Shown here in pieces: positions 1 through 64,000 of a stretch of DNA of 64,000 nt (its first letter is position 1; the number at the start of each line of letters is the position of its first letter). The notes beneath the pieces were generated by a model. The model was not told the origin of the DNA. It did no database searches and saw only the letters and a program-made list of their open reading frames with translations. Made by a program: the position numbers and the translations under genes. The stretch is from Myxococcota bacterium. Lineage in GTDB: Bacteria; Myxococcota; XYA12-FULL-58-9; JALHOP01. Location: the NCBI GenBank assembly GCA_022842935.1, contig JALHOP010000009.1, positions 1 through 64,000 of the forward strand, read 5' to 3'.

Positions 1-1868
1 CGGCTGCCATCGCGCTGACGGCACGACTCTCCGCACCACACGCGGCGGTCGCGAGGGGCCTCGTGATGGGAGACCGCGGCGGTCTTGCCGCTGCCGACCG
101 TGAAGCGTGGGCCGATGCTGGGCTTGCTCACTTGCTCGCAGTGAGCGGCATGCACGTCACCATGGTCGTCGTCGTCATCAGTGCTGGTGTGCGGCTGTTT
201 GCCGGCCGCGTGCCTGGGCTGGTCGAGCGTTGGTCGCTACCCCGCGTCGCTGCGGTGATTGCCCTCCCCACCGCGCTCCTCTTCTGCGCCTGGTCGGCAT
301 CGCCTGCCTCGGCCGTGCGGGCGACGATCATGGGCGGCGTGGGCCTCGTCGGGGTCGTGCTTGGGCGCCCGGCGCGCGCAGTCGAGGCTCTCGCGTTCAC
401 GGGTCTCGTCATGCTCGTCGAGCAACCGCTGCTCCTTCACGACGCGGGCTTCGGCTTGTCGATGGCCGCGGTTGCCGCACTGCTCGCGTCGCCTCGGTTG
501 CGGGTGGACTCCGCCGCCCTCCTCGCTCGACCCCTCTCGCGCTTGCTGCTCACGGCGCGGCGCACCGTGATGCTCGGGTTCATCGCGTCGGTCTCGGCCA
601 CACTCGCGGCACTACCCCTCACTGCGGTGTTCTTCGGGCGGGTCTCTCTCGTGGCGCCACTTACGAACCTTGCCGCCGTTCCGATCGGCGCTACGGTGGC
701 TACGCCGCTCGCGCTGGTTTTGGTGATCGTCGCCCCGGTTGCACCCCGTTTGGCGGACCTTCTCGCGGTGCCACTCGAGCGGCTGCTCGGCTGGCTTCTC
801 GCTGTCGTACGCTTCGGTGAAAAGTTGCCCGGCGCGACCGTGGTCCTCGCGACGCCGCGCACCCATGAGCTCGTGTTCTATGTCGTGTCGCTCGTTTCGG
901 CCTTTGCGGCAGCACGAGCTTCGCGTCAGCGAGCACGCCTTGGCCTGCTTTCATTGGCAGGCGCAGTTGGTCTCGTGGCAAGCGGGGTTGCGCGCTGGGT
1001 GGTCACGCGAGCGCGCAGCGAGCTCGTCGTCATGGTTCCGTATGTGGGGCAGGGTGACGGGGTCATTGTCCACTTCCCGGGCGGTCAGACCGGGGTCGTC
1101 GACGCCGGCGGCGCGATCGCGACGAGCGACTGGGACCCAGGCCGACAGGTCATAGCTCCGCTATTGCGGAGAAGCGGCGTCGCGACTATCGACCTCGCGG
1201 TCGTTAGCCATCCTCATCCTGACCATATCGGCGGCTTCGTCTATCTGGCGGAGCGGTTTCGCATCGCCGAGCTCTGGCGAAGTGGGCAAAGGGACGATGC
1301 CGGTGCGCTGCTGCGCTTGGAGCAGAGCGTGATGCGCCGCGGGGGACGTATTCGCGCTCCCGCTCAGCTCGCCGCCACGGTCAACTACGGTGGTATCAGC
1401 ATCGACGTCGTTCATCCCCGTATCGACGAGACGTCGTACCTGCCCGAGCTCGACCTCAACGACAACTCCGTAGTGTTGCGCCTGAGGCACGGTGCACGCT
1501 CCATCTTGCTCACCGGTGACATCGAGGCCATCGCGGAACGCGAAATCGTCGCGGCCGGCGCTCAGGTGGCGGCCGACGTGCTGAAGGTTGCCCACCATGG
1601 TAGTCGCACATCGTCCACCCCCGAGATGCTCGACGCCGTTCGGCCGTCGCTCGCAGTGGTCTCGTGCGGCGTCCATAACCAATTCGGTTTTCCGCATCCC
1701 GAGACTATAGACCGCTTTCGCGGACGAAATATCCCTCTTCTGTCGACCTCCCGGTTTGGAGCCATCACCCTGCGCAGCGACGGGCTGACCTGGCGCGTCA
1801 GCGGTCATCGCCCTGGCCTCATGCTGCCGGCAACGCCAATACTCGAGGAGGTGCCCGATGATGATTGA
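1..1868 (+). CDS. comEC: ComEC/Rec2 DNA-uptake channel, 3' part (5' end outside window)
   Basis: Inner-membrane channel and nuclease of natural transformation, passing single-stranded DNA into the cytoplasm. The frame is open to base 3, and the first visible residues already match the core Competence domain (GDRGGL, then HLLAVSGMHV), so the N-terminus lies upstream. Many hydrophobic segments follow to about codon 330. The C-terminal half is a metallo-beta-lactamase domain with the metal motif HPHPDHIGG, the TGDIE aspartate and VAHHGSRTSS. The stop overlaps the next start by 4 bp (TTGA). The pilB/pilT genes further along would supply the uptake pilus. Assignment is firm; activity is inferred. 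Confidence 0.93.
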   Translation, partial: AAIALTARLSAPHAAVARGLVMGDRGGLAAADREAWADAGLAHLLAVSGMHVTMVVVVISAGVRLFAGRVPGLVERWSLPRVAAVIALPTALLFCAWSASPASAVRATIMGGVGLVGVVLGRPARAVEALAFTGLVMLVEQPLLLHDAGFGLSMAAVAALLASPRLRVDSAALLARPLSRLLLTARRTVMLGFIASVSATLAALPLTAVFFGRVSLVAPLTNLAAVPIGATVATPLALVLVIVAPVAPRLADLLAVPLERLLGWLLAVVRFGEKLPGATVVLATPRTHELVFYVVSLVSAFAAARASRQRARLGLLSLAGAVGLVASGVARWVVTRARSELVVMVPYVGQGDGVIVHFPGGQTGVVDAGGAIATSDWDPGRQVIAPLLRRSGVATIDLAVVSHPHPDHIGGFVYLAERFRIAELWRSGQRDDAGALLRLEQSVMRRGGRIRAPAQLAATVNYGGISIDVVHPRIDETSYLPELDLNDNSVVLRLRHGARSILLTGDIEAIAEREIVAAGAQVAADVLKVAHHGSRTSSTPEMLDAVRPSLAVVSCGVHNQFGFPHPETIDRFRGRNIPLLSTSRFGAITLRSDGLTWRVSGHRPGLMLPATPILEEVPDDD

Positions 1869-4318
1869 CTGAGGGGCGGACCCCCCAGGACAATGCAAAC
1901 ATCTTGGTTTCCCGACTGGGAAAATATCTGCTGCTCGAACATGTGAGCCAGGGCGGCATGGCCGACGTCTTCCTCGCCAAGACGTTCGGTTTCGGAGGAG
2001 CCGACCAGCTCATCGCGCTCAAGTGTATTCGACCAGAGGTGCAGGCGAACCACGACTTCATCACGATGTTCATCGATGAAGCCAAACTCTCCGCCCTGCT
2101 CAGCCACGCCAATATCGCCAAGACCTACGAGCTCGGTCGTATCGATGACTCCTACTTCATCGCCATGGAGTACGTGAGCGGACGCGACCTACGAGCGCTC
2201 ATCGATCGCGCGCGCGCCCGCGGCATGGAGATCCCGGTTGGGCTGGCTCTCTTCATCGTCGCGTCCGTCCTCGAGGGCCTCGACTACGCGCATCGCAAAG
2301 CCGATCTCAAAGGAGAGCCCCTCCACATCGTGCATAGCGACGTCAGCCCGAGGAACGTGCTCGTCGGTTACGCCGGCGAGGTCAAGCTCATCGATTTCGG
2401 CATCGCGCGCGCGGCCCGGGGGCCATCGCACACCGAAGGACACGGCAAGGTCGGGTACATGTCTCCAGAGCAGGTCCGGGGTGAGGTGATCGACGCCCGT
2501 TCGGACATCTTCGCGGTGGGTTCGCTCATGTTCGAGCTGTTGACCCGCTCCCGCCTTTTCGACGGACCAAGCGATACGGCGGTGCGCGATAAAGTGAAGA
2601 GCGCGGAGGTCTTTCCGCCAAGTCTCGTTGCTCCGGGTCTTGTTCCGGATATCGAATCGGTCGTGATGCGCGCGCTGGGGCGGCGACCAGACGATCGTTA
2701 CGAGAGCGCCGAAGCGATGCACCGCGACGTCGTCGAAGTCATGCTCCGCCATCACGGACATCCGCAGCCGCGTGAGCTTGGCAACTTCGTGCGGCGACTT
2801 TTCGACGAAGAACATCGAGAGGACCTGGCGCGTATCGAGCGTGCGATGAACGTGCGGACAGTCTCCGAGCACGGGGAGGGCGAGTCGGCGGACGCGACTG
2901 ACAACTCAGTCGACATCGCAAAGCTCGCGCCGCTCATCGAGGAGACGACGTCCCCCGAGGCGACGCGTTTCGCCAGCATCTTGCCCAGCGGTGTCATCCT
3001 CACGCACCCGTTCGCGAAGCCAGCTGCGGCTGCCGCCGCCGCCGCCGAAGCGACCGCGGCCATCGCCGCCGCCAAGGAGCAAAGGCCGACGCCCCCGGTC
3101 GTTGGGCCGGTAACGACAGGCGAAAGTGTCACGTTAGCCTCGCCGTCGTTCGCACCTGTGACGACGAGCCACGGGGCGCCACGGGCCCCCGACCTTTCAC
3201 CACCGGTCGTGTCAGAACGCTCCTTTGCCCAGACGAGGCCAGATGCGACTTCCGGAGGGCCAACCGAGCCTGCGGTCGTCAGCGGTTCCGTCGTGCCGCC
3301 CCCGAGGTCCGCCTCGGCGGCCTTATCGCCGGCGGGGACCGCGCCACGCGTGGGCGCGCTCCCCCAGCCGATGACCGAGATCGAAGCGGCCGATGTCGGA
3401 GAGGGGTCCGATGGTGACACCGCTGTCGTGTTTCGCGATGTCGGTACCGACCCGCGAGCGACGACCTTCGACACAGATCGCCATCGTTCGCTAAAGCGGG
3501 TGCTTGGTGAAGATGCCGACGATGACGCAAATGACGGTGATACAGCGATCGTGCGCATGGACGGCACGCGTCTCGCTTCGTTGCACGATCGCGCCCACGG
3601 CGACGAAGACGACTTCACCGACCGTTTTCACAAGTCACTTGCGATTTTGGGAGTCCATGAGGACAGCGACGCAGGTCTCGAGCCGACCCAGGTCGCATTC
3701 AAGATCGAGGCCGCCCAGCAGGGGAGCGTCACGCAGTCCGCGCCCAACACACCGAGCGGCGTCCCCTCTGCGACCTCGGCGCCCAGGGTTCGGCGGGAGA
3801 CGGCCGAGAGCCTCGCTGCCATCGGGATCACACCCGCGCCCGCTACGATCGACACCGATGACTCGACAGACAGGGTGATGCGCTCGGGTACAGGTGCGGT
3901 CGAGCCTGTGCCTCGAGAAATTACCATCATCGACCATTCGCGTCGCTCCGGTGCCGCCGATGACTTGGCGCGCGAGGCAGTCCGCCCGCGTCGCTCAATC
4001 GTCCGTGGTGTCGTCCTCTTCTTGTTTCTGTGCGTGTTGTTTGGCGCGGCTGGGGTGGGCTATCTGTGGCTTCGGCGGACTGGGCGGCTTCCCGGTCACG
4101 CTGCCCCTGTTGGTGGTCTCGTCATCATCAGCCAGCCGGTGGGAGCCGAGGTTCTCATCGATGGAGTCGTCGTCGGGACGACCCCGTTCTCGTCGCAGAA
4201 GGTGCCGTCGGGCGTCCATCAGCTCCTGATTCGCGGAGTGTCTGGCAAGCAGCGTGCGCTCGAGGTCGAGGTCAGGGAGCGCGAGGTCGTGACTCGCGAA
4301 GTAAGCCTGCTCGACTGA
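1865..4318 (+). CDS. Membrane Ser/Thr protein kinase with C-terminal PEGA domain
   Basis: Eukaryote-like (Hanks-type) kinase of the kind abundant in myxobacteria. TTG start at 1865 overlaps the comEC stop (TTGA). Kinase domain at about residues 18-300: glycine loop VSQGGMADVF, catalytic Lys53 (IALK), loop IVHSDVSPRNV with Asp159, DFG at 177-179, and MSPEQ. The usual HRD arginine is Ser, so it looks like a non-RD kinase. A long Ala/Pro/Thr-rich linker (about 330-710, with an alanine run near 385) leads to one membrane segment (about 713-736) and a PEGA repeat with GAEVLIDG. The kinase domain should be cytoplasmic and the PEGA domain periplasmic. Substrate unknown. Confidence 0.9.
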   Translation: MTEGRTPQDNANILVSRLGKYLLLEHVSQGGMADVFLAKTFGFGGADQLIALKCIRPEVQANHDFITMFIDEAKLSALLSHANIAKTYELGRIDDSYFIAMEYVSGRDLRALIDRARARGMEIPVGLALFIVASVLEGLDYAHRKADLKGEPLHIVHSDVSPRNVLVGYAGEVKLIDFGIARAARGPSHTEGHGKVGYMSPEQVRGEVIDARSDIFAVGSLMFELLTRSRLFDGPSDTAVRDKVKSAEVFPPSLVAPGLVPDIESVVMRALGRRPDDRYESAEAMHRDVVEVMLRHHGHPQPRELGNFVRRLFDEEHREDLARIERAMNVRTVSEHGEGESADATDNSVDIAKLAPLIEETTSPEATRFASILPSGVILTHPFAKPAAAAAAAAEATAAIAAAKEQRPTPPVVGPVTTGESVTLASPSFAPVTTSHGAPRAPDLSPPVVSERSFAQTRPDATSGGPTEPAVVSGSVVPPPRSASAALSPAGTAPRVGALPQPMTEIEAADVGEGSDGDTAVVFRDVGTDPRATTFDTDRHRSLKRVLGEDADDDANDGDTAIVRMDGTRLASLHDRAHGDEDDFTDRFHKSLAILGVHEDSDAGLEPTQVAFKIEAAQQGSVTQSAPNTPSGVPSATSAPRVRRETAESLAAIGITPAPATIDTDDSTDRVMRSGTGAVEPVPREITIIDHSRRSGAADDLAREAVRPRRSIVRGVVLFLFLCVLFGAAGVGYLWLRRTGRLPGHAAPVGGLVIISQPVGAEVLIDGVVVGTTPFSSQKVPSGVHQLLIRGVSGKQRALEVEVREREVVTREVSLLD

Positions 4319-4365
4319 TCCGCCGTAGATTGGGAGCGGCTCGGCTTAGCGGGTATGATCGAGTC

Positions 4366-5094
4366 GTGCGTTCGTACTGGCTTTGCGTTTTCACTATCGT
4401 TGCGGTCGCCGTGTTCGCGAGAGCGGACGTGTTCGCCCAGTCAAAAATCAAGGTTGTCGTCCTCGACCTCAATGGCCTCGGACTCCACGGCCGGGATGCG
4501 GAGCTACCGAGAGCGCTCGGCACGTATCTCCGCAACAGCGTCGCTACCATCGACGGATTGCAGCTCTTGCCGCCTGTCGACGTGCAACTCGCAGTCCAGG
4601 CGTCCAAAAACCCGAAGCTCATCGACTGTGCTGGAGGCGCGAAATGCGCCGCCGATATTGGCAAGTTGGTAGGCGCCGACCGGGTCATCTTCGGTGGCAT
4701 AAGTGCCGTGGGCGAGGCTTACAGCTTGAACGCGCGCGTCCTCGAGACGGCGACCGGAAAAGAGGTTGCGCGTCACCAGGCGACCTTTGCTGGCTCCCGT
4801 GATGCGCTCATCCCCGAGATTCGTCTGGCCGCATATCGCTTGCTCGCTCCCGAGCGCATCCTCGGCTCGCTCATGGTGCAAGCCGACGTCGATGGCGTTA
4901 GCGTCGAGATTGACGGTGAGCCGCGCGGCGTGACCCCGTTCCGCGAGCCCATCAAAGACCTTCTTCCAGGTAAACACACCGTGGTGCTCAAGCGGTCGGG
5001 TTACTCCCAATTCCAACAAGAGCTCACCATTCGGCCGTTCGAGACCGCGAAGCTCCAGCTCAAGCTCGATCGATCCGTGAAGGCCGAGCCGTGA
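4366..5094 (+). CDS. Exported PEGA-domain protein
   Basis: About 242 aa from GTG 4366. This start gives a clean signal peptide (SYWLCVFTIVAVAVFARADVFAQ) directly ahead of the mature domain; the frame runs open further upstream inside the kinase gene, but that translation is out of register with it and Arg-rich. The N-terminal region (KIKVVVLDLNGLG, then a TYLRNSV...LLPPVDVQ stretch) resembles periplasmic proteins that bind or assemble envelope components. The C-terminal ~70 residues form a PEGA domain (VSVEIDGEPRGVTPF, then LLPGKHTVVLKRSGY). It follows the kinase that also ends in PEGA, so a shared envelope-sensing role is plausible but unproven. Confidence 0.75.
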   Translation: MRSYWLCVFTIVAVAVFARADVFAQSKIKVVVLDLNGLGLHGRDAELPRALGTYLRNSVATIDGLQLLPPVDVQLAVQASKNPKLIDCAGGAKCAADIGKLVGADRVIFGGISAVGEAYSLNARVLETATGKEVARHQATFAGSRDALIPEIRLAAYRLLAPERILGSLMVQADVDGVSVEIDGEPRGVTPFREPIKDLLPGKHTVVLKRSGYSQFQQELTIRPFETAKLQLKLDRSVKAEP

Positions 5095-5420
5095 GCGACG
5101 AACCCGCCGGGCCGGATATCGGAGAGACACTGCCGCAGGTCTACTCCGTGGTGAAAGAAGGACGGCTGGTCGCCTACGCCCGCCGTGTGACGCCCGAGAC
5201 TGGCGGGGCGGTTCGTCGGGCGAGTGCCAAAGAACCGCGTGTACTGCACGCTATAGCATACGGTGTGGTCGACTGTTTCGACAACAAGGCCGCGCCAACC
5301 ATCGTCGATAAAGCCAAGAGCGTCGAGACGCTCGACGCGCTGCTCTTCGAGCTCAAGCTCGAGGGCTACGATGTCCACGTCGGTGAGACGAAGCCGAACG
5401 GCGCGCGCTGGACATTTTAG
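5091..5420 (+). CDS. Small hypothetical protein (109 aa)
   Basis: Not recognised. GTG start overlaps the preceding stop (GTGA), so it is probably the last gene of the comEC-kinase-PEGA unit. It is soluble with no signal peptide. The C-terminal half is acidic and helical (SVETLDALLFELKLEGYDV) and suggests a small regulator or adaptor, but no family was identified. Its stop codon overlaps the convergent ptsI stop by 4 bp (5417-5420), which leaves no room for an independent terminator and argues that the gene is real and the junction is shared. Confidence 0.6.
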   Translation: MSDEPAGPDIGETLPQVYSVVKEGRLVAYARRVTPETGGAVRRASAKEPRVLHAIAYGVVDCFDNKAAPTIVDKAKSVETLDALLFELKLEGYDVHVGETKPNGARWTF

Positions 5421-7216
5421 GCTCGCGCGACCTCGTCTTCTTCGTCCCAGTTGGGCTGTAGTAGCGTCTTGCTGCTCATGAATTGACGCACGAGCTCGAC
5501 GACTTCTTCCCGCTTGGCGCAAGCCAGCGTTTCGGACAAGAGCGCGTCACACTCGCTCTTGGCGAGCTCGAGCACCAACCTCTTCACCTTGGGGATCGAC
5601 GTCGCGTTCATGCTGAGCTGATCGAACCCCAGCCCCAGCAGTAGTGCCGTGTTCTCGAGGTCTCCCGCCATTTCGCCGCACACTGAGGTGTGAATGTGGG
5701 CGGCGCGGGCCGCGTCGGCGATGGTACGCAGTGTACGCAGTACCGACGGGTGAAGAGGATGATTGAGGTAGTCGACTCGTTCGTTGGTGCGGTCGGCAGC
5801 GAGCAAGAACTGGAGAAGGTCGTTGGTTCCGACAGCGAAGAAGTCCACGTGTTTTGCGAGGTGGTCAGCGATGAATACCGCGCTCGGCACTTCGATCATG
5901 ATGCCCACTGGTACGTCGGTCTTGTGCGGCACGCCGTCGCGCGTAAGACGGGCAGACACCTGCGAGATGACCTCGCGAGCGTCCTCTACCTCTTCGACAG
6001 CGGCGACCATCGGCAACATGACCCGCACGTCGCCATGCATGGCGGCCCGCAAGACGCCGGCAATCTGGGGCTCGAAAATCTCCGGATGTCGTAGGCAATA
6101 GCGGATTGCTCGCAAACCCAAGGCCGGGTTGGCTTCGAGCTCGAGCGGCGCCATGCCCTGGAAGATCTTATCGCCACCAAGGTCGAACGTACGGATCGTC
6201 ACCTGCCGGTCGCCAACCTCGGCGAGCACCTTGCGGTAGGTCTGATAGTGGTCCTCTTCGCTGGGGGGCTCGCGTCGACCCAAAAACATGAACTCGGTGC
6301 GGTAGAGTCCGATCGCTTCGCCGCCACGACTGATGACGGTGGCAACCTCCACGGGAAGCTCGATGTTGCCGGCGACGCGGATGGAGTGTCCGTCCGTCGT
6401 CTGCGCTGGCAAAGCCTGGGCTTCGAGGAGCTCCAGCGTCATGCGGTCGAAGATGACGCGTCGCCGATCGCTGCGTTCGACTTGAATCTTCGTGGGCCGC
6501 AACAAGACCTGCCCGTCGAGACCGTCGATGATGATCTGGTCGCCGGAGCCGGCCGCGTCGACTATGCCATGAGCGCCGACCACCGCGGGAATCTCGAGCG
6601 CGCGTGCGATGATCGAGCTGTGCGAGGTCTTGCCACCAACCTCGGTGACGAACGCCTTGACCTTGTGCTGCGATAGCACCGCCGTGTCGACCGGCGAGAG
6701 ATCGTGCGCGACCAAGACCACCCCTTCCGCGTGCGCAGGTACCTCGGCGATGTCGTTCATTTGCCCGACGAGATTGCGTAGGATGCGCTCGCCAGCGAAC
6801 TCGACGTCCCCCTTGCGTTCGCGGAAGTACGGGTCAGCGACGCTGTCGAAGAGGCTGCGGATGCGGGCGATGACCTGCGACACTGCCCACTCGGCGTTGA
6901 CCAACTCGTCGCGGATCGTCCTAGAGGCCTCCGTAAACAGTGAACGGTCGCGCAGCATCATCTCGTGGGCTTCGAGGATCGCCTTGTGGTCCATTGCTGA
7001 ACCCGCGAACGACGTACGCACCGCCTCGAGCTGCGCCACCGAGGCGGTGATGGCGGACTCGAGCCTCGCGATCTCGGCCTCGACGTCTTTGGCTTCGATA
7101 TGATGACGGCGGAAGCGAACGCTGCGTCTGTCGAGGAGCACGACGCGGCCAATGGCAATGCCCGCCGAGGTGCCGATGCCGCGAAAAATCCGCGGTCGAC
7201 CGCTGCCCGGCGGCAT
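5417..7216 (-). CDS. ptsI: PTS enzyme I (phosphoenolpyruvate-protein phosphotransferase)
   Basis: Transfers phosphate from PEP to HPr in the cytoplasm. Family signatures are complete: phospho-His199 in GGKTSHSSIIAR, the PEP-site segment DFFAVGTNDLLQF and the C-terminal SVCGEMAGD cysteine. About 599 aa from ATG 7216, near the usual 575. GTG 7225 is equally possible because it makes a 4-bp GTGA overlap with the HPr stop. Last gene of the ptsN-hprK-rapZ-EIIA-HPr-ptsI unit. No sugar EIIB or EIIC is nearby, so it most likely drives a regulatory phosphorelay rather than sugar import. Confidence 0.95.
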   Translation of the reverse strand: MPPGSGRPRIFRGIGTSAGIAIGRVVLLDRRSVRFRRHHIEAKDVEAEIARLESAITASVAQLEAVRTSFAGSAMDHKAILEAHEMMLRDRSLFTEASRTIRDELVNAEWAVSQVIARIRSLFDSVADPYFRERKGDVEFAGERILRNLVGQMNDIAEVPAHAEGVVLVAHDLSPVDTAVLSQHKVKAFVTEVGGKTSHSSIIARALEIPAVVGAHGIVDAAGSGDQIIIDGLDGQVLLRPTKIQVERSDRRRVIFDRMTLELLEAQALPAQTTDGHSIRVAGNIELPVEVATVISRGGEAIGLYRTEFMFLGRREPPSEEDHYQTYRKVLAEVGDRQVTIRTFDLGGDKIFQGMAPLELEANPALGLRAIRYCLRHPEIFEPQIAGVLRAAMHGDVRVMLPMVAAVEEVEDAREVISQVSARLTRDGVPHKTDVPVGIMIEVPSAVFIADHLAKHVDFFAVGTNDLLQFLLAADRTNERVDYLNHPLHPSVLRTLRTIADAARAAHIHTSVCGEMAGDLENTALLLGLGFDQLSMNATSIPKVKRLVLELAKSECDALLSETLACAKREEVVELVRQFMSSKTLLQPNWDEEDEVARA

Positions 7217-7221
7217 CACCT

Positions 7222-7503
7222 TCACGACTCGAAGCCCCGATCGATTAAGGCGCAAAGCGCTTCGACGGCGCGCTCAGCATCGCTCCCCTCGGCTTCGACG
7301 GTCAACGCGGTGCCACGGCCCGCAGCCAGCGCGAGGACACTCATGATGCTCTTGGCGTTAGCGCGTTGGCCACCAGCACCATCGCGCTCGAGGGTGATCT
7401 CGCAGGCAAAGCCACCAGCCATTTGAACCAAGACGCCAGCGGCGCGAAGATGCAGCCCCAGGTCGTTGGAAACCCGTACGCTACGGCGGATGCGCGCGCT
7501 CAC
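7222..7503 (-). CDS. HPr-like phosphocarrier
   Basis: 93 aa. Phospho-His18 lies in GLHLRAAG. The histidine and the following arginine of the canonical GLHARPA are kept, but the Pro is Ala. The serine site of HPr kinase is present (Ser52 in NAKSIMSVLAL), and hprK lies three genes upstream. It relays phosphate from EI to the two EIIA proteins encoded in the same operon. GTG start overlaps the EIIA stop (GTGA, 7500-7503). The spacing between the two phospho-sites is three residues longer than in the textbook protein. Either name, HPr or NPr, would fit. Confidence 0.9.
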   Translation of the reverse strand: MSARIRRSVRVSNDLGLHLRAAGVLVQMAGGFACEITLERDGAGGQRANAKSIMSVLALAAGRGTALTVEAEGSDAERAVEALCALIDRGFES

Positions 7504-7922
7504 GATGCACTCTCCTTCACGGCGCTACCCAGCACCTCGCTGGCGACGGCGATTGATCGCAGACCGGCTTCCTTCACCTGTCGAGCCGCTGTCGCGAGGT
7601 CCACGTCTTTGACGCTCAGCTGCAGGGCCTTGATCGCCATGGGAAGGTTGGCTCCCGTCAAGACTTCGACGACGCCAACCCTGTGGAGCGTGAGACCTAC
7701 GTTCGAAGGGGTGCCGCCGAACATGTCGGTGAGGATCAAAACGCCCCGGGCGCCTTGGACCGCAGTGACGGCTTCGCGCAGACGTGTCTCGTACGTTTGC
7801 GTTGTATCGTCCTCATTTATCTCGACAGCGACGAAGCGCGTCGCGTCTGCGACGACGCCTCTGGCGGTCGCCAGCAGCGATTCCGCGAGGCGGCTATGCG
7901 TTGCGATGACCACACCAATCAC
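7500..7922 (-). CDS. PTS EIIA component, mannose family
   Basis: About 140 aa. The GTG start at 7922 overlaps the rapZ stop (GTGA) and has AAGGAG six bases upstream. The open frame continues upstream but is only a rapZ shadow. Phospho-acceptor His9 sits in VVIATHSRLAESLL, and DMFGGTPSNVGL is the family signature. No IIB, IIC or IID partner is encoded here, so this is probably a signalling EIIA receiving phosphate from HPr, as in other proteobacterial regulatory PTS clusters. Cytoplasmic. Confidence 0.9.
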   Translation of the reverse strand: MIGVVIATHSRLAESLLATARGVVADATRFVAVEINEDDTTQTYETRLREAVTAVQGARGVLILTDMFGGTPSNVGLTLHRVGVVEVLTGANLPMAIKALQLSVKDVDLATAARQVKEAGLRSIAVASEVLGSAVKESAS

Positions 7923-8830
7923 GACGACTCCTTGGTGGCTTTCACGACGCTTTCGCGCGGTCGGGCAAGCCGCGCGGCGTTGTGTACATCTCGGTGGCGC
8001 AAGTCGACATTGAGTCCGAGCTCGCGCAGTTTGTCTGCTATCGCGGAAGACACGACGACGGAACGGTGCTGGCCGCCGGTGCAACCAATGGCCAAGGTTA
8101 GGTAGCGCTTGCCCTCGCTCTGGAAACGCGGCGTCAGAAATTTCAAGAAGGCCATCGCCTGGTCGATGAAGGCTGCTGTCTCGGTACTGTCCATAACGTT
8201 CTTCACCACCGCGTCGTCGAGACCGGTGAGCTCGCGCAGGCCGGGGACGAAAAATGGGTTCGCGAGGAAGCGCACATCGAAGACCATGTCGGCGTCGAGA
8301 GGGAGGCCGTGCTTGAAGCCGAAGCTCAAGACAGCGACGCGCAGCGTGTCGCGCATACTGACGCCGGCGATCTGCTCGATCACACGGGCCTTGAGCTCAT
8401 GGGGCGACATGGCGGAGGTGTCCAGCGTGTCGTCGGCGATCTCGCGCAGAGGCACCAGGAGCTCGCGCTCGCGCTCGATAGCGTCGCGCAAGCCACCGCC
8501 GCTATCCAACGGATGTTTGCGGCGCGTCTCGGAGTAGCGGCGCAACAGCGCCTCCTCACGGGCTTCGAAGTAGACGACCCGGACCGTGTGGATCGAGCGT
8601 AGGGTCTCGACCAGCGCAGGTGCGCCTCGTAGCGAGGCAGGATTGCGCGCATCCATGACAAGCACCACACGCGCCGTCGTCGGGTCGTCGGGGAGGGTGC
8701 GGACCAGCTCCGAGACCAAAGACGTCGGCAGGTTGTCGACGCAGTAGAAGCCCTGGTCTTCGAGGACGCGCACCGCGGTGGACTTGCCCGACCCGGATTG
8801 CCCGGTGAGGATGACGATCTGGCGCTTCAT
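7919..8830 (-). CDS. rapZ: RNase adapter / nucleotide-binding protein RapZ
   Basis: 303 aa from ATG 8830, which overlaps the hprK stop (ATGA). N-terminal P-loop GQSGSGKS (10-17), a Walker-B-like VVLVMDARN, and the C-terminal family signature GCTGGQHRS. In Escherichia coli RapZ controls glucosamine-6-phosphate synthase through small RNAs, and its Bacillus homologue YvcJ binds nucleotides. Placement between hprK and the EIIA gene is the common proteobacterial arrangement. The role in this organism is inferred only. Confidence 0.94.
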   Translation of the reverse strand: MKRQIVILTGQSGSGKSTAVRVLEDQGFYCVDNLPTSLVSELVRTLPDDPTTARVVLVMDARNPASLRGAPALVETLRSIHTVRVVYFEAREEALLRRYSETRRKHPLDSGGGLRDAIERERELLVPLREIADDTLDTSAMSPHELKARVIEQIAGVSMRDTLRVAVLSFGFKHGLPLDADMVFDVRFLANPFFVPGLRELTGLDDAVVKNVMDSTETAAFIDQAMAFLKFLTPRFQSEGKRYLTLAIGCTGGQHRSVVVSSAIADKLRELGLNVDLRHRDVHNAARLARPRESVVKATKESS

Positions 8831-9771
8831 TCGCTCTCCACGGTGCCGCGCATGAGACGCTTCTCGAGAGCTTCTTTGAAGTTCACAGCGGCGTTGTGGC
8901 CGCGCAGTTTGAGGAGCTGGTTGCGCGCAGCGACCTCGACGATGGAGGCCACGTTGCGACCGGGGCGAATCGGCAAGCGCACCTTCGCGACACCGACCTC
9001 GAGGATTGTCTCGTAGAGCTCGTCGACACCCAAGCGGTCGTACTGATCGTCGTTGCGCCACTCGGCCATCTCGACCACAAGCTCGACGCGCTTGCGATCA
9101 CGGACCGATGCGGCTCCAAAGAGGTCTGCGGCGTTGATGATGCCGAGGCCCCGCACTTCCATGTGGTGCTTGGTGATCTGCGGCGAGAATCCCTCGAGAT
9201 AACCTGACCGGCGCTTCACCTGAATGACGTCGTCGGCCACCAAACGGTGGCCACGCAAGACCAGGTCCAGCGCGCACTCGCTCTTGCCGACCCCGGAAGG
9301 CCCGGTCAGCAGGACGCCGACACCGAAGACGTCGAGCAATACGCCGTGCATCGAAACTTCGGGCGATAGGTGCTCGTCGAGGAACTGGTGGACGCGGCTC
9401 GTGAAGATATGAGTGACGAGCGGTGTCCGAAATAGCGGCAGCTCGAGTCGTTCGCACAGCGCAATGAGCTCCGCCTGCGGCACGAGTGCGCTCGTCACCA
9501 CCAAGCAGGGAATATTGACGCTTCCCAAATAGTCGACTGCGTCGCGCCGGGCGTCGCCTTCGAGGCTCGCGAGGTAGGAAATCTCGGTGGCACCGACGAC
9601 CTGCATGCGACCAGGCTGCAACGACGCGGTAAAGCCGGTGAGCGCAAGGCCAGGGCGCTGCGTGCGTACGTGATCAATCTCGCGGCGAAGGCCCGCGGCG
9701 CCGGCCACGAGCTCCAGCTCGAGCTTGAAGTCGGTATCGTCGCGAAGCGCTTTGGCGAGAACGGTGTTCAA
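8827..9771 (-). CDS. hprK: HPr kinase/phosphorylase
   Basis: 314 aa, full length. Phosphorylates and dephosphorylates the regulatory serine of HPr. Walker A is GPSGVGKS (157-164), the conserved His142 lies in MHGVLLDVFGVG, and the family-specific MEVRGLGIINAADLFG follows. TTG start at 9771 overlaps the ptsN stop (TTGA). The matching HPr serine (Ser52) is present in the same operon, so the control loop is closed within the window. Confidence 0.94.
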   Translation of the reverse strand: MNTVLAKALRDDTDFKLELELVAGAAGLRREIDHVRTQRPGLALTGFTASLQPGRMQVVGATEISYLASLEGDARRDAVDYLGSVNIPCLVVTSALVPQAELIALCERLELPLFRTPLVTHIFTSRVHQFLDEHLSPEVSMHGVLLDVFGVGVLLTGPSGVGKSECALDLVLRGHRLVADDVIQVKRRSGYLEGFSPQITKHHMEVRGLGIINAADLFGAASVRDRKRVELVVEMAEWRNDDQYDRLGVDELYETILEVGVAKVRLPIRPGRNVASIVEVAARNQLLKLRGHNAAVNFKEALEKRLMRGTVESE

Positions 9772-10238
9772 CAGCGCGCATCCTCATCAAGAAAGGCCCG
9801 GAACAACGGTGCCTGGCCGCCGGCGCGCTGGAGACCTTCTCGGAAGGCGGGGTTCTTCAGAAGGCGCGAGATGCGGGCCAACGCTTTCAGGTGAACCCCA
9901 GCAGAGTTTTCGGGGACGAGGAGCGCGACCACCAGGGTGACAGGTTGCTGATCGATGGCATCGAACGGGATCCCACGCACGCTACGTCCGAACGCCGCAG
10001 TGAGCCGCACGAGACCAGGCACCTTGGCGTGCGGTATAGCGACGCCCTCGCCGACGCCGGTGGAGCCGAGGCGCTCGCGGTCGAGGAGCGCACGCAACAC
10101 GCGCTCTTCGGCGTCGCTCATGCCGGGGGCGACCGCGCAGAGGTGGTGCGCCATTTCGCGGAGCACCCCCTCCTTGTCGCTCGCCTTGAGGTCCGGGAGG
10201 ATCATCTCCTCGGACAGGAACTCACTGATTCGCAACAT
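9768..10238 (-). CDS. ptsN: PTS EIIA-Ntr (nitrogen-regulatory phosphoacceptor)
   Basis: 156 aa from ATG 10238, chosen because the family begins at MLRISEFLSEE. Phospho-His70 lies in GVAIPHAKVPGL. The final acceptor of the Ntr-type PTS; homologues tune potassium transport, nitrogen metabolism and stress responses by protein contacts. It heads the six-gene overlapping PTS unit. In many proteobacteria it follows rpoN and hpf; here a 4.3-kb gene lies between rpoN and ptsN and no hpf is seen. Confidence 0.93.
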   Translation of the reverse strand: MLRISEFLSEEMILPDLKASDKEGVLREMAHHLCAVAPGMSDAEERVLRALLDRERLGSTGVGEGVAIPHAKVPGLVRLTAAFGRSVRGIPFDAIDQQPVTLVVALLVPENSAGVHLKALARISRLLKNPAFREGLQRAGGQAPLFRAFLDEDARC

Positions 10239-10346
10239 CGCGATGCCAAGCCTCGCCGCGCCCAGCCGCTCACGGAGGCGCTGGCGTCGCTTGTAGCACG
10301 GGCTCCAACGCGGCGGCACCCCCTGCGCGCCCGGGGGTGAAAGCGT

Positions 10347-13300
10347 CTACCCGCCGAGTCCCTGAATGTGGATGTGGTTGTCGTGGGCGCCGAAGGCCCG
10401 CACGCCGCGCACGTTGATGTGGGGGTCGTTGAAGAGAATGTCCGCGTTCGGGTTGAGGCTTCTAAACAGCCTTAGGATGATCCGAGTCGATTCACGATCG
10501 TAGTTTGGGCTGCGATAGGTTGCCTCATCGGAGCCGCGTTGCGGGTGCGCCGTTGTCCGGCCGTCGCTGAAAGCCAAATCGAGGTCGATGTTGATGCCTC
10601 GCTCGTGGGAGCTGTGCCCAGGGATATCGCCGCCGCCGTACTTGGACAGATCGCCCACTCGCAGCTTCATGCCGGTCTGACGGTAGTAGAGCTCCGCGAC
10701 CATTTGAATCATCGCGACCGTTCGCGCCGTGCCATAACGGAAGGGGTTGGCGGTGCCCTCGCCGTGCGAATGGGGTCGGTAGACCATGTGGTAGGGCCCC
10801 TCGAGCGGCAACTCGGTCTCGACTCTGGTGTTGTTCAGGCGCCGGAGTTGCGCGCGCAACGCCGCGAAGTCGACGCCCTCTATTGAACCCGGGGGCACCC
10901 GGACTGCTTCGCGGGGCTGGGCCGTGGGTGCACCCTCTAGCTCGGCAGGCACGGCCGGCCGCTCGCGGGGTCGCGCCCTGGGCCGCACCGTCGGGGTGCC
11001 GTCGAGAATTGTACGCAGCTGGGAGCCAGCCGGCAGCGCGGCGCGCGTCGCTTCAAGGATGCGGCGCCCTTCGGCATCGTTGCGAGCGCGCAGGGCCGCC
11101 GCGACTGTACGCTGAGCCTCGGCCTCGACGCGGGCGGCGACCTCTGGGGAGCTGATCGTTTCGCCTGCGCCTTGCATGAGGTCGCGCATCGTCGGCTGCG
11201 GACGGCCGTCGGGGCCCGTGTGAGGCAGGTTGAAGGCGAACGCGACGTTGGCGGCGAGATCGTCGGGCTTGGCCCGCTGGAGCTGCTCCATCCGAAGATG
11301 GAGAGCCGCAAATCGCGTCTCCGGAGTCGCTCCGGAGAGGTCGGCGCGCAGGAGCGCCGCAGTGAGCTCGGCGTGTTGATGATCCGGCAGGTTCGGACGC
11401 GTGTCGCCGCGCTCGTCGGTTGGAACATGCGACTGGCTGTACACGGTCGCGACGTCAATGAGCCCGCGGTCGACACCAGCCCGAATAGCGCGCGCTGTCG
11501 GCGTATCGCCGGCGGTGAGCAAGGCGAGGCGTCGCTGACGCTCAGTGGCCGCGTCCGCAGACTCGCCCGCCCTGGGCGTCAGCTCGCGGGTAAGCGCTCC
11601 GACCAGTTCATCGGCGTCGGCGGCTCCGTTCGGACCCGCTGCGCGCCATTGCTCGATACGCTGTCCGAGCGCCGTGGCGGACTCGGGGCGCAGGCCCTGC
11701 AGGCTTGCGCGCGCCACCTCGTCGATGGCTACCGGAGCCGCACTGAGACGGCCCTCGAGATCCGCGCGCACGGCCGGGTCGAGCCGCGGCAGCTGGTCAC
11801 CGAGCGGGGCGAGTGCGGCTCGCAGAGCCGCTTGGTAGGCCTCGAGTTGGCGGCGGCCCCCGAGGCTCGGCACCTCGGTCGCGCGAATCCTTTCGATCTC
11901 GGCGTTGCGCAAGCGTGCTCGCTCGTCGTCGTTCATTGCGGCGGCGACGCGGTCGTCGTAGCTGCCGTCAGCTCGCGGCGTGCTGAGCAAGCGCACGCGC
12001 TCCGCTATCGCGGCAGCCTGGTCGGGATCTTGGAGGTCGAGAGGTTGTGACTCGGCCTGTTGGGCACGAAGCGCGGCTGCCCGTACGGTCGCTGCCGCAG
12101 CCATGGTGTGGCGATCGGTGCTGTTTTCAAAGCCGCGCGCCATCGCCGCGTCGATTGCGCGCAACGCCTCGGGCGGGAGGCTCCTTAGCGCCGGATTTTC
12201 AGCGCCTGGGGTTGCGGTGCCGAGACCGATCGACATGCCAAGCGCGGCGAGCTGGCCCTCGTCATAGCGACTCTCGCCGGGGGCGACAGCTTGACCCTCG
12301 CCTGCCGGGCGAATGCCTTCCCAAAGACGCGCTGCATCCGTCGGATTCAGGGTCGCGAGCGCGTCGCGGGTAAACGCGTGACGTCGCGATAGTGGACCCT
12401 GGCGGATCATCGCGGCAAGGCGATCGATGGCGTGTCGACGATCTTCGCCGGCTGGGCCACCGAGCTGATCGAGCTTGTCGAGCTCGGCCGCAAGGTCAGG
12501 ATTGGGCGTCGTGGCGTTGCCCGCGCGCGGGTAGCCACGTCGAGCCGCAGCGATGGCTGCGTCGGTGACGTCGCCACCGTCGGCGAGCGTCTTGAGTCGC
12601 GTGAAACGACCCGCCAGCTCGCCCTCGGGCGGGGTGACGTTGCCCAGGGCGGCAGCAACCGCCGCGTTCGCCGTTCGGCCGACTTGGGGCTCGAGCTTCG
12701 CGAGCAAATCGCTTTGCAGCTGTGCGCGAACCTCGGGGGGAAGCGCTGTGTGCGCGGGGTCTTCGGGGTTGCGCTCCTGCAACAACAAATTGCGCGAGCG
12801 ATCGGGCCCGAAAGCGAACGCCGCGTCTTGCGCTAGCCGCTCACGCCCCGCGTCGGTCGAAAGGTCGTAGCTCTCGCCGGCGCGCGCACGCATGAGCGCA
12901 GCGCGAGCGGTCGCCGCCGCGCCCGCGTTGTCGGGCGTCTGCGCGAGCGTACCCGCTAGGTAGCGGTCGAGATCGCCGAGGACCTCGGGAGACATACCGT
13001 CGAGCGTCGAATTGGGCGCGCCAACGCGGGCGCGATCTTCGGCAACGCTTGCGCGGAGGGCATCGGCGACGCGTGTGACTTCGCGCTGATACGCCGCCTG
13101 ATCGCCTCCCGCACGCAGGCGCGTGAGGTCGGCTGCGGTGGGAACGCCCGCTGGCGGCTGCGCGACCGGGAGGCCTGGCGGCGCCGCGATGATGGTGCCG
13201 GGCAATCCTTGGAGCGCCGGAGGCGGCTCGGCTGGTGCATCGGCCGCAACGCCCCCCAAAAGGCCAGCGCGTAAGCGAATGCGTGCAAGCTGCTCGGCGG

Positions 13301-14654
13301 TCTCTCGAGGCAGGCCGTCGGGCGTCACGCCATTCAATACCTCATCGATCTGCTGCTTGAAGGCGCGTCGCGTTGGCTCGTCAGCGCCCTCGGGCGGCCG
13401 TACCGCGTCGAGACGTTGAAGGACCTGCGACTGCAAGGCCGCGCGGGCCTCTGGACTCAGGCGCGCGGCGATGCGCCCGTCGGGGTCGGTCGGGTTTGCG
13501 GCGTTCGCGAACGCAAAACGCGCATCTGCAGCCAGCGCGGTGCGCTGACCCGGGTCGCCCAAGTCGGGCGCGTCGGTGCCGCCGCGGCGAACCAGCTGAG
13601 CGCGGATGGTTGCCGCCGCGTCGAGATCGCCATCGAGCTCGGCGGCCGGCGTGTCGGTCGCGGCATTTGCAACGCGATCGCGGAGCGCACCATACATGCC
13701 CCGGAGCGCGTTGTCGGGTAGCGCGTCGATGTGCTCGTGCGTCCCTCCCACGACCCCGTCGCCAGACGCCGGATGGGTGAGGGCACGTGCCATCGCCAGG
13801 TGTTGCGCGTCGGTAAGACGGCCGGTCGCATCAGGCCGCGGTTGTCCCCGCTCATCACGCGGCGCCAGCCGCTCGTACAGTGCCGCAGCATCATCGCGGT
13901 CCAAGCTGCCGAGCAAATTGGCGGCAAATGCAGGGCGCGTGGCTTCTGGGTGCTGTTGCACCGCATCGACAAGTCCATCCCGTCCGCGTCGGCGCGCTTC
14001 GTCGGGGAGGCTTGAAAGTCTGCGTAGGGCCGCCGCTTGAGCGTCGGTCGGGGGGCCCGCATCACGCTCACGGTCTGCCTGGCTTAGCTCACGTGCAGCC
14101 GAGAGCACCGGTTGCTCGGGACGCGCATTGGCCGCGATGTCGTCTGGGCTCGCGGGCGCCGGCCGCGTTGGCGCGCGCGCCGCAGGAATATTGCCGATTG
14201 GGTTGGTGACATTCGGTTGGGCGTGGACACGTTGAAAGCGGTCGACGACCTGGCGGCTTGGCGCGACGTCGGAGGCCAGCGCGTCTGCCAGCCCGGTGAG
14301 GGTAGGAGCGGCGGCGCGGCCACCACCAATGTCGGACGCATCGCGCACACGCGCGTCGGCGCGCAGCGCGGCCTGAACGTCCATGAGCGCCTGTTCGGTG
14401 TGACGACCGAATTTGTCGTCAACTTCGAGCTTGGCGCTGCCCGTGTACAGGTTGATAGCGCGCTGGAGCGCTGCCACCTGTCCCGGCGGCGCTGTCCGAT
14501 CGCGTCGAAGCGACCGCTCGAGAGAGCTCGCGATCGCCCGGAGCTCATCGGCTGCGGCTCTGCGCGCACTGGGGTCTTGGAGCCGCTGCTCGAATTCTGC
14601 GTCAACGTTTCTAGTGGCCGCCCGCGGGCGCGCGGCTGGAGCTGCGCCTGTCAT
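10347..14654 (-). CDS. 1435-aa four-module protein with C-terminal LAS-type murein endopeptidase domain
   Basis: Architecture read directly: a short peptidoglycan-binding-like region at about 54-100 (AINLYTG...FGRHTEQALMDVQ). Four diverged Ala/Arg/Asp-rich modules follow, whose most conserved segment starts near 364, 597, 873 and 1131 (DLxDPxxRxxLAxDAxFAF, then LxPExRAxLQSxLL in the first two). A linker precedes a domain at about 1284-1432 like penicillin-insensitive murein endopeptidase (MepA, M74; LAS metallopeptidases): GDLSKYGGGDIPGHSSH, zinc-type H1350-x6-D1357 and H1427-x-H1429. No signal peptide or membrane segment is visible. It lies between rpoN and ptsN. The endopeptidase call for the last 150 residues is good; the modules are unrecognised. 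Confidence 0.8.
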   Translation of the reverse strand: MTGAAPAARPRAATRNVDAEFEQRLQDPSARRAAADELRAIASSLERSLRRDRTAPPGQVAALQRAINLYTGSAKLEVDDKFGRHTEQALMDVQAALRADARVRDASDIGGGRAAAPTLTGLADALASDVAPSRQVVDRFQRVHAQPNVTNPIGNIPAARAPTRPAPASPDDIAANARPEQPVLSAARELSQADRERDAGPPTDAQAAALRRLSSLPDEARRRGRDGLVDAVQQHPEATRPAFAANLLGSLDRDDAAALYERLAPRDERGQPRPDATGRLTDAQHLAMARALTHPASGDGVVGGTHEHIDALPDNALRGMYGALRDRVANAATDTPAAELDGDLDAAATIRAQLVRRGGTDAPDLGDPGQRTALAADARFAFANAANPTDPDGRIAARLSPEARAALQSQVLQRLDAVRPPEGADEPTRRAFKQQIDEVLNGVTPDGLPRETAEQLARIRLRAGLLGGVAADAPAEPPPALQGLPGTIIAAPPGLPVAQPPAGVPTAADLTRLRAGGDQAAYQREVTRVADALRASVAEDRARVGAPNSTLDGMSPEVLGDLDRYLAGTLAQTPDNAGAAATARAALMRARAGESYDLSTDAGRERLAQDAAFAFGPDRSRNLLLQERNPEDPAHTALPPEVRAQLQSDLLAKLEPQVGRTANAAVAAALGNVTPPEGELAGRFTRLKTLADGGDVTDAAIAAARRGYPRAGNATTPNPDLAAELDKLDQLGGPAGEDRRHAIDRLAAMIRQGPLSRRHAFTRDALATLNPTDAARLWEGIRPAGEGQAVAPGESRYDEGQLAALGMSIGLGTATPGAENPALRSLPPEALRAIDAAMARGFENSTDRHTMAAAATVRAAALRAQQAESQPLDLQDPDQAAAIAERVRLLSTPRADGSYDDRVAAAMNDDERARLRNAEIERIRATEVPSLGGRRQLEAYQAALRAALAPLGDQLPRLDPAVRADLEGRLSAAPVAIDEVARASLQGLRPESATALGQRIEQWRAAGPNGAADADELVGALTRELTPRAGESADAATERQRRLALLTAGDTPTARAIRAGVDRGLIDVATVYSQSHVPTDERGDTRPNLPDHQHAELTAALLRADLSGATPETRFAALHLRMEQLQRAKPDDLAANVAFAFNLPHTGPDGRPQPTMRDLMQGAGETISSPEVAARVEAEAQRTVAAALRARNDAEGRRILEATRAALPAGSQLRTILDGTPTVRPRARPRERPAVPAELEGAPTAQPREAVRVPPGSIEGVDFAALRAQLRRLNNTRVETELPLEGPYHMVYRPHSHGEGTANPFRYGTARTVAMIQMVAELYYRQTGMKLRVGDLSKYGGGDIPGHSSHERGINIDLDLAFSDGRTTAHPQRGSDEATYRSPNYDRESTRIILRLFRSLNPNADILFNDPHINVRGVRAFGAHDNHIHIQGLGG

Positions 14655-14831
14655 GAATGAACTCTACCTCGAACTGACCGCGGCGCGCTGGCGGAGGGCG
14701 TGCCACGATTTCACCTTACCCCGCTGAGGGCGAACCTGGATGCAGGAAAAAACGAACAAAGACCCGATGCCGCACTGCGGCAGGTTCGAGGCGGGCGTCT
14801 ACAGCGTCTACGCGTGAAGCAGCGAACTGAC

Positions 14832-16469
14832 CTAGAACACTTGTTTGCGCTTGGACGAGGACGGAATCCTCAACATTTCCCTGTACTTCGCAACGGTGCG
14901 ACGCGCGATGTCGATGTCGCGCTTCTTGAGGAGCTCGACGATTTGTTGGTCGCTAACCGGTGACTTGGGGTTCTCGTTGTCGATGAGCTGCTTGATGAAG
15001 TCGCGAACCGACTCGGATGCAATGCTCTCACCGCCGACGCGGTTGATGGACGAGTTGAAGAAGAACTTCAGCTCGTAGATGCCCTGCGGGGTGTGAACGT
15101 ATTTGTTCGAGGTGACGCGTGAGATGGTGGACTCGTGCATGCCGACGTCTTCGGCCACGTCCTTCAAGATGAGCGGGCGTAGATGCTGCACACCTTTGTC
15201 GAAGAAGTCGCGCTGGAACTTCAGGATGCTCTCCATCACGCGGTAGATCGTGCGCTGCCGCATGTGGATGCTGCGAATCAGCCAAACGGCGCTGCGCAGC
15301 TTCTCCTGGATGAACGACTTGGTCTGGCCGCCGCTGCTTTGCAGAGCGTCACGGTAGTAGTTCGAGATCTTGAGCTTCGGCAGTCCGTCTTCGTTGAGGA
15401 CGATCTGATAGTCGTCGCCGACCTTGTGAACATAGATATCGGGCGTGATGTACTGCGGCTCTTTGACGCTGAAGATGCGGCCTGGCCGCGGCTCGAGGTG
15501 CCCGATGAGCTTGACGACGTCGCCGATCTCCTGAAGCGAGACCTTCAAGTCCTTGGCGATTGCGGCGTAGTTGCGCCGCTCGACGTTCTTCAAGTGTTTG
15601 TCGATGACTGCGTGCAATAGCGGATGATCGGCCTTGAGCTTCTCGGCTTGTATCAACAAGCACTCGCGTAGATCGCGTGCCGCCACGCCCGGGGGGTCGA
15701 ACTCGCGCAGCTCGGCAGCGACGACTTCGACGGCGTCGACACTCTGGCCGAGCTCCTCGGCGACCGTGGCGATCGCGTCGGCCGCCAGGTAGCCGTCGTC
15801 GTTGATCTCTTCGATGAGCATGACGGCAACGATGCACTCGGCCTCGGCCATCTCGCTCATCTGGACCTGCCAGCGCAGGTGATCATGGAGCGACTCGGGT
15901 TGCGACATGGTCGCTTCGAAGGGCGGCAGCTCGTCCGACGAGCCCGGTCCCGCAGTTGCGGGCAACGCGTAGGTGTTGCTCTCGAGGTATGCTTCCCAAT
16001 CGATTTCTTTCTCGACCTCGCGTGACGTTGGCTCGGGCGTGGCGTCGACTGGGCTCGATTCGACGACGCTGCTCGCGTCGATGGTGCCGCCTTCGTTGCC
16101 AGCGCTTGGCTCGACCGACGTCGACCCGTTACTCGACAACACTTCGAAGTCGGTCTGGTCGTAGTCGGCACCGTTTCCGTCGTTCGCTTCAGCGGACGGG
16201 GCTTCGAGACTATAGCTCTCGCCGCTCGCTTCGTAGTCACCCTCGGCCTCGCCCCGCGTCTCCATGGGCTCGGGCTCACTCGAGCGGTCGAGCTCGCTGC
16301 GCTCGTGCGCTTCGCCCTCCTCGAGGGTCGGGTTTTCCTCCATCTCCTTGCGGAGCACTTCGGCCATCTCGAGGTGAGACAGCTGGAGGAGCTTGATCGC
16401 TTGTTGCAGCTGGGGGGTCATCACCAGCTGCTGACTCATCTTTTGCTGCAGTCTTAGGTCGAGAGCCAT
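14832..16469 (-). CDS. rpoN: RNA polymerase sigma-54 factor
   Basis: 545 aa from ATG 16469 (MALDLRLQQ). Region I is classic (KMSQQLVMTPQLQQAIKLLQLS). A longer than usual acidic region II (about 55-160) leads to the core-binding domain and the C-terminal RpoN box ARRTVAKYRE. It directs transcription from GG/GC-type promoters and needs an AAA+ activator such as PilR, also encoded here. 153 bp separate it from the phosphoesterase gene upstream, so it may have its own promoter. Confidence 0.96.
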   Translation of the reverse strand: MALDLRLQQKMSQQLVMTPQLQQAIKLLQLSHLEMAEVLRKEMEENPTLEEGEAHERSELDRSSEPEPMETRGEAEGDYEASGESYSLEAPSAEANDGNGADYDQTDFEVLSSNGSTSVEPSAGNEGGTIDASSVVESSPVDATPEPTSREVEKEIDWEAYLESNTYALPATAGPGSSDELPPFEATMSQPESLHDHLRWQVQMSEMAEAECIVAVMLIEEINDDGYLAADAIATVAEELGQSVDAVEVVAAELREFDPPGVAARDLRECLLIQAEKLKADHPLLHAVIDKHLKNVERRNYAAIAKDLKVSLQEIGDVVKLIGHLEPRPGRIFSVKEPQYITPDIYVHKVGDDYQIVLNEDGLPKLKISNYYRDALQSSGGQTKSFIQEKLRSAVWLIRSIHMRQRTIYRVMESILKFQRDFFDKGVQHLRPLILKDVAEDVGMHESTISRVTSNKYVHTPQGIYELKFFFNSSINRVGGESIASESVRDFIKQLIDNENPKSPVSDQQIVELLKKRDIDIARRTVAKYREMLRIPSSSKRKQVF

Positions 16470-16622
16470 GCGAGACGTCAGGATAGTGCAAGAGTCATGC
16501 ACAGCCAACCCGATTTTCGAACATTGCTCGTTCGTTCGTCTTTTCAGAGAGTTAGGCGGGGGAAAATCCGTGCCAGCAGGTTTGGCATGATCTTGCGTGG
16601 ACGCGCTTCTGACGGGGCGCGG

Positions 16623-17678
16623 TCAGTCCACGCGAATCAACGCCACCTCGAAGCGCTGACTCGCCGGGTCGACGTCCACGGCGAGGAAGTGGCGACCCAC
16701 CCCATCCATGCGCTCGGGGAGAGCGCCGCCGCCGCCGGCGATGAAGGCTGGGATGCCTGCATTCTCGAAGGCGTGGAACGAATGCACATGTCCGTAGAGC
16801 GTGAGGTCGACGTTGGCGCGGGCGAGCTCGCTCAAGAAGACGTACGCCTCGTTCTTGCTGGAGAAGGAGCCTGCGCGTGCGCCGACCGGGTCGATGGGCG
16901 GGATGTGCATGATTGCGACGTGAGCAAGCTCGCGGGCGGCCTCGAGCCATGTGTCGAGCCACATCCGGGTGCGCGTCGCGACGGTTGCGCTCGCGGTGTC
17001 GACGAAGGTGAACTGCACGCCCCGGAACTGAAACGTGTGCGAGCCGCGCCCGAACCACGCGTAGTAGGGGTCACCGCGTGCACCCAGCTCATGGTTCCCA
17101 AGCGTCGCGTAGATGGGGATGGCAAGACCCCGCAGGCGTTCGCGGAACTCGGCGAGCTGCTCTTCAGTGCCGCGCTCCGTTAGATCGCCCGCCATCACCA
17201 CGAAGCGCGCGTCGGTCACCGTGTTCATGACGTCGTAGATGTCCTGCACGCGGTCCAACGCATCTTGGACGTCCGCGAACATCAAGAAACGAAACGGCGT
17301 GACGTCGCTCGAATCAGGGGCACGTAGGGCGACGCGCGCTTCGCCGCTCGAGCTGGTCACCTGCCACTCGTACTCCGTTGCGGAACGTTGCAGCCGCTCA
17401 CCGACAGCTGTCGTCGGCTCCAAACCAACGAGAGCTGCGTCCGCTAAAACGTTTTCGATTCTCAGGGTCAAGCTTCCAGAATGTACCGTCGCCTCGAGCT
17501 CGGGTGCGCTCGCCCAAAGCGTGACGCTGGTGTCGCTTGCGGCGCGAACCGCGGCGCGACCTTCGTCGACGTGGACGAGCGCGTGTTGACCCACGGTTTC
17601 GTCCCGAAGCGCCCGCTCCTCGGCGAGGTTGAGACAACTAGCGACGAACAAGAGAGCCAAGCACCACGCGCGCTTCAT
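16623..17678 (-). CDS. Calcineurin-like metallophosphoesterase, probable lipoprotein
   Basis: 351 aa. The N-terminus MKRAWCLALLFVASC ends in a plausible lipobox. An N-terminal beta-rich segment (about 40-125) precedes the phosphoesterase core. Motifs: FADVQ (motif I with Gln in place of His), GDLTERG, GNHE, MHIPP and YGHVHS, so the metal site is otherwise complete. The overall form resembles purple-acid-phosphatase-like proteins. ATG overlaps the upstream stop (ATGA). Substrate unknown; probably exported. Confidence 0.82.
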   Translation of the reverse strand: MKRAWCLALLFVASCLNLAEERALRDETVGQHALVHVDEGRAAVRAASDTSVTLWASAPELEATVHSGSLTLRIENVLADAALVGLEPTTAVGERLQRSATEYEWQVTSSSGEARVALRAPDSSDVTPFRFLMFADVQDALDRVQDIYDVMNTVTDARFVVMAGDLTERGTEEQLAEFRERLRGLAIPIYATLGNHELGARGDPYYAWFGRGSHTFQFRGVQFTFVDTASATVATRTRMWLDTWLEAARELAHVAIMHIPPIDPVGARAGSFSSKNEAYVFLSELARANVDLTLYGHVHSFHAFENAGIPAFIAGGGGALPERMDGVGRHFLAVDVDPASQRFEVALIRVD

Positions 17679-18748
17679 CGGCCTTCTCCGAGGCGCATGG
17701 CCAGCCCAACGCCCGCAAGTAGAGCACTGCCAACCTCGACGGTGGCGGTAGCACCGAGATGACGTGTCGGAAACCAGGTGGCGCTGGCGCCAACGAAGCC
17801 CAAGAAGCCAGCGCCGACGCCGCCACCCAAGAGGCCGCCAGCCAGCGTATCCCGCCGGTGGTCGTAGTAGAGCTTCACCTCGCCGTCGCCTTCCCCGAGG
17901 TAGGCTCCCAAAGTGCCGCGCGCCATCAAGGCGCTGTCTGTGTCGCGGCTGTCCACTGCGTCATAGTTGACTGTGCCGATGAGACCACCGAAGGCGAGCT
18001 CGGCAAAGGCCCCGCGCAGCGTTGGGCCTATATGCGCAAGATCGAATCGCAGGGGGACGACCAGCTCGACGCTCGTGGTATCGATCTCGTCTGCGGCCAA
18101 GAAGAGCTGCGTGACGGCGAGCTGTAGGTCGATGAAGCCAAAGTAGGGCGAGCTCTCTTGCCAAATGCGATAGCGGAGCTCTCCTCGCAGTCGCGAGGTC
18201 GCGGTATTGGGAGCGAGCTGCCCCTCGGCGCCGACCGTCCAACTGCCAAAGGTCGCTGCGACCCTTGGTGAGATCACGGCGTCGGTCGCGGCGCGTGGAT
18301 CGTAGCGGTAGCTCGTGAACAGCGCGGCCTCGAGGCGCGGCGCGGCCGGAGGACTTCCGCGGCGACTAGCGGGAACGCTCACCCCATAGACGTCCGCAAG
18401 GAACGAGCCGACGAATGCAAAGCCACCGCCAATGGTCATGCCGGCCAGAGGCGCAACGAAACGCCGGGAAGCGCCGGTCACCGCGAGCATGGCGATGCCT
18501 GATGCCGCAAGACCCAGACCGATGCCCTCGATGGCGAGCAGCCGCTTCGCCGTCGTTCGCTCACCTGCCACGAAGCTACCCGAGCCATGCAGCAAAAAGC
18601 CCGGGACCAGCGATGCAGCCACTGGAAGTAGCTCGAACGAAGTCGGTGGGTGCTTCGTTTCAGCGGACACGGCTTCGGAGCCGGACGCGGCTCGAGGTAG
18701 CGCCACGATCATGCAGCACGCGAAGGCGCCTACGATGGTCGTACCCAT
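17675..18748 (-). CDS. Hypothetical envelope protein (outer-membrane-like)
   Basis: 357 aa, not assigned to a family. N-terminal signal peptide (TTIVGAFACCMIVALPRAASG), two hydrophobic glycine-rich stretches around 45-130, then alternating beta-type segments with aromatic residues (SYRYDPRAA, LRYRIWQESSPYFGFIDLQ, VKLYYDHRRDTLAGG) suggesting an outer-membrane barrel or surface protein. ATG follows the arginase stop directly (no gap), and the stop overlaps the phosphoesterase start, so the three genes are probably co-translated. Confidence 0.6.
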   Translation of the reverse strand: MGTTIVGAFACCMIVALPRAASGSEAVSAETKHPPTSFELLPVAASLVPGFLLHGSGSFVAGERTTAKRLLAIEGIGLGLAASGIAMLAVTGASRRFVAPLAGMTIGGGFAFVGSFLADVYGVSVPASRRGSPPAAPRLEAALFTSYRYDPRAATDAVISPRVAATFGSWTVGAEGQLAPNTATSRLRGELRYRIWQESSPYFGFIDLQLAVTQLFLAADEIDTTSVELVVPLRFDLAHIGPTLRGAFAELAFGGLIGTVNYDAVDSRDTDSALMARGTLGAYLGEGDGEVKLYYDHRRDTLAGGLLGGGVGAGFLGFVGASATWFPTRHLGATATVEVGSALLAGVGLAMRLGEGR

Positions 18749-19675
18749 CTAGTAGATGGTCTTGCCCAAAGCGCTCTGCGCAAGCTCGGTCGTCAGGATC
18801 GCGGTGATATTCTGATTGTCGAGGACCGGATTCACCTCGACGAAGTCCATCGACACGATGTTCGCGCGGTCAGCGCAGATCTCCATCGCGAGGTGGGCTT
18901 CGCGGTAGGTGATGCCGCCCCAGACCGGCGTTCCCGTGCCGGGTGCATCCTCGGGGTCGACGACGTCGAGGTCGAAGGACAAGTGAACGCCGACCGTACC
19001 GTCGCCAGCGATACGCACCGCTTCTTCGACGACGTCACGCATGCCGCGCTCGTCGATATCGCGCATCGTGTAGACGGTGACGCCGCTCTTTTTGAGCGTC
19101 TTGCGTTCTTCGGTGTCGAGGTCCCGCACGCCGATGAGCACCACGTTGCGCGGATCGATCTTCGGTGAGTGTCCGTTCAAGCCGACGAGGTCTTTGTCAC
19201 CAAGCCCACAGGTCGCGGCGAGCGACATGCCGTGGATATTTCCCGACGGGCTGGTCTCGTCGGTATTGGCATCGCCATGGGCGTCGAACCACAAGAGACC
19301 AAGTTTTTCGTTGCGCTTGTGGAAGAAGGTCGCCGAGCCGGCTGCGCTGCCGATGGTGATGCTGTGATCACCGCCCAAGACCAGAGGGATGCGGCCTTCG
19401 GTGAGCGACTGCTCGACCATCTTGGCGAGCTCGGCGCAGGCGGCGAGGATGGGCTTCTTGTACTTCAGGCGCGTGTCGCCGACCTCTTGGGTCTCGGGGA
19501 TCATGACGTCGACATCGCCGTAGTCGACGACGTTGTGGCCGAGTTGCTCGAGGCGAGCCTCGAGACCCGCGACGCGAATGGCCGACGGGCCCATGTCGAC
19601 GCCACGGCGGCTGGCTCCGAGATCGATTGGGATGCCAATGACGGCGACCCGCTTATTTTTGCTCGCAGCTGGCAT
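18749..19675 (-). CDS. Arginase
   Basis: 308 aa from ATG 19675. Manganese-binding motifs are intact: GGDHSIT, WFDAHGDAN and SFDLDVVDP; IDLGASRRGVDMGP is the conserved N-terminal strand. Hydrolyses arginine to ornithine and urea; agmatinase-type activity is less likely given the arginase-like first motif. No urease or other arginine genes adjoin, although a DDAH-like guanidino hydrolase is encoded at 46.0 kb. First gene of the minus-strand array running toward rpoN. Confidence 0.93.
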   Translation of the reverse strand: MPAASKNKRVAVIGIPIDLGASRRGVDMGPSAIRVAGLEARLEQLGHNVVDYGDVDVMIPETQEVGDTRLKYKKPILAACAELAKMVEQSLTEGRIPLVLGGDHSITIGSAAGSATFFHKRNEKLGLLWFDAHGDANTDETSPSGNIHGMSLAATCGLGDKDLVGLNGHSPKIDPRNVVLIGVRDLDTEERKTLKKSGVTVYTMRDIDERGMRDVVEEAVRIAGDGTVGVHLSFDLDVVDPEDAPGTGTPVWGGITYREAHLAMEICADRANIVSMDFVEVNPVLDNQNITAILTTELAQSALGKTIY

Positions 19676-19777
19676 GGGCGGGTTCCGTAGCACCGCGTTT
19701 GGTCGCCGTCTACTCGACCGCGACTTGGCCCGGCCTGATGGGCCTGCTAGTCACCAACGCCAAGGAGAGGAAATCCC

Positions 19778-20311
19778 ATGAACCGTTTAGTCGTCGTCGC
19801 AGCTCTAGCCGTCGCAAGCAGCGCTTTTGCCGCAGGTGAAGGCCCCAAGACCGCGCCCAACGCCATGCTCGAGGCCGCCTTCAAGGACGGCGTCGGCAAC
19901 TGGACCTGCACGGGGACCTGGTATGACCCATCGGGCAAGTCGATGACGGTGACCAGCAAGGGCAAGATCACCAAGGTCCTCGGGGGCCACCAGTACCTGG
20001 GCGAGTTCAGCTCGCCGAAGGCTGGTGACATGCCCGCCATGAAATCGACCGCAGAGTGGCACTATGATCCACTCAGCAAGGGCCTGGTTGGTACCATGGT
20101 CTGCGATAGCGGAGATGCTTCGCGTTCTACCTCGAACGGAATGCAGGGCCAGAGCATCATTTGGACCGCTGAAGGCACCATGATGGGCCAGCCCATGAAG
20201 ATGCGGACCACTGAGACAGTGAAGAGCGCAAAGGAAATGACCATGCTTCACGAGGTCGAGACCAACGGCAACTGGGCCAAGATGGGCGAAGAGACCTGTA
20301 AGAAAAACTAG
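19778..20311 (+). CDS. Exported DUF1579-like hypothetical protein
   Basis: 177 aa with a clear signal peptide (MNRLVVVAALAVASSAFAAG). A strong ribosome-binding site AAGGAGAGG lies about nine bases upstream of the ATG. The body (VGNWTCTGTWYDPSGKS, GGHQYLGEF, and MxGQ segments) resembles the DUF1579 family of lipocalin-like secreted proteins. It is a single-gene unit transcribed away from arginase and ending in a hairpin at 20318-20348. It interrupts the minus-strand LPS/rpoN array. Function unknown. Confidence 0.7.
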   Translation: MNRLVVVAALAVASSAFAAGEGPKTAPNAMLEAAFKDGVGNWTCTGTWYDPSGKSMTVTSKGKITKVLGGHQYLGEFSSPKAGDMPAMKSTAEWHYDPLSKGLVGTMVCDSGDASRSTSNGMQGQSIIWTAEGTMMGQPMKMRTTETVKSAKEMTMLHEVETNGNWAKMGEETCKKN

Positions 20312-20317
20312 CGCCGG

Positions 20318-20348
20318 TGACCGGCCGTCGCACATTGGCGGTCGGTCA
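20318..20348. terminator. Hairpin between convergent DUF1579-like gene and lptB
   Basis: Ten-bp stem (20318-20327 with 20339-20348, one G-T pair) and an 11-nt loop, immediately after the stop at 20311 and before the lptB stop at 20363. No T-tract on either side. Position suggests a shared terminator for both strands. Confidence 0.5.
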
Positions 20349-20362
20349 TCCAGCCCTGCGCA

Positions 20363-21088
20363 TCAGAGCTCGAAGTCCTTGCCGAGATACGACGCTCGCG
20401 CGACCGGGTTCGCGACAATCTCTTTGGGCGTCCCTCCCAAGAGAATCGCCCCCTCGCTAATGATGTACGCGCGGTCGCAGATCTTCAGCGTTTCGCGGAC
20501 ATTGTGGTCCGTAATGAGAACCCCGATACCATCTCCTCGCATCTGGGTGATGAAGGCTTTGATGTCGCCTACCGCGATTGGGTCGACGCCCGCGAACGGC
20601 TCATCGAGTAGCACCACCTTGGGTGAGTGAATCAGCGTGCGCGCCATCTCGAGGCGCCGGCGCTCGCCCCCCGATAGCTGCGACCCGAGATTGTCGCGCA
20701 CATGCTGCAGAGCGTACTTCGCGATGATGGCGTCCGCTTCAGCGACACACGCCGCCCGAGTCATGCGACGCGTCTCGAGCACTGCCAAGAGGTTCTCGTG
20801 AACGGTGAGCCCGCGGAACACCGTCGGCTCCTGCGCGAGATATCCGAGGCCCATGCGGGCTCGTTCGTAGAGCGGGAGGCGAGCAAGGTCCGCGTCGCCC
20901 AAGCGAATCCGTCCAGCATCCGGCCGCACCAACCCAGCTACCATGTTGAACGACGTCGATTTGCCGGCTCCATTTGGTCCCAAGAGCCCGACGATCTCGC
21001 CGGCGCTCACGTCGAACGAGACATCGCGCACGACTTTTCGCCGGCGGAAGGCTTTGCTGAGGTTCGAGGCCGTCAATAGGGGCTGCAC
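20363..21088 (-). CDS. lptB: LPS export ABC transporter ATPase LptB
   Basis: 241 aa, full length. Walker A GPNGAGKS, LptB-type switch LGYLAQEPTVFRGLTV, signature LSGGERRR, Walker B VVLLDEPFAGVDP, H-loop TDHNVRE. Powers extraction of LPS from the inner membrane with LptFG (not in the window). It is normally next to lptA; here lptA lies 1.8 kb away behind a plus-strand M20-like gene. Confidence 0.95.
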   Translation of the reverse strand: MQPLLTASNLSKAFRRRKVVRDVSFDVSAGEIVGLLGPNGAGKSTSFNMVAGLVRPDAGRIRLGDADLARLPLYERARMGLGYLAQEPTVFRGLTVHENLLAVLETRRMTRAACVAEADAIIAKYALQHVRDNLGSQLSGGERRRLEMARTLIHSPKVVLLDEPFAGVDPIAVGDIKAFITQMRGDGIGVLITDHNVRETLKICDRAYIISEGAILLGGTPKEIVANPVARASYLGKDFEL

Positions 21089-21154
21089 GCCCGCCTCTTA
21101 GTGCCCGTGGGGCTGAACGAGCAACCCCAGAGGCAAGCAACCCGATAATCAACA

Positions 21155-22831
21155 ATGGGGTTTGTCTTGCCTCTCAACGTCTTAGCGTTCCGATCTACCG
21201 CGCATGCGGTGTTTGCCAGCGAGATCGGGCAGGTCACCACCCCGCGGCAAGCCCACGCCACTGACGCGATAGAACGCGTTCGCACGAGTCGTGCCGACGC
21301 ACCCGCGCAGCGCGACGCTGTCTGCGCTCGCATTCTCGAGACCACCGCCGATCTCGTAAGTATCCCCAGCCAGGGCGGTATCGATGACCCACGGCCGATC
21401 TGTGAGGCGCTCATCGCGAAGCTCGCGGCGGTGGGCATTGGCGGGCGCATGCTCATGCAAGGCGCGCGCCCGGTGGGCGTCGTCGCCGAGGTCGTCGGCG
21501 AACACCCCGGCCCCACGTATTGCTTGAACGCCGTCGTCGACACCGCCCCGGTGGGCGATGCCAACAGTTGGTCCACGGTCACGCCGTTTAGCGCGGAGCT
21601 GCGAGGCAACCGCCTGGTGGGGCGCGGAGTCGGCGACAGCAAGGTCGCTGCGGCGATGTTCATCGAGGTTGGGCGGGAGCTCGCCCAGCGCACCAGCGAC
21701 ATGCATGGCCGCGCCGTCCTCTTCTTTGACGCAGCCGAGCACGCGGGCAACTTCGAGGGCATGAAAGCCTTCATCGACGCTTTCGGTACGGGGCCCGCGC
21801 GTGTGCAGGGGATGGTGATTGGCTATCCTGGCAACAAGTCGCTGCAAGTCGGCAGTCGCGGCTTTCATCGCACGCAATGGCGGATGTCACTCGAAACCCT
21901 GGGTTCGCTGAGCGAGGTCCAGGCGCTTTTGCGGTCGACTCTGGATCTGCCGCTCCCGGAAGGACGCTCGCTCGAGTTTCCACTCCCGACGAAGCGGTCG
22001 GTCACCGCAGTGCGCTGCGAGACGGGCGGACCAGCGGGGCCTGGCACCGTCGTATCGGTCGCTCTCAGCGGCAAAGCTGACCACTCCGGAGCTTCGGCGC
22101 GCTCGGGTGTCAACGCGATCGAGAAAGCCGAGCTCTTCATGCATGCGCTCGAGCTGAAGGGCCGCACCCTGTTCGGAGACGCCTTCGCGCCGGCACTCAC
22201 GCGGCTCGATGGGGGCCAGGACTTCTCGGTAATACCCGATCAGGTGCGACTCGACGTCTTCGTTCCCGAGGGCATCCCAAAGGCGAGTTGTGAGCACCTC
22301 GCCCGGCTCGCCGCAGAAACGGCCGACGAGCTGATGCCGGCGCCCGTGCGATCAGAGCTCAAGTCATCCGCTCCGGCGGACGCTGACACCCGCTTCGTGA
22401 GCGCTCTGACTCTCAACGTCGATGTTCGTACGACGGTCGTCTTCGATATCGACGCCGTTGACGCGCTCGTGCAGCAAAGAGTGGCCGCGTTGCGTGGGCG
22501 TGGTGTGCAGTGCTCGGTGGCCACCGCTGGCGCCTGGCCCGCCTACAAGCTACCAGAGGGCTCGCCGCTCTCGACCGCTATGCAGACGGCCATCAATGCC
22601 CACGCGAAGAAACCGGGGCAACCTCGCATCTCCGGACCCTCGAACGCCGGCAACGTAGCAGCGGCGTTTGGTATCCCCGCGACTGCCGGATTTGGCGTCA
22701 GTTGTAAGGCTGCTCATGCGGCCGACGAGTCGATCGACATCTCCACAATCCCCGTAGCCTACGCCGTGCACGTCGAGGCGATGGAGTCGCTTTTCAGAAT
22801 ACGCGCGCCCGCGCGTGACGCTCGAGGCTAG
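21155..22831 (+). CDS. M20-family peptidase homologue with degenerate active site
   Basis: 558 aa. Fold markers are clear: GRGVGDSKV (metal Asp kept), the dimerisation-domain segment VALSGKADHSGASARSGVNAIEKA, and a C-terminal SGPSNAGNVAAAFGIP...AAHAADE. Other catalytic positions are changed: the usual GHxDxVP is NAVVDTAPV (His lost), and the EE pair is AE (general-base Glu lost). It may be a pseudoenzyme or have another activity. It is inserted on the opposite strand between lptB and lptA. Confidence 0.75.
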   Translation: MGFVLPLNVLAFRSTAHAVFASEIGQVTTPRQAHATDAIERVRTSRADAPAQRDAVCARILETTADLVSIPSQGGIDDPRPICEALIAKLAAVGIGGRMLMQGARPVGVVAEVVGEHPGPTYCLNAVVDTAPVGDANSWSTVTPFSAELRGNRLVGRGVGDSKVAAAMFIEVGRELAQRTSDMHGRAVLFFDAAEHAGNFEGMKAFIDAFGTGPARVQGMVIGYPGNKSLQVGSRGFHRTQWRMSLETLGSLSEVQALLRSTLDLPLPEGRSLEFPLPTKRSVTAVRCETGGPAGPGTVVSVALSGKADHSGASARSGVNAIEKAELFMHALELKGRTLFGDAFAPALTRLDGGQDFSVIPDQVRLDVFVPEGIPKASCEHLARLAAETADELMPAPVRSELKSSAPADADTRFVSALTLNVDVRTTVVFDIDAVDALVQQRVAALRGRGVQCSVATAGAWPAYKLPEGSPLSTAMQTAINAHAKKPGQPRISGPSNAGNVAAAFGIPATAGFGVSCKAAHAADESIDISTIPVAYAVHVEAMESLFRIRAPARDARG

Positions 22832-22897
22832 AGGCATCCCTGAGCGCAAGCCGCTTGGACCCGCCGCTTCGATGGGACACTCGCCCGCCCAGGGACC

Positions 22898-23452
22898 TTA
22901 GGGCTTACGGGGCGCTGGCTCACGCGCTGGCATGATGCGTGGCACCGGGCAGGTCGCCGGTAGCTGCTTCTCGTCGACCTGCGGTGCAAGCGGCTTCTTG
23001 TCGAGCTTGGTGTCGGCTTGCTCGATGCGGCCGCGCGGGTTCTCGATGTGCGCCTCGTTGGTGTTGACGTCGACGACGATCCGCGAGCCCGCGAGCAGAC
23101 TTTGACCGCGCTGCAATCGTGGACGGCCGGTCAGCAGCAGGCTTGAAGAGCCGAGCTCGAAGACCGCTTCGTCGGACTCGACGAGCTCGTCGGGGCGTTG
23201 AGCACGGACGTCGTTCTTGCAGATGAACTTCTGCCACTGCCACTGGTCATCGGCGATGCCCTCGAAGTAGTCGCAGCAGAGCAAGACGTCACGCCGCCGC
23301 ACAACGACGTTCCCTTTGCACTCGACGCGGTTGGGCTTGCTGAAGATCTGCATACCGTCGCATCGATAGTCGATGGGGCCCTGCTGGCCGGGCGCGCTTG
23401 TTTTGGCGGCGGGCGGGGCGACAACGACCAACAAGGCGAAGACAAAGCTCAT
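22898..23452 (-). CDS. lptA: LptA/OstA-like periplasmic LPS-bridge protein
   Basis: 184 aa with a signal peptide (MSFVFALLVVVAPPAAKTSA). The OstA-like region shows the beta-jellyroll pattern: YRCDGMQIFSKPNRVECKGNVVVRRRDVLL..., then DEAVFELGSSSLLLTGRPRLQRGQSLLAGSRIVVD. A cysteine pair (LLCCDYF) and a Pro/Lys/Arg tail are unusual additions. ATG overlaps the acyltransferase stop (ATGA). Last gene of the kdsB-to-lptA operon. Confidence 0.85.
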   Translation of the reverse strand: MSFVFALLVVVAPPAAKTSAPGQQGPIDYRCDGMQIFSKPNRVECKGNVVVRRRDVLLCCDYFEGIADDQWQWQKFICKNDVRAQRPDELVESDEAVFELGSSSLLLTGRPRLQRGQSLLAGSRIVVDVNTNEAHIENPRGRIEQADTKLDKKPLAPQVDEKQLPATCPVPRIMPAREPAPRKP

Positions 23453-24390
23453 TGCGGACCACTATCACCAGAAGGCGGCCGCGTTTTCCAGCGCTTGTGG
23501 AGCCATACCCATTGTGCGGGTACGCGACGGATCGCCTTCTCGAGTTTGGCGGTGAGCTGCGCGGTGAGCTCCTCGACATCACGTTCTCCGTTGTCTCGCG
23601 CGACGAACCGAAAGCGCTCGACGTGAACGTCGAAACCGTCGGGGTAACGATGCGCCCAACTCAAGATGATGGGCGCCTGGAAGCGCAGGGACAGAGCGGC
23701 CGCGGCGATTGGTGTGTAGGCGAGGCGGTCGAAGAACGGAACGAAGGTCCCTTGGACCTTGGTGTCCTGATCGATGAGTAGTCCCAAGATCTCGCCGCGC
23801 TTGAAGACGCGGAGCATATCCTTGCCAACCGAGGCGTCGCCTCGCCACAAGATCTTGGTGCCGAATTGTCGGCGCATCTTGTCCGCCAAAGCGGTGAGTC
23901 TGGGGTCGTAGAGCGGTTTTGCAATCGCGTTCATGGGCAAGCCGGCGCGCGCATATGCGTGCGACAGTAGCTCCCAGTTGCCAATATGGCCCCCGACCAA
24001 CACGACGCCTTTCCCGTGAGACAGAGCCTCGGCGACGAGCGCGCGCTGCTCCGCCGAAAGCACCGGCCCACCGCCTCGCGCGAACAGGCTGTCCGCCTTG
24101 AGCACTTCGACCGCCGAGAGTCCGAGGTGCGCGAACATGTCGCCCGCGATGCGCCGATGGAAACGCGGCTCGAGGGCGGGCAGAGACTGCGCGAGCTGTT
24201 TCACCGCGCGACGCCGTTCAGCGACAGCGATCACGCCCGCCAAGCGCCCGGCCCACATTCCCCAGGAACGCAGAAGCCAAAGTGGAAAACATCGCGCCAC
24301 CGCGATAGCGAACACGATGGCGAAATAGATGAGAGTGTTTTTCCAGCGCTGTAGGCGCCCCCATCGGGTGGGTAGTGCGACCTTGCTCAG
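23449..24390 (-). CDS. LpxL/HtrB-type lipid A acyltransferase, apparent CTG start
   Basis: Adds a secondary acyl chain to Kdo-lipid A at the inner membrane. N-terminal anchor (NTLIYFAIVFAIAVARCF), catalytic GGHIGNWE motif, then GLLIDQDTKVQGTFVPFF and the C-terminal VPAQWVWLHKRWK. No ATG, GTG or TTG precedes the membrane anchor after the upstream stop. The only start fitting the neighbouring pattern is CTG 24390, overlapping the SDR stop as CTGA and giving 313 aa, the normal length. GTG 24315 would cut into the anchor. Family call is firm; start is inferred. Confidence 0.85.
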   Translation of the reverse strand: MSKVALPTRWGRLQRWKNTLIYFAIVFAIAVARCFPLWLLRSWGMWAGRLAGVIAVAERRRAVKQLAQSLPALEPRFHRRIAGDMFAHLGLSAVEVLKADSLFARGGGPVLSAEQRALVAEALSHGKGVVLVGGHIGNWELLSHAYARAGLPMNAIAKPLYDPRLTALADKMRRQFGTKILWRGDASVGKDMLRVFKRGEILGLLIDQDTKVQGTFVPFFDRLAYTPIAAAALSLRFQAPIILSWAHRYPDGFDVHVERFRFVARDNGERDVEELTAQLTAKLEKAIRRVPAQWVWLHKRWKTRPPSGDSGPQ

Positions 24391-25198
24391 CGGTTCACCA
24401 GCTTGGCGCTGTGCTCCCAGAGGTCTCTTGCGAGAGCTTCGTCCATGGCAAGCCTCGTCGGTCGACGAGGCTTTGCGGCGTCGAAGTAGGCGCCGTTCAG
24501 GCCGGCCTCGAGCGGGGCGGTCGCGCAGTAGACGCTGGTACGTGCCCCGTCGCTGGTGTTGCCCATGAAGAGCTTCATGCCCAAGCGCAGTGGAGCTGGG
24601 ATATGCCGCCAGATGTCGGACGCGATGACCCCCGGGTGGAGGCTGACCGCAGTCACCCCGTGCTCGCCATACCGACGCGCAAGCTCGCTCGCGAACAAGA
24701 CGTTGCACAGCTTCGAGTCACAGTATTCGGCAAAGCCCGTCCGACTCTTGGTGGGTTCTTCGAAGGCGGCAAAGTCTAGCTGACCGGCGCGGCGATGCGC
24801 CTCGCTCGCGACGCAAACGACCCGCGTCTTGCTGGCCTTGAGGCCTTCGATGAGCGCCATCGTGAGCGCGAAGTGACCGAGGTGATTGATGCCGACGTTG
24901 ACCTCGAAGCCGTCGGACGTCTTGCCCCGCATCCCGGCGACGCCGGCATTGTTGATGAGTACGTCGATATGGGGAGCGGCGGCGAGGATCTGGGCGGCCG
25001 CCTTGCGGGTGGATGCGAGGTTTGCAAGGTCGAGCTCGACGAACTCGACCTCGGCCCCACGAGCTTTCGCCGCGTCGATGACCGGTTGTGTGCGCTCGAG
25101 CGAGCGGCCAGCCAAGATCAAGCGGGTGCCAGGCGCTGCCAGGTTCTCCGCAGTCGCACGGCCGATGCCAGTGTTTGCGCCGGTGATCACGATGGTCG

Positions 25199-25202
<4 letters not shown>
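24387..25202 (-). CDS. Short-chain dehydrogenase/reductase (retinol-dehydrogenase-like)
   Basis: 271 aa. Cofactor motif [12 protein letters not shown], a serine in [10 protein letters not shown], and the catalytic YxxxK (YCDSK). Resembles the broad retinol dehydrogenase/WW-domain oxidoreductase-like SDRs. ATG overlaps the kdsA stop (ATGA) and its own stop overlaps the acyltransferase, so it is embedded in an LPS operon. Whether it acts in LPS or lipid modification cannot be told from the sequence. Confidence 0.88.
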
Positions 25203-28385
<3,183 letters not shown>

Positions 28386-28510
28386 GGTCGGGAGGCGCGT
28401 ATAGGGTGGCCGGCGGCGCATCGTCAAGGCCGGGGCGCCGCGCCCGTGACATGGCGGCGCCACAAAACGACGATCCCGGATCGTGGCCTTTCCGTAGTAC
28501 AATCGTGGGA

Positions 28511-31500
28511 ATGACTGGACTGGGCCGCGTCGGCTCCGTAGACACCGTGGCGCCGAAACCCGAAGTCCGCGATGGCGGTGTCGTGTTGGCGCGCGTCGAG
28601 CCTGAGCGCGATACTCCGACCGATGCTCTCCCTGGTCGTGCGGCTCCTGGCGCTGTGCGACGTGCTCCCACCGCCGAGCCCGCCCCACCGGGCGAGCGCC
28701 GTGGCCGCCAGGACGCGACACTTCCTCCCGCCGTCATGCAGGCCATGCGCGAGCAGCTGGGCGTCGACTTCACGCGTTTGCCACCTGCGGAGCTTGCCCG
28801 TCTTACCGCAGCTTACAGTGACTTCGTTCGCAACGACACTGGACGTCGCGATGTCCCGGCGTTCTTGCAGACAGTTGGCCGGGCCATGGTCCTCGATCGC
28901 CGCCGCGTCGTCGGCGAAATGGTTGCTAACCCCGCCGAGCATCTGGCTCGCTTGGCGCCCGCACTCGAGCGGCAAGCCGGACTCATGCGCGTCGTGCAAT
29001 CGGCCGATTTCGTCGGGCGGCTGGGCGACCTGGCTTATCGCCAGATGCGCGACAGGATGTTCCTCAGCAGGAACGCACAGGCAGCGCGTGACATGACGCG
29101 CGAGAGCATCAACACACCCGACGGGTGGCGCGCGTTCGTGCGGCTCTACGGTCAAAGTGTGGGGCCTTCCGAGATGATGCGCTTGGGTCGCCTCGCGGGG
29201 CGTGAAGGGCGCGACCAGAACGTCGTGGCTGACTTCATGCGCGCCATGGAAACGCTCCATCAGCCCGGACCCAATGGCTCGACCACACTCCTCGCGGCGA
29301 CTCCGAAGCAGATTGGCGACGCCGCCACCGCGAGCCTCGTGGCGCTGGGGCGTGAGCATCCTGGCTTGCAAGCGTTTTCGCCCGAGCAGGTGCGGCAGAT
29401 TGCCGACGCGTTGCGCGTCCCGGGCGTACAACACCGTTTCGCGATGAGCGGCGAGCCGATGCGCCTCGTCGATGACCTCACCTTGACGAGGGGCCAAGGG
29501 CCCGACCCGAGCGCCTCCTATGACGCGGCGGTCCGCGCGCGACTGAACGAAAGCTCGATTCTGCGTCGCGACCCGGCCATGGCGCACATGCCGCTCGGCG
29601 GCGGTCCCATGGAACAGGTCTCTCCTCTCACGGTGTTTCGCGAGGGCGCGACGGCGACGCTCGGCGGGATCGACGCCGCCACCGTCAAGCTGCGCGACAA
29701 CACCATGACCGCGGGCGATCTGTTGCCACTCGCCTATCAGCTCCAGGAGCATCTGGTTGGTCAGTTGTTCAATGACGGCAACCTGCGGCAAGGCGTCGTT
29801 GCCGCCGTGACGGATCTGACGGGCGAGATCCGACGCGCGGAGCAGGCGGCGTCGACCGAGCGACGCGCGCGCGCTGGCGCTGCCGTCGTAGGCGTGGTCG
29901 CTGGAGTCGGGCTGCTCGCATCTGGTCCGCTCGGCTGGGGTGTCGGCCTCACCTCGACCCTTGCGACTGGCGCTGGCGCGGCGGCGGTCACCACCATGGC
30001 CCTCGACGTAAACGCGTACCGCGACCGCCTGCGCGCGGGGGGCCTCAATGCTGCGGGCCTCGTGCTCACGAACCTCGAGAGCGAGAGCGCGGGGGGGCTC
30101 GCGGCGAGCCTCGTGCTCAATACGGCCGGAACGCTAGGCGGCATTGCGCCAGTTTTGGCCGCCCAGCGACTCCAGTACGCCCGTGGGCTCATCACCGCGA
30201 TGCGTACCGAGGGCGACACGGCCCGCACCGCAGCCGTCACGAGCTTCCTCGAGCGCAACAACGTCTTCACGGCCAGCGAGTGGCAAGCGCTCAGCCCCGA
30301 GCGCCAGGCGACTGCGCTTCGCCTCGTCGAGCGCTTCGGCTCCGAGATCGACAAAGGCGGCATGCGCGCCATCTTGCAGTTCGGAGCACGTGACGCTGAG
30401 GTCACGAACGGTCCGGGCGCGGTCGCGAACGTCGATCACATGTACGCCGCCTACAACGAGATGAACGTCGCCGAGGTCGTCGCGCGTGGCCGCCCGCTCA
30501 CCGAGCGCGAGCGCACCATCAACGCGATCGCCACCGTCGGTACCGACGCGCAGGGTAAGTTCGGTCACGCGGCGCTCGACATCATCCCCACGCTCGCGCC
30601 AGGGGGTGTCGCGCGCACGAGTCCAGAGTACCTGCGGGCCGTGCGTGAGCGTGCCGTCCGCGAGGCCTTCGCGGGCGCCGACCAGGCGACAACCGCCGAC
30701 CCCCGGGCGCTCGCCGGGTGGCGCGATCGCTATTTGCGCGAGGTTGTCGTCGAGGCGGACGCGACCCGGCGCAACCAGGCGCTCGCGCGTATCATCGGAG
30801 ACTTGCAGCGCGATCCGCGGTCCGCCGCGTGGATCAACCGTCAATTCAACCAGACCGACTACGCCATCCGCATGCAGGGGTTCGTCGAAGGGGCGTTCGT
30901 TCACAACGTCGTCGACCCCGGTCGCATCTTCAGTATGGGGCGCCTCGCCGGCTTGAGCGAAGCCGACGCCGCCGAAGCCGCCTATCGCGCGACGATGCAT
31001 GGTTTCGGGAACGCTTTCGTCGCTACCGCCTACCCGGGGATGCCCCAATTCGCGGCCGTCGTGCGTCCCGGAACGAACGTACCGCTTTTCAGTGCAGCGC
31101 AACTTCGCAGCCTCGATCGCGTCGGCCGCGCCTCTCTCCACTACAACCAGGAGCTGCAGCCGACCGCTGCCCAGGCCGCCCGGTGGGGCATCGCGACTGA
31201 CCCACCACCGCGGGGCGTACGCCAGGTGTACACGGCGGCGCTGCGCGCCAATGGCGGCCGCTTGCCCGACGGTCTGCAAGATTGGCTCGTCGAGCAGAGC
31301 GCGGCGTTTCGTGCCGCGCGGCGTGAGGCTGGTATCGGCGCGGGCGCCACCAACGCCGACAACCTCGGCAACTACGTGCCCGAGGGCATGCGCAAGTGGG
31401 CCGGCATCTTCTCGGCGAACGACTTCACGCCGGCGGCGCAGCGCACGATTGGCGACCAGGTCGAGCGTCTCTTGGGCGGCGTCAACGGCTACAGTATCGA

Positions 31501-31933
31501 GGAGTTCTCGGTCGGCAACATCGTTCGCTTCGACGCGAACTTCGCAGGCGCTGCCGCCCGCCTGGGCCTTACGCGCTCGCCGAGCTCGGCGACCTACACG
31601 TGGATCATGCGTCGGGGCCCCGACGGCGCCTTCGACGTCGTCCAGGGAGCCCACCCCGGCGCGGTCCATAGCGCGGCGGAGGCGATCCGCGCTCGCTTCG
31701 CGGGGCTCCGCGGGAGTGACGTCGAGGTCCTGCGGACCTTCTACAACCGCCCGCAAGCCGGTGACTTGCAATCGGCGCTCGCGGTCATCGCCGAGGGCAA
31801 CCTGCCGCCAGCGTTCAACGTCGCCGCGGCCTTGCGCACCGCGCGTCTCGACCGCAGCGTTAGCGTCATCACCCAGCTTCTCTTGTACCAGCAAGCGGTC
31901 GCTCAGGGCGTGCGTCCGTTCGACGGTCGGTGA
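28511..31933 (+). CDS. Large hypothetical protein (1140 aa)
   Basis: No family recognised. ATG 28511 is preferred; upstream in-frame ATGs (28406, 28451) give an Arg-rich extension of uncertain value. N-terminal about 60 residues are Pro/Arg-rich and disordered. Predicted helical body follows. A glycine/alanine-rich hydrophobic stretch at about 455-500 (GAAVVGVVAGVGLLASG...) could insert in a membrane. The C-terminal half is Ala/Arg-rich with aromatic clusters (MRKWAGIFSANDFTP, NGYSIEEFSVGNIVRFDANF). No signal peptide. Followed 15 bp later by a LuxR-type regulator. Style is like the 1435- and 422-aa proteins, but no shared domain was proven. Confidence 0.65.
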   Translation: MTGLGRVGSVDTVAPKPEVRDGGVVLARVEPERDTPTDALPGRAAPGAVRRAPTAEPAPPGERRGRQDATLPPAVMQAMREQLGVDFTRLPPAELARLTAAYSDFVRNDTGRRDVPAFLQTVGRAMVLDRRRVVGEMVANPAEHLARLAPALERQAGLMRVVQSADFVGRLGDLAYRQMRDRMFLSRNAQAARDMTRESINTPDGWRAFVRLYGQSVGPSEMMRLGRLAGREGRDQNVVADFMRAMETLHQPGPNGSTTLLAATPKQIGDAATASLVALGREHPGLQAFSPEQVRQIADALRVPGVQHRFAMSGEPMRLVDDLTLTRGQGPDPSASYDAAVRARLNESSILRRDPAMAHMPLGGGPMEQVSPLTVFREGATATLGGIDAATVKLRDNTMTAGDLLPLAYQLQEHLVGQLFNDGNLRQGVVAAVTDLTGEIRRAEQAASTERRARAGAAVVGVVAGVGLLASGPLGWGVGLTSTLATGAGAAAVTTMALDVNAYRDRLRAGGLNAAGLVLTNLESESAGGLAASLVLNTAGTLGGIAPVLAAQRLQYARGLITAMRTEGDTARTAAVTSFLERNNVFTASEWQALSPERQATALRLVERFGSEIDKGGMRAILQFGARDAEVTNGPGAVANVDHMYAAYNEMNVAEVVARGRPLTERERTINAIATVGTDAQGKFGHAALDIIPTLAPGGVARTSPEYLRAVRERAVREAFAGADQATTADPRALAGWRDRYLREVVVEADATRRNQALARIIGDLQRDPRSAAWINRQFNQTDYAIRMQGFVEGAFVHNVVDPGRIFSMGRLAGLSEADAAEAAYRATMHGFGNAFVATAYPGMPQFAAVVRPGTNVPLFSAAQLRSLDRVGRASLHYNQELQPTAAQAARWGIATDPPPRGVRQVYTAALRANGGRLPDGLQDWLVEQSAAFRAARREAGIGAGATNADNLGNYVPEGMRKWAGIFSANDFTPAAQRTIGDQVERLLGGVNGYSIEEFSVGNIVRFDANFAGAAARLGLTRSPSSATYTWIMRRGPDGAFDVVQGAHPGAVHSAAEAIRARFAGLRGSDVEVLRTFYNRPQAGDLQSALAVIAEGNLPPAFNVAAALRTARLDRSVSVITQLLLYQQAVAQGVRPFDGR

Positions 31934-31948
31934 TAGAGCGGGCCTGTC

Positions 31949-32950
31949 GTGAGTACCAACCGCACCGCCCCCGATCTCATCAGCGTCGTCGAAGCCGCGT
32001 ATAACGTCGATGTTCCCGAGTCTGAATGGCTGCGCGCCATCGTGGAGGCGTTGCGGCCGACCCTCGAGGACGGCCTCGGAATGTTCGCGTATCTCTACGA
32101 CACCTCCGAGCGCCCGTTCCGCGTGCACAGCTTGATGCACGACACTCCGGTCGACGCGAACGGAGTCGCCATGCTCACCGCAGAAGTGAACGACGAATAC
32201 GTGCGCAAGTCGTGGCGCTCGCCCAGCGTCGCCATGGCAAGCGAGACGGAAGGGTATAGCGACCATCCGGCGGTCCACGAGGTCTTCTTCCCGCACGGGA
32301 TTCAAGACGTTTTCACCATCAACGCGCGCGATGATGTCGGGGTTGGCGCGTGGATTGGCGCGCCGCTGCGCAAGCTGATGGTGATGAACGAAGACGTGCG
32401 TGCACGTTGGACACGCGTCGCAGCGCACGTGCGGGCGGCGCTGCGCCTGCGGCTACGGCTCGCGGGGAAAGGCACGGATGGCGACGGCACCAACGGGAAG
32501 GCGGAAGCGGTGTTACGGCCGAACGGGACGATCGAGCACCTAGAAGGCGACGCGTCGTCGGCGAAGGCGGCTCTTCGTCAAGCAGTGCTCGGCATGCGAA
32601 GCGCCCGTGGCGAGCTGCGGGGTGACCCCGACCGCGCTTTGCCTGCGTGGCGCGCGCTCGTTAAAGCGCGCTGGTCGCTGGTCGATGACTTCGAGTCGGG
32701 TGGTGAACACTACATCGTGGCGCGGGCGAACAGTGTTGCTTCCAGCGGACTGGGGCTCTTGTCGTCGCGCGAGGCCCAGGTCGTTGCTTGTCTCGCCAAC
32801 GGCCTCACCAACAAGGAAGCGGCGTACGAGCTTGGCATCTCCGACTCGACCGTTCGTGTTCTCGTGGTCCGCGCTTCGCAGAAGCTCAAGGTGAGCGGGC
32901 GTGAAGCGCTCATCGCCGCGTACCGCGCTGAAGCGCTCAGGGAGGGCTGA
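31949..32950 (+). CDS. LuxR-family transcriptional regulator
   Basis: 333 aa from GTG 31949. The C-terminal LuxR/NarL helix-turn-helix at about 268-325 reads LSSREAQVVACLANGLTNKEAAYELGISDSTVRV. The N-terminal ~250 residues do not match an acyl-homoserine-lactone or receiver domain on inspection; they look like an unassigned sensory domain. It lies 15 bp after the 1140-aa gene and 2 bp before the GAF-like gene, so the three probably form one unit. Likely local regulator, target unknown. Confidence 0.82.
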   Translation: MSTNRTAPDLISVVEAAYNVDVPESEWLRAIVEALRPTLEDGLGMFAYLYDTSERPFRVHSLMHDTPVDANGVAMLTAEVNDEYVRKSWRSPSVAMASETEGYSDHPAVHEVFFPHGIQDVFTINARDDVGVGAWIGAPLRKLMVMNEDVRARWTRVAAHVRAALRLRLRLAGKGTDGDGTNGKAEAVLRPNGTIEHLEGDASSAKAALRQAVLGMRSARGELRGDPDRALPAWRALVKARWSLVDDFESGGEHYIVARANSVASSGLGLLSSREAQVVACLANGLTNKEAAYELGISDSTVRVLVVRASQKLKVSGREALIAAYRAEALREG

Positions 32951-32952
32951 CG

Positions 32953-33492
32953 TTGCGAGACGGCATGGCGATGACGCGCGACCAGATGCCTGCCGAGACG
33001 ACCGACTTCTTCGAGGGCGTCGCCGAGATGCGGGCGTACCTCGATCGAGACAAGGCGCAACGCGGTCGCGAACAGCTCACGCGGATGGCCTTCGAGCTGA
33101 CGCGCTCGCGCTCGGCGGAGGCTCTCGCCAAGTGGTTGTGCGAGGCGACGGCGCAAGCGCTCGAGGCGCGAGCTGTGGCCCTGGTACTCAAGCGGGCCGG
33201 CACGCTCGTGCGCCAGGCGGCTCATGGGGTGGTGCAGCGCCAACCTGGCGACGCTGAGCTCGTCGCGGCTGTCGAGGCCGCGGCCGCACAGCACATCCTC
33301 GTGCGTAAGCGCGGCGGTTCGCTCGCTGCGCTGGTTGGCAGTGACCGCTCGATCGGGGCGCTATGGATCGAGCATGAGGCGCCACTCGATTCCGGCCTGA
33401 CACCGCTCTTGCTTGCGGTGGTCGACGCGGGCGCCATGGCTCTCGAGGCGACACTGTTGCGTCCCGCCTTCGTCCTCGAGCGTCAGCCGTAG
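32953..33492 (+). CDS. GAF-like sensory protein
   Basis: 179 aa from TTG 32953, supported by GGGAGGG ending six bases upstream; ATG 32965 is the alternative. The region about 40-165 (LTRSRSAEALAKWLCEATAQAL, AVALVLKRAGTLVRQAAHG, DRSIGALWIEH) has the strand/helix pattern of a GAF domain. No output domain is attached. It may serve as a detached sensor for the adjacent LuxR regulator. A hairpin follows directly at 33493-33520. Confidence 0.6.
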   Translation: MRDGMAMTRDQMPAETTDFFEGVAEMRAYLDRDKAQRGREQLTRMAFELTRSRSAEALAKWLCEATAQALEARAVALVLKRAGTLVRQAAHGVVQRQPGDAELVAAVEAAAAQHILVRKRGGSLAALVGSDRSIGALWIEHEAPLDSGLTPLLLAVVDAGAMALEATLLRPAFVLERQP

Positions 33493-33520
33493 CGTTGCTC
33501 GCTCGGGCAAGAGAGCGACG
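33493..33520. terminator. Hairpin after the GAF-like gene
   Basis: Eight-bp stem (33493-33500 with 33513-33520, one G-T pair) with a 12-nt loop, starting at the base after the stop codon. No T-tract. The convergent 314-aa gene ends at 33609. The remaining 33521-33608 shows nothing else recognisable. Confidence 0.4.
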
Positions 33521-33608
33521 GTATGGCAAAGCCCATCGCCTTGGCCCAACCTCTACGCGGGTCATGAGAGACGCTCGTGAGCTTCGAGACGTCAAGTTCT
33601 CCACAATC

Positions 33609-34553
33609 TCAAGCGCCAGCGGCGCTTTGGACCGCCTCCTGGAAGACGGGGTCGATGGCGAGCGTGCCCGCGGCTTGGCGAGCAAGCATCTCCTGAGCGA
33701 TGAGTGCGAGGGCTTCCGTGCGCTCGCCGATTGGACGTCGCGAGACGCCGGCTACGATCGACTGGATTTCGGCTGCCGAGACGAACGCCTGCTGCTCGGC
33801 ATGGCCGAACGTGCGCACACACTGGTCGACGATGCCTGTCACCTCGGCTGCGCTCAACGTGCCGTAACTTCGCGCGTTATTGCGGACAGTGTCCTCGAGC
33901 GCGTTCAGGGCCCGTGCCTGGGCCATGTCGACCTGATACTGAGTCCTCAATGCCTCGACCCCATGGGGGTCGTAGGCGCTGCCCCAGGTCGCATGCTGCA
34001 TGGCTTGGACGTAGTTGCGCTGCACGACCAGCTCGCGATCGACTGGGGCCGGGCCGAAGACGACATCACTGCGATTCGCAATAAACGACAGGGTAGCAAG
34101 CTGCCCGACGATTTGTTCGCGTTGCAAGGAAGTGCTGTTCACCAGAAGCTCGGCGATCCGGTCCCCGACGAAGCCCTGATTCTCTGCGACCGCCGAGATC
34201 CCCAGAGCGTCGACGATGTCCTGAACCGCAGTCTGGACCGGGACCCCGCGAACCTCCGCGAGGGCGAGCATGGCGTTCGTGTTCGGGACGTTTTCGTTGG
34301 CGAGAATCGCGAGCTGTTCTTGCCAAACCGCGTACTCGTCGCTCGCCGTTGCCGCGACGCCGTCGATGTCGGCAGGGTTTGCCGCTAAAGCGGATGGCGT
34401 AACGCCGCCAGCGCCAGTGGCCGGCAGGCCGCTGTCCAGCTTGTCGACGTCGAGAACCGACTGCACTTGGCCCGCGCCCACGGGTGCAGCGACGGTGGTG
34501 GACGGAGGCGCGTCGACATAGTGGTACTTGGAATCGAAGTTGATCGAGGACAT
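33609..34553 (-). CDS. Hypothetical protein, paralogue of the 358-aa protein at 35.5 kb
   Basis: 314 aa from ATG 34553. No known domain. It shares with the 358-aa protein (35539-36615) a block at residues 74-140 whose core is QDI[V/F]DALGIS at residues 111-120 in both, and a C-terminal block (FVSxAExxxxVAGV, then AGxLxIDPxxxE). The first 70 residues are low-complexity and the middle is helical. No signal peptide. It is 32 bp downstream of the 237-aa gene on the same strand. Confidence 0.65.
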   Translation of the reverse strand: MSSINFDSKYHYVDAPPSTTVAAPVGAGQVQSVLDVDKLDSGLPATGAGGVTPSALAANPADIDGVAATASDEYAVWQEQLAILANENVPNTNAMLALAEVRGVPVQTAVQDIVDALGISAVAENQGFVGDRIAELLVNSTSLQREQIVGQLATLSFIANRSDVVFGPAPVDRELVVQRNYVQAMQHATWGSAYDPHGVEALRTQYQVDMAQARALNALEDTVRNNARSYGTLSAAEVTGIVDQCVRTFGHAEQQAFVSAAEIQSIVAGVSRRPIGERTEALALIAQEMLARQAAGTLAIDPVFQEAVQSAAGA

Positions 34554-34585
34554 GGCAAAACCCGTTGCGTAACGTTGAACGACTT

Positions 34586-35299
34586 TCAGCCAGCCACGTC
34601 GGCGGCGCGCGCGCCGCATAGCTTGGCGGAGATGTCGCGGGCCGTATTGACGCGGTACCCGCGACGCACCAGGAGATCGGCCAACACCTCGGCAGACAAC
34701 TCACGCTCAGGGGCGATCTCGAGCTGGCGCCGCAACGCCCCGATCATTCCCGACCCGAGACTCCGCTTGCGGCTATCGATCCACCCTTTGCCGATCCAGG
34801 CCTGAATGTCGTGCAGGTCTTCGGCGACGACGTGCTCGCGCTTCGTACGGGCCCGCAGCACGGTGAGCGCCCCCCGGGCGTCGCCACGCGGTACCCCGAA
34901 CGCGGTGAGGAAACGCAGCAACTCGTCGTGCGTCATGCTGTCTTTGTGGCTCGCCCGCATCTGACTGGTGACTGCGCGCTCGACGTTCGGCGGCACCACG
35001 GAGCCAGCATCGAACATGCTCGAGTCGCGACGCTCAGCGACGCGGCGCAGCTGCCGCTCCTGGCTCGGCCGGAGCTCGATGACTTCTGCCACCTGAGCGA
35101 CGCTGCGTTCCGTAGGGAAGCGCTGCAAAACTTCGGTGTGCGACATACCTGCCCAGAGCGCTAGCCTTCGGCTCAGTGCGACGAGAAGGCGATGATGCAG
35201 GGCTTTCGCCCGTGAACGCCCATCCATGGTTGCCGCGTCGATCACCGCCGCTAACGCCGCCGCGAGGTTTCTGAACGCCGCCCGAAGATTCTGACTCAT
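34586..35299 (-). CDS. Hypothetical protein (237 aa)
   Basis: Not recognised. ATG 35299 is chosen (MSQNLRAAF); the frame runs open further upstream but that part is Arg/Ser-rich. Strongly basic and helical throughout (HHRLLVALSRRLALWAG, ERQLRRVAERRD, RKRSLGSGMIGALRRQL), with no signal peptide. Lies between the two paralogous genes: divergent from the 358-aa gene and upstream of the 314-aa gene. Its basic charge could suit partner or nucleic-acid binding, which is only a guess. Confidence 0.55.
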   Translation of the reverse strand: MSQNLRAAFRNLAAALAAVIDAATMDGRSRAKALHHRLLVALSRRLALWAGMSHTEVLQRFPTERSVAQVAEVIELRPSQERQLRRVAERRDSSMFDAGSVVPPNVERAVTSQMRASHKDSMTHDELLRFLTAFGVPRGDARGALTVLRARTKREHVVAEDLHDIQAWIGKGWIDSRKRSLGSGMIGALRRQLEIAPERELSAEVLADLLVRRGYRVNTARDISAKLCGARAADVAG

Positions 35300-35347
35300 G
35301 GTGCACGACTTACTGGTGCCGAGACTCCTCGGGTTTGGTTCGCTCGT

Positions 35348-35440
35348 ATGCCGTCGCGTCAGCGGCATGCCGAGCTGTCAGAAGTGGGCTCGCGGACACG
35401 AACGCCCGTGGAGAAGCATGTCGCTCTGACTCGTCGTCAG
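35348..35440. promoter_or_regulatory. Divergent intergenic region with two inverted repeats
   Basis: The 239-bp gap between the 237-aa and 358-aa genes holds two short hairpin-like elements: 35348-35353 with 35363-35368 (ATGCCG/CGGCAT) and a perfect CTGAC-tcgtc-GTCAG at 35426-35440. They could be operators for divergent transcription, perhaps of the nearby LuxR-type regulator. No convincing -10/-35 pair was found. Confidence 0.25.
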
Positions 35441-35538
35441 TTCATCATAGCGGATATCGTGGCGGGCAGCGCAGCCAGAGGAGTCCGCGCTCCGGTACGT
35501 ACGTCGAAACCGATCCAGAAGGGAAAAGGGTGGCTGTC

Positions 35539-36615
35539 ATGGCGGTCGATCGCGTCTTACGTTTTCGTTCTTCGTTCATCTCCGCCGAGGAGCTTGCGGC
35601 ACTCCAACCGCGTACCGCGAACGTTCGCGGCCTGCCCATCCTCGACGACGACGTTTACGATACGAGCGCTGCGGGCGGCCTCGACGACATTCAGCATGAA
35701 GTTCTCCCCGTGGGCGATGACGAGGGCGTTACGCAAGAGCAGGCGCCGGTCGAGACCTACCTCGCCTGGCTGGGCAAGCTCGCAGTGTTCGCGCGGTCGC
35801 CGAGACCGAACGTGAAGGAGATGCTTGCGGCCGCGGATGAGCTCTACATTCCGCGCCACACCGCGCTGCAGGACATCTTCGACGCGCTCGGTATCTCCGC
35901 GGCGGGCCAGGAAGACCCACGCATCCAGGATTGGATGAGCATGCTGCTCCGCAACGGCGACGACCTCGACCTCGACACGTTGTCGAACGTGCTCGAGATG
36001 CTACGCACGCTCGCCGACCCAGAGCGCAAGCGCAAAGCGAGTAGCAGCCGGAAGTTCGAGGACCGCGTGCTGGCCGAGATCGAGGCACTCAAAGACCAGC
36101 TGAGCACGGCGCTGGTCGAGCTCGACCGTATGCAGGAGCGGACAAGCAACGCTCTATCTATGGTCGACGGCCAGATCGGCGCGCTCGTTCAGCAGCTCCA
36201 GGCGTGGGACAACTATCGCACCGACCTCCAGGGTCTCTCCCTTGGGGTCCAAGCGGCCGCCGAGACTGATGGCTTCGACGCCGACGACCTCGAAGAGATC
36301 GTCACGACGATGCGAACCCTTCACGCCCCTGGCGAGCAGCCCAACTTCGTATCGCGGGCCGAATGGCTGGCGGCGGTCGCGGGGGTCGTCAACACCCGCG
36401 AGCTCACTCTGTCGGAGCAGGTCATCGCTACCGGCCAGCTCGCTCAGCAGATTCTCGACATGAACGAAGCGGGCGATCTCATCATCGACCCCAAGGTTCG
36501 CGAAGACATCGTCATCGCGCGTGACACCGGCGAGGTTGCGGCCAACACCGCCGCCGAGGCCGAAGGTGAAACGGTGGTTACCGCCGACACCGCGACGTCT
36601 GAGACCAGCGTCTAA
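35539..36615 (+). CDS. Hypothetical coiled-coil protein, paralogue of the 314-aa protein
   Basis: 358 aa from ATG 35539, preceded by an AAAAGGG-type ribosome-binding site; GTG 35530 is an alternative. Residues 73-140 and 268-325 match the 314-aa protein at 33609-34553, including QDIFDALGIS at exactly 111-120. It differs by an inserted predicted coiled coil (about 165-235: EDRVLAEIEALKDQLSTAL...) and an acidic Thr/Glu tail. No signal peptide. Divergent from the 237-aa gene. Function unknown; oligomerisation through the coiled coil is likely. Confidence 0.7.
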   Translation: MAVDRVLRFRSSFISAEELAALQPRTANVRGLPILDDDVYDTSAAGGLDDIQHEVLPVGDDEGVTQEQAPVETYLAWLGKLAVFARSPRPNVKEMLAAADELYIPRHTALQDIFDALGISAAGQEDPRIQDWMSMLLRNGDDLDLDTLSNVLEMLRTLADPERKRKASSSRKFEDRVLAEIEALKDQLSTALVELDRMQERTSNALSMVDGQIGALVQQLQAWDNYRTDLQGLSLGVQAAAETDGFDADDLEEIVTTMRTLHAPGEQPNFVSRAEWLAAVAGVVNTRELTLSEQVIATGQLAQQILDMNEAGDLIIDPKVREDIVIARDTGEVAANTAAEAEGETVVTADTATSETSV

Positions 36616-36631
36616 CTCCGGGGCTCGCGTA

Positions 36632-36680
36632 GGTCGGCGTGGTCAACACAGGCGAGCACTGGGGTTAGAACACGCCGACC
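36632..36680. terminator. Inverted repeat spanning the convergent 358-aa gene / tamA junction
   Basis: Perfect 10-bp arms GGTCGGCGTG (36632-36641) and CACGCCGACC (36671-36680) with a 29-nt loop. The right arm lies inside the last codons of the tamA-like gene. Candidate two-way terminator; no T-tract. Confidence 0.4.
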
Positions 36681-39600
36681 GAAAAATGTACCTGCGCGCG
36701 AGCTTCGGCGTTCTGCAGTCTTCGATCGGGGTTGACGCCGAAGTCGAGCGCCAGCGCTCCGACTGGCGTCGAATAACGTAGCCCCGCGCCGGTGCCATAA
36801 CGTAGCTCGACATCACCCCACGACGATGGTTGCGCGAACCAGAGGTTGCCGGCGTCCAGGAATAGACCGACAGACACCCGCTCGGACAGCGGCACCCGTA
36901 GCTCGGTCTTGAAGAGAACGAAGGTTTCGCCGCCGGGCGAGATCGGGGGGCGACCGGGCGCGCGAATGACGGTCGATTTACAACCCAGGGCCGCAGCGCT
37001 CCCGTCGTCGACGACGCACACGTCCTGGGGGATGAGCGTGCGCTCCACGTAGCCGCGCAGGGTGTCGCGACCGCCAAGGAAAAATCGCTCGTCGATGGGA
37101 ATTGCCTGGCCAATGTTGCCGATGATGCCGCCGCGCGCCGAGAAGGCGAGCACCAACTTCCATACGGGGAAGTACGCTGTAGCGGTACCCTGCACCGTGA
37201 CCAAGCGAACCGGGGCTGGGACCTCGCTCGTGCGTAGGTCACCGATGGCGTAGTACGCTTTGACGTTGCCATAAAAACCGCGGGTCGGATTGAAGGCGTT
37301 ATCGCGGCGATCATAAGTGATTGAAGGCCCGACCTTGAACGTGCGTCGCGTGCCGCGGTCGAGACGCAGACGGTCGGGACGAAGGGACTGCACGTCGCCC
37401 ACGCAGTCTGCTTGCGAAGGACATTGCAAGTCCGTGTAGGAGATCTGCGGCTCGAGTGACACCGTCCAGCGTTTTCCTGGGTAGGTGTCGATACCGAAGA
37501 TGAGCGCCGTCGAATCGAGCGAATACGAGATGACGTTGGTGCGCTCCTGAACGAGATCCATGCGGAACGATGGAGTGAGTGGCCAGGCGACGATGCGGGG
37601 CGAGTGAATACCGGCGCGTAGCTCACGCTCGAGTTGTTGAAGCGTGCTGAACTGCGCGTAGCGGTCGCGCATCAGGTCGTCGTATTGGCCATAGAGGTCG
37701 AAGAAGATCTGGCGGTTGACCTTGGCCGATATGGTCGCTGTCGACGCCGTACCGAACACGTTGATGTGTGAATACGATACGAGAAGGCGTGGCCCGTCGG
37801 CGGTCGACAATCCTGGCGAGATCTCGACCGGCTGTCGGTCGCGCTCGACAACGTCCGCGATGAGGTCCTTGGTCTCTGCTGCCTTCTCCTCGTCGATAAG
37901 CTTCACGCGTACGCTCGAGAAGACACCGAGGGCACCGATGGCGCGCTGATCGGTGAGCGCCTGCTCGAGTCTGTAAATGTCTCCCGGCTTAAGGGTGATG
38001 CGACTACGGATGACGCCCTCGCGCGTGTAGCGATTCCCGCGCACGAGCACGCGGCCTATCCGGACTTGCGGACCCTCTTCGAAGCGATAGACCACGTCGG
38101 CCCACTGACGGTCGGCGCTCAGGGTTACGTCCGCGAAGACGCGGGCATAGACATAGCCCTTGTCACGATAGCTGCGCACCGCCGCGATGCGGGCGTCCTC
38201 GACACCTGTGCTGGAGAACGGAGCGCCCGGGCGCAACGGCGCTTGCACCTCGCGGTTCGAGGTCGTCGCGTCCGCTAGCGCAAGCAGGTCCCCAGACGGC
38301 ACGGCGTCGTTGCCGTTGTAGGCGATGGTACGAATGAATGTCTGTAGGCCTTCGCGGACCGGCACGGTGACGTGCACGACGTTTCCGTCGAACGAGGTCT
38401 GCGCTGGTCCAACCTGCGCGGAAAGAAAGCCAAGGTTGTTGTAGACGCTAGTGATCTCGTCGAACGCCTGCTGGTAGAGGTCTGGCACCCAGCGTTCCGC
38501 TGGCGGTGTCTCGGCCTCAGGGCAGGCTGTAGGGTCGCGCCGCACGCCTTCGTCCGCGACGTTGGCGAGGCACTGCGAGTTGCGAGTAAGGGGCTCGAAC
38601 ACCCCTTCTTGTGGCACGGCTCTCTCGAGCACCGCTCGTACCTGCGCGATCAGAAGTTGTTCTTCGAACGCCGTCGCACCGGAGAAATGGATGTCTGCCA
38701 CCCGAAGAGGCGGTCCCTCGTCGATGACAATGACGTAGCGAATGATGTCGCTATCACGGTCGGTGAACCCCTTCACTTGTGCCGTCGTCGAGAAGCGACC
38801 GAGCTTTCTGTAGTGCTCGACCACCCGCTCAGCGAGGTCGCGCACGTCACGCTCGCGCATGGGGTCCTCGGTCGCCGGCATGAGCTTGCGAAGCTCGACA
38901 TCCGTGAAGACGGTGTTGCCGCTGAAGTCGATTGCGATGCGCTCACCTGCACGAACGGGAAAGACCACCGTGACGCCATCGCCGCCTTCGCGCAGCTCCG
39001 GTTCGTCGACGATGGCGCGCAAGAAGCCTCGCCTCCTGAGCTCCGAGGTCAGGCGCGCACGGTCCTCGGCGAGCGTCTTGGCGCGTACGATGCTCCCAGG
39101 TCGGGTGCTCGTGAGCTCCAGGAGGGCGAACCAGGGAACACGAGGTTCACCGCTGAAGCGGACAGCCGCGGCTCGTCGAGGAGGGCCTTCTTCGATAGTG
39201 ACCCGGAGTCGCACGGCCACGTCGTCCGCCGGGCTCGTGACGACCGTCTCGACGGTTGCGTTCGGATAGCCTTCATCCTGCAAATACGCCTGCGCTCGCT
39301 CGCTTGCGCGTTCCGTGGCTCGGCCGTCGACCTCGTCGCCTTTTCGCAGTTGCAGGGCGTCACGGAGGCCGTCAGCCGAAACCCCCTTGGTGCCGACGAC
39401 GTCGATGTCCACGAGTCGCTTGATGGGGGAGACGGCGAAAGTCAGGGTGATGACACCCTGTGAGCGCTGCGCATAAACGTTGACGTCGCTGTAGCGGCCG
39501 AGCGCGTAGATGCGCTTCACGGCGGTCTGCACGTCCACCGCCGCCAAGAGGTAACCAGGCTCGATCTCGACGAGGCTGCGAAGCTCGGCGAGCTCCTCTG

Positions 39601-39700
39601 GCGGCGCGCCAGCGAAGTCCACCGCCAGCACAGGCTGACCGCGATAGCTGGCAAGCGGGTCGGCTTGCGCGAGCATGAGCGCGATCAACGCTGCTACCAT
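36665..39700 (-). CDS. Large Omp85 outer-membrane protein, TamA-like
   Basis: 1011 aa from ATG 39700, one base after the tamB stop. This start exposes a signal peptide (MVAALIALMLAQADPLASY). A long run of POTRA-like units fills about 25-660 (repeated EGPP...V..I.FSG.. and EGLQTF..I.YNGN patterns), with a Cys-containing insert near 405-430. The C-terminal ~340 residues form an Omp85 barrel with the RGY lock motif near residue 880 (GGRDTLRGY). E. coli TamA has 3 POTRAs in 577 aa, so this is much larger. The tamB neighbour favours TamA over BamA. Confidence 0.88.
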   Translation of the reverse strand: MVAALIALMLAQADPLASYRGQPVLAVDFAGAPPEELAELRSLVEIEPGYLLAAVDVQTAVKRIYALGRYSDVNVYAQRSQGVITLTFAVSPIKRLVDIDVVGTKGVSADGLRDALQLRKGDEVDGRATERASERAQAYLQDEGYPNATVETVVTSPADDVAVRLRVTIEEGPPRRAAAVRFSGEPRVPWFALLELTSTRPGSIVRAKTLAEDRARLTSELRRRGFLRAIVDEPELREGGDGVTVVFPVRAGERIAIDFSGNTVFTDVELRKLMPATEDPMRERDVRDLAERVVEHYRKLGRFSTTAQVKGFTDRDSDIIRYVIVIDEGPPLRVADIHFSGATAFEEQLLIAQVRAVLERAVPQEGVFEPLTRNSQCLANVADEGVRRDPTACPEAETPPAERWVPDLYQQAFDEITSVYNNLGFLSAQVGPAQTSFDGNVVHVTVPVREGLQTFIRTIAYNGNDAVPSGDLLALADATTSNREVQAPLRPGAPFSSTGVEDARIAAVRSYRDKGYVYARVFADVTLSADRQWADVVYRFEEGPQVRIGRVLVRGNRYTREGVIRSRITLKPGDIYRLEQALTDQRAIGALGVFSSVRVKLIDEEKAAETKDLIADVVERDRQPVEISPGLSTADGPRLLVSYSHINVFGTASTATISAKVNRQIFFDLYGQYDDLMRDRYAQFSTLQQLERELRAGIHSPRIVAWPLTPSFRMDLVQERTNVISYSLDSTALIFGIDTYPGKRWTVSLEPQISYTDLQCPSQADCVGDVQSLRPDRLRLDRGTRRTFKVGPSITYDRRDNAFNPTRGFYGNVKAYYAIGDLRTSEVPAPVRLVTVQGTATAYFPVWKLVLAFSARGGIIGNIGQAIPIDERFFLGGRDTLRGYVERTLIPQDVCVVDDGSAAALGCKSTVIRAPGRPPISPGGETFVLFKTELRVPLSERVSVGLFLDAGNLWFAQPSSWGDVELRYGTGAGLRYSTPVGALALDFGVNPDRRLQNAEARAQVHFSVGVF

Positions 39701-39701
39701 T

Positions 39702-42700
39702 TCACCTGAATTCCCAGCGTAACCGCAAATCGAGGCCGAAGTCGGCAATCGGCGCGTCGGTCACTGATAGCCATGTACCCTGGACGGTGGCGACGTTCGA
39801 GAGGTGATATTCGAGGGCAACGTTGTGATCCTGGTCGTCCTCGATGGAGCGTGAGTAGCGTAGGACGACGTTCTTGCCGATGTCCTTGCCTACGAGGATG
39901 CGCGCCGTGGTGCGGCGCGCGCGACTCGACCAGCCGCTCGTCAGGCGCACTTCGTCGAGCTCGATGGGAAGAACACGGCGTACTTTTTCGTCCATGCCCG
40001 ACACCGTCCAGAGCGCGTCCAAGCCACCTGCGTAGGTATCACGCAGGGTCGTGGTGGCGCCGGCCGCTTCGTGACCCTCGAATTGGCGCAGTCGTATGCC
40101 GAACTGAAGACACGCGAGCACGTCTTGGGGATCGACGATGCCCTTCAGGTCGCTTCCCGTCGCCGTGACGTTGTAACTTTCTGTATCGCCAAAGACGCTG
40201 ACGCGAGCGTCGATACCGCATGCTTTTGTTACGGCGCGGATGTCGAACTGCGTAAAGATGCGGTACTCGTCGGTAAAGTCGATGCTCGCACGCTCGACGT
40301 TGAACACGTTGTTGCGGTAGCGGGCGCGGGCCCAGAGCGGCGTCACGCTACCGAGGAGGCCAACGCGGTTGCTAGTGCCGGTGATCGTGAGATCGGCACG
40401 CAGCTCGGCCTCGAGGACATTGTTCGAAACAACGAGGTTGTTTGGTGCTGTGACACCGACCGCCAGGCGAACGACCTCGCTCGACTCGATCGCCGGCACC
40501 TGGAGCGGTCGCGTTGTCTGCTCGGGGATGAACGACACCAGCTCGATGTTTTGCATGTAGCGCAGCTGGTCGACTTTGATGTGGCCTGACAGTAGCAGAT
40601 CGTCCATCGGACCCTGCAGGGCCAGGTTGCCTGACAACGTTGTAGTCACGTCAGTCGACGGTGTGAGCGTGACGTGAGCGAGCTCCGCCCGCAGCGACAC
40701 CTCCGAGGCGGCCCCGCCCGCGAGCACCGCCTGACCCTCCATCTTCAGACTGCCGCCGCCAACCTTGGCCTGCGCGGCGTCGAGCGTGAGGGTGCGGCCA
40801 CTGAACGAAACGTCCGCTGAAACGGCCTCGAGGGTCTGATGTGAGTTGGTGGCACGTACCTCGCCGTTGCGCACAGAGGCGATTCCGTCGAGCTCGATGT
40901 TCGCCCAAGTGCCGCGTGTGCGCAGGTCGAGCTCGAGACGTCCCTCGGCGCTCTGAATGCGCGGCGACAACAGGCGAATGGCGCGCAGCGAGCCCCCTCC
41001 CTTCGCCTGCACGTCGAGCTCGGCGTGCAGGGGCGCGTCACCGCTCATTTCGAGCGTAAGGCCCGAGCCTGCGAGCCTCAGCGTGTTCACGTGTAGGATC
41101 TCGTTGTCGTAGCGGAGCCGCACGGGCTCGACGTTCGTGAGGGCGAGCTCGCGCCAGCGGGCCTCGGCGTGCGACATCGTGATGTCCGCGGTCAGACTCT
41201 TGGGATCCGTGAGCTTCCCCTTGGTCACCATGTTGGCGTCGAAGATGACGGTGGCTGGGCCGGTGACTGGCAACATGCGCGCGAAGTCGATGCGCTTGCC
41301 GCTGAGCGTTGCTTCGTAGGTGCCGGAGTCGTCGAGAAGCAGGACACCCTTGCCGCTCGCGTCGCCCGAGAGCAACTCCGCCGCGAGCAGGACGCGGCCG
41401 GGCTCGAACGTAGCGTCGACTTGACTGGTCTCGAGACGACAGTCGTACACGCTCCAGTCGCGCAGGCGCGCGGTTGCGCTGCCGGTCAAGGTTTGCTTCG
41501 TCCCTTCGAGGCGCACCTGTCCGCTGACGCTGCCGGTCATGGGGATGTTTCCGACGAAAGGAGTCACGAGTCGCGCGGGGACCTGCGCAATGTTGCCGGT
41601 GAGCGCGAGGGTTCCGTCCTTGCGATAGGCGGCACGGCCGTCCGCCTTGCCGCCGCCGGGCTGCATGCTGATGCGGCCCCAGGCAAGCTCGCCGGTCTTC
41701 CCGCCTGCCGGGACCTCGCGTTGCTTGGTAACCGCGACGCTTGGCGCGGACACTTCGCTCGCCTGTCCGTGTTCGGCCTGCCCCCACGGTGTCGCGTCGA
41801 AGCCGCCCTCGAAGTCGGCAGCTCCGAGCTCGACACCGTCGATAGAAAATGCCGTCGAGCGGAGCTTCGCGGTACCGGCTGGCGCGAGCAGGGACCCATC
41901 CACTTTGACTTCACCGCTGACGCGCGCTGCGACGCGTCCCGACACCGCGGCTGGTACTCCCACATCGATGAGCGCCGAGGTCAGATCGACGTGGTCCACC
42001 GTGAGGTCTGCTTTCGCGGCCGGGTCGCGGGTCCCGAAGTCGATGAGGCCGCTGCCGTGCGCTGTACCCTCGTGCCGCTTCACCGTGACATCGTTGAAGG
42101 CGAGTTGTGGGTGGTGGTAGCTGAGCTGACCCTTGGCATCGCCGATGGCATAGCCCGCCACGATGAGTCCGACGATGTCGGAGGTGCCCGCAATGGTCGG
42201 AGAGCGGTAAGGCCCGACGACCTTCGCTTGCACTGGACCCCGACCCTCGAGCGTCAAGCCAGCGATCGAGCCGAGATGGCCGAGCTCGGCCTCGTCGCTC
42301 GTTACGTCCAGCGACAACCCGACGTCCGGATCGAAGTCGAGCGTGCCCGAGGTGATGTAGCGCGCGTCACGCAGCAGGATGTTGAGACCCTCGAGCGCGA
42401 CCGCGCGATGGTCGAGACGGGCGGTGCCGCGCAGGCCGATGTCGTCCAAGGCAATGTAGGTCTTCGAGCCCGAAGCTCGGTAGCTGCGGTCACCGACACG
42501 GAGGTCGTCGCCGCGTCCGTCGACACGCAGCTCCAGCGCAAATGGCTTCAAGGTGCCCGCGACCTCGACGCCGCCGTCGAAGAGCAACCTCACCCAAGCA
42601 TCGGGTAAGCCCGCCATGTCCAGTATCTCGGGCAACGACGCGCGATGGGTCTGCGCCTTGGCTTGCACCGCGTAGCTCCCGGCAAGGGTCACCGAGCCGG

Positions 42701-43715
42701 TGCCTTCCACTTTGCCGGCGCGCGGGTTGTCGACCGCGATGGTTTCGACGTCGATACGGCCGCCGCCATAACGCGCCCGCACGCTGACATCGCCGAGCTC
42801 GACACGCGGTTCGCGGCCGCGCGCGTAACCGGGTCGCGGCCGGCCTGGCAGGGTGACGCCGCGCACGTCGGCGCCAACCGTCGCAGATATTTCGTTTACG
42901 CCCCCGGCGAGGTCGAGCTGTACGCGCCCCTGGCCGCCGATACGCGGCGCATGCGGCACGAGGGTAAGGGCCCGCTCGAGATCGGCGACCGTATCGATAT
43001 GGACCGTGAAATCAAGCAAAGGCAGCAGACGTGCTTGGCCGTCGCCGTGAATATCCACGGTGGGATTCGAGAGCTCGAAGCGACTCAACGTAATCCGTTG
43101 CGGGTCGTCGAGGCTGCCGTAGAAGGTCGCTTTAGCGGACAGGTGCGCTTTCAGCGGACGACCGTCGGGACTCACGGCGAGCGCGCCGACGTCGACCTGA
43201 ACGTTCTTCACCGCGCCGCGTGATTGGCGCATCCACAGCTGCAGGTCGTCGATCACGACCTCGCCGAGGGCCGAGGTCGTAGCCGTCACATGCGCGTTCC
43301 ATACATGGAGATTGAGCACGTCGACTGGGAGCTTCGCTTCGGCCTTGGTGGCGCCGGTGTCGAGGTTGGTGAAACGGCTGACGTCGGTGCGAAGGCCGTC
43401 GACCTCCAGCGCCTGGATGATCACGGCGCCCGTCGGCGATGGCCACGGCTGGACGACCACGCGCGCGCGGTGTGCGGTAAGCCACGGCGCGGTTGCCGCG
43501 TCGTCTGCGAGGCGGAGCCCGCGGACTTCGAGCGCCGGTGGCAGCAGCTCGACGCGAAGCTGCTCGAGCATGAGCTCGACCCCGAAACGGTCGCGGGCCA
43601 TTGTCATCGCGCGCGCTCGGAGACTGTCGGCTACACGAGGGCTCGTCAGCGCGAAAACGCATCCTGTGACCGCCCCGAGAAAGACGGCGAAGAGTATGAC
43701 GAGCCGGCGGCCCAC
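39702..43715 (-). CDS. tamB: TamB-like intermembrane protein (AsmA/DUF490)
   Basis: 1337 aa. N-terminal membrane anchor (RRLVILFAVFLGAVTGCVFAL), an AsmA-like start (RFGVELMLEQLRVELLPPALEVRGLRL), a very long repetitive beta region (LxLxGxxxDP-type strands), and the C-terminal TamB domain (GSVTPLWARARYRNNVFNVERASIDF, DPQDVLACLQFGI). Such proteins form beta-taco bridges across the periplasm for phospholipid traffic or outer-membrane protein assembly, working with an Omp85 partner, here encoded one base downstream. Confidence 0.92.
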   Translation of the reverse strand: MGRRLVILFAVFLGAVTGCVFALTSPRVADSLRARAMTMARDRFGVELMLEQLRVELLPPALEVRGLRLADDAATAPWLTAHRARVVVQPWPSPTGAVIIQALEVDGLRTDVSRFTNLDTGATKAEAKLPVDVLNLHVWNAHVTATTSALGEVVIDDLQLWMRQSRGAVKNVQVDVGALAVSPDGRPLKAHLSAKATFYGSLDDPQRITLSRFELSNPTVDIHGDGQARLLPLLDFTVHIDTVADLERALTLVPHAPRIGGQGRVQLDLAGGVNEISATVGADVRGVTLPGRPRPGYARGREPRVELGDVSVRARYGGGRIDVETIAVDNPRAGKVEGTGSVTLAGSYAVQAKAQTHRASLPEILDMAGLPDAWVRLLFDGGVEVAGTLKPFALELRVDGRGDDLRVGDRSYRASGSKTYIALDDIGLRGTARLDHRAVALEGLNILLRDARYITSGTLDFDPDVGLSLDVTSDEAELGHLGSIAGLTLEGRGPVQAKVVGPYRSPTIAGTSDIVGLIVAGYAIGDAKGQLSYHHPQLAFNDVTVKRHEGTAHGSGLIDFGTRDPAAKADLTVDHVDLTSALIDVGVPAAVSGRVAARVSGEVKVDGSLLAPAGTAKLRSTAFSIDGVELGAADFEGGFDATPWGQAEHGQASEVSAPSVAVTKQREVPAGGKTGELAWGRISMQPGGGKADGRAAYRKDGTLALTGNIAQVPARLVTPFVGNIPMTGSVSGQVRLEGTKQTLTGSATARLRDWSVYDCRLETSQVDATFEPGRVLLAAELLSGDASGKGVLLLDDSGTYEATLSGKRIDFARMLPVTGPATVIFDANMVTKGKLTDPKSLTADITMSHAEARWRELALTNVEPVRLRYDNEILHVNTLRLAGSGLTLEMSGDAPLHAELDVQAKGGGSLRAIRLLSPRIQSAEGRLELDLRTRGTWANIELDGIASVRNGEVRATNSHQTLEAVSADVSFSGRTLTLDAAQAKVGGGSLKMEGQAVLAGGAASEVSLRAELAHVTLTPSTDVTTTLSGNLALQGPMDDLLLSGHIKVDQLRYMQNIELVSFIPEQTTRPLQVPAIESSEVVRLAVGVTAPNNLVVSNNVLEAELRADLTITGTSNRVGLLGSVTPLWARARYRNNVFNVERASIDFTDEYRIFTQFDIRAVTKACGIDARVSVFGDTESYNVTATGSDLKGIVDPQDVLACLQFGIRLRQFEGHEAAGATTTLRDTYAGGLDALWTVSGMDEKVRRVLPIELDEVRLTSGWSSRARRTTARILVGKDIGKNVVLRYSRSIEDDQDHNVALEYHLSNVATVQGTWLSVTDAPIADFGLDLRLRWEFR

Positions 43716-43782
43716 GGTGACTTCGAATGGTACCGGTCGTCGCGAAACTCCGCAAAAGTTCAGGGACTTTCGCGACCGACCT

Positions 43783-44994
43783 TCAGGCGCTCTTGGCCCG
43801 CCGTAGCCGCATCACATGATCGAGAATGGCCCAGGCGACATCGTCTTTGTCGAGGCTCGGCAGGGCGGTGTGTTGTCCGGCGCGGTCGAGGATGTCGACC
43901 CTGTTGGTATCACTGGCGAATCCCGCTCCCGGTTCGTTGATGTCGTTGGCCACGACCATGTCGACGTCTTTGCGCGCGAGCTTCTCGCGAGCGTATCCCA
44001 GCACGTCTTTGCTCTCGGCCGCGAAGGCGACGACGATGCGGCCGCCGCGGCGGGCATTCAAGGTCAGGAGGATGTCGGGGGTTCGGGTCAGGACGACAGT
44101 CAGGTCGCCTGGCCCTTTTTTGAGCTTGTCGCGGGACTGGTCGCGTGGGGTGAAGTCCGCTGGAGCCGCCGCCATGATCAGTGAGCTGCTCCACGCGATG
44201 TGGCGCTCGCACGCTGCGAGCATCTCCGCGGTCGTTTCGACGCGCTCGACCAACATACCCGGGGGCGGCGCGATCTGCGTGGGGCCGCTTACCAGACGCA
44301 CCTCGGCGCCGCGCATCCGGGCGGCGCGGGCGATCGCGTAGCCCATCTTCCCCGACGACGCGTTCGACAGGAAACGCGCGGGGTCGAACGCCTCCCGCGT
44401 TGGACCGGCGGTCACCAAAATACGCTCACCCTTACAATCCGCTCCCGCGAACAGCTCTGCGACGCGCTCGACGATGACCTCGGGCTCCGCCAGCCGACCG
44501 ATGCCGCTACGACCTGACGCTAGGTCGCCGCTCTCTGGCCAGACGAGATGGGCACCGCGCTCGCGAAGGGTCGCGATGTGCTCTTGGGTCGCTGGGTGCT
44601 CCCACATACCGCTCTCCATGGCGGGAGCGATGAGCATCGGCGCTTTGCTCGCCAGCGCCACCGCGGTCAGCGGCTCATCCGCGCGGCCCAGGGCGATGCG
44701 TGCCAGAAGGTCAGCAGTCGCTGGCGCGATGACCAGCGCGTCGGCTTGGTGCGCGAGCTCGACGTGCCCAACCTCGCCGTTTTCGGCGGCGCTCCAGAGA
44801 TCCGTGACAGCCCGCTCACCGGCGAGCACCGAAAATGACAGAGGACCCACGAAACGGGTCGCGGCGCGTGTGAGGATCGGCGACACGCGCGCTTTCGCGT
44901 CGAGAAGAAGGCGCGTCAGATAGAGCGCCTTGTAGGCCGCGATGCTGCCCGCAACGCCCAAAACGACGTGTTTTTCCCGCAGAGTTCGCAACAT
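43783..44994 (-). CDS. coaBC: Coenzyme A biosynthesis bifunctional protein CoaBC
   Basis: 403 aa. Phosphopantothenoylcysteine decarboxylase (N-terminal; GSIAAYKA, HVELAHQADALVIAPATADLLARIA, APAMESGMW) fused to phosphopantothenate-cysteine ligase (C-terminal; TAGPTREAFDPARFLSNASSGKMGYAIA, KLKK, ANDIN). The decarboxylase motifs have Glu for Asn in PAMN and Ser for Cys in LACG, as in several non-enterobacterial homologues. 67 bp upstream of tamB on the same strand. Confidence 0.95.
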   Translation of the reverse strand: MLRTLREKHVVLGVAGSIAAYKALYLTRLLLDAKARVSPILTRAATRFVGPLSFSVLAGERAVTDLWSAAENGEVGHVELAHQADALVIAPATADLLARIALGRADEPLTAVALASKAPMLIAPAMESGMWEHPATQEHIATLRERGAHLVWPESGDLASGRSGIGRLAEPEVIVERVAELFAGADCKGERILVTAGPTREAFDPARFLSNASSGKMGYAIARAARMRGAEVRLVSGPTQIAPPPGMLVERVETTAEMLAACERHIAWSSSLIMAAAPADFTPRDQSRDKLKKGPGDLTVVLTRTPDILLTLNARRGGRIVVAFAAESKDVLGYAREKLARKDVDMVVANDINEPGAGFASDTNRVDILDRAGQHTALPSLDKDDVAWAILDHVMRLRRAKSA

Positions 44995-45081
44995 GATTGG
45001 AGCCTTGAGGAGGCTACCATCACGGCGGCCTTGAGGTCGCCAATTAGCGTTCCCCGGACGAAACTTCGAAAAAAGGCGACT

Positions 45082-45109
45082 GCGTCGCTACGTGTGGAGG
45101 TGGCGACGC
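45082..45109. repeat. Inverted repeat in the coaBC / HEAT-like divergent region
   Basis: GCGTCGC (45082-45088) and GCGACGC (45103-45109), a perfect 7-bp pair with a 14-nt spacer, in the 160-bp divergent gap. It could be an operator or a chance GC-rich pairing; nothing else is evident there. Confidence 0.2.
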
Positions 45110-45154
45110 CCCTCTGGCGACCAGGCAGAGCGGAGTGATACAGAGCCGCGCGTC

Positions 45155-45919
45155 ATGGGATTTCTCGGACTCTTTGGCGGCGGCACCATGTCCGACCGCC
45201 GCATCGACAAGAGCGCCAAGCTCGCAGCCAACCCGTTCGCGCAGCCCGATGTGCGTATGCGGGAGATGCAACGTTTGCTCGCCGACGGCAGTCCTGCCGC
45301 CTTGAGGGGACTGCTCAAGCGGTTCACCGCCAACGCGAGCGGCCACATCGCGGATGAAGACGAAAAGAAGTGGCTCGAGAACGCCCTGGTCGACGTCGGT
45401 GACGACGCTCTCGAGCCGCTGCGTGTATTCATCAAGAGTGAGGAGCGGCTCACCTACGCGCTGCACGCTTACGAGCGTATCGCTGGCGTCGACGAGTCGG
45501 TGCGCTTCTACCTCGAGGTCATGCACGCCTATGGCCCCGACGATCACCGGTCGAGCGAAGCGAAGCTTCAACTGGTTCACGCCCTGGCGGAGCACCTCGA
45601 CGACGCACGCGTCCTCGAAGGACTCGTACCATTCGTGCTCGACCACGCCGATGAGGTTCGCACGGCTGTCCTCGAGCTCATCGACACGGCGGCGGAAAGG
45701 GGCTTGGTGAAAGAGACGCTGGTGGTCGCACTCGCCGAGCCTTTCGGCACGCTGGTTTGCGACGCGACGGTGGGGCCCCGCGTTCAGCGCCGCGCTGCCG
45801 AGCTCTTGGAGAAGCGAGGCTGGCCTACCGGCGGGACCGCCGAAGAGCTCGCGACGCTCATCAACGACGTGTTCTTTCTCGACAAGAAACGGTTCGTGCG
45901 CAGGCGCGCGAAGAAGTGA
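45155..45919 (+). CDS. HEAT-repeat-like hypothetical protein
   Basis: 254 aa from ATG 45155 (MGFLGLFGGG). All-helical with repeated units typical of HEAT/armadillo arrays: DPSxALRGLLKRFTANASG, KKWLENALVDVGDDALEPLRVFI, YALHAYERIAG, SEAKLQLVHALAEHLDD, VRTAVLELIDTAAERG. No signal peptide; probably a cytoplasmic scaffold. It follows a divergent region with coaBC and precedes the DDAH-like gene by 84 bp. Proteins of this look are common in Myxococcota; the role is not known. Confidence 0.65.
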   Translation: MGFLGLFGGGTMSDRRIDKSAKLAANPFAQPDVRMREMQRLLADGSPAALRGLLKRFTANASGHIADEDEKKWLENALVDVGDDALEPLRVFIKSEERLTYALHAYERIAGVDESVRFYLEVMHAYGPDDHRSSEAKLQLVHALAEHLDDARVLEGLVPFVLDHADEVRTAVLELIDTAAERGLVKETLVVALAEPFGTLVCDATVGPRVQRRAAELLEKRGWPTGGTAEELATLINDVFFLDKKRFVRRRAKK

Positions 45920-46003
45920 GGGCGCGATCGCGCCGCAGAGAAGTCGTCGGAACGTAACGTCCGCGTCAGCGGCTCGTCGACCGGCTACGTCACATGTGAG
46001 GTC

Positions 46004-46909
46004 ATGCAACCGACCTTCGTGATGTGCCGCCCAGACCACTTCGCTGTCTCATACGTCATCAACCCGTGGATGGACCCGGTGGCCTGGGCGTCCGATAGCG
46101 AACGGCTTGCGTTCGAGAGCCTCGCGGGTTGGGAGACTCTCTGCGCCGCCATGCGTGAGCGCGGGGCGCGTATCGAGCTGGTACCGCCCGTGCGCGGCTT
46201 ACCTGACCTCGTGTTTACGGCCAACGCCGCCGTTTGTCTCGACGGCGTTGCCCTGATGGCGCGTTTTCGTCACGGCGTGCGACGCGCGGAAGAACACCAC
46301 TATTTCAACTTCTTCCAGAGTCTGCACAATCGCGGCTTCGTGCGGCGCGTGCACACGATGCCGGACGACGTCGTCCTCGAGGGCGCGGGGGATTGCGTCT
46401 GGGACGCTTCGCGTCACTGCTTCTGGCTCGGTCATGGTCAGCGCTCCGACGCCCGGGCTGCCGCGACGCTCGCGCGCGTCTTCGACGTCGACGTCGTACC
46501 TCTCGAGCTCGTCGACCCGCGCTTTTATCACATGGACACAGCCCTGGTACCGCTGCCGTACGGAGACGTTCTCGCCGTGCGGCAGGCCTTCAGTCACGAT
46601 GGTTGGCGGGTGGTTCGCGGTCGCATTGGCACCGATAACCTCATCGAGGTGCCCGCTGACGACGCCGCTACCCTGGCGGCCAATGTCGTCTGTTTGGGTA
46701 ATGACATCCTCATGGGCCGCTGCAGCACCCAACTTGAGTCTTTGCTAGCCGGTCGCGGCTACCGGGCTGTTCGCCTCCCACTCGACGGTTTCAACAGGTC
46801 TGGCGGTTCAGCGTTTTGCCTGACGCTGCGTCTCGATCGGGCTTCGTTCTTGCGCCCAGCGGCCAAGCCCCACCGCGAGCCATTCGGATTCGCGGCGGTG
46901 ACAGCCTGA
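46004..46909 (+). CDS. DDAH/arginine-deiminase-like guanidino hydrolase
   Basis: 301 aa. Member of the amidinotransferase (pentein) superfamily that attacks guanidino groups. Visible markers: PDLVFTANAA, the acidic LEGAGDCVWD, the histidine in FYHMDTALVPL, and the nucleophilic Cys in GGSAFCLTL. The layout is closest to dimethylarginine dimethylaminohydrolase-like and short arginine-deiminase-like proteins. The substrate (methylarginine, arginine or another guanidino compound) cannot be decided by eye. Together with arginase at 18.7 kb it indicates active guanidino metabolism. Confidence 0.85.
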   Translation: MQPTFVMCRPDHFAVSYVINPWMDPVAWASDSERLAFESLAGWETLCAAMRERGARIELVPPVRGLPDLVFTANAAVCLDGVALMARFRHGVRRAEEHHYFNFFQSLHNRGFVRRVHTMPDDVVLEGAGDCVWDASRHCFWLGHGQRSDARAAATLARVFDVDVVPLELVDPRFYHMDTALVPLPYGDVLAVRQAFSHDGWRVVRGRIGTDNLIEVPADDAATLAANVVCLGNDILMGRCSTQLESLLAGRGYRAVRLPLDGFNRSGGSAFCLTLRLDRASFLRPAAKPHREPFGFAAVTA

Positions 46910-47075
46910 GCGGAGGCATCTCCGTTCCGTTGGACGGTTGGGTTGAGTTGACGGCACAGGGGGCTTGTGCAACACCAAGTGGGACGGGCGATTCCGCTCG
47001 TCAGCTCCCGCCAGGCTTTCTCTCCCCGATGTTGCAGTCGCCGCGCTCGCCTGCGCGCGACTCGAGGCTCATCTC

Positions 47076-48386
47076 ATGGGCACTACGGCCAAGACCGACG
47101 AAGAGGAGACGCCAGTCGTCCAGGTCGTCGGCAAAGACATCAACCTCAACGACCTCAAGAAGAAGAAGCCAGCCGAGCTCGGTCGTATGGCGGCGGACCT
47201 CAACATCGAGGGCGTCGCGGGCATGCGCAAGCAGGACCTCATCTTCGCCCTGCTACAAGCGCACACGGAAAACAGCGGCGCCATCTACTCCGAGGGTGTC
47301 CTCGAGACCTTGCCTGACGGCTACGGCTTCTTGCGCGCGCCGGACTACAACTACTTGCCGGGTCCGGACGACATCTACGTCTCGCCCTCGCAAATCCGCC
47401 GGCTGAACCTGCGCACCGGCGACACGGTCTCCGGCCAGATACGTCCGCCGAAGGACAGTGAGCGCTACTACGCGATGCTCAAGATCGACAAGGTGAACTT
47501 CGAGCTGCCCGAGAAGGCGCGCGAGAAGATCCTCTTCGACAACTTGACGCCGCTCTACCCGTCTCGCCGCTTCGTCATGGAGAGCGAGACGGCGAACATG
47601 TCGACGCGCATCATCGACCTCCTGGTGCCCATCGGCATGGGCCAGCGCGCGCTCATCGTCTCGCCGCCGCGCGCTGGCAAGACGGTGATGCTGCAGAACC
47701 TCGCCAACTCGATCAGCGCGAACCACCCGGAAGCTTGGCTCATGGTGCTGCTCATCGACGAGCGCCCTGAAGAAGTCACCGACATGGAGCGCTCGGTGAA
47801 GGGCGAGGTCGTCTCGTCGACGTTCGACGAGCCCGCCCAGCGTCACGTGCAAGTGGCAGAGATGGTCATCGAGAAAGCCAAGCGTCTGGTCGAGCACGGC
47901 AAAGACGTCGTCATCTTGCTCGACTCGATCACGCGGCTCGCGCGCGCCTACAACACGGTGGTGCCCCCGTCCGGCAAAATCCTCTCGGGCGGTGTCGACT
48001 CGAACGCCCTGCACAAACCCAAACGATTCTTCGGCGCGGCCCGCAACGTCGAAGAGGGTGGCTCGCTCACCATCATCGGCACTGCTTTGGTGGACACCGG
48101 CAGCCGTATGGACGAGGTCATCTTCGAGGAGTTCAAGGGCACCGGCAACAGCGAGATCCATCTCGACCGCAAGCTGATGGAGAAGCGCATCTTCCCGACC
48201 ATGGACATCAACCGATCGGCGACGCGCAAAGAGGAGCTGCTCCTGCCCTCCGAGGTGCTCAACCGCGTGTGGATCCTGCGGCAGCTGCTCCACCCGCTCA
48301 ACCCTATCGATTCGATGGAGTTCCTGCTCTCCAAGATGAAGGGCACGAAGTCCAATAAGGAGTTCCTGGCGTCGATGGGGATGTAG
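47076..48386 (+). CDS. rho: Transcription termination factor Rho
   Basis: 436 aa from ATG 47076. Rho N-domain ([24 protein letters not shown]), RNA-binding domain ([26 protein letters not shown]), Walker A PPRAGKT with Lys202, [14 protein letters not shown], Walker [17 protein letters not shown], and the R-loop [13 protein letters not shown]. Ring helicase ending untranslated transcripts. The 166-bp leader contains a small GCACA/TGTGC repeat (46954-46970); Rho genes are often autoregulated through their leaders, but this is not shown here. Confidence 0.97.
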
Positions 48387-48413
48387 CGCCTCGGCGGCAA
48401 TTTATCCGAGGCG
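48387..48413. terminator. Hairpin between rho and the convergent 422-aa gene
   Basis: Perfect 8-bp stem CGCCTCGG (48387-48394) / CCGAGGCG (48406-48413), 11-nt loop, starting at the base after the rho stop. The TAA stop of the opposite gene lies in the loop. No T-tract, but the position strongly suggests a shared terminator. Confidence 0.5.
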
Positions 48414-49670
48414 AGTGCGCCACCGTTGCGGCTGGCGTATGCCGTTTCGGAGGTCGGCCTCCATACGCACGCGCGCGTCTGCGACCTCGCCAAGGTGACG
48501 GCGAACACCGTATGCGTGGGTGTAGCGCGACTCTGCCATACCCCCCGCAATCGCCGCACGCATGGCGTCGTGACCATTCGCGATTCGGCGCGTCAAATCC
48601 GACCGGGCCGCAGCTACGAGGGCGGGCGACTCGGAGTAATGCGGCTCACGGGTCTCTGCCAGCTCCGAATCGCTGTAGTACGGGTCGTCGCTCGGGTCGT
48701 AGATGTCGCGGTCATACACAGGCGAGCTTCGGTAACCTTGAACGACCTGCTGGCGTGTAAACGCCCGGTCACTCTCGGTATAGGCGCGGAACGTCTCGGT
48801 ATCGCCGCCAGTGCGCTGTGCCCAAGCCGCCAGCTCGTTCGCGCGCGCCTCGACGCGACCCTCGACCCGCCGCATCGCCTCCGGACGCGACGTGCCCCGC
48901 GCGACTTCCTGGGCGATCTCGACGCCGACCATCGTGGCGTGAGCATGAGCGACTTCTTCTCGCTTGGTCCGCGCGTAGGTGCGTGCCAGGCGCCAGACGA
49001 AACCAATATTGTCTGGGATCGCGATCGCGGACCGACCGTCACCAGCGTCGATACGTCTGTTCCAGACCTCGTCTGCGAGTAGACGCGCGAGCTCGGCCTG
49101 AGTGAGGTCGTTACGCTCCGCGATGAAGCCGAATTTTGGATGAGAGACGAACCTGCCGAGTAAGGCATCGACCTCGGCCCGACCGCCGACGACCTTCACC
49201 ATTTCGCTGTCGGGTATAGAGGCAGCTGCGGTGAGGGCCGCTTGCACGCGAGGGTCACGCGATGCTGCCGCGATAGCGGCAGCGTTGTCTACCGCCGCCT
49301 CGGGCGAGGCTGGGCTCGCTGGGTCAGCGACCGTTGCTGGCGCGGGCGTTCCCGGTGCGGCCGGGATGGGCGTTTGGTTGGGACGCGCGCCAATCGGCGA
49401 CAAGTTCCTGGCTCCGCCGACGCGGACACCGGCGCTCGTCTGGTCCCTCGGTACAGGTAACGCGTGCAGCGGGGGCACATCGCCCCGCTTGATGACCGAC
49501 AGCCCCTCCGGCGGCAGCTCGGCTCCACTGCAGACGCCATCGACGATCGACGCGCCGTTGTTCTCGGGCTTCTGGAGGCACACCGCAGGGCCGTTGGCGT
49601 TGAGATCAACGACCACCCTGGGATCAACGACCACCCTGGGAACGTCCGCTGGTTTGCGAACTTCAGCCAC
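48402..49670 (-). CDS. Hypothetical protein (422 aa)
   Basis: No family recognised. GTG start at 49670. The first ~130 residues are Pro/Ala-rich and disordered, and include a short duplication (PRVVVDPRVVVD) caused by an 18-bp tandem repeat. Residues about 145-300 look folded and helical (GGRAEVDALLGRF...FGFIAERNDLTQAELARLLADEVWNRR, AMRRVEGRVEARANELAAWAQR). The tail is Tyr/Asp/Ser-rich (DRDIYDPSDDPYYSDSE) then basic. No signal peptide. The 155-bp upstream gap (49671-49825) is unusually AT-rich for this genome and probably carries its promoter. Confidence 0.6.
   Translation of the reverse strand: MAEVRKPADVPRVVVDPRVVVDLNANGPAVCLQKPENNGASIVDGVCSGAELPPEGLSVIKRGDVPPLHALPVPRDQTSAGVRVGGARNLSPIGARPNQTPIPAAPGTPAPATVADPASPASPEAAVDNAAAIAAASRDPRVQAALTAAASIPDSEMVKVVGGRAEVDALLGRFVSHPKFGFIAERNDLTQAELARLLADEVWNRRIDAGDGRSAIAIPDNIGFVWRLARTYARTKREEVAHAHATMVGVEIAQEVARGTSRPEAMRRVEGRVEARANELAAWAQRTGGDTETFRAYTESDRAFTRQQVVQGYRSSPVYDRDIYDPSDDPYYSDSELAETREPHYSESPALVAAARSDLTRRIANGHDAMRAAIAGGMAESRYTHAYGVRRHLGEVADARVRMEADLRNGIRQPQRWRTRLG
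49604..49639. repeat. Two perfect 18-bp tandem units inside the 422-aa gene
   Basis: GATCAACGACCACCCTGG occurs at 49604-49621 and again at 49622-49639. It keeps the reading frame and duplicates six residues near the N-terminus. Looks like a recent slippage duplication. Confidence 0.85.
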
Positions 49671-49825
49671 GCATCACCCTCAAACGAACAATGACGGTCA
49701 GCTACGCACTACACATTAACCGCAAACGCTTGATTTGGCGACATCTTTCAACCCTCACAGCAGACGCCATTTAACCCAATTTCTTTAAGTAGCGCGCGGG
49801 CTTAGGGGCGCGTACAACCGCCCAC

Positions 49826-50326
49826 ATGCGGGCGACGCTGCTCGGGCATGCGAGTTACGTGGTCGAGGGTGGGGGGCGACCATCTTCGTCGGCCCCGTGT
49901 TTCTTCGAACCCTTCGAGGCGACCTGCATCTCGTGTCCGAAGCGCGTTTCGCCCTTCGAGCCGACCCGCATCGAGGACCTCACCGTGGTCGCCAGGTTGT
50001 CCCGAGACCCACGCGAATATGGGTACGTCTTCGCGGACGCGAGCGCCTGCGTTTGGGATCAGGGCGACACCATCGTCGACCAGCGAAGTTGCGTCGAAGT
50101 CGCCAAGCTCCTCGGGCGGCCACTCGATGTCGCCATCGTCACGTACATGCCGTTGCTCGACCATGCCGAGGCCTGGATCAGCGAAGAGGAGTTTCCCCGC
50201 GCGCGCTACGACCGGGTCCTCGAGACTGCGTTGATGGCGCAGGCTCGCACTGTCATGCCCGGCTCCTCTGGGAAGCGCCACGAGGCCGACCGCGAGTGGC
50301 TCAATCAGGGTGGCGTACGCGATTGA
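49826..50326 (+). CDS. Metallo-beta-lactamase-fold protein lacking the metal site (probable internal deletion)
   Basis: 166 aa. The start MRATLLGHASYVVE, then CFFEPFE and SCPKRV, is typical of UlaG-like MBL-fold hydrolases. The HxHxDH segment expected right after is missing; the sequence jumps to the later part (DPREYGYVFADASACVWDQGDTIVD) and a C-terminal VMPGSSG. Family members are normally clearly longer (from memory, about 250 aa or more). The frame is intact and the stop overlaps the next start (TTGA), so it is still translated or only recently degraded. Enzymatic activity is unlikely. Confidence 0.6.
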   Translation: MRATLLGHASYVVEGGGRPSSSAPCFFEPFEATCISCPKRVSPFEPTRIEDLTVVARLSRDPREYGYVFADASACVWDQGDTIVDQRSCVEVAKLLGRPLDVAIVTYMPLLDHAEAWISEEEFPRARYDRVLETALMAQARTVMPGSSGKRHEADREWLNQGGVRD

Positions 50327-51291
50327 GGACGTACCGCGACGAGAATGTCCTCGCGCTACGGGGGAGTTGGCTGAAGGTCGTGGCCTTCTTCGTTGGCGTC
50401 GTCGTCGCGCCCGCCGTCGTTGGGTGGCGCTTCGCTTGGATTGGGCCGACGGTCGCGGGAGTGCTCGTCGTTTTGATGCTGCTCCGGCATCTTGCCTCCG
50501 AGAAGCGCAACTCCAACGCGCTCGACCTTGCGTCGCCCGACGCGGTCGCGCGGGTTTGGTACGGTGCCTACGTCAACAGCGAAATGCCGCTGATGGTGCC
50601 CATCGCGACGCTGGGACTCGCGCAGCTGCATGCGGTCTATGGCGACACGCCGCGTGCCGAGGAGCTGCTCGAGCGTGTCGACTGGGACAAGCAATCGCCC
50701 TTGATGCGCGGCAACCGCGACTACGTGCGTGCCTTCATCGAGCACATACGGGGCAACGACGTCGCGGCCGCGCGGCTCGCGCGGGCGGCGGCGCCGTTGA
50801 TCGAGCTGCCTCGCTGGTTCCCCGGGGCGAGGCAGGCGCGCCGCTACGCCGCCGTGATGGACGACCTTGGAAAGATGCTCGCCGAGGACGACCGCGCCGC
50901 TGCGTCGCGGCTCGACGCATCGAAGGTCGTGCGTAAGGGGAGGCTCCTGCGGGGCTTCGTCGCGTGGGCGCGCTCCCGCGCGGAGGAGCGCTGGGGCGAC
51001 CATGAGGCAGCGACGGTGTGGCTCGGGCGCTCGCGTGCGGATTTGCCACATGCCTACGGGCTTGGTGTGCCCCGCCCCGAGACGGTGGCGCCGATGCGCG
51101 CGCCTGCGGTGCTTGACCCTGCGAATCCCTACGCTGCCCCAGCCGCCAACGTGACCGGGGCCTCCGACGCGCCATTCGAGCTCCGCCCGAGGGAGAAGGG
51201 GCCCAAGACGGCCACTTGGGCAGGGATCGTGTTGTGGGTGGTGCTCGTCGCTGTCGTGTATGCCATCTACACCTTCGTCCGCTTTCGATGA
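50323..51291 (+). CDS. Membrane-anchored hypothetical protein, tandem copy 1
   Basis: 322 aa from TTG 50323 (TTGA overlap); this start aligns with that of the next gene (TYRDENVLALR versus TFREENVRYLR). Two N-terminal membrane segments (about 16-55), a helical TPR-like cytoplasmic or periplasmic body (ELLERVDWDKQSPLMRGNRDYV, AEERWGDHEAATVWLGRSR), the motif LPHAYGLGV, a Pro/Ala linker with NPYAAP, and a C-terminal membrane segment (WAGIVLWVVLVAVVYAIYTFV). Clear paralogue of the following gene. Function unknown. Confidence 0.65.
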   Translation: MRTYRDENVLALRGSWLKVVAFFVGVVVAPAVVGWRFAWIGPTVAGVLVVLMLLRHLASEKRNSNALDLASPDAVARVWYGAYVNSEMPLMVPIATLGLAQLHAVYGDTPRAEELLERVDWDKQSPLMRGNRDYVRAFIEHIRGNDVAAARLARAAAPLIELPRWFPGARQARRYAAVMDDLGKMLAEDDRAAASRLDASKVVRKGRLLRGFVAWARSRAEERWGDHEAATVWLGRSRADLPHAYGLGVPRPETVAPMRAPAVLDPANPYAAPAANVTGASDAPFELRPREKGPKTATWAGIVLWVVLVAVVYAIYTFVRFR

Positions 51292-52271
51292 CCACCTTTC
51301 GCGAAGAGAACGTCCGCTACCTTCGGCCCCTCTGGCTGCGCGCCCTCGCGGTGTACGCGTTACTCGTCACGATCCTCGGCTACTCGTTTTGGAACTGGCC
51401 GCAGAGCGTCGGTGGCGCCTGGCCGATCGTCGTAGGCATCGCCGTCGGTCTGGGCCTCGTCATTTTCCGTCGCGTCAGCCGGAAAGTTAGGGTCGACACC
51501 GCGATGCAGCTCGCTTCAGCGGACGCTGCGGCGCGCCACCTTTTCGGCGACTACATCAACACGCCGGGCCGCGCGGTCGTACCGCTGGTCGTCACAGGCA
51601 CCGCCCAGATCCACGTCATCTACGGTAACGTCGCGCGCGTCCACGAGCTGCTCAACGGCTACCCTTGGGATCGGGAGCCCCCTTTCATCCGCGGCGATCG
51701 TGACTTCGTGCTCGCCTTGCTCGAGCACGTGCGAGGCAACCACGCCGAAGCGCTCGCCCTCCGAGCGAAGCTCATACCGATGATGGAGATCCCGAAGATC
51801 ATTCCGGGAGCGGCGCGGCTGCGGCGCTCACTTGCCTTCCTCGAGCTCGTCGGCGAGGTGCTCGCCCACGACGATCGGGAGGCGGCGCGCAAGCTGGGCG
51901 ACGCAAGGCTCACCCGCAGCTCGCGTCTTCACCGTGGCATCGCAGCCTGGGCGCTCGCAACCGCGCACGAGCGTTGGGGAGACCCAACCGCCGCCGCCAC
52001 ATGGCTATCGGAGTCGCGACGCATCTTGCCTCACGCGTACGGTCTGGGAGTCGAACGTCCACCAGGCAGCGCACCAACATCGGCGCCTTCCCGCGATGCG
52101 GCGAATCCCTATGCAGCACCGTCCGCCGACGCGATCGACGAGGCGCCTTTCGAGGCCCGGCCAGGCAAGGTGAGCTTTTACCGGCGTTACAAGGTCGTGA
52201 TCGTATGTGTGTGGGCCTTTGTGTTGATTGCCGCCCACACCTACTTATCGTGTGTCGCCCGCGTTCCTTGA
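51288..52271 (+). CDS. Membrane-anchored hypothetical protein, tandem copy 2
   Basis: 327 aa from ATG 51288 (ATGA overlap with copy 1). Same layout: N-terminal membrane segments (LAVYALLVTILGYSF, WPIVVGIAVGLGLVIF), a helical body (WDREPPFIRGDRDFVLALLEHVRGN, AHERWGDPTAAATWLSESRR), LPHAYGLGV, NPYAAP, and a C-terminal membrane segment (VVIVCVWAFVLIAAHTYL). Arose by tandem duplication, but is diverged enough that both copies have probably been kept under selection. Last gene before the pil operon. Confidence 0.65.
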   Translation: MTTFREENVRYLRPLWLRALAVYALLVTILGYSFWNWPQSVGGAWPIVVGIAVGLGLVIFRRVSRKVRVDTAMQLASADAAARHLFGDYINTPGRAVVPLVVTGTAQIHVIYGNVARVHELLNGYPWDREPPFIRGDRDFVLALLEHVRGNHAEALALRAKLIPMMEIPKIIPGAARLRRSLAFLELVGEVLAHDDREAARKLGDARLTRSSRLHRGIAAWALATAHERWGDPTAAATWLSESRRILPHAYGLGVERPPGSAPTSAPSRDAANPYAAPSADAIDEAPFEARPGKVSFYRRYKVVIVCVWAFVLIAAHTYLSCVARVP

Positions 52272-52300
52272 GCTGGGCGCGCGCCGAGAACGCACCGTAA

Positions 52301-52329
52301 TTGGACAATATACGGGACCCGAGTACCAT
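52301..52329 (+). promoter_or_regulatory. Possible sigma-70-type promoter ahead of pilB
   Basis: TTGGAC (52301-52306), a 17-base spacer, then TACCAT (52324-52329), in the 186-bp gap before pilB. Matches to consensus are partial (3/6 and 4/6), so this is tentative. Confidence 0.25.
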
Positions 52330-52353
52330 TCGGTTGCCCGGCGCTCTCGCTCG

Positions 52354-52367
52354 GGCACCAAGGTGCC
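52354..52367. promoter_or_regulatory. 14-bp palindrome upstream of pilB (candidate operator)
   Basis: GGCACC-AA-GGTGCC, perfect 6-bp arms, about 90 bp before the pilB start and 25 bp after the candidate promoter. Compact symmetry suits a dimeric repressor or activator site rather than a hairpin, as the 2-base centre is too short for a loop. Confidence 0.3.
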
Positions 52368-52457
52368 GTGTTGTGGCGGCTCTGCCGCTCGTTGGCCCGC
52401 GTTCGGCGCGGGAAGTGCGTTTTGACCCCTACTTGAATCACGCGGTGACGATTTCAA

Positions 52458-54158
<1,701 letters not shown>

Positions 54159-54165
54159 GAGCGGT

Positions 54166-55329
54166 ATGAGCTCGCAGAGCCCCATGGGTACCCCACAAGG
54201 CGCCCCCGGCGCGCAGCCAGCCGCGCCGCCGCAGCAGAAGCTCACGCTGCAACAGCTGCTCAAGGTGATGCACGAGAAGGGTGCGAGCGACCTTCATCTC
54301 ACTGCCGGCTCGGCGCCGCAGCTGCGCATCGACGGCAAGCTCAATCCTCTGCGCGTAAACCCGCTTACACCCACCGAGACCAAACAGCTCTGCTACTCCA
54401 TCTTGACGGACGCGCAGCGCCACGTCTTCGAGGAAGAAAACGAGCTCGACCTTTCGTTCGGCGTGAAGAACCTCGCGCGCTTCCGCGCCAATCTCTTCGT
54501 GCAGCGCGGCGCGGTCGGCGGTGCGTTCCGTACCATCCCCTACGAGATTCGCACGATGGACGACCTCGGCTTGCCGCCGATCTTTCGCGAGATCGCCAAG
54601 AAGCCGCGCGGTCTAGTGCTCGTCACGGGGCCAACGGGGTCGGGCAAGTCGACGACGCTCGCTTCGATCATCGACATGATCAACACCGAGCGACACGGCC
54701 ACATCATGACGATCGAAGATCCGATCGAGTATCTGCATCCGCACAAGAACTGCATCGTCAACCAGCGTGAGCTCGGAGCCGACACGCACAGCTTCAAGGC
54801 GGCCTTGAAGCACGTTCTTCGTCAGGACCCGAACGTCGTGCTCATCGGCGAAATGCGCGACCTCGAGACCATCGAAGCGGCCATGACCATCGGCGAGACC
54901 GGTCACTTGACGTTCGGGACCCTGCATACGAACTCGTGTGTGCAGACGATCAACCGTATCATCGACGTCTTCCCGCCATACCAGCAACCGCAGGTTCGGG
55001 CGCAGCTCTCCTTCACAATCGAGGCCATCGCCTGTCAGCAGCTCATCCCCAAGATCGGCGGTGGTCGTTGCCTCGCCATCGAGGTGCTGATGCCGAACCC
55101 CGCGGTTCGCAATCTCATTCGCGAAGATAAGGTCCACCAGATTTACTCGTCGATGCAGGTCGGCCAGTCGAAGTTCGGTATGCAGACGATGAACCAGTCG
55201 CTCGCGGAGCTCGTGCAAAAGCGTCTGGTCAACGTCGAGGATGCCGCAGCGAAGAGCCCCGACGTCGACGAGCTGCGGGCGCTCATCGCCCAAGGTCCTG
55301 CCCGTAAAAGCGCACCACCACCCAAGTGA
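54166..55329 (+). CDS. pilT: Type IV pilus retraction ATPase PilT
   Basis: 387 aa. Pro/Gln-rich N-terminal tail of about 25 residues, then LLKVMHEKGASDLHLTAGSAPQLRIDG, Walker A GPTGSGKST near 155, the Asp-box ITIEDPIEYLHPHKNCIVNQRE, Walker B VVLIGEMRDLET and the PilT-specific C-terminal AIRNLIRE-like segment (AVRNLIREDKVHQIYSSMQ). Drives retraction for twitching/social motility and DNA uptake. Starts 7 bp after pilB. Confidence 0.97.
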   Translation: MSSQSPMGTPQGAPGAQPAAPPQQKLTLQQLLKVMHEKGASDLHLTAGSAPQLRIDGKLNPLRVNPLTPTETKQLCYSILTDAQRHVFEEENELDLSFGVKNLARFRANLFVQRGAVGGAFRTIPYEIRTMDDLGLPPIFREIAKKPRGLVLVTGPTGSGKSTTLASIIDMINTERHGHIMTIEDPIEYLHPHKNCIVNQRELGADTHSFKAALKHVLRQDPNVVLIGEMRDLETIEAAMTIGETGHLTFGTLHTNSCVQTINRIIDVFPPYQQPQVRAQLSFTIEAIACQQLIPKIGGGRCLAIEVLMPNPAVRNLIREDKVHQIYSSMQVGQSKFGMQTMNQSLAELVQKRLVNVEDAAAKSPDVDELRALIAQGPARKSAPPPK

Positions 55330-55340
55330 GAACCTGAGCC

Positions 55341-56549
55341 ATGCCCGTCTTCGTTTGGGAAGCGAAAACTCGTGTCGGTGAGATGAAGCGCGGCGAGATG
55401 GAGGCCGACACGGCCGACGTCGTCTCGCAACGCCTGCGGCAGCAGCAGCTGGTCAACGCCAAGGTCAAGAAGAAGGCCGCCGAGATCTCGTTGAAGTTGC
55501 CCGGGTCGGGTGGTGTTACGACCAAAGACCTCGTGGTCTTCACGCGCCAATTCGCGACCATGATCGATGCGGGTCTGCCGCTGGTGCAGTGTCTCGATAT
55601 TCTCTCGTCACAGATGGAGAACGTCGCCTTCCGCAAGACACTCTTCGACGTCAAGACGACGGTCGAGAGTGGTAGCACCCTCGCCGAAGCGCTCCGCAAA
55701 CATCCGAAGGTCTTCAACCGGCTGTACGTGAATCTCGTGGCCGCTGGCGAAGCGGGCGGCGTCCTCGACACGATCTTGAATCGTCTCGCGGTCTACATCG
55801 AGAAGAACATGAAGCTGGTCAAGCAAGTGAAGAGCGCGATGACCTACCCGGTCCTCGTCATCGCGGTCTCGTTTGCGGTCACAGTCGTGCTCTTGGTCTT
55901 CGTCATCCCCGTCTTCCAGAAGATGTTTCAGGACTTCGGTCAGGCTCTGCCAGCGCCGACGCAGATGGTCATCGACCTGTCGCAGTTCATGCAGGACTAC
56001 ATCGTTCTCATCCTCATCGTGCTGGGAGCGGCTGGGGCTGGTTTCGCCGCTTTTCTCAAGAGTCCGAAAGGGCGTGCGAAGTTCGATGCCTTCATTCTGA
56101 AGGCACCGATCGTCGGGCCGCTCATCCAGAAGATCGCGGTCGCAAAGTTCACACGCACGCTCGGCACGATGATGAGCTCGGGTGTTCCGATTCTCGAGGC
56201 GCTCGACATCTGTGCTGGTACGGCCGGTAACGTCGTCGTCGAAGACGGGTTGAAGCGAGTGCGCTCCAAGATCAGCGAAGGTAAGACGATGGCGCAGCCG
56301 CTCGCCGAGATCCCCGTGTTCCCTCCAATGGTGGTGCAAATGATCTCGGTTGGTGAAGCGGCGGGCGCCCTCGACACCATGCTCAACAAGATCGCCGACT
56401 TCTACGATGACGAGGTGGATGGCGCGATCGGTACGATGATGAGCCTCCTCGAACCGCTCATCATGGCCTTCCTCGCCGTCATCTTGGGCGGCTTGGTCGT
56501 TTCGATGTATCTGCCGGTCTTCTCGATGGCGGGCGCCGTCGGCGGGTGA
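55341..56549 (+). CDS. pilC: Type IV pilus inner-membrane platform protein PilC
   Basis: 402 aa. Two T2SSF domains, each containing the GEA(G/A)GxLD motif (LVAAGEAGGVLDTIL and ISVGEAAGALDTML). Three membrane segments: about 170-195 (YPVLVIAVSFAVTVVLLVFVI), 215-235 (IVLILIVLGAAGAGFAAFL) and the C-terminal IMAFLAVILGGLVVSMYLP. Couples the PilB/PilT motors to the pilin polymer. The stop overlaps the pilS start (GTGA). Confidence 0.96.
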   Translation: MPVFVWEAKTRVGEMKRGEMEADTADVVSQRLRQQQLVNAKVKKKAAEISLKLPGSGGVTTKDLVVFTRQFATMIDAGLPLVQCLDILSSQMENVAFRKTLFDVKTTVESGSTLAEALRKHPKVFNRLYVNLVAAGEAGGVLDTILNRLAVYIEKNMKLVKQVKSAMTYPVLVIAVSFAVTVVLLVFVIPVFQKMFQDFGQALPAPTQMVIDLSQFMQDYIVLILIVLGAAGAGFAAFLKSPKGRAKFDAFILKAPIVGPLIQKIAVAKFTRTLGTMMSSGVPILEALDICAGTAGNVVVEDGLKRVRSKISEGKTMAQPLAEIPVFPPMVVQMISVGEAAGALDTMLNKIADFYDDEVDGAIGTMMSLLEPLIMAFLAVILGGLVVSMYLPVFSMAGAVGG

Positions 56550-58162
56550 ACCGGCCCGAACCCTCTCTCTGGAACGAAGTCGAAGCCGCGCGGCGGCTGC
56601 CATGGTTGCTCGTCTTTCGAGCGGCCATCGGCACCGTTCTGCTGCTCGTCACCATCATCGTCGACCTCGCCGACTGGCGCATGGAGCGCGTCTCAGCAAC
56701 GCTCTATGCTGTCTCTGCCGGGATTTACTTTTTGGTCGTGGTGCTGGGGCTCCTGCTACGCAATGGCGTGCAGCCCCTGGTCCTGGGGTCGGTGCATCTG
56801 GCGGCGGCCATCTTCACGGCCTACCTCGTGGTGGGCGCGACGGGTGGAGTCGAGAGCGGCCTTGCCTACCTGTATTTCCTGGCGATTCTCGATGGCGCCA
56901 TCATTGGTGGTCGCAGGGTCGCGCTCGCGGTGGCAACCGGCTGCGCTCTCGTTTATGGCGGACAGATCGTCGCGCAGTTCTATGGCTATACCGGTGGGAG
57001 TGTCGCGCCGGACGATAGCATCTATGCCAACGCTGTCGTCTCTCACCTCGCGGGCTTCTATCTCATCGCTCTGCTTGCGGGCTACCTGGGCGAGCTGCTG
57101 CGCACCGCGCGCGCCGAAACCGGGGCGGCGCAAACGGACCGCGACCTTGCAGAACGTCTGCACGAGCAGATCTTGCAGGCGCTGCCCCTCGGCGTACTCA
57201 CGATCGACGCCGAACGCTATGTGCGCACGGCCAACGACGCCGCAGCGCGTATACTCGGCCGCTCGCTCGAGGAGCTCGTGGGCGAGCGCGTTCCGTTGGG
57301 GCTCGCCGCGGACCTTGGTGGCCCGGCATCCAAAGAAGTCAGCTACCACATCAGGGGAGACGACAAGCGTCTTGGCGTGACGTTTGCTCGAACGGACGCT
57401 CCGGGAGGCTCGCTCGGCCTCTTGGTCATCGAGGACCGAACGGAGATGCGGGCGCTGGAACATGATCTGCAGACGAAAGAGCGCCTGGCCTCGCTTGGAC
57501 AAATGGCTGCGGGTATCGCCCACGAGATCAGAAATCCACTCGCCGCGATCTCCGGTGCGGTCGAGCTGATGCGTGGCTCCGATGATGCGACCTCGCGGTC
57601 CACTTTAGAAGATATCGTCGCGCGCGAAATCGAGCGGCTCAATGCCATGATCGTCGACTTCCTAGGCTACGCCCGACCCATGCGCCCCGAGCGCGGGCAG
57701 ATCGACATGGTGGCGCTTGCACGCGAGGTGTGTGCGCTGATCACCCAGGATCCGCGCTGGTCGACGCGCATCCTCGACGTCGTCGCCTCGGGTCGCGCAA
57801 TAGCCGACGTCGACGCCGGCCAGATGCGCCAGGTGCTGTGGAACCTCCTGCGTAACGCCGTCGAAGCGTCGTCCGCCGAGAGCACGGTGCAGCTCTGTGT
57901 TGGCGTCATCGACGGCATGGTGGAGCTGGCCGTGCTCGATGAGGGGCCGGGTATCGCGCCCGAGGTCTTGAAGCACCTCTTCGAGCCCTTCCGCACCACC
58001 AAAGCGGACGGCACGGGCCTCGGGCTTGCCATGGTTCACCGCATCATCGACGCGCATCAGGGCACCATCGACATCGTCAATCGCGACGCCCGCGGGGCGG
58101 TCGCCACGGTCCGTCTGCCTCTCGGCGCTGTGAGCGCCCCCCCGGAGCACCTGTCGCGATGA
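56546..58162 (+). CDS. pilS: Sensor histidine kinase PilS
   Basis: 538 aa from GTG 56546. Five or six N-terminal membrane segments (about 18-185), a PAS-like segment (LPLGVLTIDAERYVRTANDAAARILG), an H-box with phospho-acceptor His326 (GIAHEIRNPLAAISGAVELM), N-box WNLLRNAVEAS, and G-boxes DEGPGIAPE and GTGLGLAMV. In Myxococcus and Pseudomonas PilS/PilR controls pilin expression. Forms a pair with the sigma-54 activator encoded 41 bp downstream. Confidence 0.95.
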   Translation: MNRPEPSLWNEVEAARRLPWLLVFRAAIGTVLLLVTIIVDLADWRMERVSATLYAVSAGIYFLVVVLGLLLRNGVQPLVLGSVHLAAAIFTAYLVVGATGGVESGLAYLYFLAILDGAIIGGRRVALAVATGCALVYGGQIVAQFYGYTGGSVAPDDSIYANAVVSHLAGFYLIALLAGYLGELLRTARAETGAAQTDRDLAERLHEQILQALPLGVLTIDAERYVRTANDAAARILGRSLEELVGERVPLGLAADLGGPASKEVSYHIRGDDKRLGVTFARTDAPGGSLGLLVIEDRTEMRALEHDLQTKERLASLGQMAAGIAHEIRNPLAAISGAVELMRGSDDATSRSTLEDIVAREIERLNAMIVDFLGYARPMRPERGQIDMVALAREVCALITQDPRWSTRILDVVASGRAIADVDAGQMRQVLWNLLRNAVEASSAESTVQLCVGVIDGMVELAVLDEGPGIAPEVLKHLFEPFRTTKADGTGLGLAMVHRIIDAHQGTIDIVNRDARGAVATVRLPLGAVSAPPEHLSR

Positions 58163-58203
58163 CCCTCGACGGCGTGGCGCTGGGACGATAAGGTCTCGCA
58201 ATC

Positions 58204-59604
58204 GTGGCACAAATCGTCGTCGTCGATGATGAGCGCTCCATGCGCGAGATCTTGCAGACCCTGCTCGAGCGGGAGGGCCACACCGTCGCGACCGCGGCCG
58301 ACGTGAAGTCGGGCCTCGAGACCGCCAAAGCACTGCAGCCCGACCTCGTGTTTACCGACCTGAAGCTGCCCGATGGCTCCGGGATGGAAGTCTTGACGGG
58401 TGTGCGTGAGGCGCTCCCCGAGACCCAAGTCATCATCATGACGGCCTTCGCGACCACCGAAAACGCGGTCTCGGCGATGCGCCTCGGCGCCTACGACTAT
58501 CAGATCAAGCCTTTCAAGATGGACGAGATCCGCGTCCTCACGCAAAAGGCACTCGAGAAGCGCGAGCTCATTCGTGAGAACCGCGAGCTCATCGGACAGC
58601 TGCAAGGGCGCTACGGCTTCACCAACATTGTCGGCCGCAGCCCGCGCATGACCGAGCTGGTGGCGATGATCGAAAAGGTGGCCAAGTCGCGTGCCAACGT
58701 GCTCATCGAGGGCGAGAGCGGTACGGGTAAAGAGCTGGTCGCCCGTGCCATCCACGACGCTTCGCCACGCGCCGGAGGACCGTTCGTCGCTGTCAACTGT
58801 GGCGCCATTCCCGAGACGCTCATTGAAGCAGAGCTGTTCGGCCACGTCGCCGGCGCCTTTACCGGTGCCACCAAGGCGCGCGCGGGTCTCTTCGAGACCG
58901 CCCACGGGGGAACCTTGCTGCTCGACGAGATCGGGGAGCTGCCGCAGCCCATGCAGGTGAAGCTCCTGCGCGTTATTCAGGAGCGCTTGGTGCGCCGCGT
59001 CGGCGAAGAGAAAGAGCGTGAGGTGGACGTCCGCATCGTCGCCGCGACCAACCGCGATCTGCAGCAGATGGCGCAGCAAGGTAAGTTCCGCGAAGATCTC
59101 TTCTATCGCTTAAACGTCGTCCGCATTCGCGTACCACCGCTGCGTGAGCGGAGCGACGACGTACCTCTGCTCGCGCGCACGTTTCTTGCCAAATTCGCAA
59201 GCGAGCTGGGCAAGACGCTCGACGGCTTCACCGAGTCCGCGATGAACGCGCTCAAGAGCTTTCCGTTTCCGGGCAACGTTCGCGAGCTCGAGAACGTGGT
59301 CGAGCGCGCGGTCGCCTTGGCTGGCGGCCAGTCTATCGATCTCGCAGACCTCCCGGACGAAGTGCGCAAAGCGGCTTCGACCGTGCCCTCGAGCGCCATG
59401 ACATTGCCAGAACAAGGCATGAACCTCGAGGCGACGCTCGACGCTTTGGAGCGTAGCCTCATACAGCAAGCGCTAGAGAAGAGCGGTGGCGTCAAGACAC
59501 GCGCGGCGGAGCTCTTGGGACTGACCTTCCGGTCGCTGCGTTACCGCTTGAAGAAGCTTGGCATGCAGGGGGGCGAAGGCGAGGGCGATGACGAAGAGGC
59601 TTGA
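58204..59604 (+). CDS. pilR: Sigma-54-dependent response regulator PilR
   Basis: 466 aa. Receiver domain with phospho-Asp52 (VFTDLKLPDGSG), AAA+ domain with Walker A GESGTGKE, the sigma-54 contact loop GAFTGA (217-222) and DEIGELPQ, and a C-terminal Fis-type helix-turn-helix (IQQALEKSGGVKTRAAELLGL). Activates transcription with RpoN, encoded at 14.8-16.5 kb. In M. xanthus pilA follows directly; here the 3' end overlaps hldE by 17 bp and no pilin gene follows. Confidence 0.95.
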   Translation: MAQIVVVDDERSMREILQTLLEREGHTVATAADVKSGLETAKALQPDLVFTDLKLPDGSGMEVLTGVREALPETQVIIMTAFATTENAVSAMRLGAYDYQIKPFKMDEIRVLTQKALEKRELIRENRELIGQLQGRYGFTNIVGRSPRMTELVAMIEKVAKSRANVLIEGESGTGKELVARAIHDASPRAGGPFVAVNCGAIPETLIEAELFGHVAGAFTGATKARAGLFETAHGGTLLLDEIGELPQPMQVKLLRVIQERLVRRVGEEKEREVDVRIVAATNRDLQQMAQQGKFREDLFYRLNVVRIRVPPLRERSDDVPLLARTFLAKFASELGKTLDGFTESAMNALKSFPFPGNVRELENVVERAVALAGGQSIDLADLPDEVRKAASTVPSSAMTLPEQGMNLEATLDALERSLIQQALEKSGGVKTRAAELLGLTFRSLRYRLKKLGMQGGEGEGDDEEA

Positions 59605-61051
59605 GCTCTCAGTGAGCAGCCTGCGCGATGTCGTGAAGGCTTTCGCAGGCGCGCGTGTCTGGGTCGTCGGCGACGTGATGCTCGACGAGTACATCACCGG
59701 TGACGTGCGCCGGATTTCGCCGGATGCGCCCGTTCAGGTGGTCAACGTCGCGGACGCCTACGTTCGCTTAGGCGGAGCTGCGAACGTTGCCCACGGCGTC
59801 GCCGCTCTCGGTGCTCAGGTCGAGCTCGTTGGCGTCATCGGCAGCGACCCTTCCGGCGAGCAAGTGCGCATGGCGTGCGCGACCGCGGGCATCGGTTGCG
59901 ACGGGCTCATCGTCGATAGCGCGCGCCCGACCACCCGCAAGCTGCGCGTTGTCGCTCGTCATCAGCACGTGTTGCGTCTCGACTGGGAAGAGGTGCGCGC
60001 CTATCCCGCGCCACCGATCATCGCGGCCTTCGACGAGCTCGCGGGCCGCGCGCCCGACGTCATCGTGCTGAGTGACTATGCGAAAGGCACGTTGAGCGAC
60101 GCCGCGGTCGCGCACATGATTGCTTGGGCGCGCAAACAAGGCGTCCCCGTGCTCGTCGACCCGAAGCGCAACGACTTCGAGGCCTATCGGGGTGCCTCGG
60201 TCATCACTCCGAACGCCAAGGAGCTCGCCGCCGCCGCTGGTAGCCAACCCGCCGACCTACGCGCCGTCGAAGGCGCTGCTCGCTCGCTCGTGAGACAAGC
60301 GGGTTGTGACGCGATGGTCGTTACGCTCGGCGAAAACGGAATGCTGGTCGTGCCCCGCGACGACGCGGCGTTGCATATTCAGTCGGCCGCCCGCGAAGTG
60401 TACGACGTCACTGGGGCGGGCGATACCGTCATTGCTTTGCTGGCCTTGGGACTAGCGACACGCTTGCCGCTCACCGTGACCGCTGAGCTTGCCAACATCG
60501 CCGCAGGCCTGGTCGTCGAGAAGGTTGGCACGGCAGTCGTCGCGCCGCAGGAGCTCCTCGCGGCGTGCGCGCCTTCGCTCGAGAGCAAGGTCTTGAGCCG
60601 GGACGAACTGGCGGAGCGTATGGCCTGGTGGCGCTTGCAGAAAAAGAAGGTCGTGCTCACCAACGGCTGCTTTGACGTCCTTCATTCGGGACACGTGAGT
60701 CTCCTGCGACACGCGCGCGCGGAAGGTGACGTGTTGGTCGTCGCGATCAATAGCGACGCCTCGGTGCGACGATTGAAAGGCGAAGGTCGCCCGGTCATCG
60801 GTGAAAACGAGCGGGCCATGATCTTGTCCGCGCTCGAGAGCGTCGACGCGGTGGTCGTCTTCGACGAGGATACCCCCGGCGCCCTCATCGAGGTTTGCAC
60901 ACCCGACGTACTGGTCAAAGGGGGCGACTACAAGCCCGAGAACGTCGTTGGTCGCGACGTTGTCGAACGTAATGGCGGGCGTCTGGTTCTCGTTCCGGTG
61001 GTCGAAGGTCGCTCGACGAGTCGCATCGTCGAAAAGATGCGTGGCTCGTGA
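59588..61051 (+). CDS. hldE: Bifunctional heptose-7-phosphate kinase / heptose-1-phosphate adenylyltransferase
   Basis: 487 aa from ATG 59588, within the end of pilR. N-terminal ribokinase-family domain (GDVMLDEYITGDVRRISPDAPVQV, LGGAANVA, DVTGAGDTV) and C-terminal nucleotidyltransferase (TNGCFDVLHSGHVSLL, KGEGRPV, KGGDYKPE). Makes ADP-heptose for the LPS inner core. It sits in the pilus operon, tying LPS-core supply to pilus gene transcription, at least by position. Confidence 0.96.
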   Translation: MTKRLELSVSSLRDVVKAFAGARVWVVGDVMLDEYITGDVRRISPDAPVQVVNVADAYVRLGGAANVAHGVAALGAQVELVGVIGSDPSGEQVRMACATAGIGCDGLIVDSARPTTRKLRVVARHQHVLRLDWEEVRAYPAPPIIAAFDELAGRAPDVIVLSDYAKGTLSDAAVAHMIAWARKQGVPVLVDPKRNDFEAYRGASVITPNAKELAAAAGSQPADLRAVEGAARSLVRQAGCDAMVVTLGENGMLVVPRDDAALHIQSAAREVYDVTGAGDTVIALLALGLATRLPLTVTAELANIAAGLVVEKVGTAVVAPQELLAACAPSLESKVLSRDELAERMAWWRLQKKKVVLTNGCFDVLHSGHVSLLRHARAEGDVLVVAINSDASVRRLKGEGRPVIGENERAMILSALESVDAVVVFDEDTPGALIEVCTPDVLVKGGDYKPENVVGRDVVERNGGRLVLVPVVEGRSTSRIVEKMRGS

Positions 61052-61569
61052 GCTTCGAGCGTGTCGTCGTCGCGCCCGGCGCCGTAGCCCAACCAGGCCG
61101 TATTCGCGCGGTGGTTTTCGACTTCGATGGTGTGATGACCGACAACGCGGTCTACGTCGATCAGAACGGCGTCGAATCCGTCCGCTGCAGTCGTGGTGAT
61201 GGCATGGGCGTCGGCCGTCTGGTCGGGGCTGGCGTGTTCTGCGCTGTGCTTTCGAAAGAGCCGAACCCCGTCGTCGCGGCGCGTTGCAAGAAGCTCAAAA
61301 TCGCATGCCGGCAGGGTGTCGACGACAAGCTTCCAGCGCTCATTGCATGGATGACGGAGCTCGGATTCGCGCAAGCCGATGTCGCCTACGTGGGTAACGA
61401 CGTCAACGACCTCGAGTGCCTCGAGTGGGCCGGCACCGCCATCGCGGTGGCTGACTCCGAGCCCGAGGTCCTGGCCGCGACGCGTATCCACACCGTCCGC
61501 CGCGGCGGCCATGGAGCTGTGCGCGACGTTTGCGAGTGGATCCTCGAGGCACGCGGCGCCGAAGGCTGA
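61048..61569 (+). CDS. kdsC: KdsC-like HAD phosphatase (Kdo-8-phosphate phosphatase)
   Basis: 173 aa from GTG 61048 (GTGA overlap with hldE). Cap-less HAD fold: VVFDFDGVMTDNAVYVDQNG (nucleophile and acid Asp), the C1-type GDGMGV, VLSKEPNPVV, KLPAL, and YVGNDVNDLECL. This is the KdsC pattern; related HADs fused to CMP-sialate synthetases look similar. It would complete the Kdo steps kdsA-kdsC-kdsB present in the window. 75 bp precede the next gene. Confidence 0.88.
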   Translation: MSFERVVVAPGAVAQPGRIRAVVFDFDGVMTDNAVYVDQNGVESVRCSRGDGMGVGRLVGAGVFCAVLSKEPNPVVAARCKKLKIACRQGVDDKLPALIAWMTELGFAQADVAYVGNDVNDLECLEWAGTAIAVADSEPEVLAATRIHTVRRGGHGAVRDVCEWILEARGAEG

Positions 61570-61644
61570 GGCGATTCGCTACACGCACTGCTTGGCAGGC
61601 AAGTTGCTCTATCCACCCGTGTGTATCGCCGGAAGGGGGAGATC

Positions 61645-62025
61645 ATGCGAAAGCGCCTGTTTGGGGTGGTTGCGCTGGGGTTTTTTGGGACAGGTTGCGC
61701 CGGTACTGGGGCAGATGCCGCGCGGCGCTTCGACAAGAATCTCTACGCTCGCGCGCAGGAGCCAGAGCTCGCCGGGCTCGACCCAGCACTCCAGAAGTGC
61801 GCGGGCAACGAGGGTCCGTTGAAGGTCACCTGGAAAGTAGCTGGCGACGGCCATATCGAAGACGTGACGATCGTCGAGCCGAAGGCCTACTCTGAGAAGC
61901 TCCTAAGCTGTGTACGCGCGGCGGCCTATCGCGCACAGTTCACGGCGCCGGCCAACCAAAAGCCGTTGGTCGTCAGCCGTGAAGTGGGCCAAACCTACCT
62001 CGCAGGTGACGGCGCGGAGCTCTGA
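61645..62025 (+). CDS. Small exported protein with AgmX/PglI-like C-terminal domain
   Basis: 126 aa from ATG 61645, with a strong GGAAGGGGGAG ribosome site upstream. Signal sequence MRKRLFGVVALGFFGTGC may end in a weak lipobox. The C-terminal ~80 residues (LDPALQKC...LKVTWKVAGDGHIEDVTIVEP...LLSCVRAAAYRAQF) match the pattern of AgmX/PglI C-terminal or TonB-C-like domains common in myxobacteria, with two cysteines spaced for a disulfide. Probably periplasmic or outer-membrane. A hairpin at 62021-62068 spans its stop. Confidence 0.65.
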   Translation: MRKRLFGVVALGFFGTGCAGTGADAARRFDKNLYARAQEPELAGLDPALQKCAGNEGPLKVTWKVAGDGHIEDVTIVEPKAYSEKLLSCVRAAAYRAQFTAPANQKPLVVSREVGQTYLAGDGAEL

Positions 62026-62068
62026 CCCCTACGCTCGGTTGTGCCGGTCCGACGCGGCTGGGGTTAGA
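62021..62068. terminator. Inverted repeat spanning both stop codons of a convergent pair
   Basis: TCTGACCCC (62021-62029) pairs with GGGGTTAGA (62060-62068), 9 bp with one G-T pair and a 30-nt loop. The arms contain the stops of the small exported protein (+) and the ABC permease (-). Same design as at 36632-36680. Confidence 0.4.
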
Positions 62069-62845
62069 TAGCCCGACGGCGCGTGAACACCACCATCGCG
62101 ACCATGAGGATGACCGCAGCATAGAGCACACCGTAGCCGATCCCGAAGCCAACGAAGGCGCCAGGGACGGGTAGGGCATTGGCCGCTTGGCCGCGGACCG
62201 AGAGATTTTGTAGGTCGGGCAACACGTAGTAGGCAAAACGCAGCACGTAGCCAGTTTCTTTGCCCTCCGCGATCTGGCGGTTGGCAATGCGCATGACGTC
62301 GTCGGCAAGACTCCCGGCGACGATGATGCCGGCGGCGTAAGCGGCTGCGAGCGCAGGGACCGCCATGGTCGAGAACATGAGCGCGATAGCGGCCACGACG
62401 CCGATCTCCACGAGCTCCAAGGGCCACTGGATCCAGAGGGCCGTCGGCACGGGGTCTCCGTAAATCCACGTGGTAAGGGCCGTGGCGATGATCATCACGC
62501 TGACCACCGCCCACATCGCGAACACGACACCCAGATATTTGCCCAGAATGAACGCCCAGCGTGGCATTGGACGGGCGAGGACGGGGAATGCGGTGTGTTT
62601 GGAGATCTCTCCAGCGAAGCTCACGACTGCTAAGGCTATGGTCATGGCGCTGCCGATGACGCTGGCGGCACCGAGACCAATATCGACGATGAGGCGGGCA
62701 CGCTCGCCGATTGCGATGGCGGCCGCTGTGACGGACAGGCCGACGAGGATGATGCCGAATGCCAAGGCAATGAGCAGCAGCTTGTTGCGCAGCGCTTCGA
62801 GGGTCGTGGTCCAGGCGACGACGCCCGCGGCGCGGAGGTTCTTGG

Positions 62846-62849
<4 letters not shown>
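62064..62849 (-). CDS. ABC-2 type transporter permease (possible PilI)
   Basis: 261 aa with about six membrane segments (LLLIALAFGIILVGLSV, ASVIGSAMTIALAVVSFAG, LGVVFAMWAVVSVMIIATAL, VEIGVVAAIALMFSTMAV, AAYAAGIIVAGSL, GYGVLYAAVILMVAMVVF). ABC-2 exporter permease downstream of its ATPase (ATGA overlap). In M. xanthus a similar pair, PilH/PilI, lies near the pil cluster and affects pilus export; the location here makes the same identity attractive but unproven. Confidence 0.8.
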
Positions 62850-63768
<919 letters not shown>

Positions 63769-63772
<4 letters not shown>

Positions 63773-64000
63773 TCGGGTGGCAGCTGATCTTCACGATACG
63801 GGGGATGCCAGCCATCCGAAAAAATCGCGCCGGCAGCCTGCGGCTTCAAGCGCAGACGTGACCCCTCGGAGTCGCTATGGACGAAGCCGTCGCTCTCCAA
63901 ACGATAGGGCTTGCCGAAGGGGTCATGCGGCGGCTCGCGGAGGTAACCTGCCGTCACGAAGTCGGCGATGCTCTTGGGTTCGACTCCATGCTCACCGTGA
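63769..64000 (-). CDS. C-terminal end of a protein cut by the window edge (possible PilG)
   Basis: Only the last ~76 codons are visible; the frame is open to base 64000, so GTG 63957 is not necessarily the start. The sequence (SIADFVTAGYLREPPHDPFGKPYRLESDGFVHS, then LRLKPQAAGAIF) has the DP[FW]GxPY motif seen in pilin-like and secretion-associated envelope proteins. Directly upstream of the ABC ATPase (ATGA overlap), where M. xanthus has pilG in a pilG-pilH-pilI order. Identity is a positional inference. Confidence 0.5.

What the first reader, a model, noticed from the sequence alone, without database searches (positions are those of the whole stretch)
10347..14654. Four-module 1435-aa protein ending in a LAS/M74-type murein endopeptidase domain, without a signal peptide
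The C-terminal 150 residues carry a MepA-like zinc site (H1350-x6-D1357, H1427-x-H1429). The preceding ~1100 residues are at least four diverged copies of a module about 230-275 aa long: conserved segments start near 364, 597, 873 and 1131, and a second segment type recurs near 214, 733 and 1040. A peptidoglycan hydrolase normally needs export, yet no Sec/Tat signal or membrane segment is visible. Delivery by a specialised secretion or injection route, release by lysis, or a predatory weapon are all open. I know of no described family with this layout.
Basis: partly seen in the sequence, partly recalled or inferred. Interest (0 to 1): 0.72.

Follow-up and report, generated by a model that had tools for sequence, protein, structure and literature searches.

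The report
Wall-cutting enzyme lacking export signal
A large, lineage-specific bacterial protein ends in a zinc enzyme that should cut bacterial cell walls, has no ordinary export signal, and appears to belong to a set of wall-degrading and digestive enzymes that this probably predatory bacterium may send out through an incomplete type III secretion machine.

Summary
The 1435-aa ORF is real. Its C-terminus is a LAS/M74 domain: Pfam M74 above cut-off, zinc residues invariant in 12 relatives, AlphaFold pLDDT 82, best PDB match MepA. Two full repeats (201-465, 720-962) and one partial repeat (about 532-659) are significant; the claimed fourth is not. There is no signal peptide or membrane segment, and the frame closes three codons upstream of the ATG. 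The N-terminus and repeats were found in no other genome searched. A paralogue (670 aa) shares residues 1-456 but ends in a C39-like cysteine-peptidase domain, a swapped-warhead layout. A shorter M74 paralogue exists.

All clear PG_binding_1 proteins in the genome lack signal peptides. The genome encodes SctV, SctN, SctL, SctJ, SctI and SctRSTU but no matching T3SS secretin, T6SS or contractile sheath, resembling the Myxococcus needleless T3SS* whose lytic effectors are unknown. A sigma-28-like promoter (GCAAC-N15/16-CCGATA, confirmed on unseen DNA) precedes SctI and many signal-less genes, including six wall hydrolases, one being the short M74 paralogue, but not this gene. This gene and the 670-aa paralogue instead share a rare palindrome.

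Best reading: an exported wall-cutting effector, most likely through the T3SS. The enzyme part is strong; the route is inferred.

The parts
10347..14654 (-). Complete 1435-aa ORF (protein A); open frame closed 3 codons upstream of the ATG
14589..14654 (-). Residues 1-22: predicted disordered, Ala/Pro/Arg/Thr-rich tail without hydrophobic stretch; candidate non-Sec export signal (inferred)
14367..14480 (-). Residues 59-96: PG_binding_1-like stretch, below Pfam cut-off
13260..14054 (-). Residues 201-465: module 1, all-alpha, shared with the 670-aa paralogue
12678..13061 (-). Residues 532-659: partial module 2
11769..12497 (-). Residues 720-962: module 3, full length
10914..11768 (-). Residues 963-1247: unassigned; proposed fourth module not supported
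10350..10913 (-). Residues 1248-1435: LAS/M74 peptidase domain; H1350, D1357, H1427, H1429 with H1347 and H1424
14768..14782 (.). Perfect palindrome TGCCGC-N3-GCGGCA 114 nt upstream of A; also 141 nt upstream of the 670-aa paralogue; no other intergenic copy in 2.33 Mb sampled; putative operator

Best explanation
Protein A is a cell-wall-cutting effector. Its C-terminal LAS/M74 zinc domain would cleave peptide cross-links in the peptidoglycan of another bacterium. The N-terminal part (disordered tail, PG_binding_1-like stretch, helical modules) is a shared carrier, also fused to a cysteine-peptidase-like domain in a paralogue. The protein leaves the cell without Sec, most likely through the genome's T3SS export apparatus. 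That apparatus seems to lack its own secretin, as in the needleless T3SS* that Myxococcus needs to lyse prey. Shown: the domain and its zinc residues, absence of a Sec/Tat-type N-terminus, repeats, domain swap in the paralogue, T3SS core genes, and a shared promoter motif linking many signal-less wall hydrolases with T3SS genes. Inferred: catalytic activity, export by the T3SS, prey as target, function of the modules, and that the organism is a predator.
For: M74 fold and site. No signal, frame closed. Shared N-terminus with different C-terminus in the 670-aa paralogue. Short M74 paralogue, 45% identical over 186 residues of the M74 region. All PG_binding_1 proteins above or near cut-off (VanY x2, SLT x3, M74-like and others) lack hydrophobic N-termini, whereas the canonical M74/LysM protein has one. 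N-termini Pro/Ser/Thr/Ala/Arg-rich, p=0.0002. T3SS: SctV 852 bits vs cut-off 692, SctN/L/J/I, SctRSTU. No T6SS or sheath; no SctC above cut-off. Promoter regulon linking SctI with signal-less wall hydrolases incl. the short M74 paralogue: confirmed on 1.2 Mb unseen DNA. DUF1521 protein (domain of T3SS-secreted NopE-like proteins; PMC6506597). Myxococcus T3SS* is needed for prey lysis, effectors unknown: PMC12075869.
Against: A itself lacks the T3SS-type promoter (score 2.6), as do the 670-aa and 759-aa relatives. A lies between rpoN and a PTS EIIA (ptsN-like) gene, not near T3SS genes. No secretion experiment. Pro-rich linkers are common in wall-binding proteins, so composition alone is weak evidence. 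The PG_binding_1 match is sub-threshold. No immunity gene was identified. Other routes, T4SS for one, were not tested.
Confidence: 0.5

Rival explanations
1. A is a peptidoglycan hydrolase used at home: it crosses by an unknown route or by lysis of sister cells and remodels the bacterium's own wall or releases cell contents, with no injection.
For: Housekeeping neighbourhood (rpoN, ptsN-like, hprK, rapZ); lacks the T3SS promoter; T3SS-linked wall hydrolases that assist the apparatus itself are known in other bacteria (one search lists such papers; details from own knowledge).
Against: The same genome has a canonical M74/LysM protein with a signal-like hydrophobic N-terminus. A paralogue carries the same N-terminus on a different C-terminal domain. 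Some ten signal-less wall proteins with varied enzymes go beyond one remodelling role.
Confidence: 0.22
2. A is a polymorphic effector delivered by a different machine, such as a T4SS, Tad/Kil-like pilus tips or vesicles, with the shared N-terminus or modules as address label.
For: Shared N-terminus with swapped C-terminal domain; A and the paralogue share a regulatory palindrome distinct from the T3SS promoter.
Against: T4SS and Tad were not searched, so nothing here speaks for them directly. T3SS core genes are present and most signal-less wall hydrolases carry the T3SS-type promoter. T6SS and contractile sheaths are absent.
Confidence: 0.18
3. A is a phage-derived endolysin or tail lysin.
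For: PG-binding-like plus peptidase layouts occur in lysins; weak PHROGs endolysin hits to the paralogues (18 and 20 bits).
Against: No relative of the shared N-terminus in viral contigs and none of the protein in 50,697 phage records; housekeeping neighbours; no PHROGs match to A.
Confidence: 0.04
4. The M74-like domain no longer cuts peptidoglycan and acts on another substrate or only binds.
For: Only part of the M74 profile matches (positions 32-100 of 240); low identity to MepA (about 20%).
Against: All zinc-site residues invariant across 12 relatives; Foldseek E=1.2e-7 to zinc-bound MepA.
Confidence: 0.06

Closest known systems
MepA / peptidase family M74 (LAS superfamily), PDB 1U10
   Same: Fold, H-x6-D and H-x-H zinc motif, Pfam M74 above cut-off
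   Different: MepA is a small exported protein (own knowledge); here the domain is the last 188 residues of a 1435-aa protein with no signal peptide and lineage-specific helical repeats
Myxococcaceae MAG protein on JALHOS010000075.1 (L035:3148-4245, 365 aa)
   Same: 48% identical M74 domain at the C-terminus, PG_binding_1-like repeats in front (read from sequence), no evident signal peptide
   Different: No helical modules; N-terminus unrelated to A
Needleless T3SS* of Myxococcus xanthus (PMC12075869)
   Same: T3SS export core without an own secretin; described as required for prey lysis with effectors unidentified; matches a genome rich in signal-less wall hydrolases
   Different: No experiment here; needle, translocon and Kil/Tad genes not tested; relation of the two T3SS not tested by phylogeny
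HrpL regulon of Pseudomonas syringae (PMC3879358)
   Same: One alternative sigma factor driving both T3SS genes and scattered effectors
   Different: Here a sigma-28-like box (GCAAC-N15/16-CCGATA) with a candidate sigma factor only; A itself lacks the box
Xanthomonadales T4SS effectors with PG-binding and hydrolase domains (own knowledge)
   Same: Signal-less, PG-binding plus wall-cutting domains, antibacterial
   Different: Those carry a C-terminal XVIP address domain; here the C-terminus is the enzyme

Membership tests
Peptidase M74 / LAS zinc peptidases | Profile match above curated cut-off | tested here: met
   29.8 bits vs 25, residues 1305-1373
Peptidase M74 / LAS zinc peptidases | H-x6-D ... 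H-x-H zinc motif conserved | tested here: met
   H1350, D1357, H1427, H1429 invariant in 12 sequences
Peptidase M74 / LAS zinc peptidases | LAS fold | tested here: met
   AlphaFold pLDDT 82, Foldseek top five hits all MepA, E 1.2e-7 to 4.2e-7
Peptidase M74 / LAS zinc peptidases | Zinc-dependent murein endopeptidase activity | not testable with these tools
   Needs biochemistry
MepA orthologue (NCBIfam PRK09429) | Equivalog score above cut-off | tested here: not met
   30.1 bits vs 272
T3SS-exported effector | No Sec/Tat signal, disordered polar N-terminus | tested here: met
   set-level composition
T3SS-exported effector | T3SS present in the genome | tested here: met
   SctV, SctN, SctL, SctJ, SctI, SctR, SctS, SctT, SctU
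T3SS-exported effector | Shares the promoter motif of T3SS genes | tested here: not met
   A scores 2.6 for the T3SS-type promoter; its short M74 paralogue scores 15.6
T3SS-exported effector | Secretion depends on the T3SS | not testable with these tools
   Needs mutants
Polymorphic toxin-like effector family | Shared N-terminus with exchanged C-terminal domains | tested here: met
   670-aa paralogue 51.6% identical over A 1-456, then a C39-like domain (17.4 bits, below the cut-off of 24)
Polymorphic toxin-like effector family | Adjacent immunity gene | tested here: inconclusive
   Neighbours of A are rpoN and a PTS EIIA gene; no candidate identified
T6SS or eCIS cargo | Contractile sheath genes in the genome | tested here: not met
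   No VipB, no Phage_sheath_1
PG_binding_1 | Profile match above cut-off | tested here: not met
   13.6 bits vs 23

The most novel reading that the evidence does not exclude
This bacterium digests prey with a large arsenal of hydrolases (wall cutters, proteases, glycosidases, nuclease-like enzymes) that carry T3SS-type N-terminal tails instead of Sec signals and are driven by a dedicated sigma-28-like promoter, exported by a secretin-less T3SS. Protein A and its 670-aa paralogue would be a separately regulated branch of that arsenal with a new helical-repeat carrier. This would name candidates for the missing lytic effectors of the myxobacterial T3SS*.
Probability: 0.35. Interest if true: 0.85.

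Novelty: new variant of a known kind. Interest (0 to 1): 0.62.

Why it matters
Myxococcus needs its needleless T3SS* to lyse prey, but what it exports is unknown (PMC12075869). This genome offers a concrete list of candidates: signal-less wall hydrolases, several sharing a promoter with T3SS genes, plus a checkable promoter motif for finding more. Protein A adds a lineage-specific repeat carrier that has been fitted to at least two different enzymes.

Tried and rejected
Fourth module: rejected as unproven. T6SS/eCIS delivery: no sheath genes. Phage origin: no relatives. Relatives of the N-terminus/modules in 195 genomes of the phylum and in genome contigs: none beyond short PG-binding-like hits. 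Fold of the N-terminal half: all-alpha model with mean pLDDT 64, about 75-89 over most of the module; PDB matches were armadillo-like and not significant (best E 1.2e-3, TM 0.19), so no family assigned. T3SS-type promoter upstream of A: searched, absent. Sigma-70 scan around A: nothing. One alignment call failed on frame, two scripts on coding slips. A weak N-terminal hit at C21:48147 (E=0.85) lies on the strand opposite a better ORF and was dropped. The motif-to-wall-hydrolase enrichment uses genes that were partly in the hand-picked discovery set; the clean test is.
Full report
1. The observation. The ORF at 10347-14654(-) is intact, 1435 aa, ATG start. The frame is open for only three codons upstream of the ATG (1438 codons stop to stop), so a signal peptide has not been missed through a wrong start. 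No 19-residue stretch in the protein exceeds a mean hydropathy of 1.05 and residues 1-60 stay below zero.

2. The enzyme. Pfam places Peptidase_M74 at 1305-1373, 29.8 bits against a cut-off of 25. The best outside relative found is 48% identical, in a Myxococcaceae metagenome bin (L035), where the same domain follows what read as PG_binding_1 repeats in a 365-aa protein without evident signal peptide. In 12 aligned domains H1347, H1350, D1357, D1386, D1410, H1424, H1427 and H1429 are invariant. The AlphaFold model (pLDDT 82, pTM 0.83) matches MepA first to fifth in the PDB (E 1.2e-7 to 4.2e-7; the next hits are Hedgehog domains, which share the LAS-like fold by common knowledge). It is not a MepA orthologue: 30 bits against a cut-off of 272.

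3. The front part. Modules at 201-465 and 720-962 are homologous along their length (z=12.9), and 532-659 is a partial third. The fourth is not supported. Residues 59-96 resemble PG_binding_1 below cut-off. The 1-456 model is all-helical, with residues 1-22 unstructured and no significant fold match. Neither the N-terminus nor the modules were found outside this genome: not in 195 genomes of the phylum beyond short PG-binding-like hits, not in genome contigs, viral contigs or phages. Plasmid hits cover the M74 end only.

4. Paralogues. C7:153491 encodes 670 aa, 51.6% identical over residues 1-456 of A, including module 1, followed by a different C-terminus with a weak Peptidase_C39_2 match. 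C9:178198 encodes a short protein whose M74 region is 45% identical to that of A. C12:139850 encodes 759 aa with a related PG-binding N-terminus. A shared front with exchanged enzymes is the layout of polymorphic effectors.

5. The set A belongs to. Among proteins matching PG_binding_1 above or near the cut-off, none has a hydrophobic N-terminus. They include two VanY, three SLT and an M74-like protein. The one canonical M74/LysM protein does have one. Their first 30 residues are richer in S/T/P/A/R and poorer in hydrophobic residues than other non-secreted proteins (p=0.0002 each); Pro-rich linkers could contribute to this.

6. The secretion system. SctV is confirmed against FlhA (852 bits, cut-off 692; FlhA model below its cut-off). 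A C6 cluster (about 80-120 kb) holds SctN, SctL, SctJ, SctI (weak match), a FliG-like protein and a sigma-70-family factor, with SctR, SctS, SctT and SctU by homology to the flagellar set. A complete-looking flagellar cluster is separate. No secretin reaches the SctC cut-off; the two partial matches are probably PilQ and GspD (inference). There is no T6SS and no phage-type sheath. This resembles the needleless T3SS* of Myxococcus, which is needed for prey lysis and whose effectors are not identified (PMC12075869); bradymonabacteria are also proposed to prey with one (PMC11509652).

7. A promoter regulon. Comparing 31 chosen upstream regions with 501 others gave one gapped motif: GCAAC-N15/16-CCGATA, close to a sigma-28 site with a changed -35 box (own knowledge). 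In the first 1.1 Mb the spacing counts are 14 at N15 and 5 at N16 against 0-2 elsewhere. In 1.2 Mb not used to find it they are 16 and 6 against 0-3. It precedes SctI and other genes of the T3SS region. In the unseen DNA, genes behind the motif rarely have a signal-like N-terminus (4 of 40 vs 241 of 854, p=0.01) and have S/T/P/A/R-rich starts (p=1e-8). Six of eleven wall-related genes carry it, including the short M74 paralogue. Other signal-less genes with the motif encode a GH3 glycosidase, a prolyl oligopeptidase and an M24 peptidase. A DUF1521 protein has a similar but weaker and more distant upstream site; DUF1521 occurs in T3SS-secreted NopE-like proteins (PMC6506597).

8. What does not fit. 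A does not carry this motif (score 2.6), nor do the 670-aa and 759-aa relatives. A and the 670-aa paralogue share instead a perfect palindrome, TGCCGC-N3-GCGGCA, 114 and 141 nt upstream, with no other intergenic copy in 2.33 Mb. In A it could also serve as the end of rpoN transcription; in the paralogue the upstream gene is divergent, so a shared operator is the simpler reading, though common descent of two paralogues is possible.

9. Verdict. Enzyme identity: about 0.9. An exported, non-Sec effector acting on bacterial walls: about 0.65. T3SS as the route: about 0.5, because the strongest regulatory evidence is for functionally similar genes and not for A itself.

Noticed in passing
Own-genome loci, e.g. 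L092:11117, L104:1105 and 3073, L085:6412, L116:17830, L082:8676, L114:7105; window 21121-21148: Sigma-28-like promoter motif GCAAC-N15/16-CCGATA in front of SctI, other T3SS-region genes and dozens of signal-less genes; spacing peak reproduced on unseen DNA. In the window it lies 34 nt before an M20 peptidase gene (21155-22831).
   Followed up: yes
L093:2131-3015 (G000:C6 about 116-117 kb): Sigma-70-family factor (regions 2 and 4) inside the T3SS cluster; candidate driver of the motif regulon.
   Followed up: partly
L100:9935-11083: 382-aa signal-less protein with DUF1521, a domain of T3SS-secreted NopE-like proteins.
   Followed up: no
L146:6934-19410: 4158-aa signal-less protein with the T3SS-type promoter motif 97 nt upstream (score 17.8).
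   Followed up: no
window 28511-31933 (+): 1140-aa protein without Pfam match, Pro/Arg-rich signal-less start and an internal hydrophobic segment; effector- or translocator-like.
   Followed up: no
L086:5307-6827 and 6853-8334: Convergent pair of signal-less SLT transglycosylases with PG-binding domains, one with the promoter motif and one without.
   Followed up: partly
L092:8306-9328: FliG-like protein within the non-flagellar T3SS cluster.
   Followed up: no
window 9768-16469: A sits between rpoN and a PTS EIIA (ptsN-like) gene in an otherwise standard rpoN-ptsN-hprK-rapZ order.
   Followed up: no
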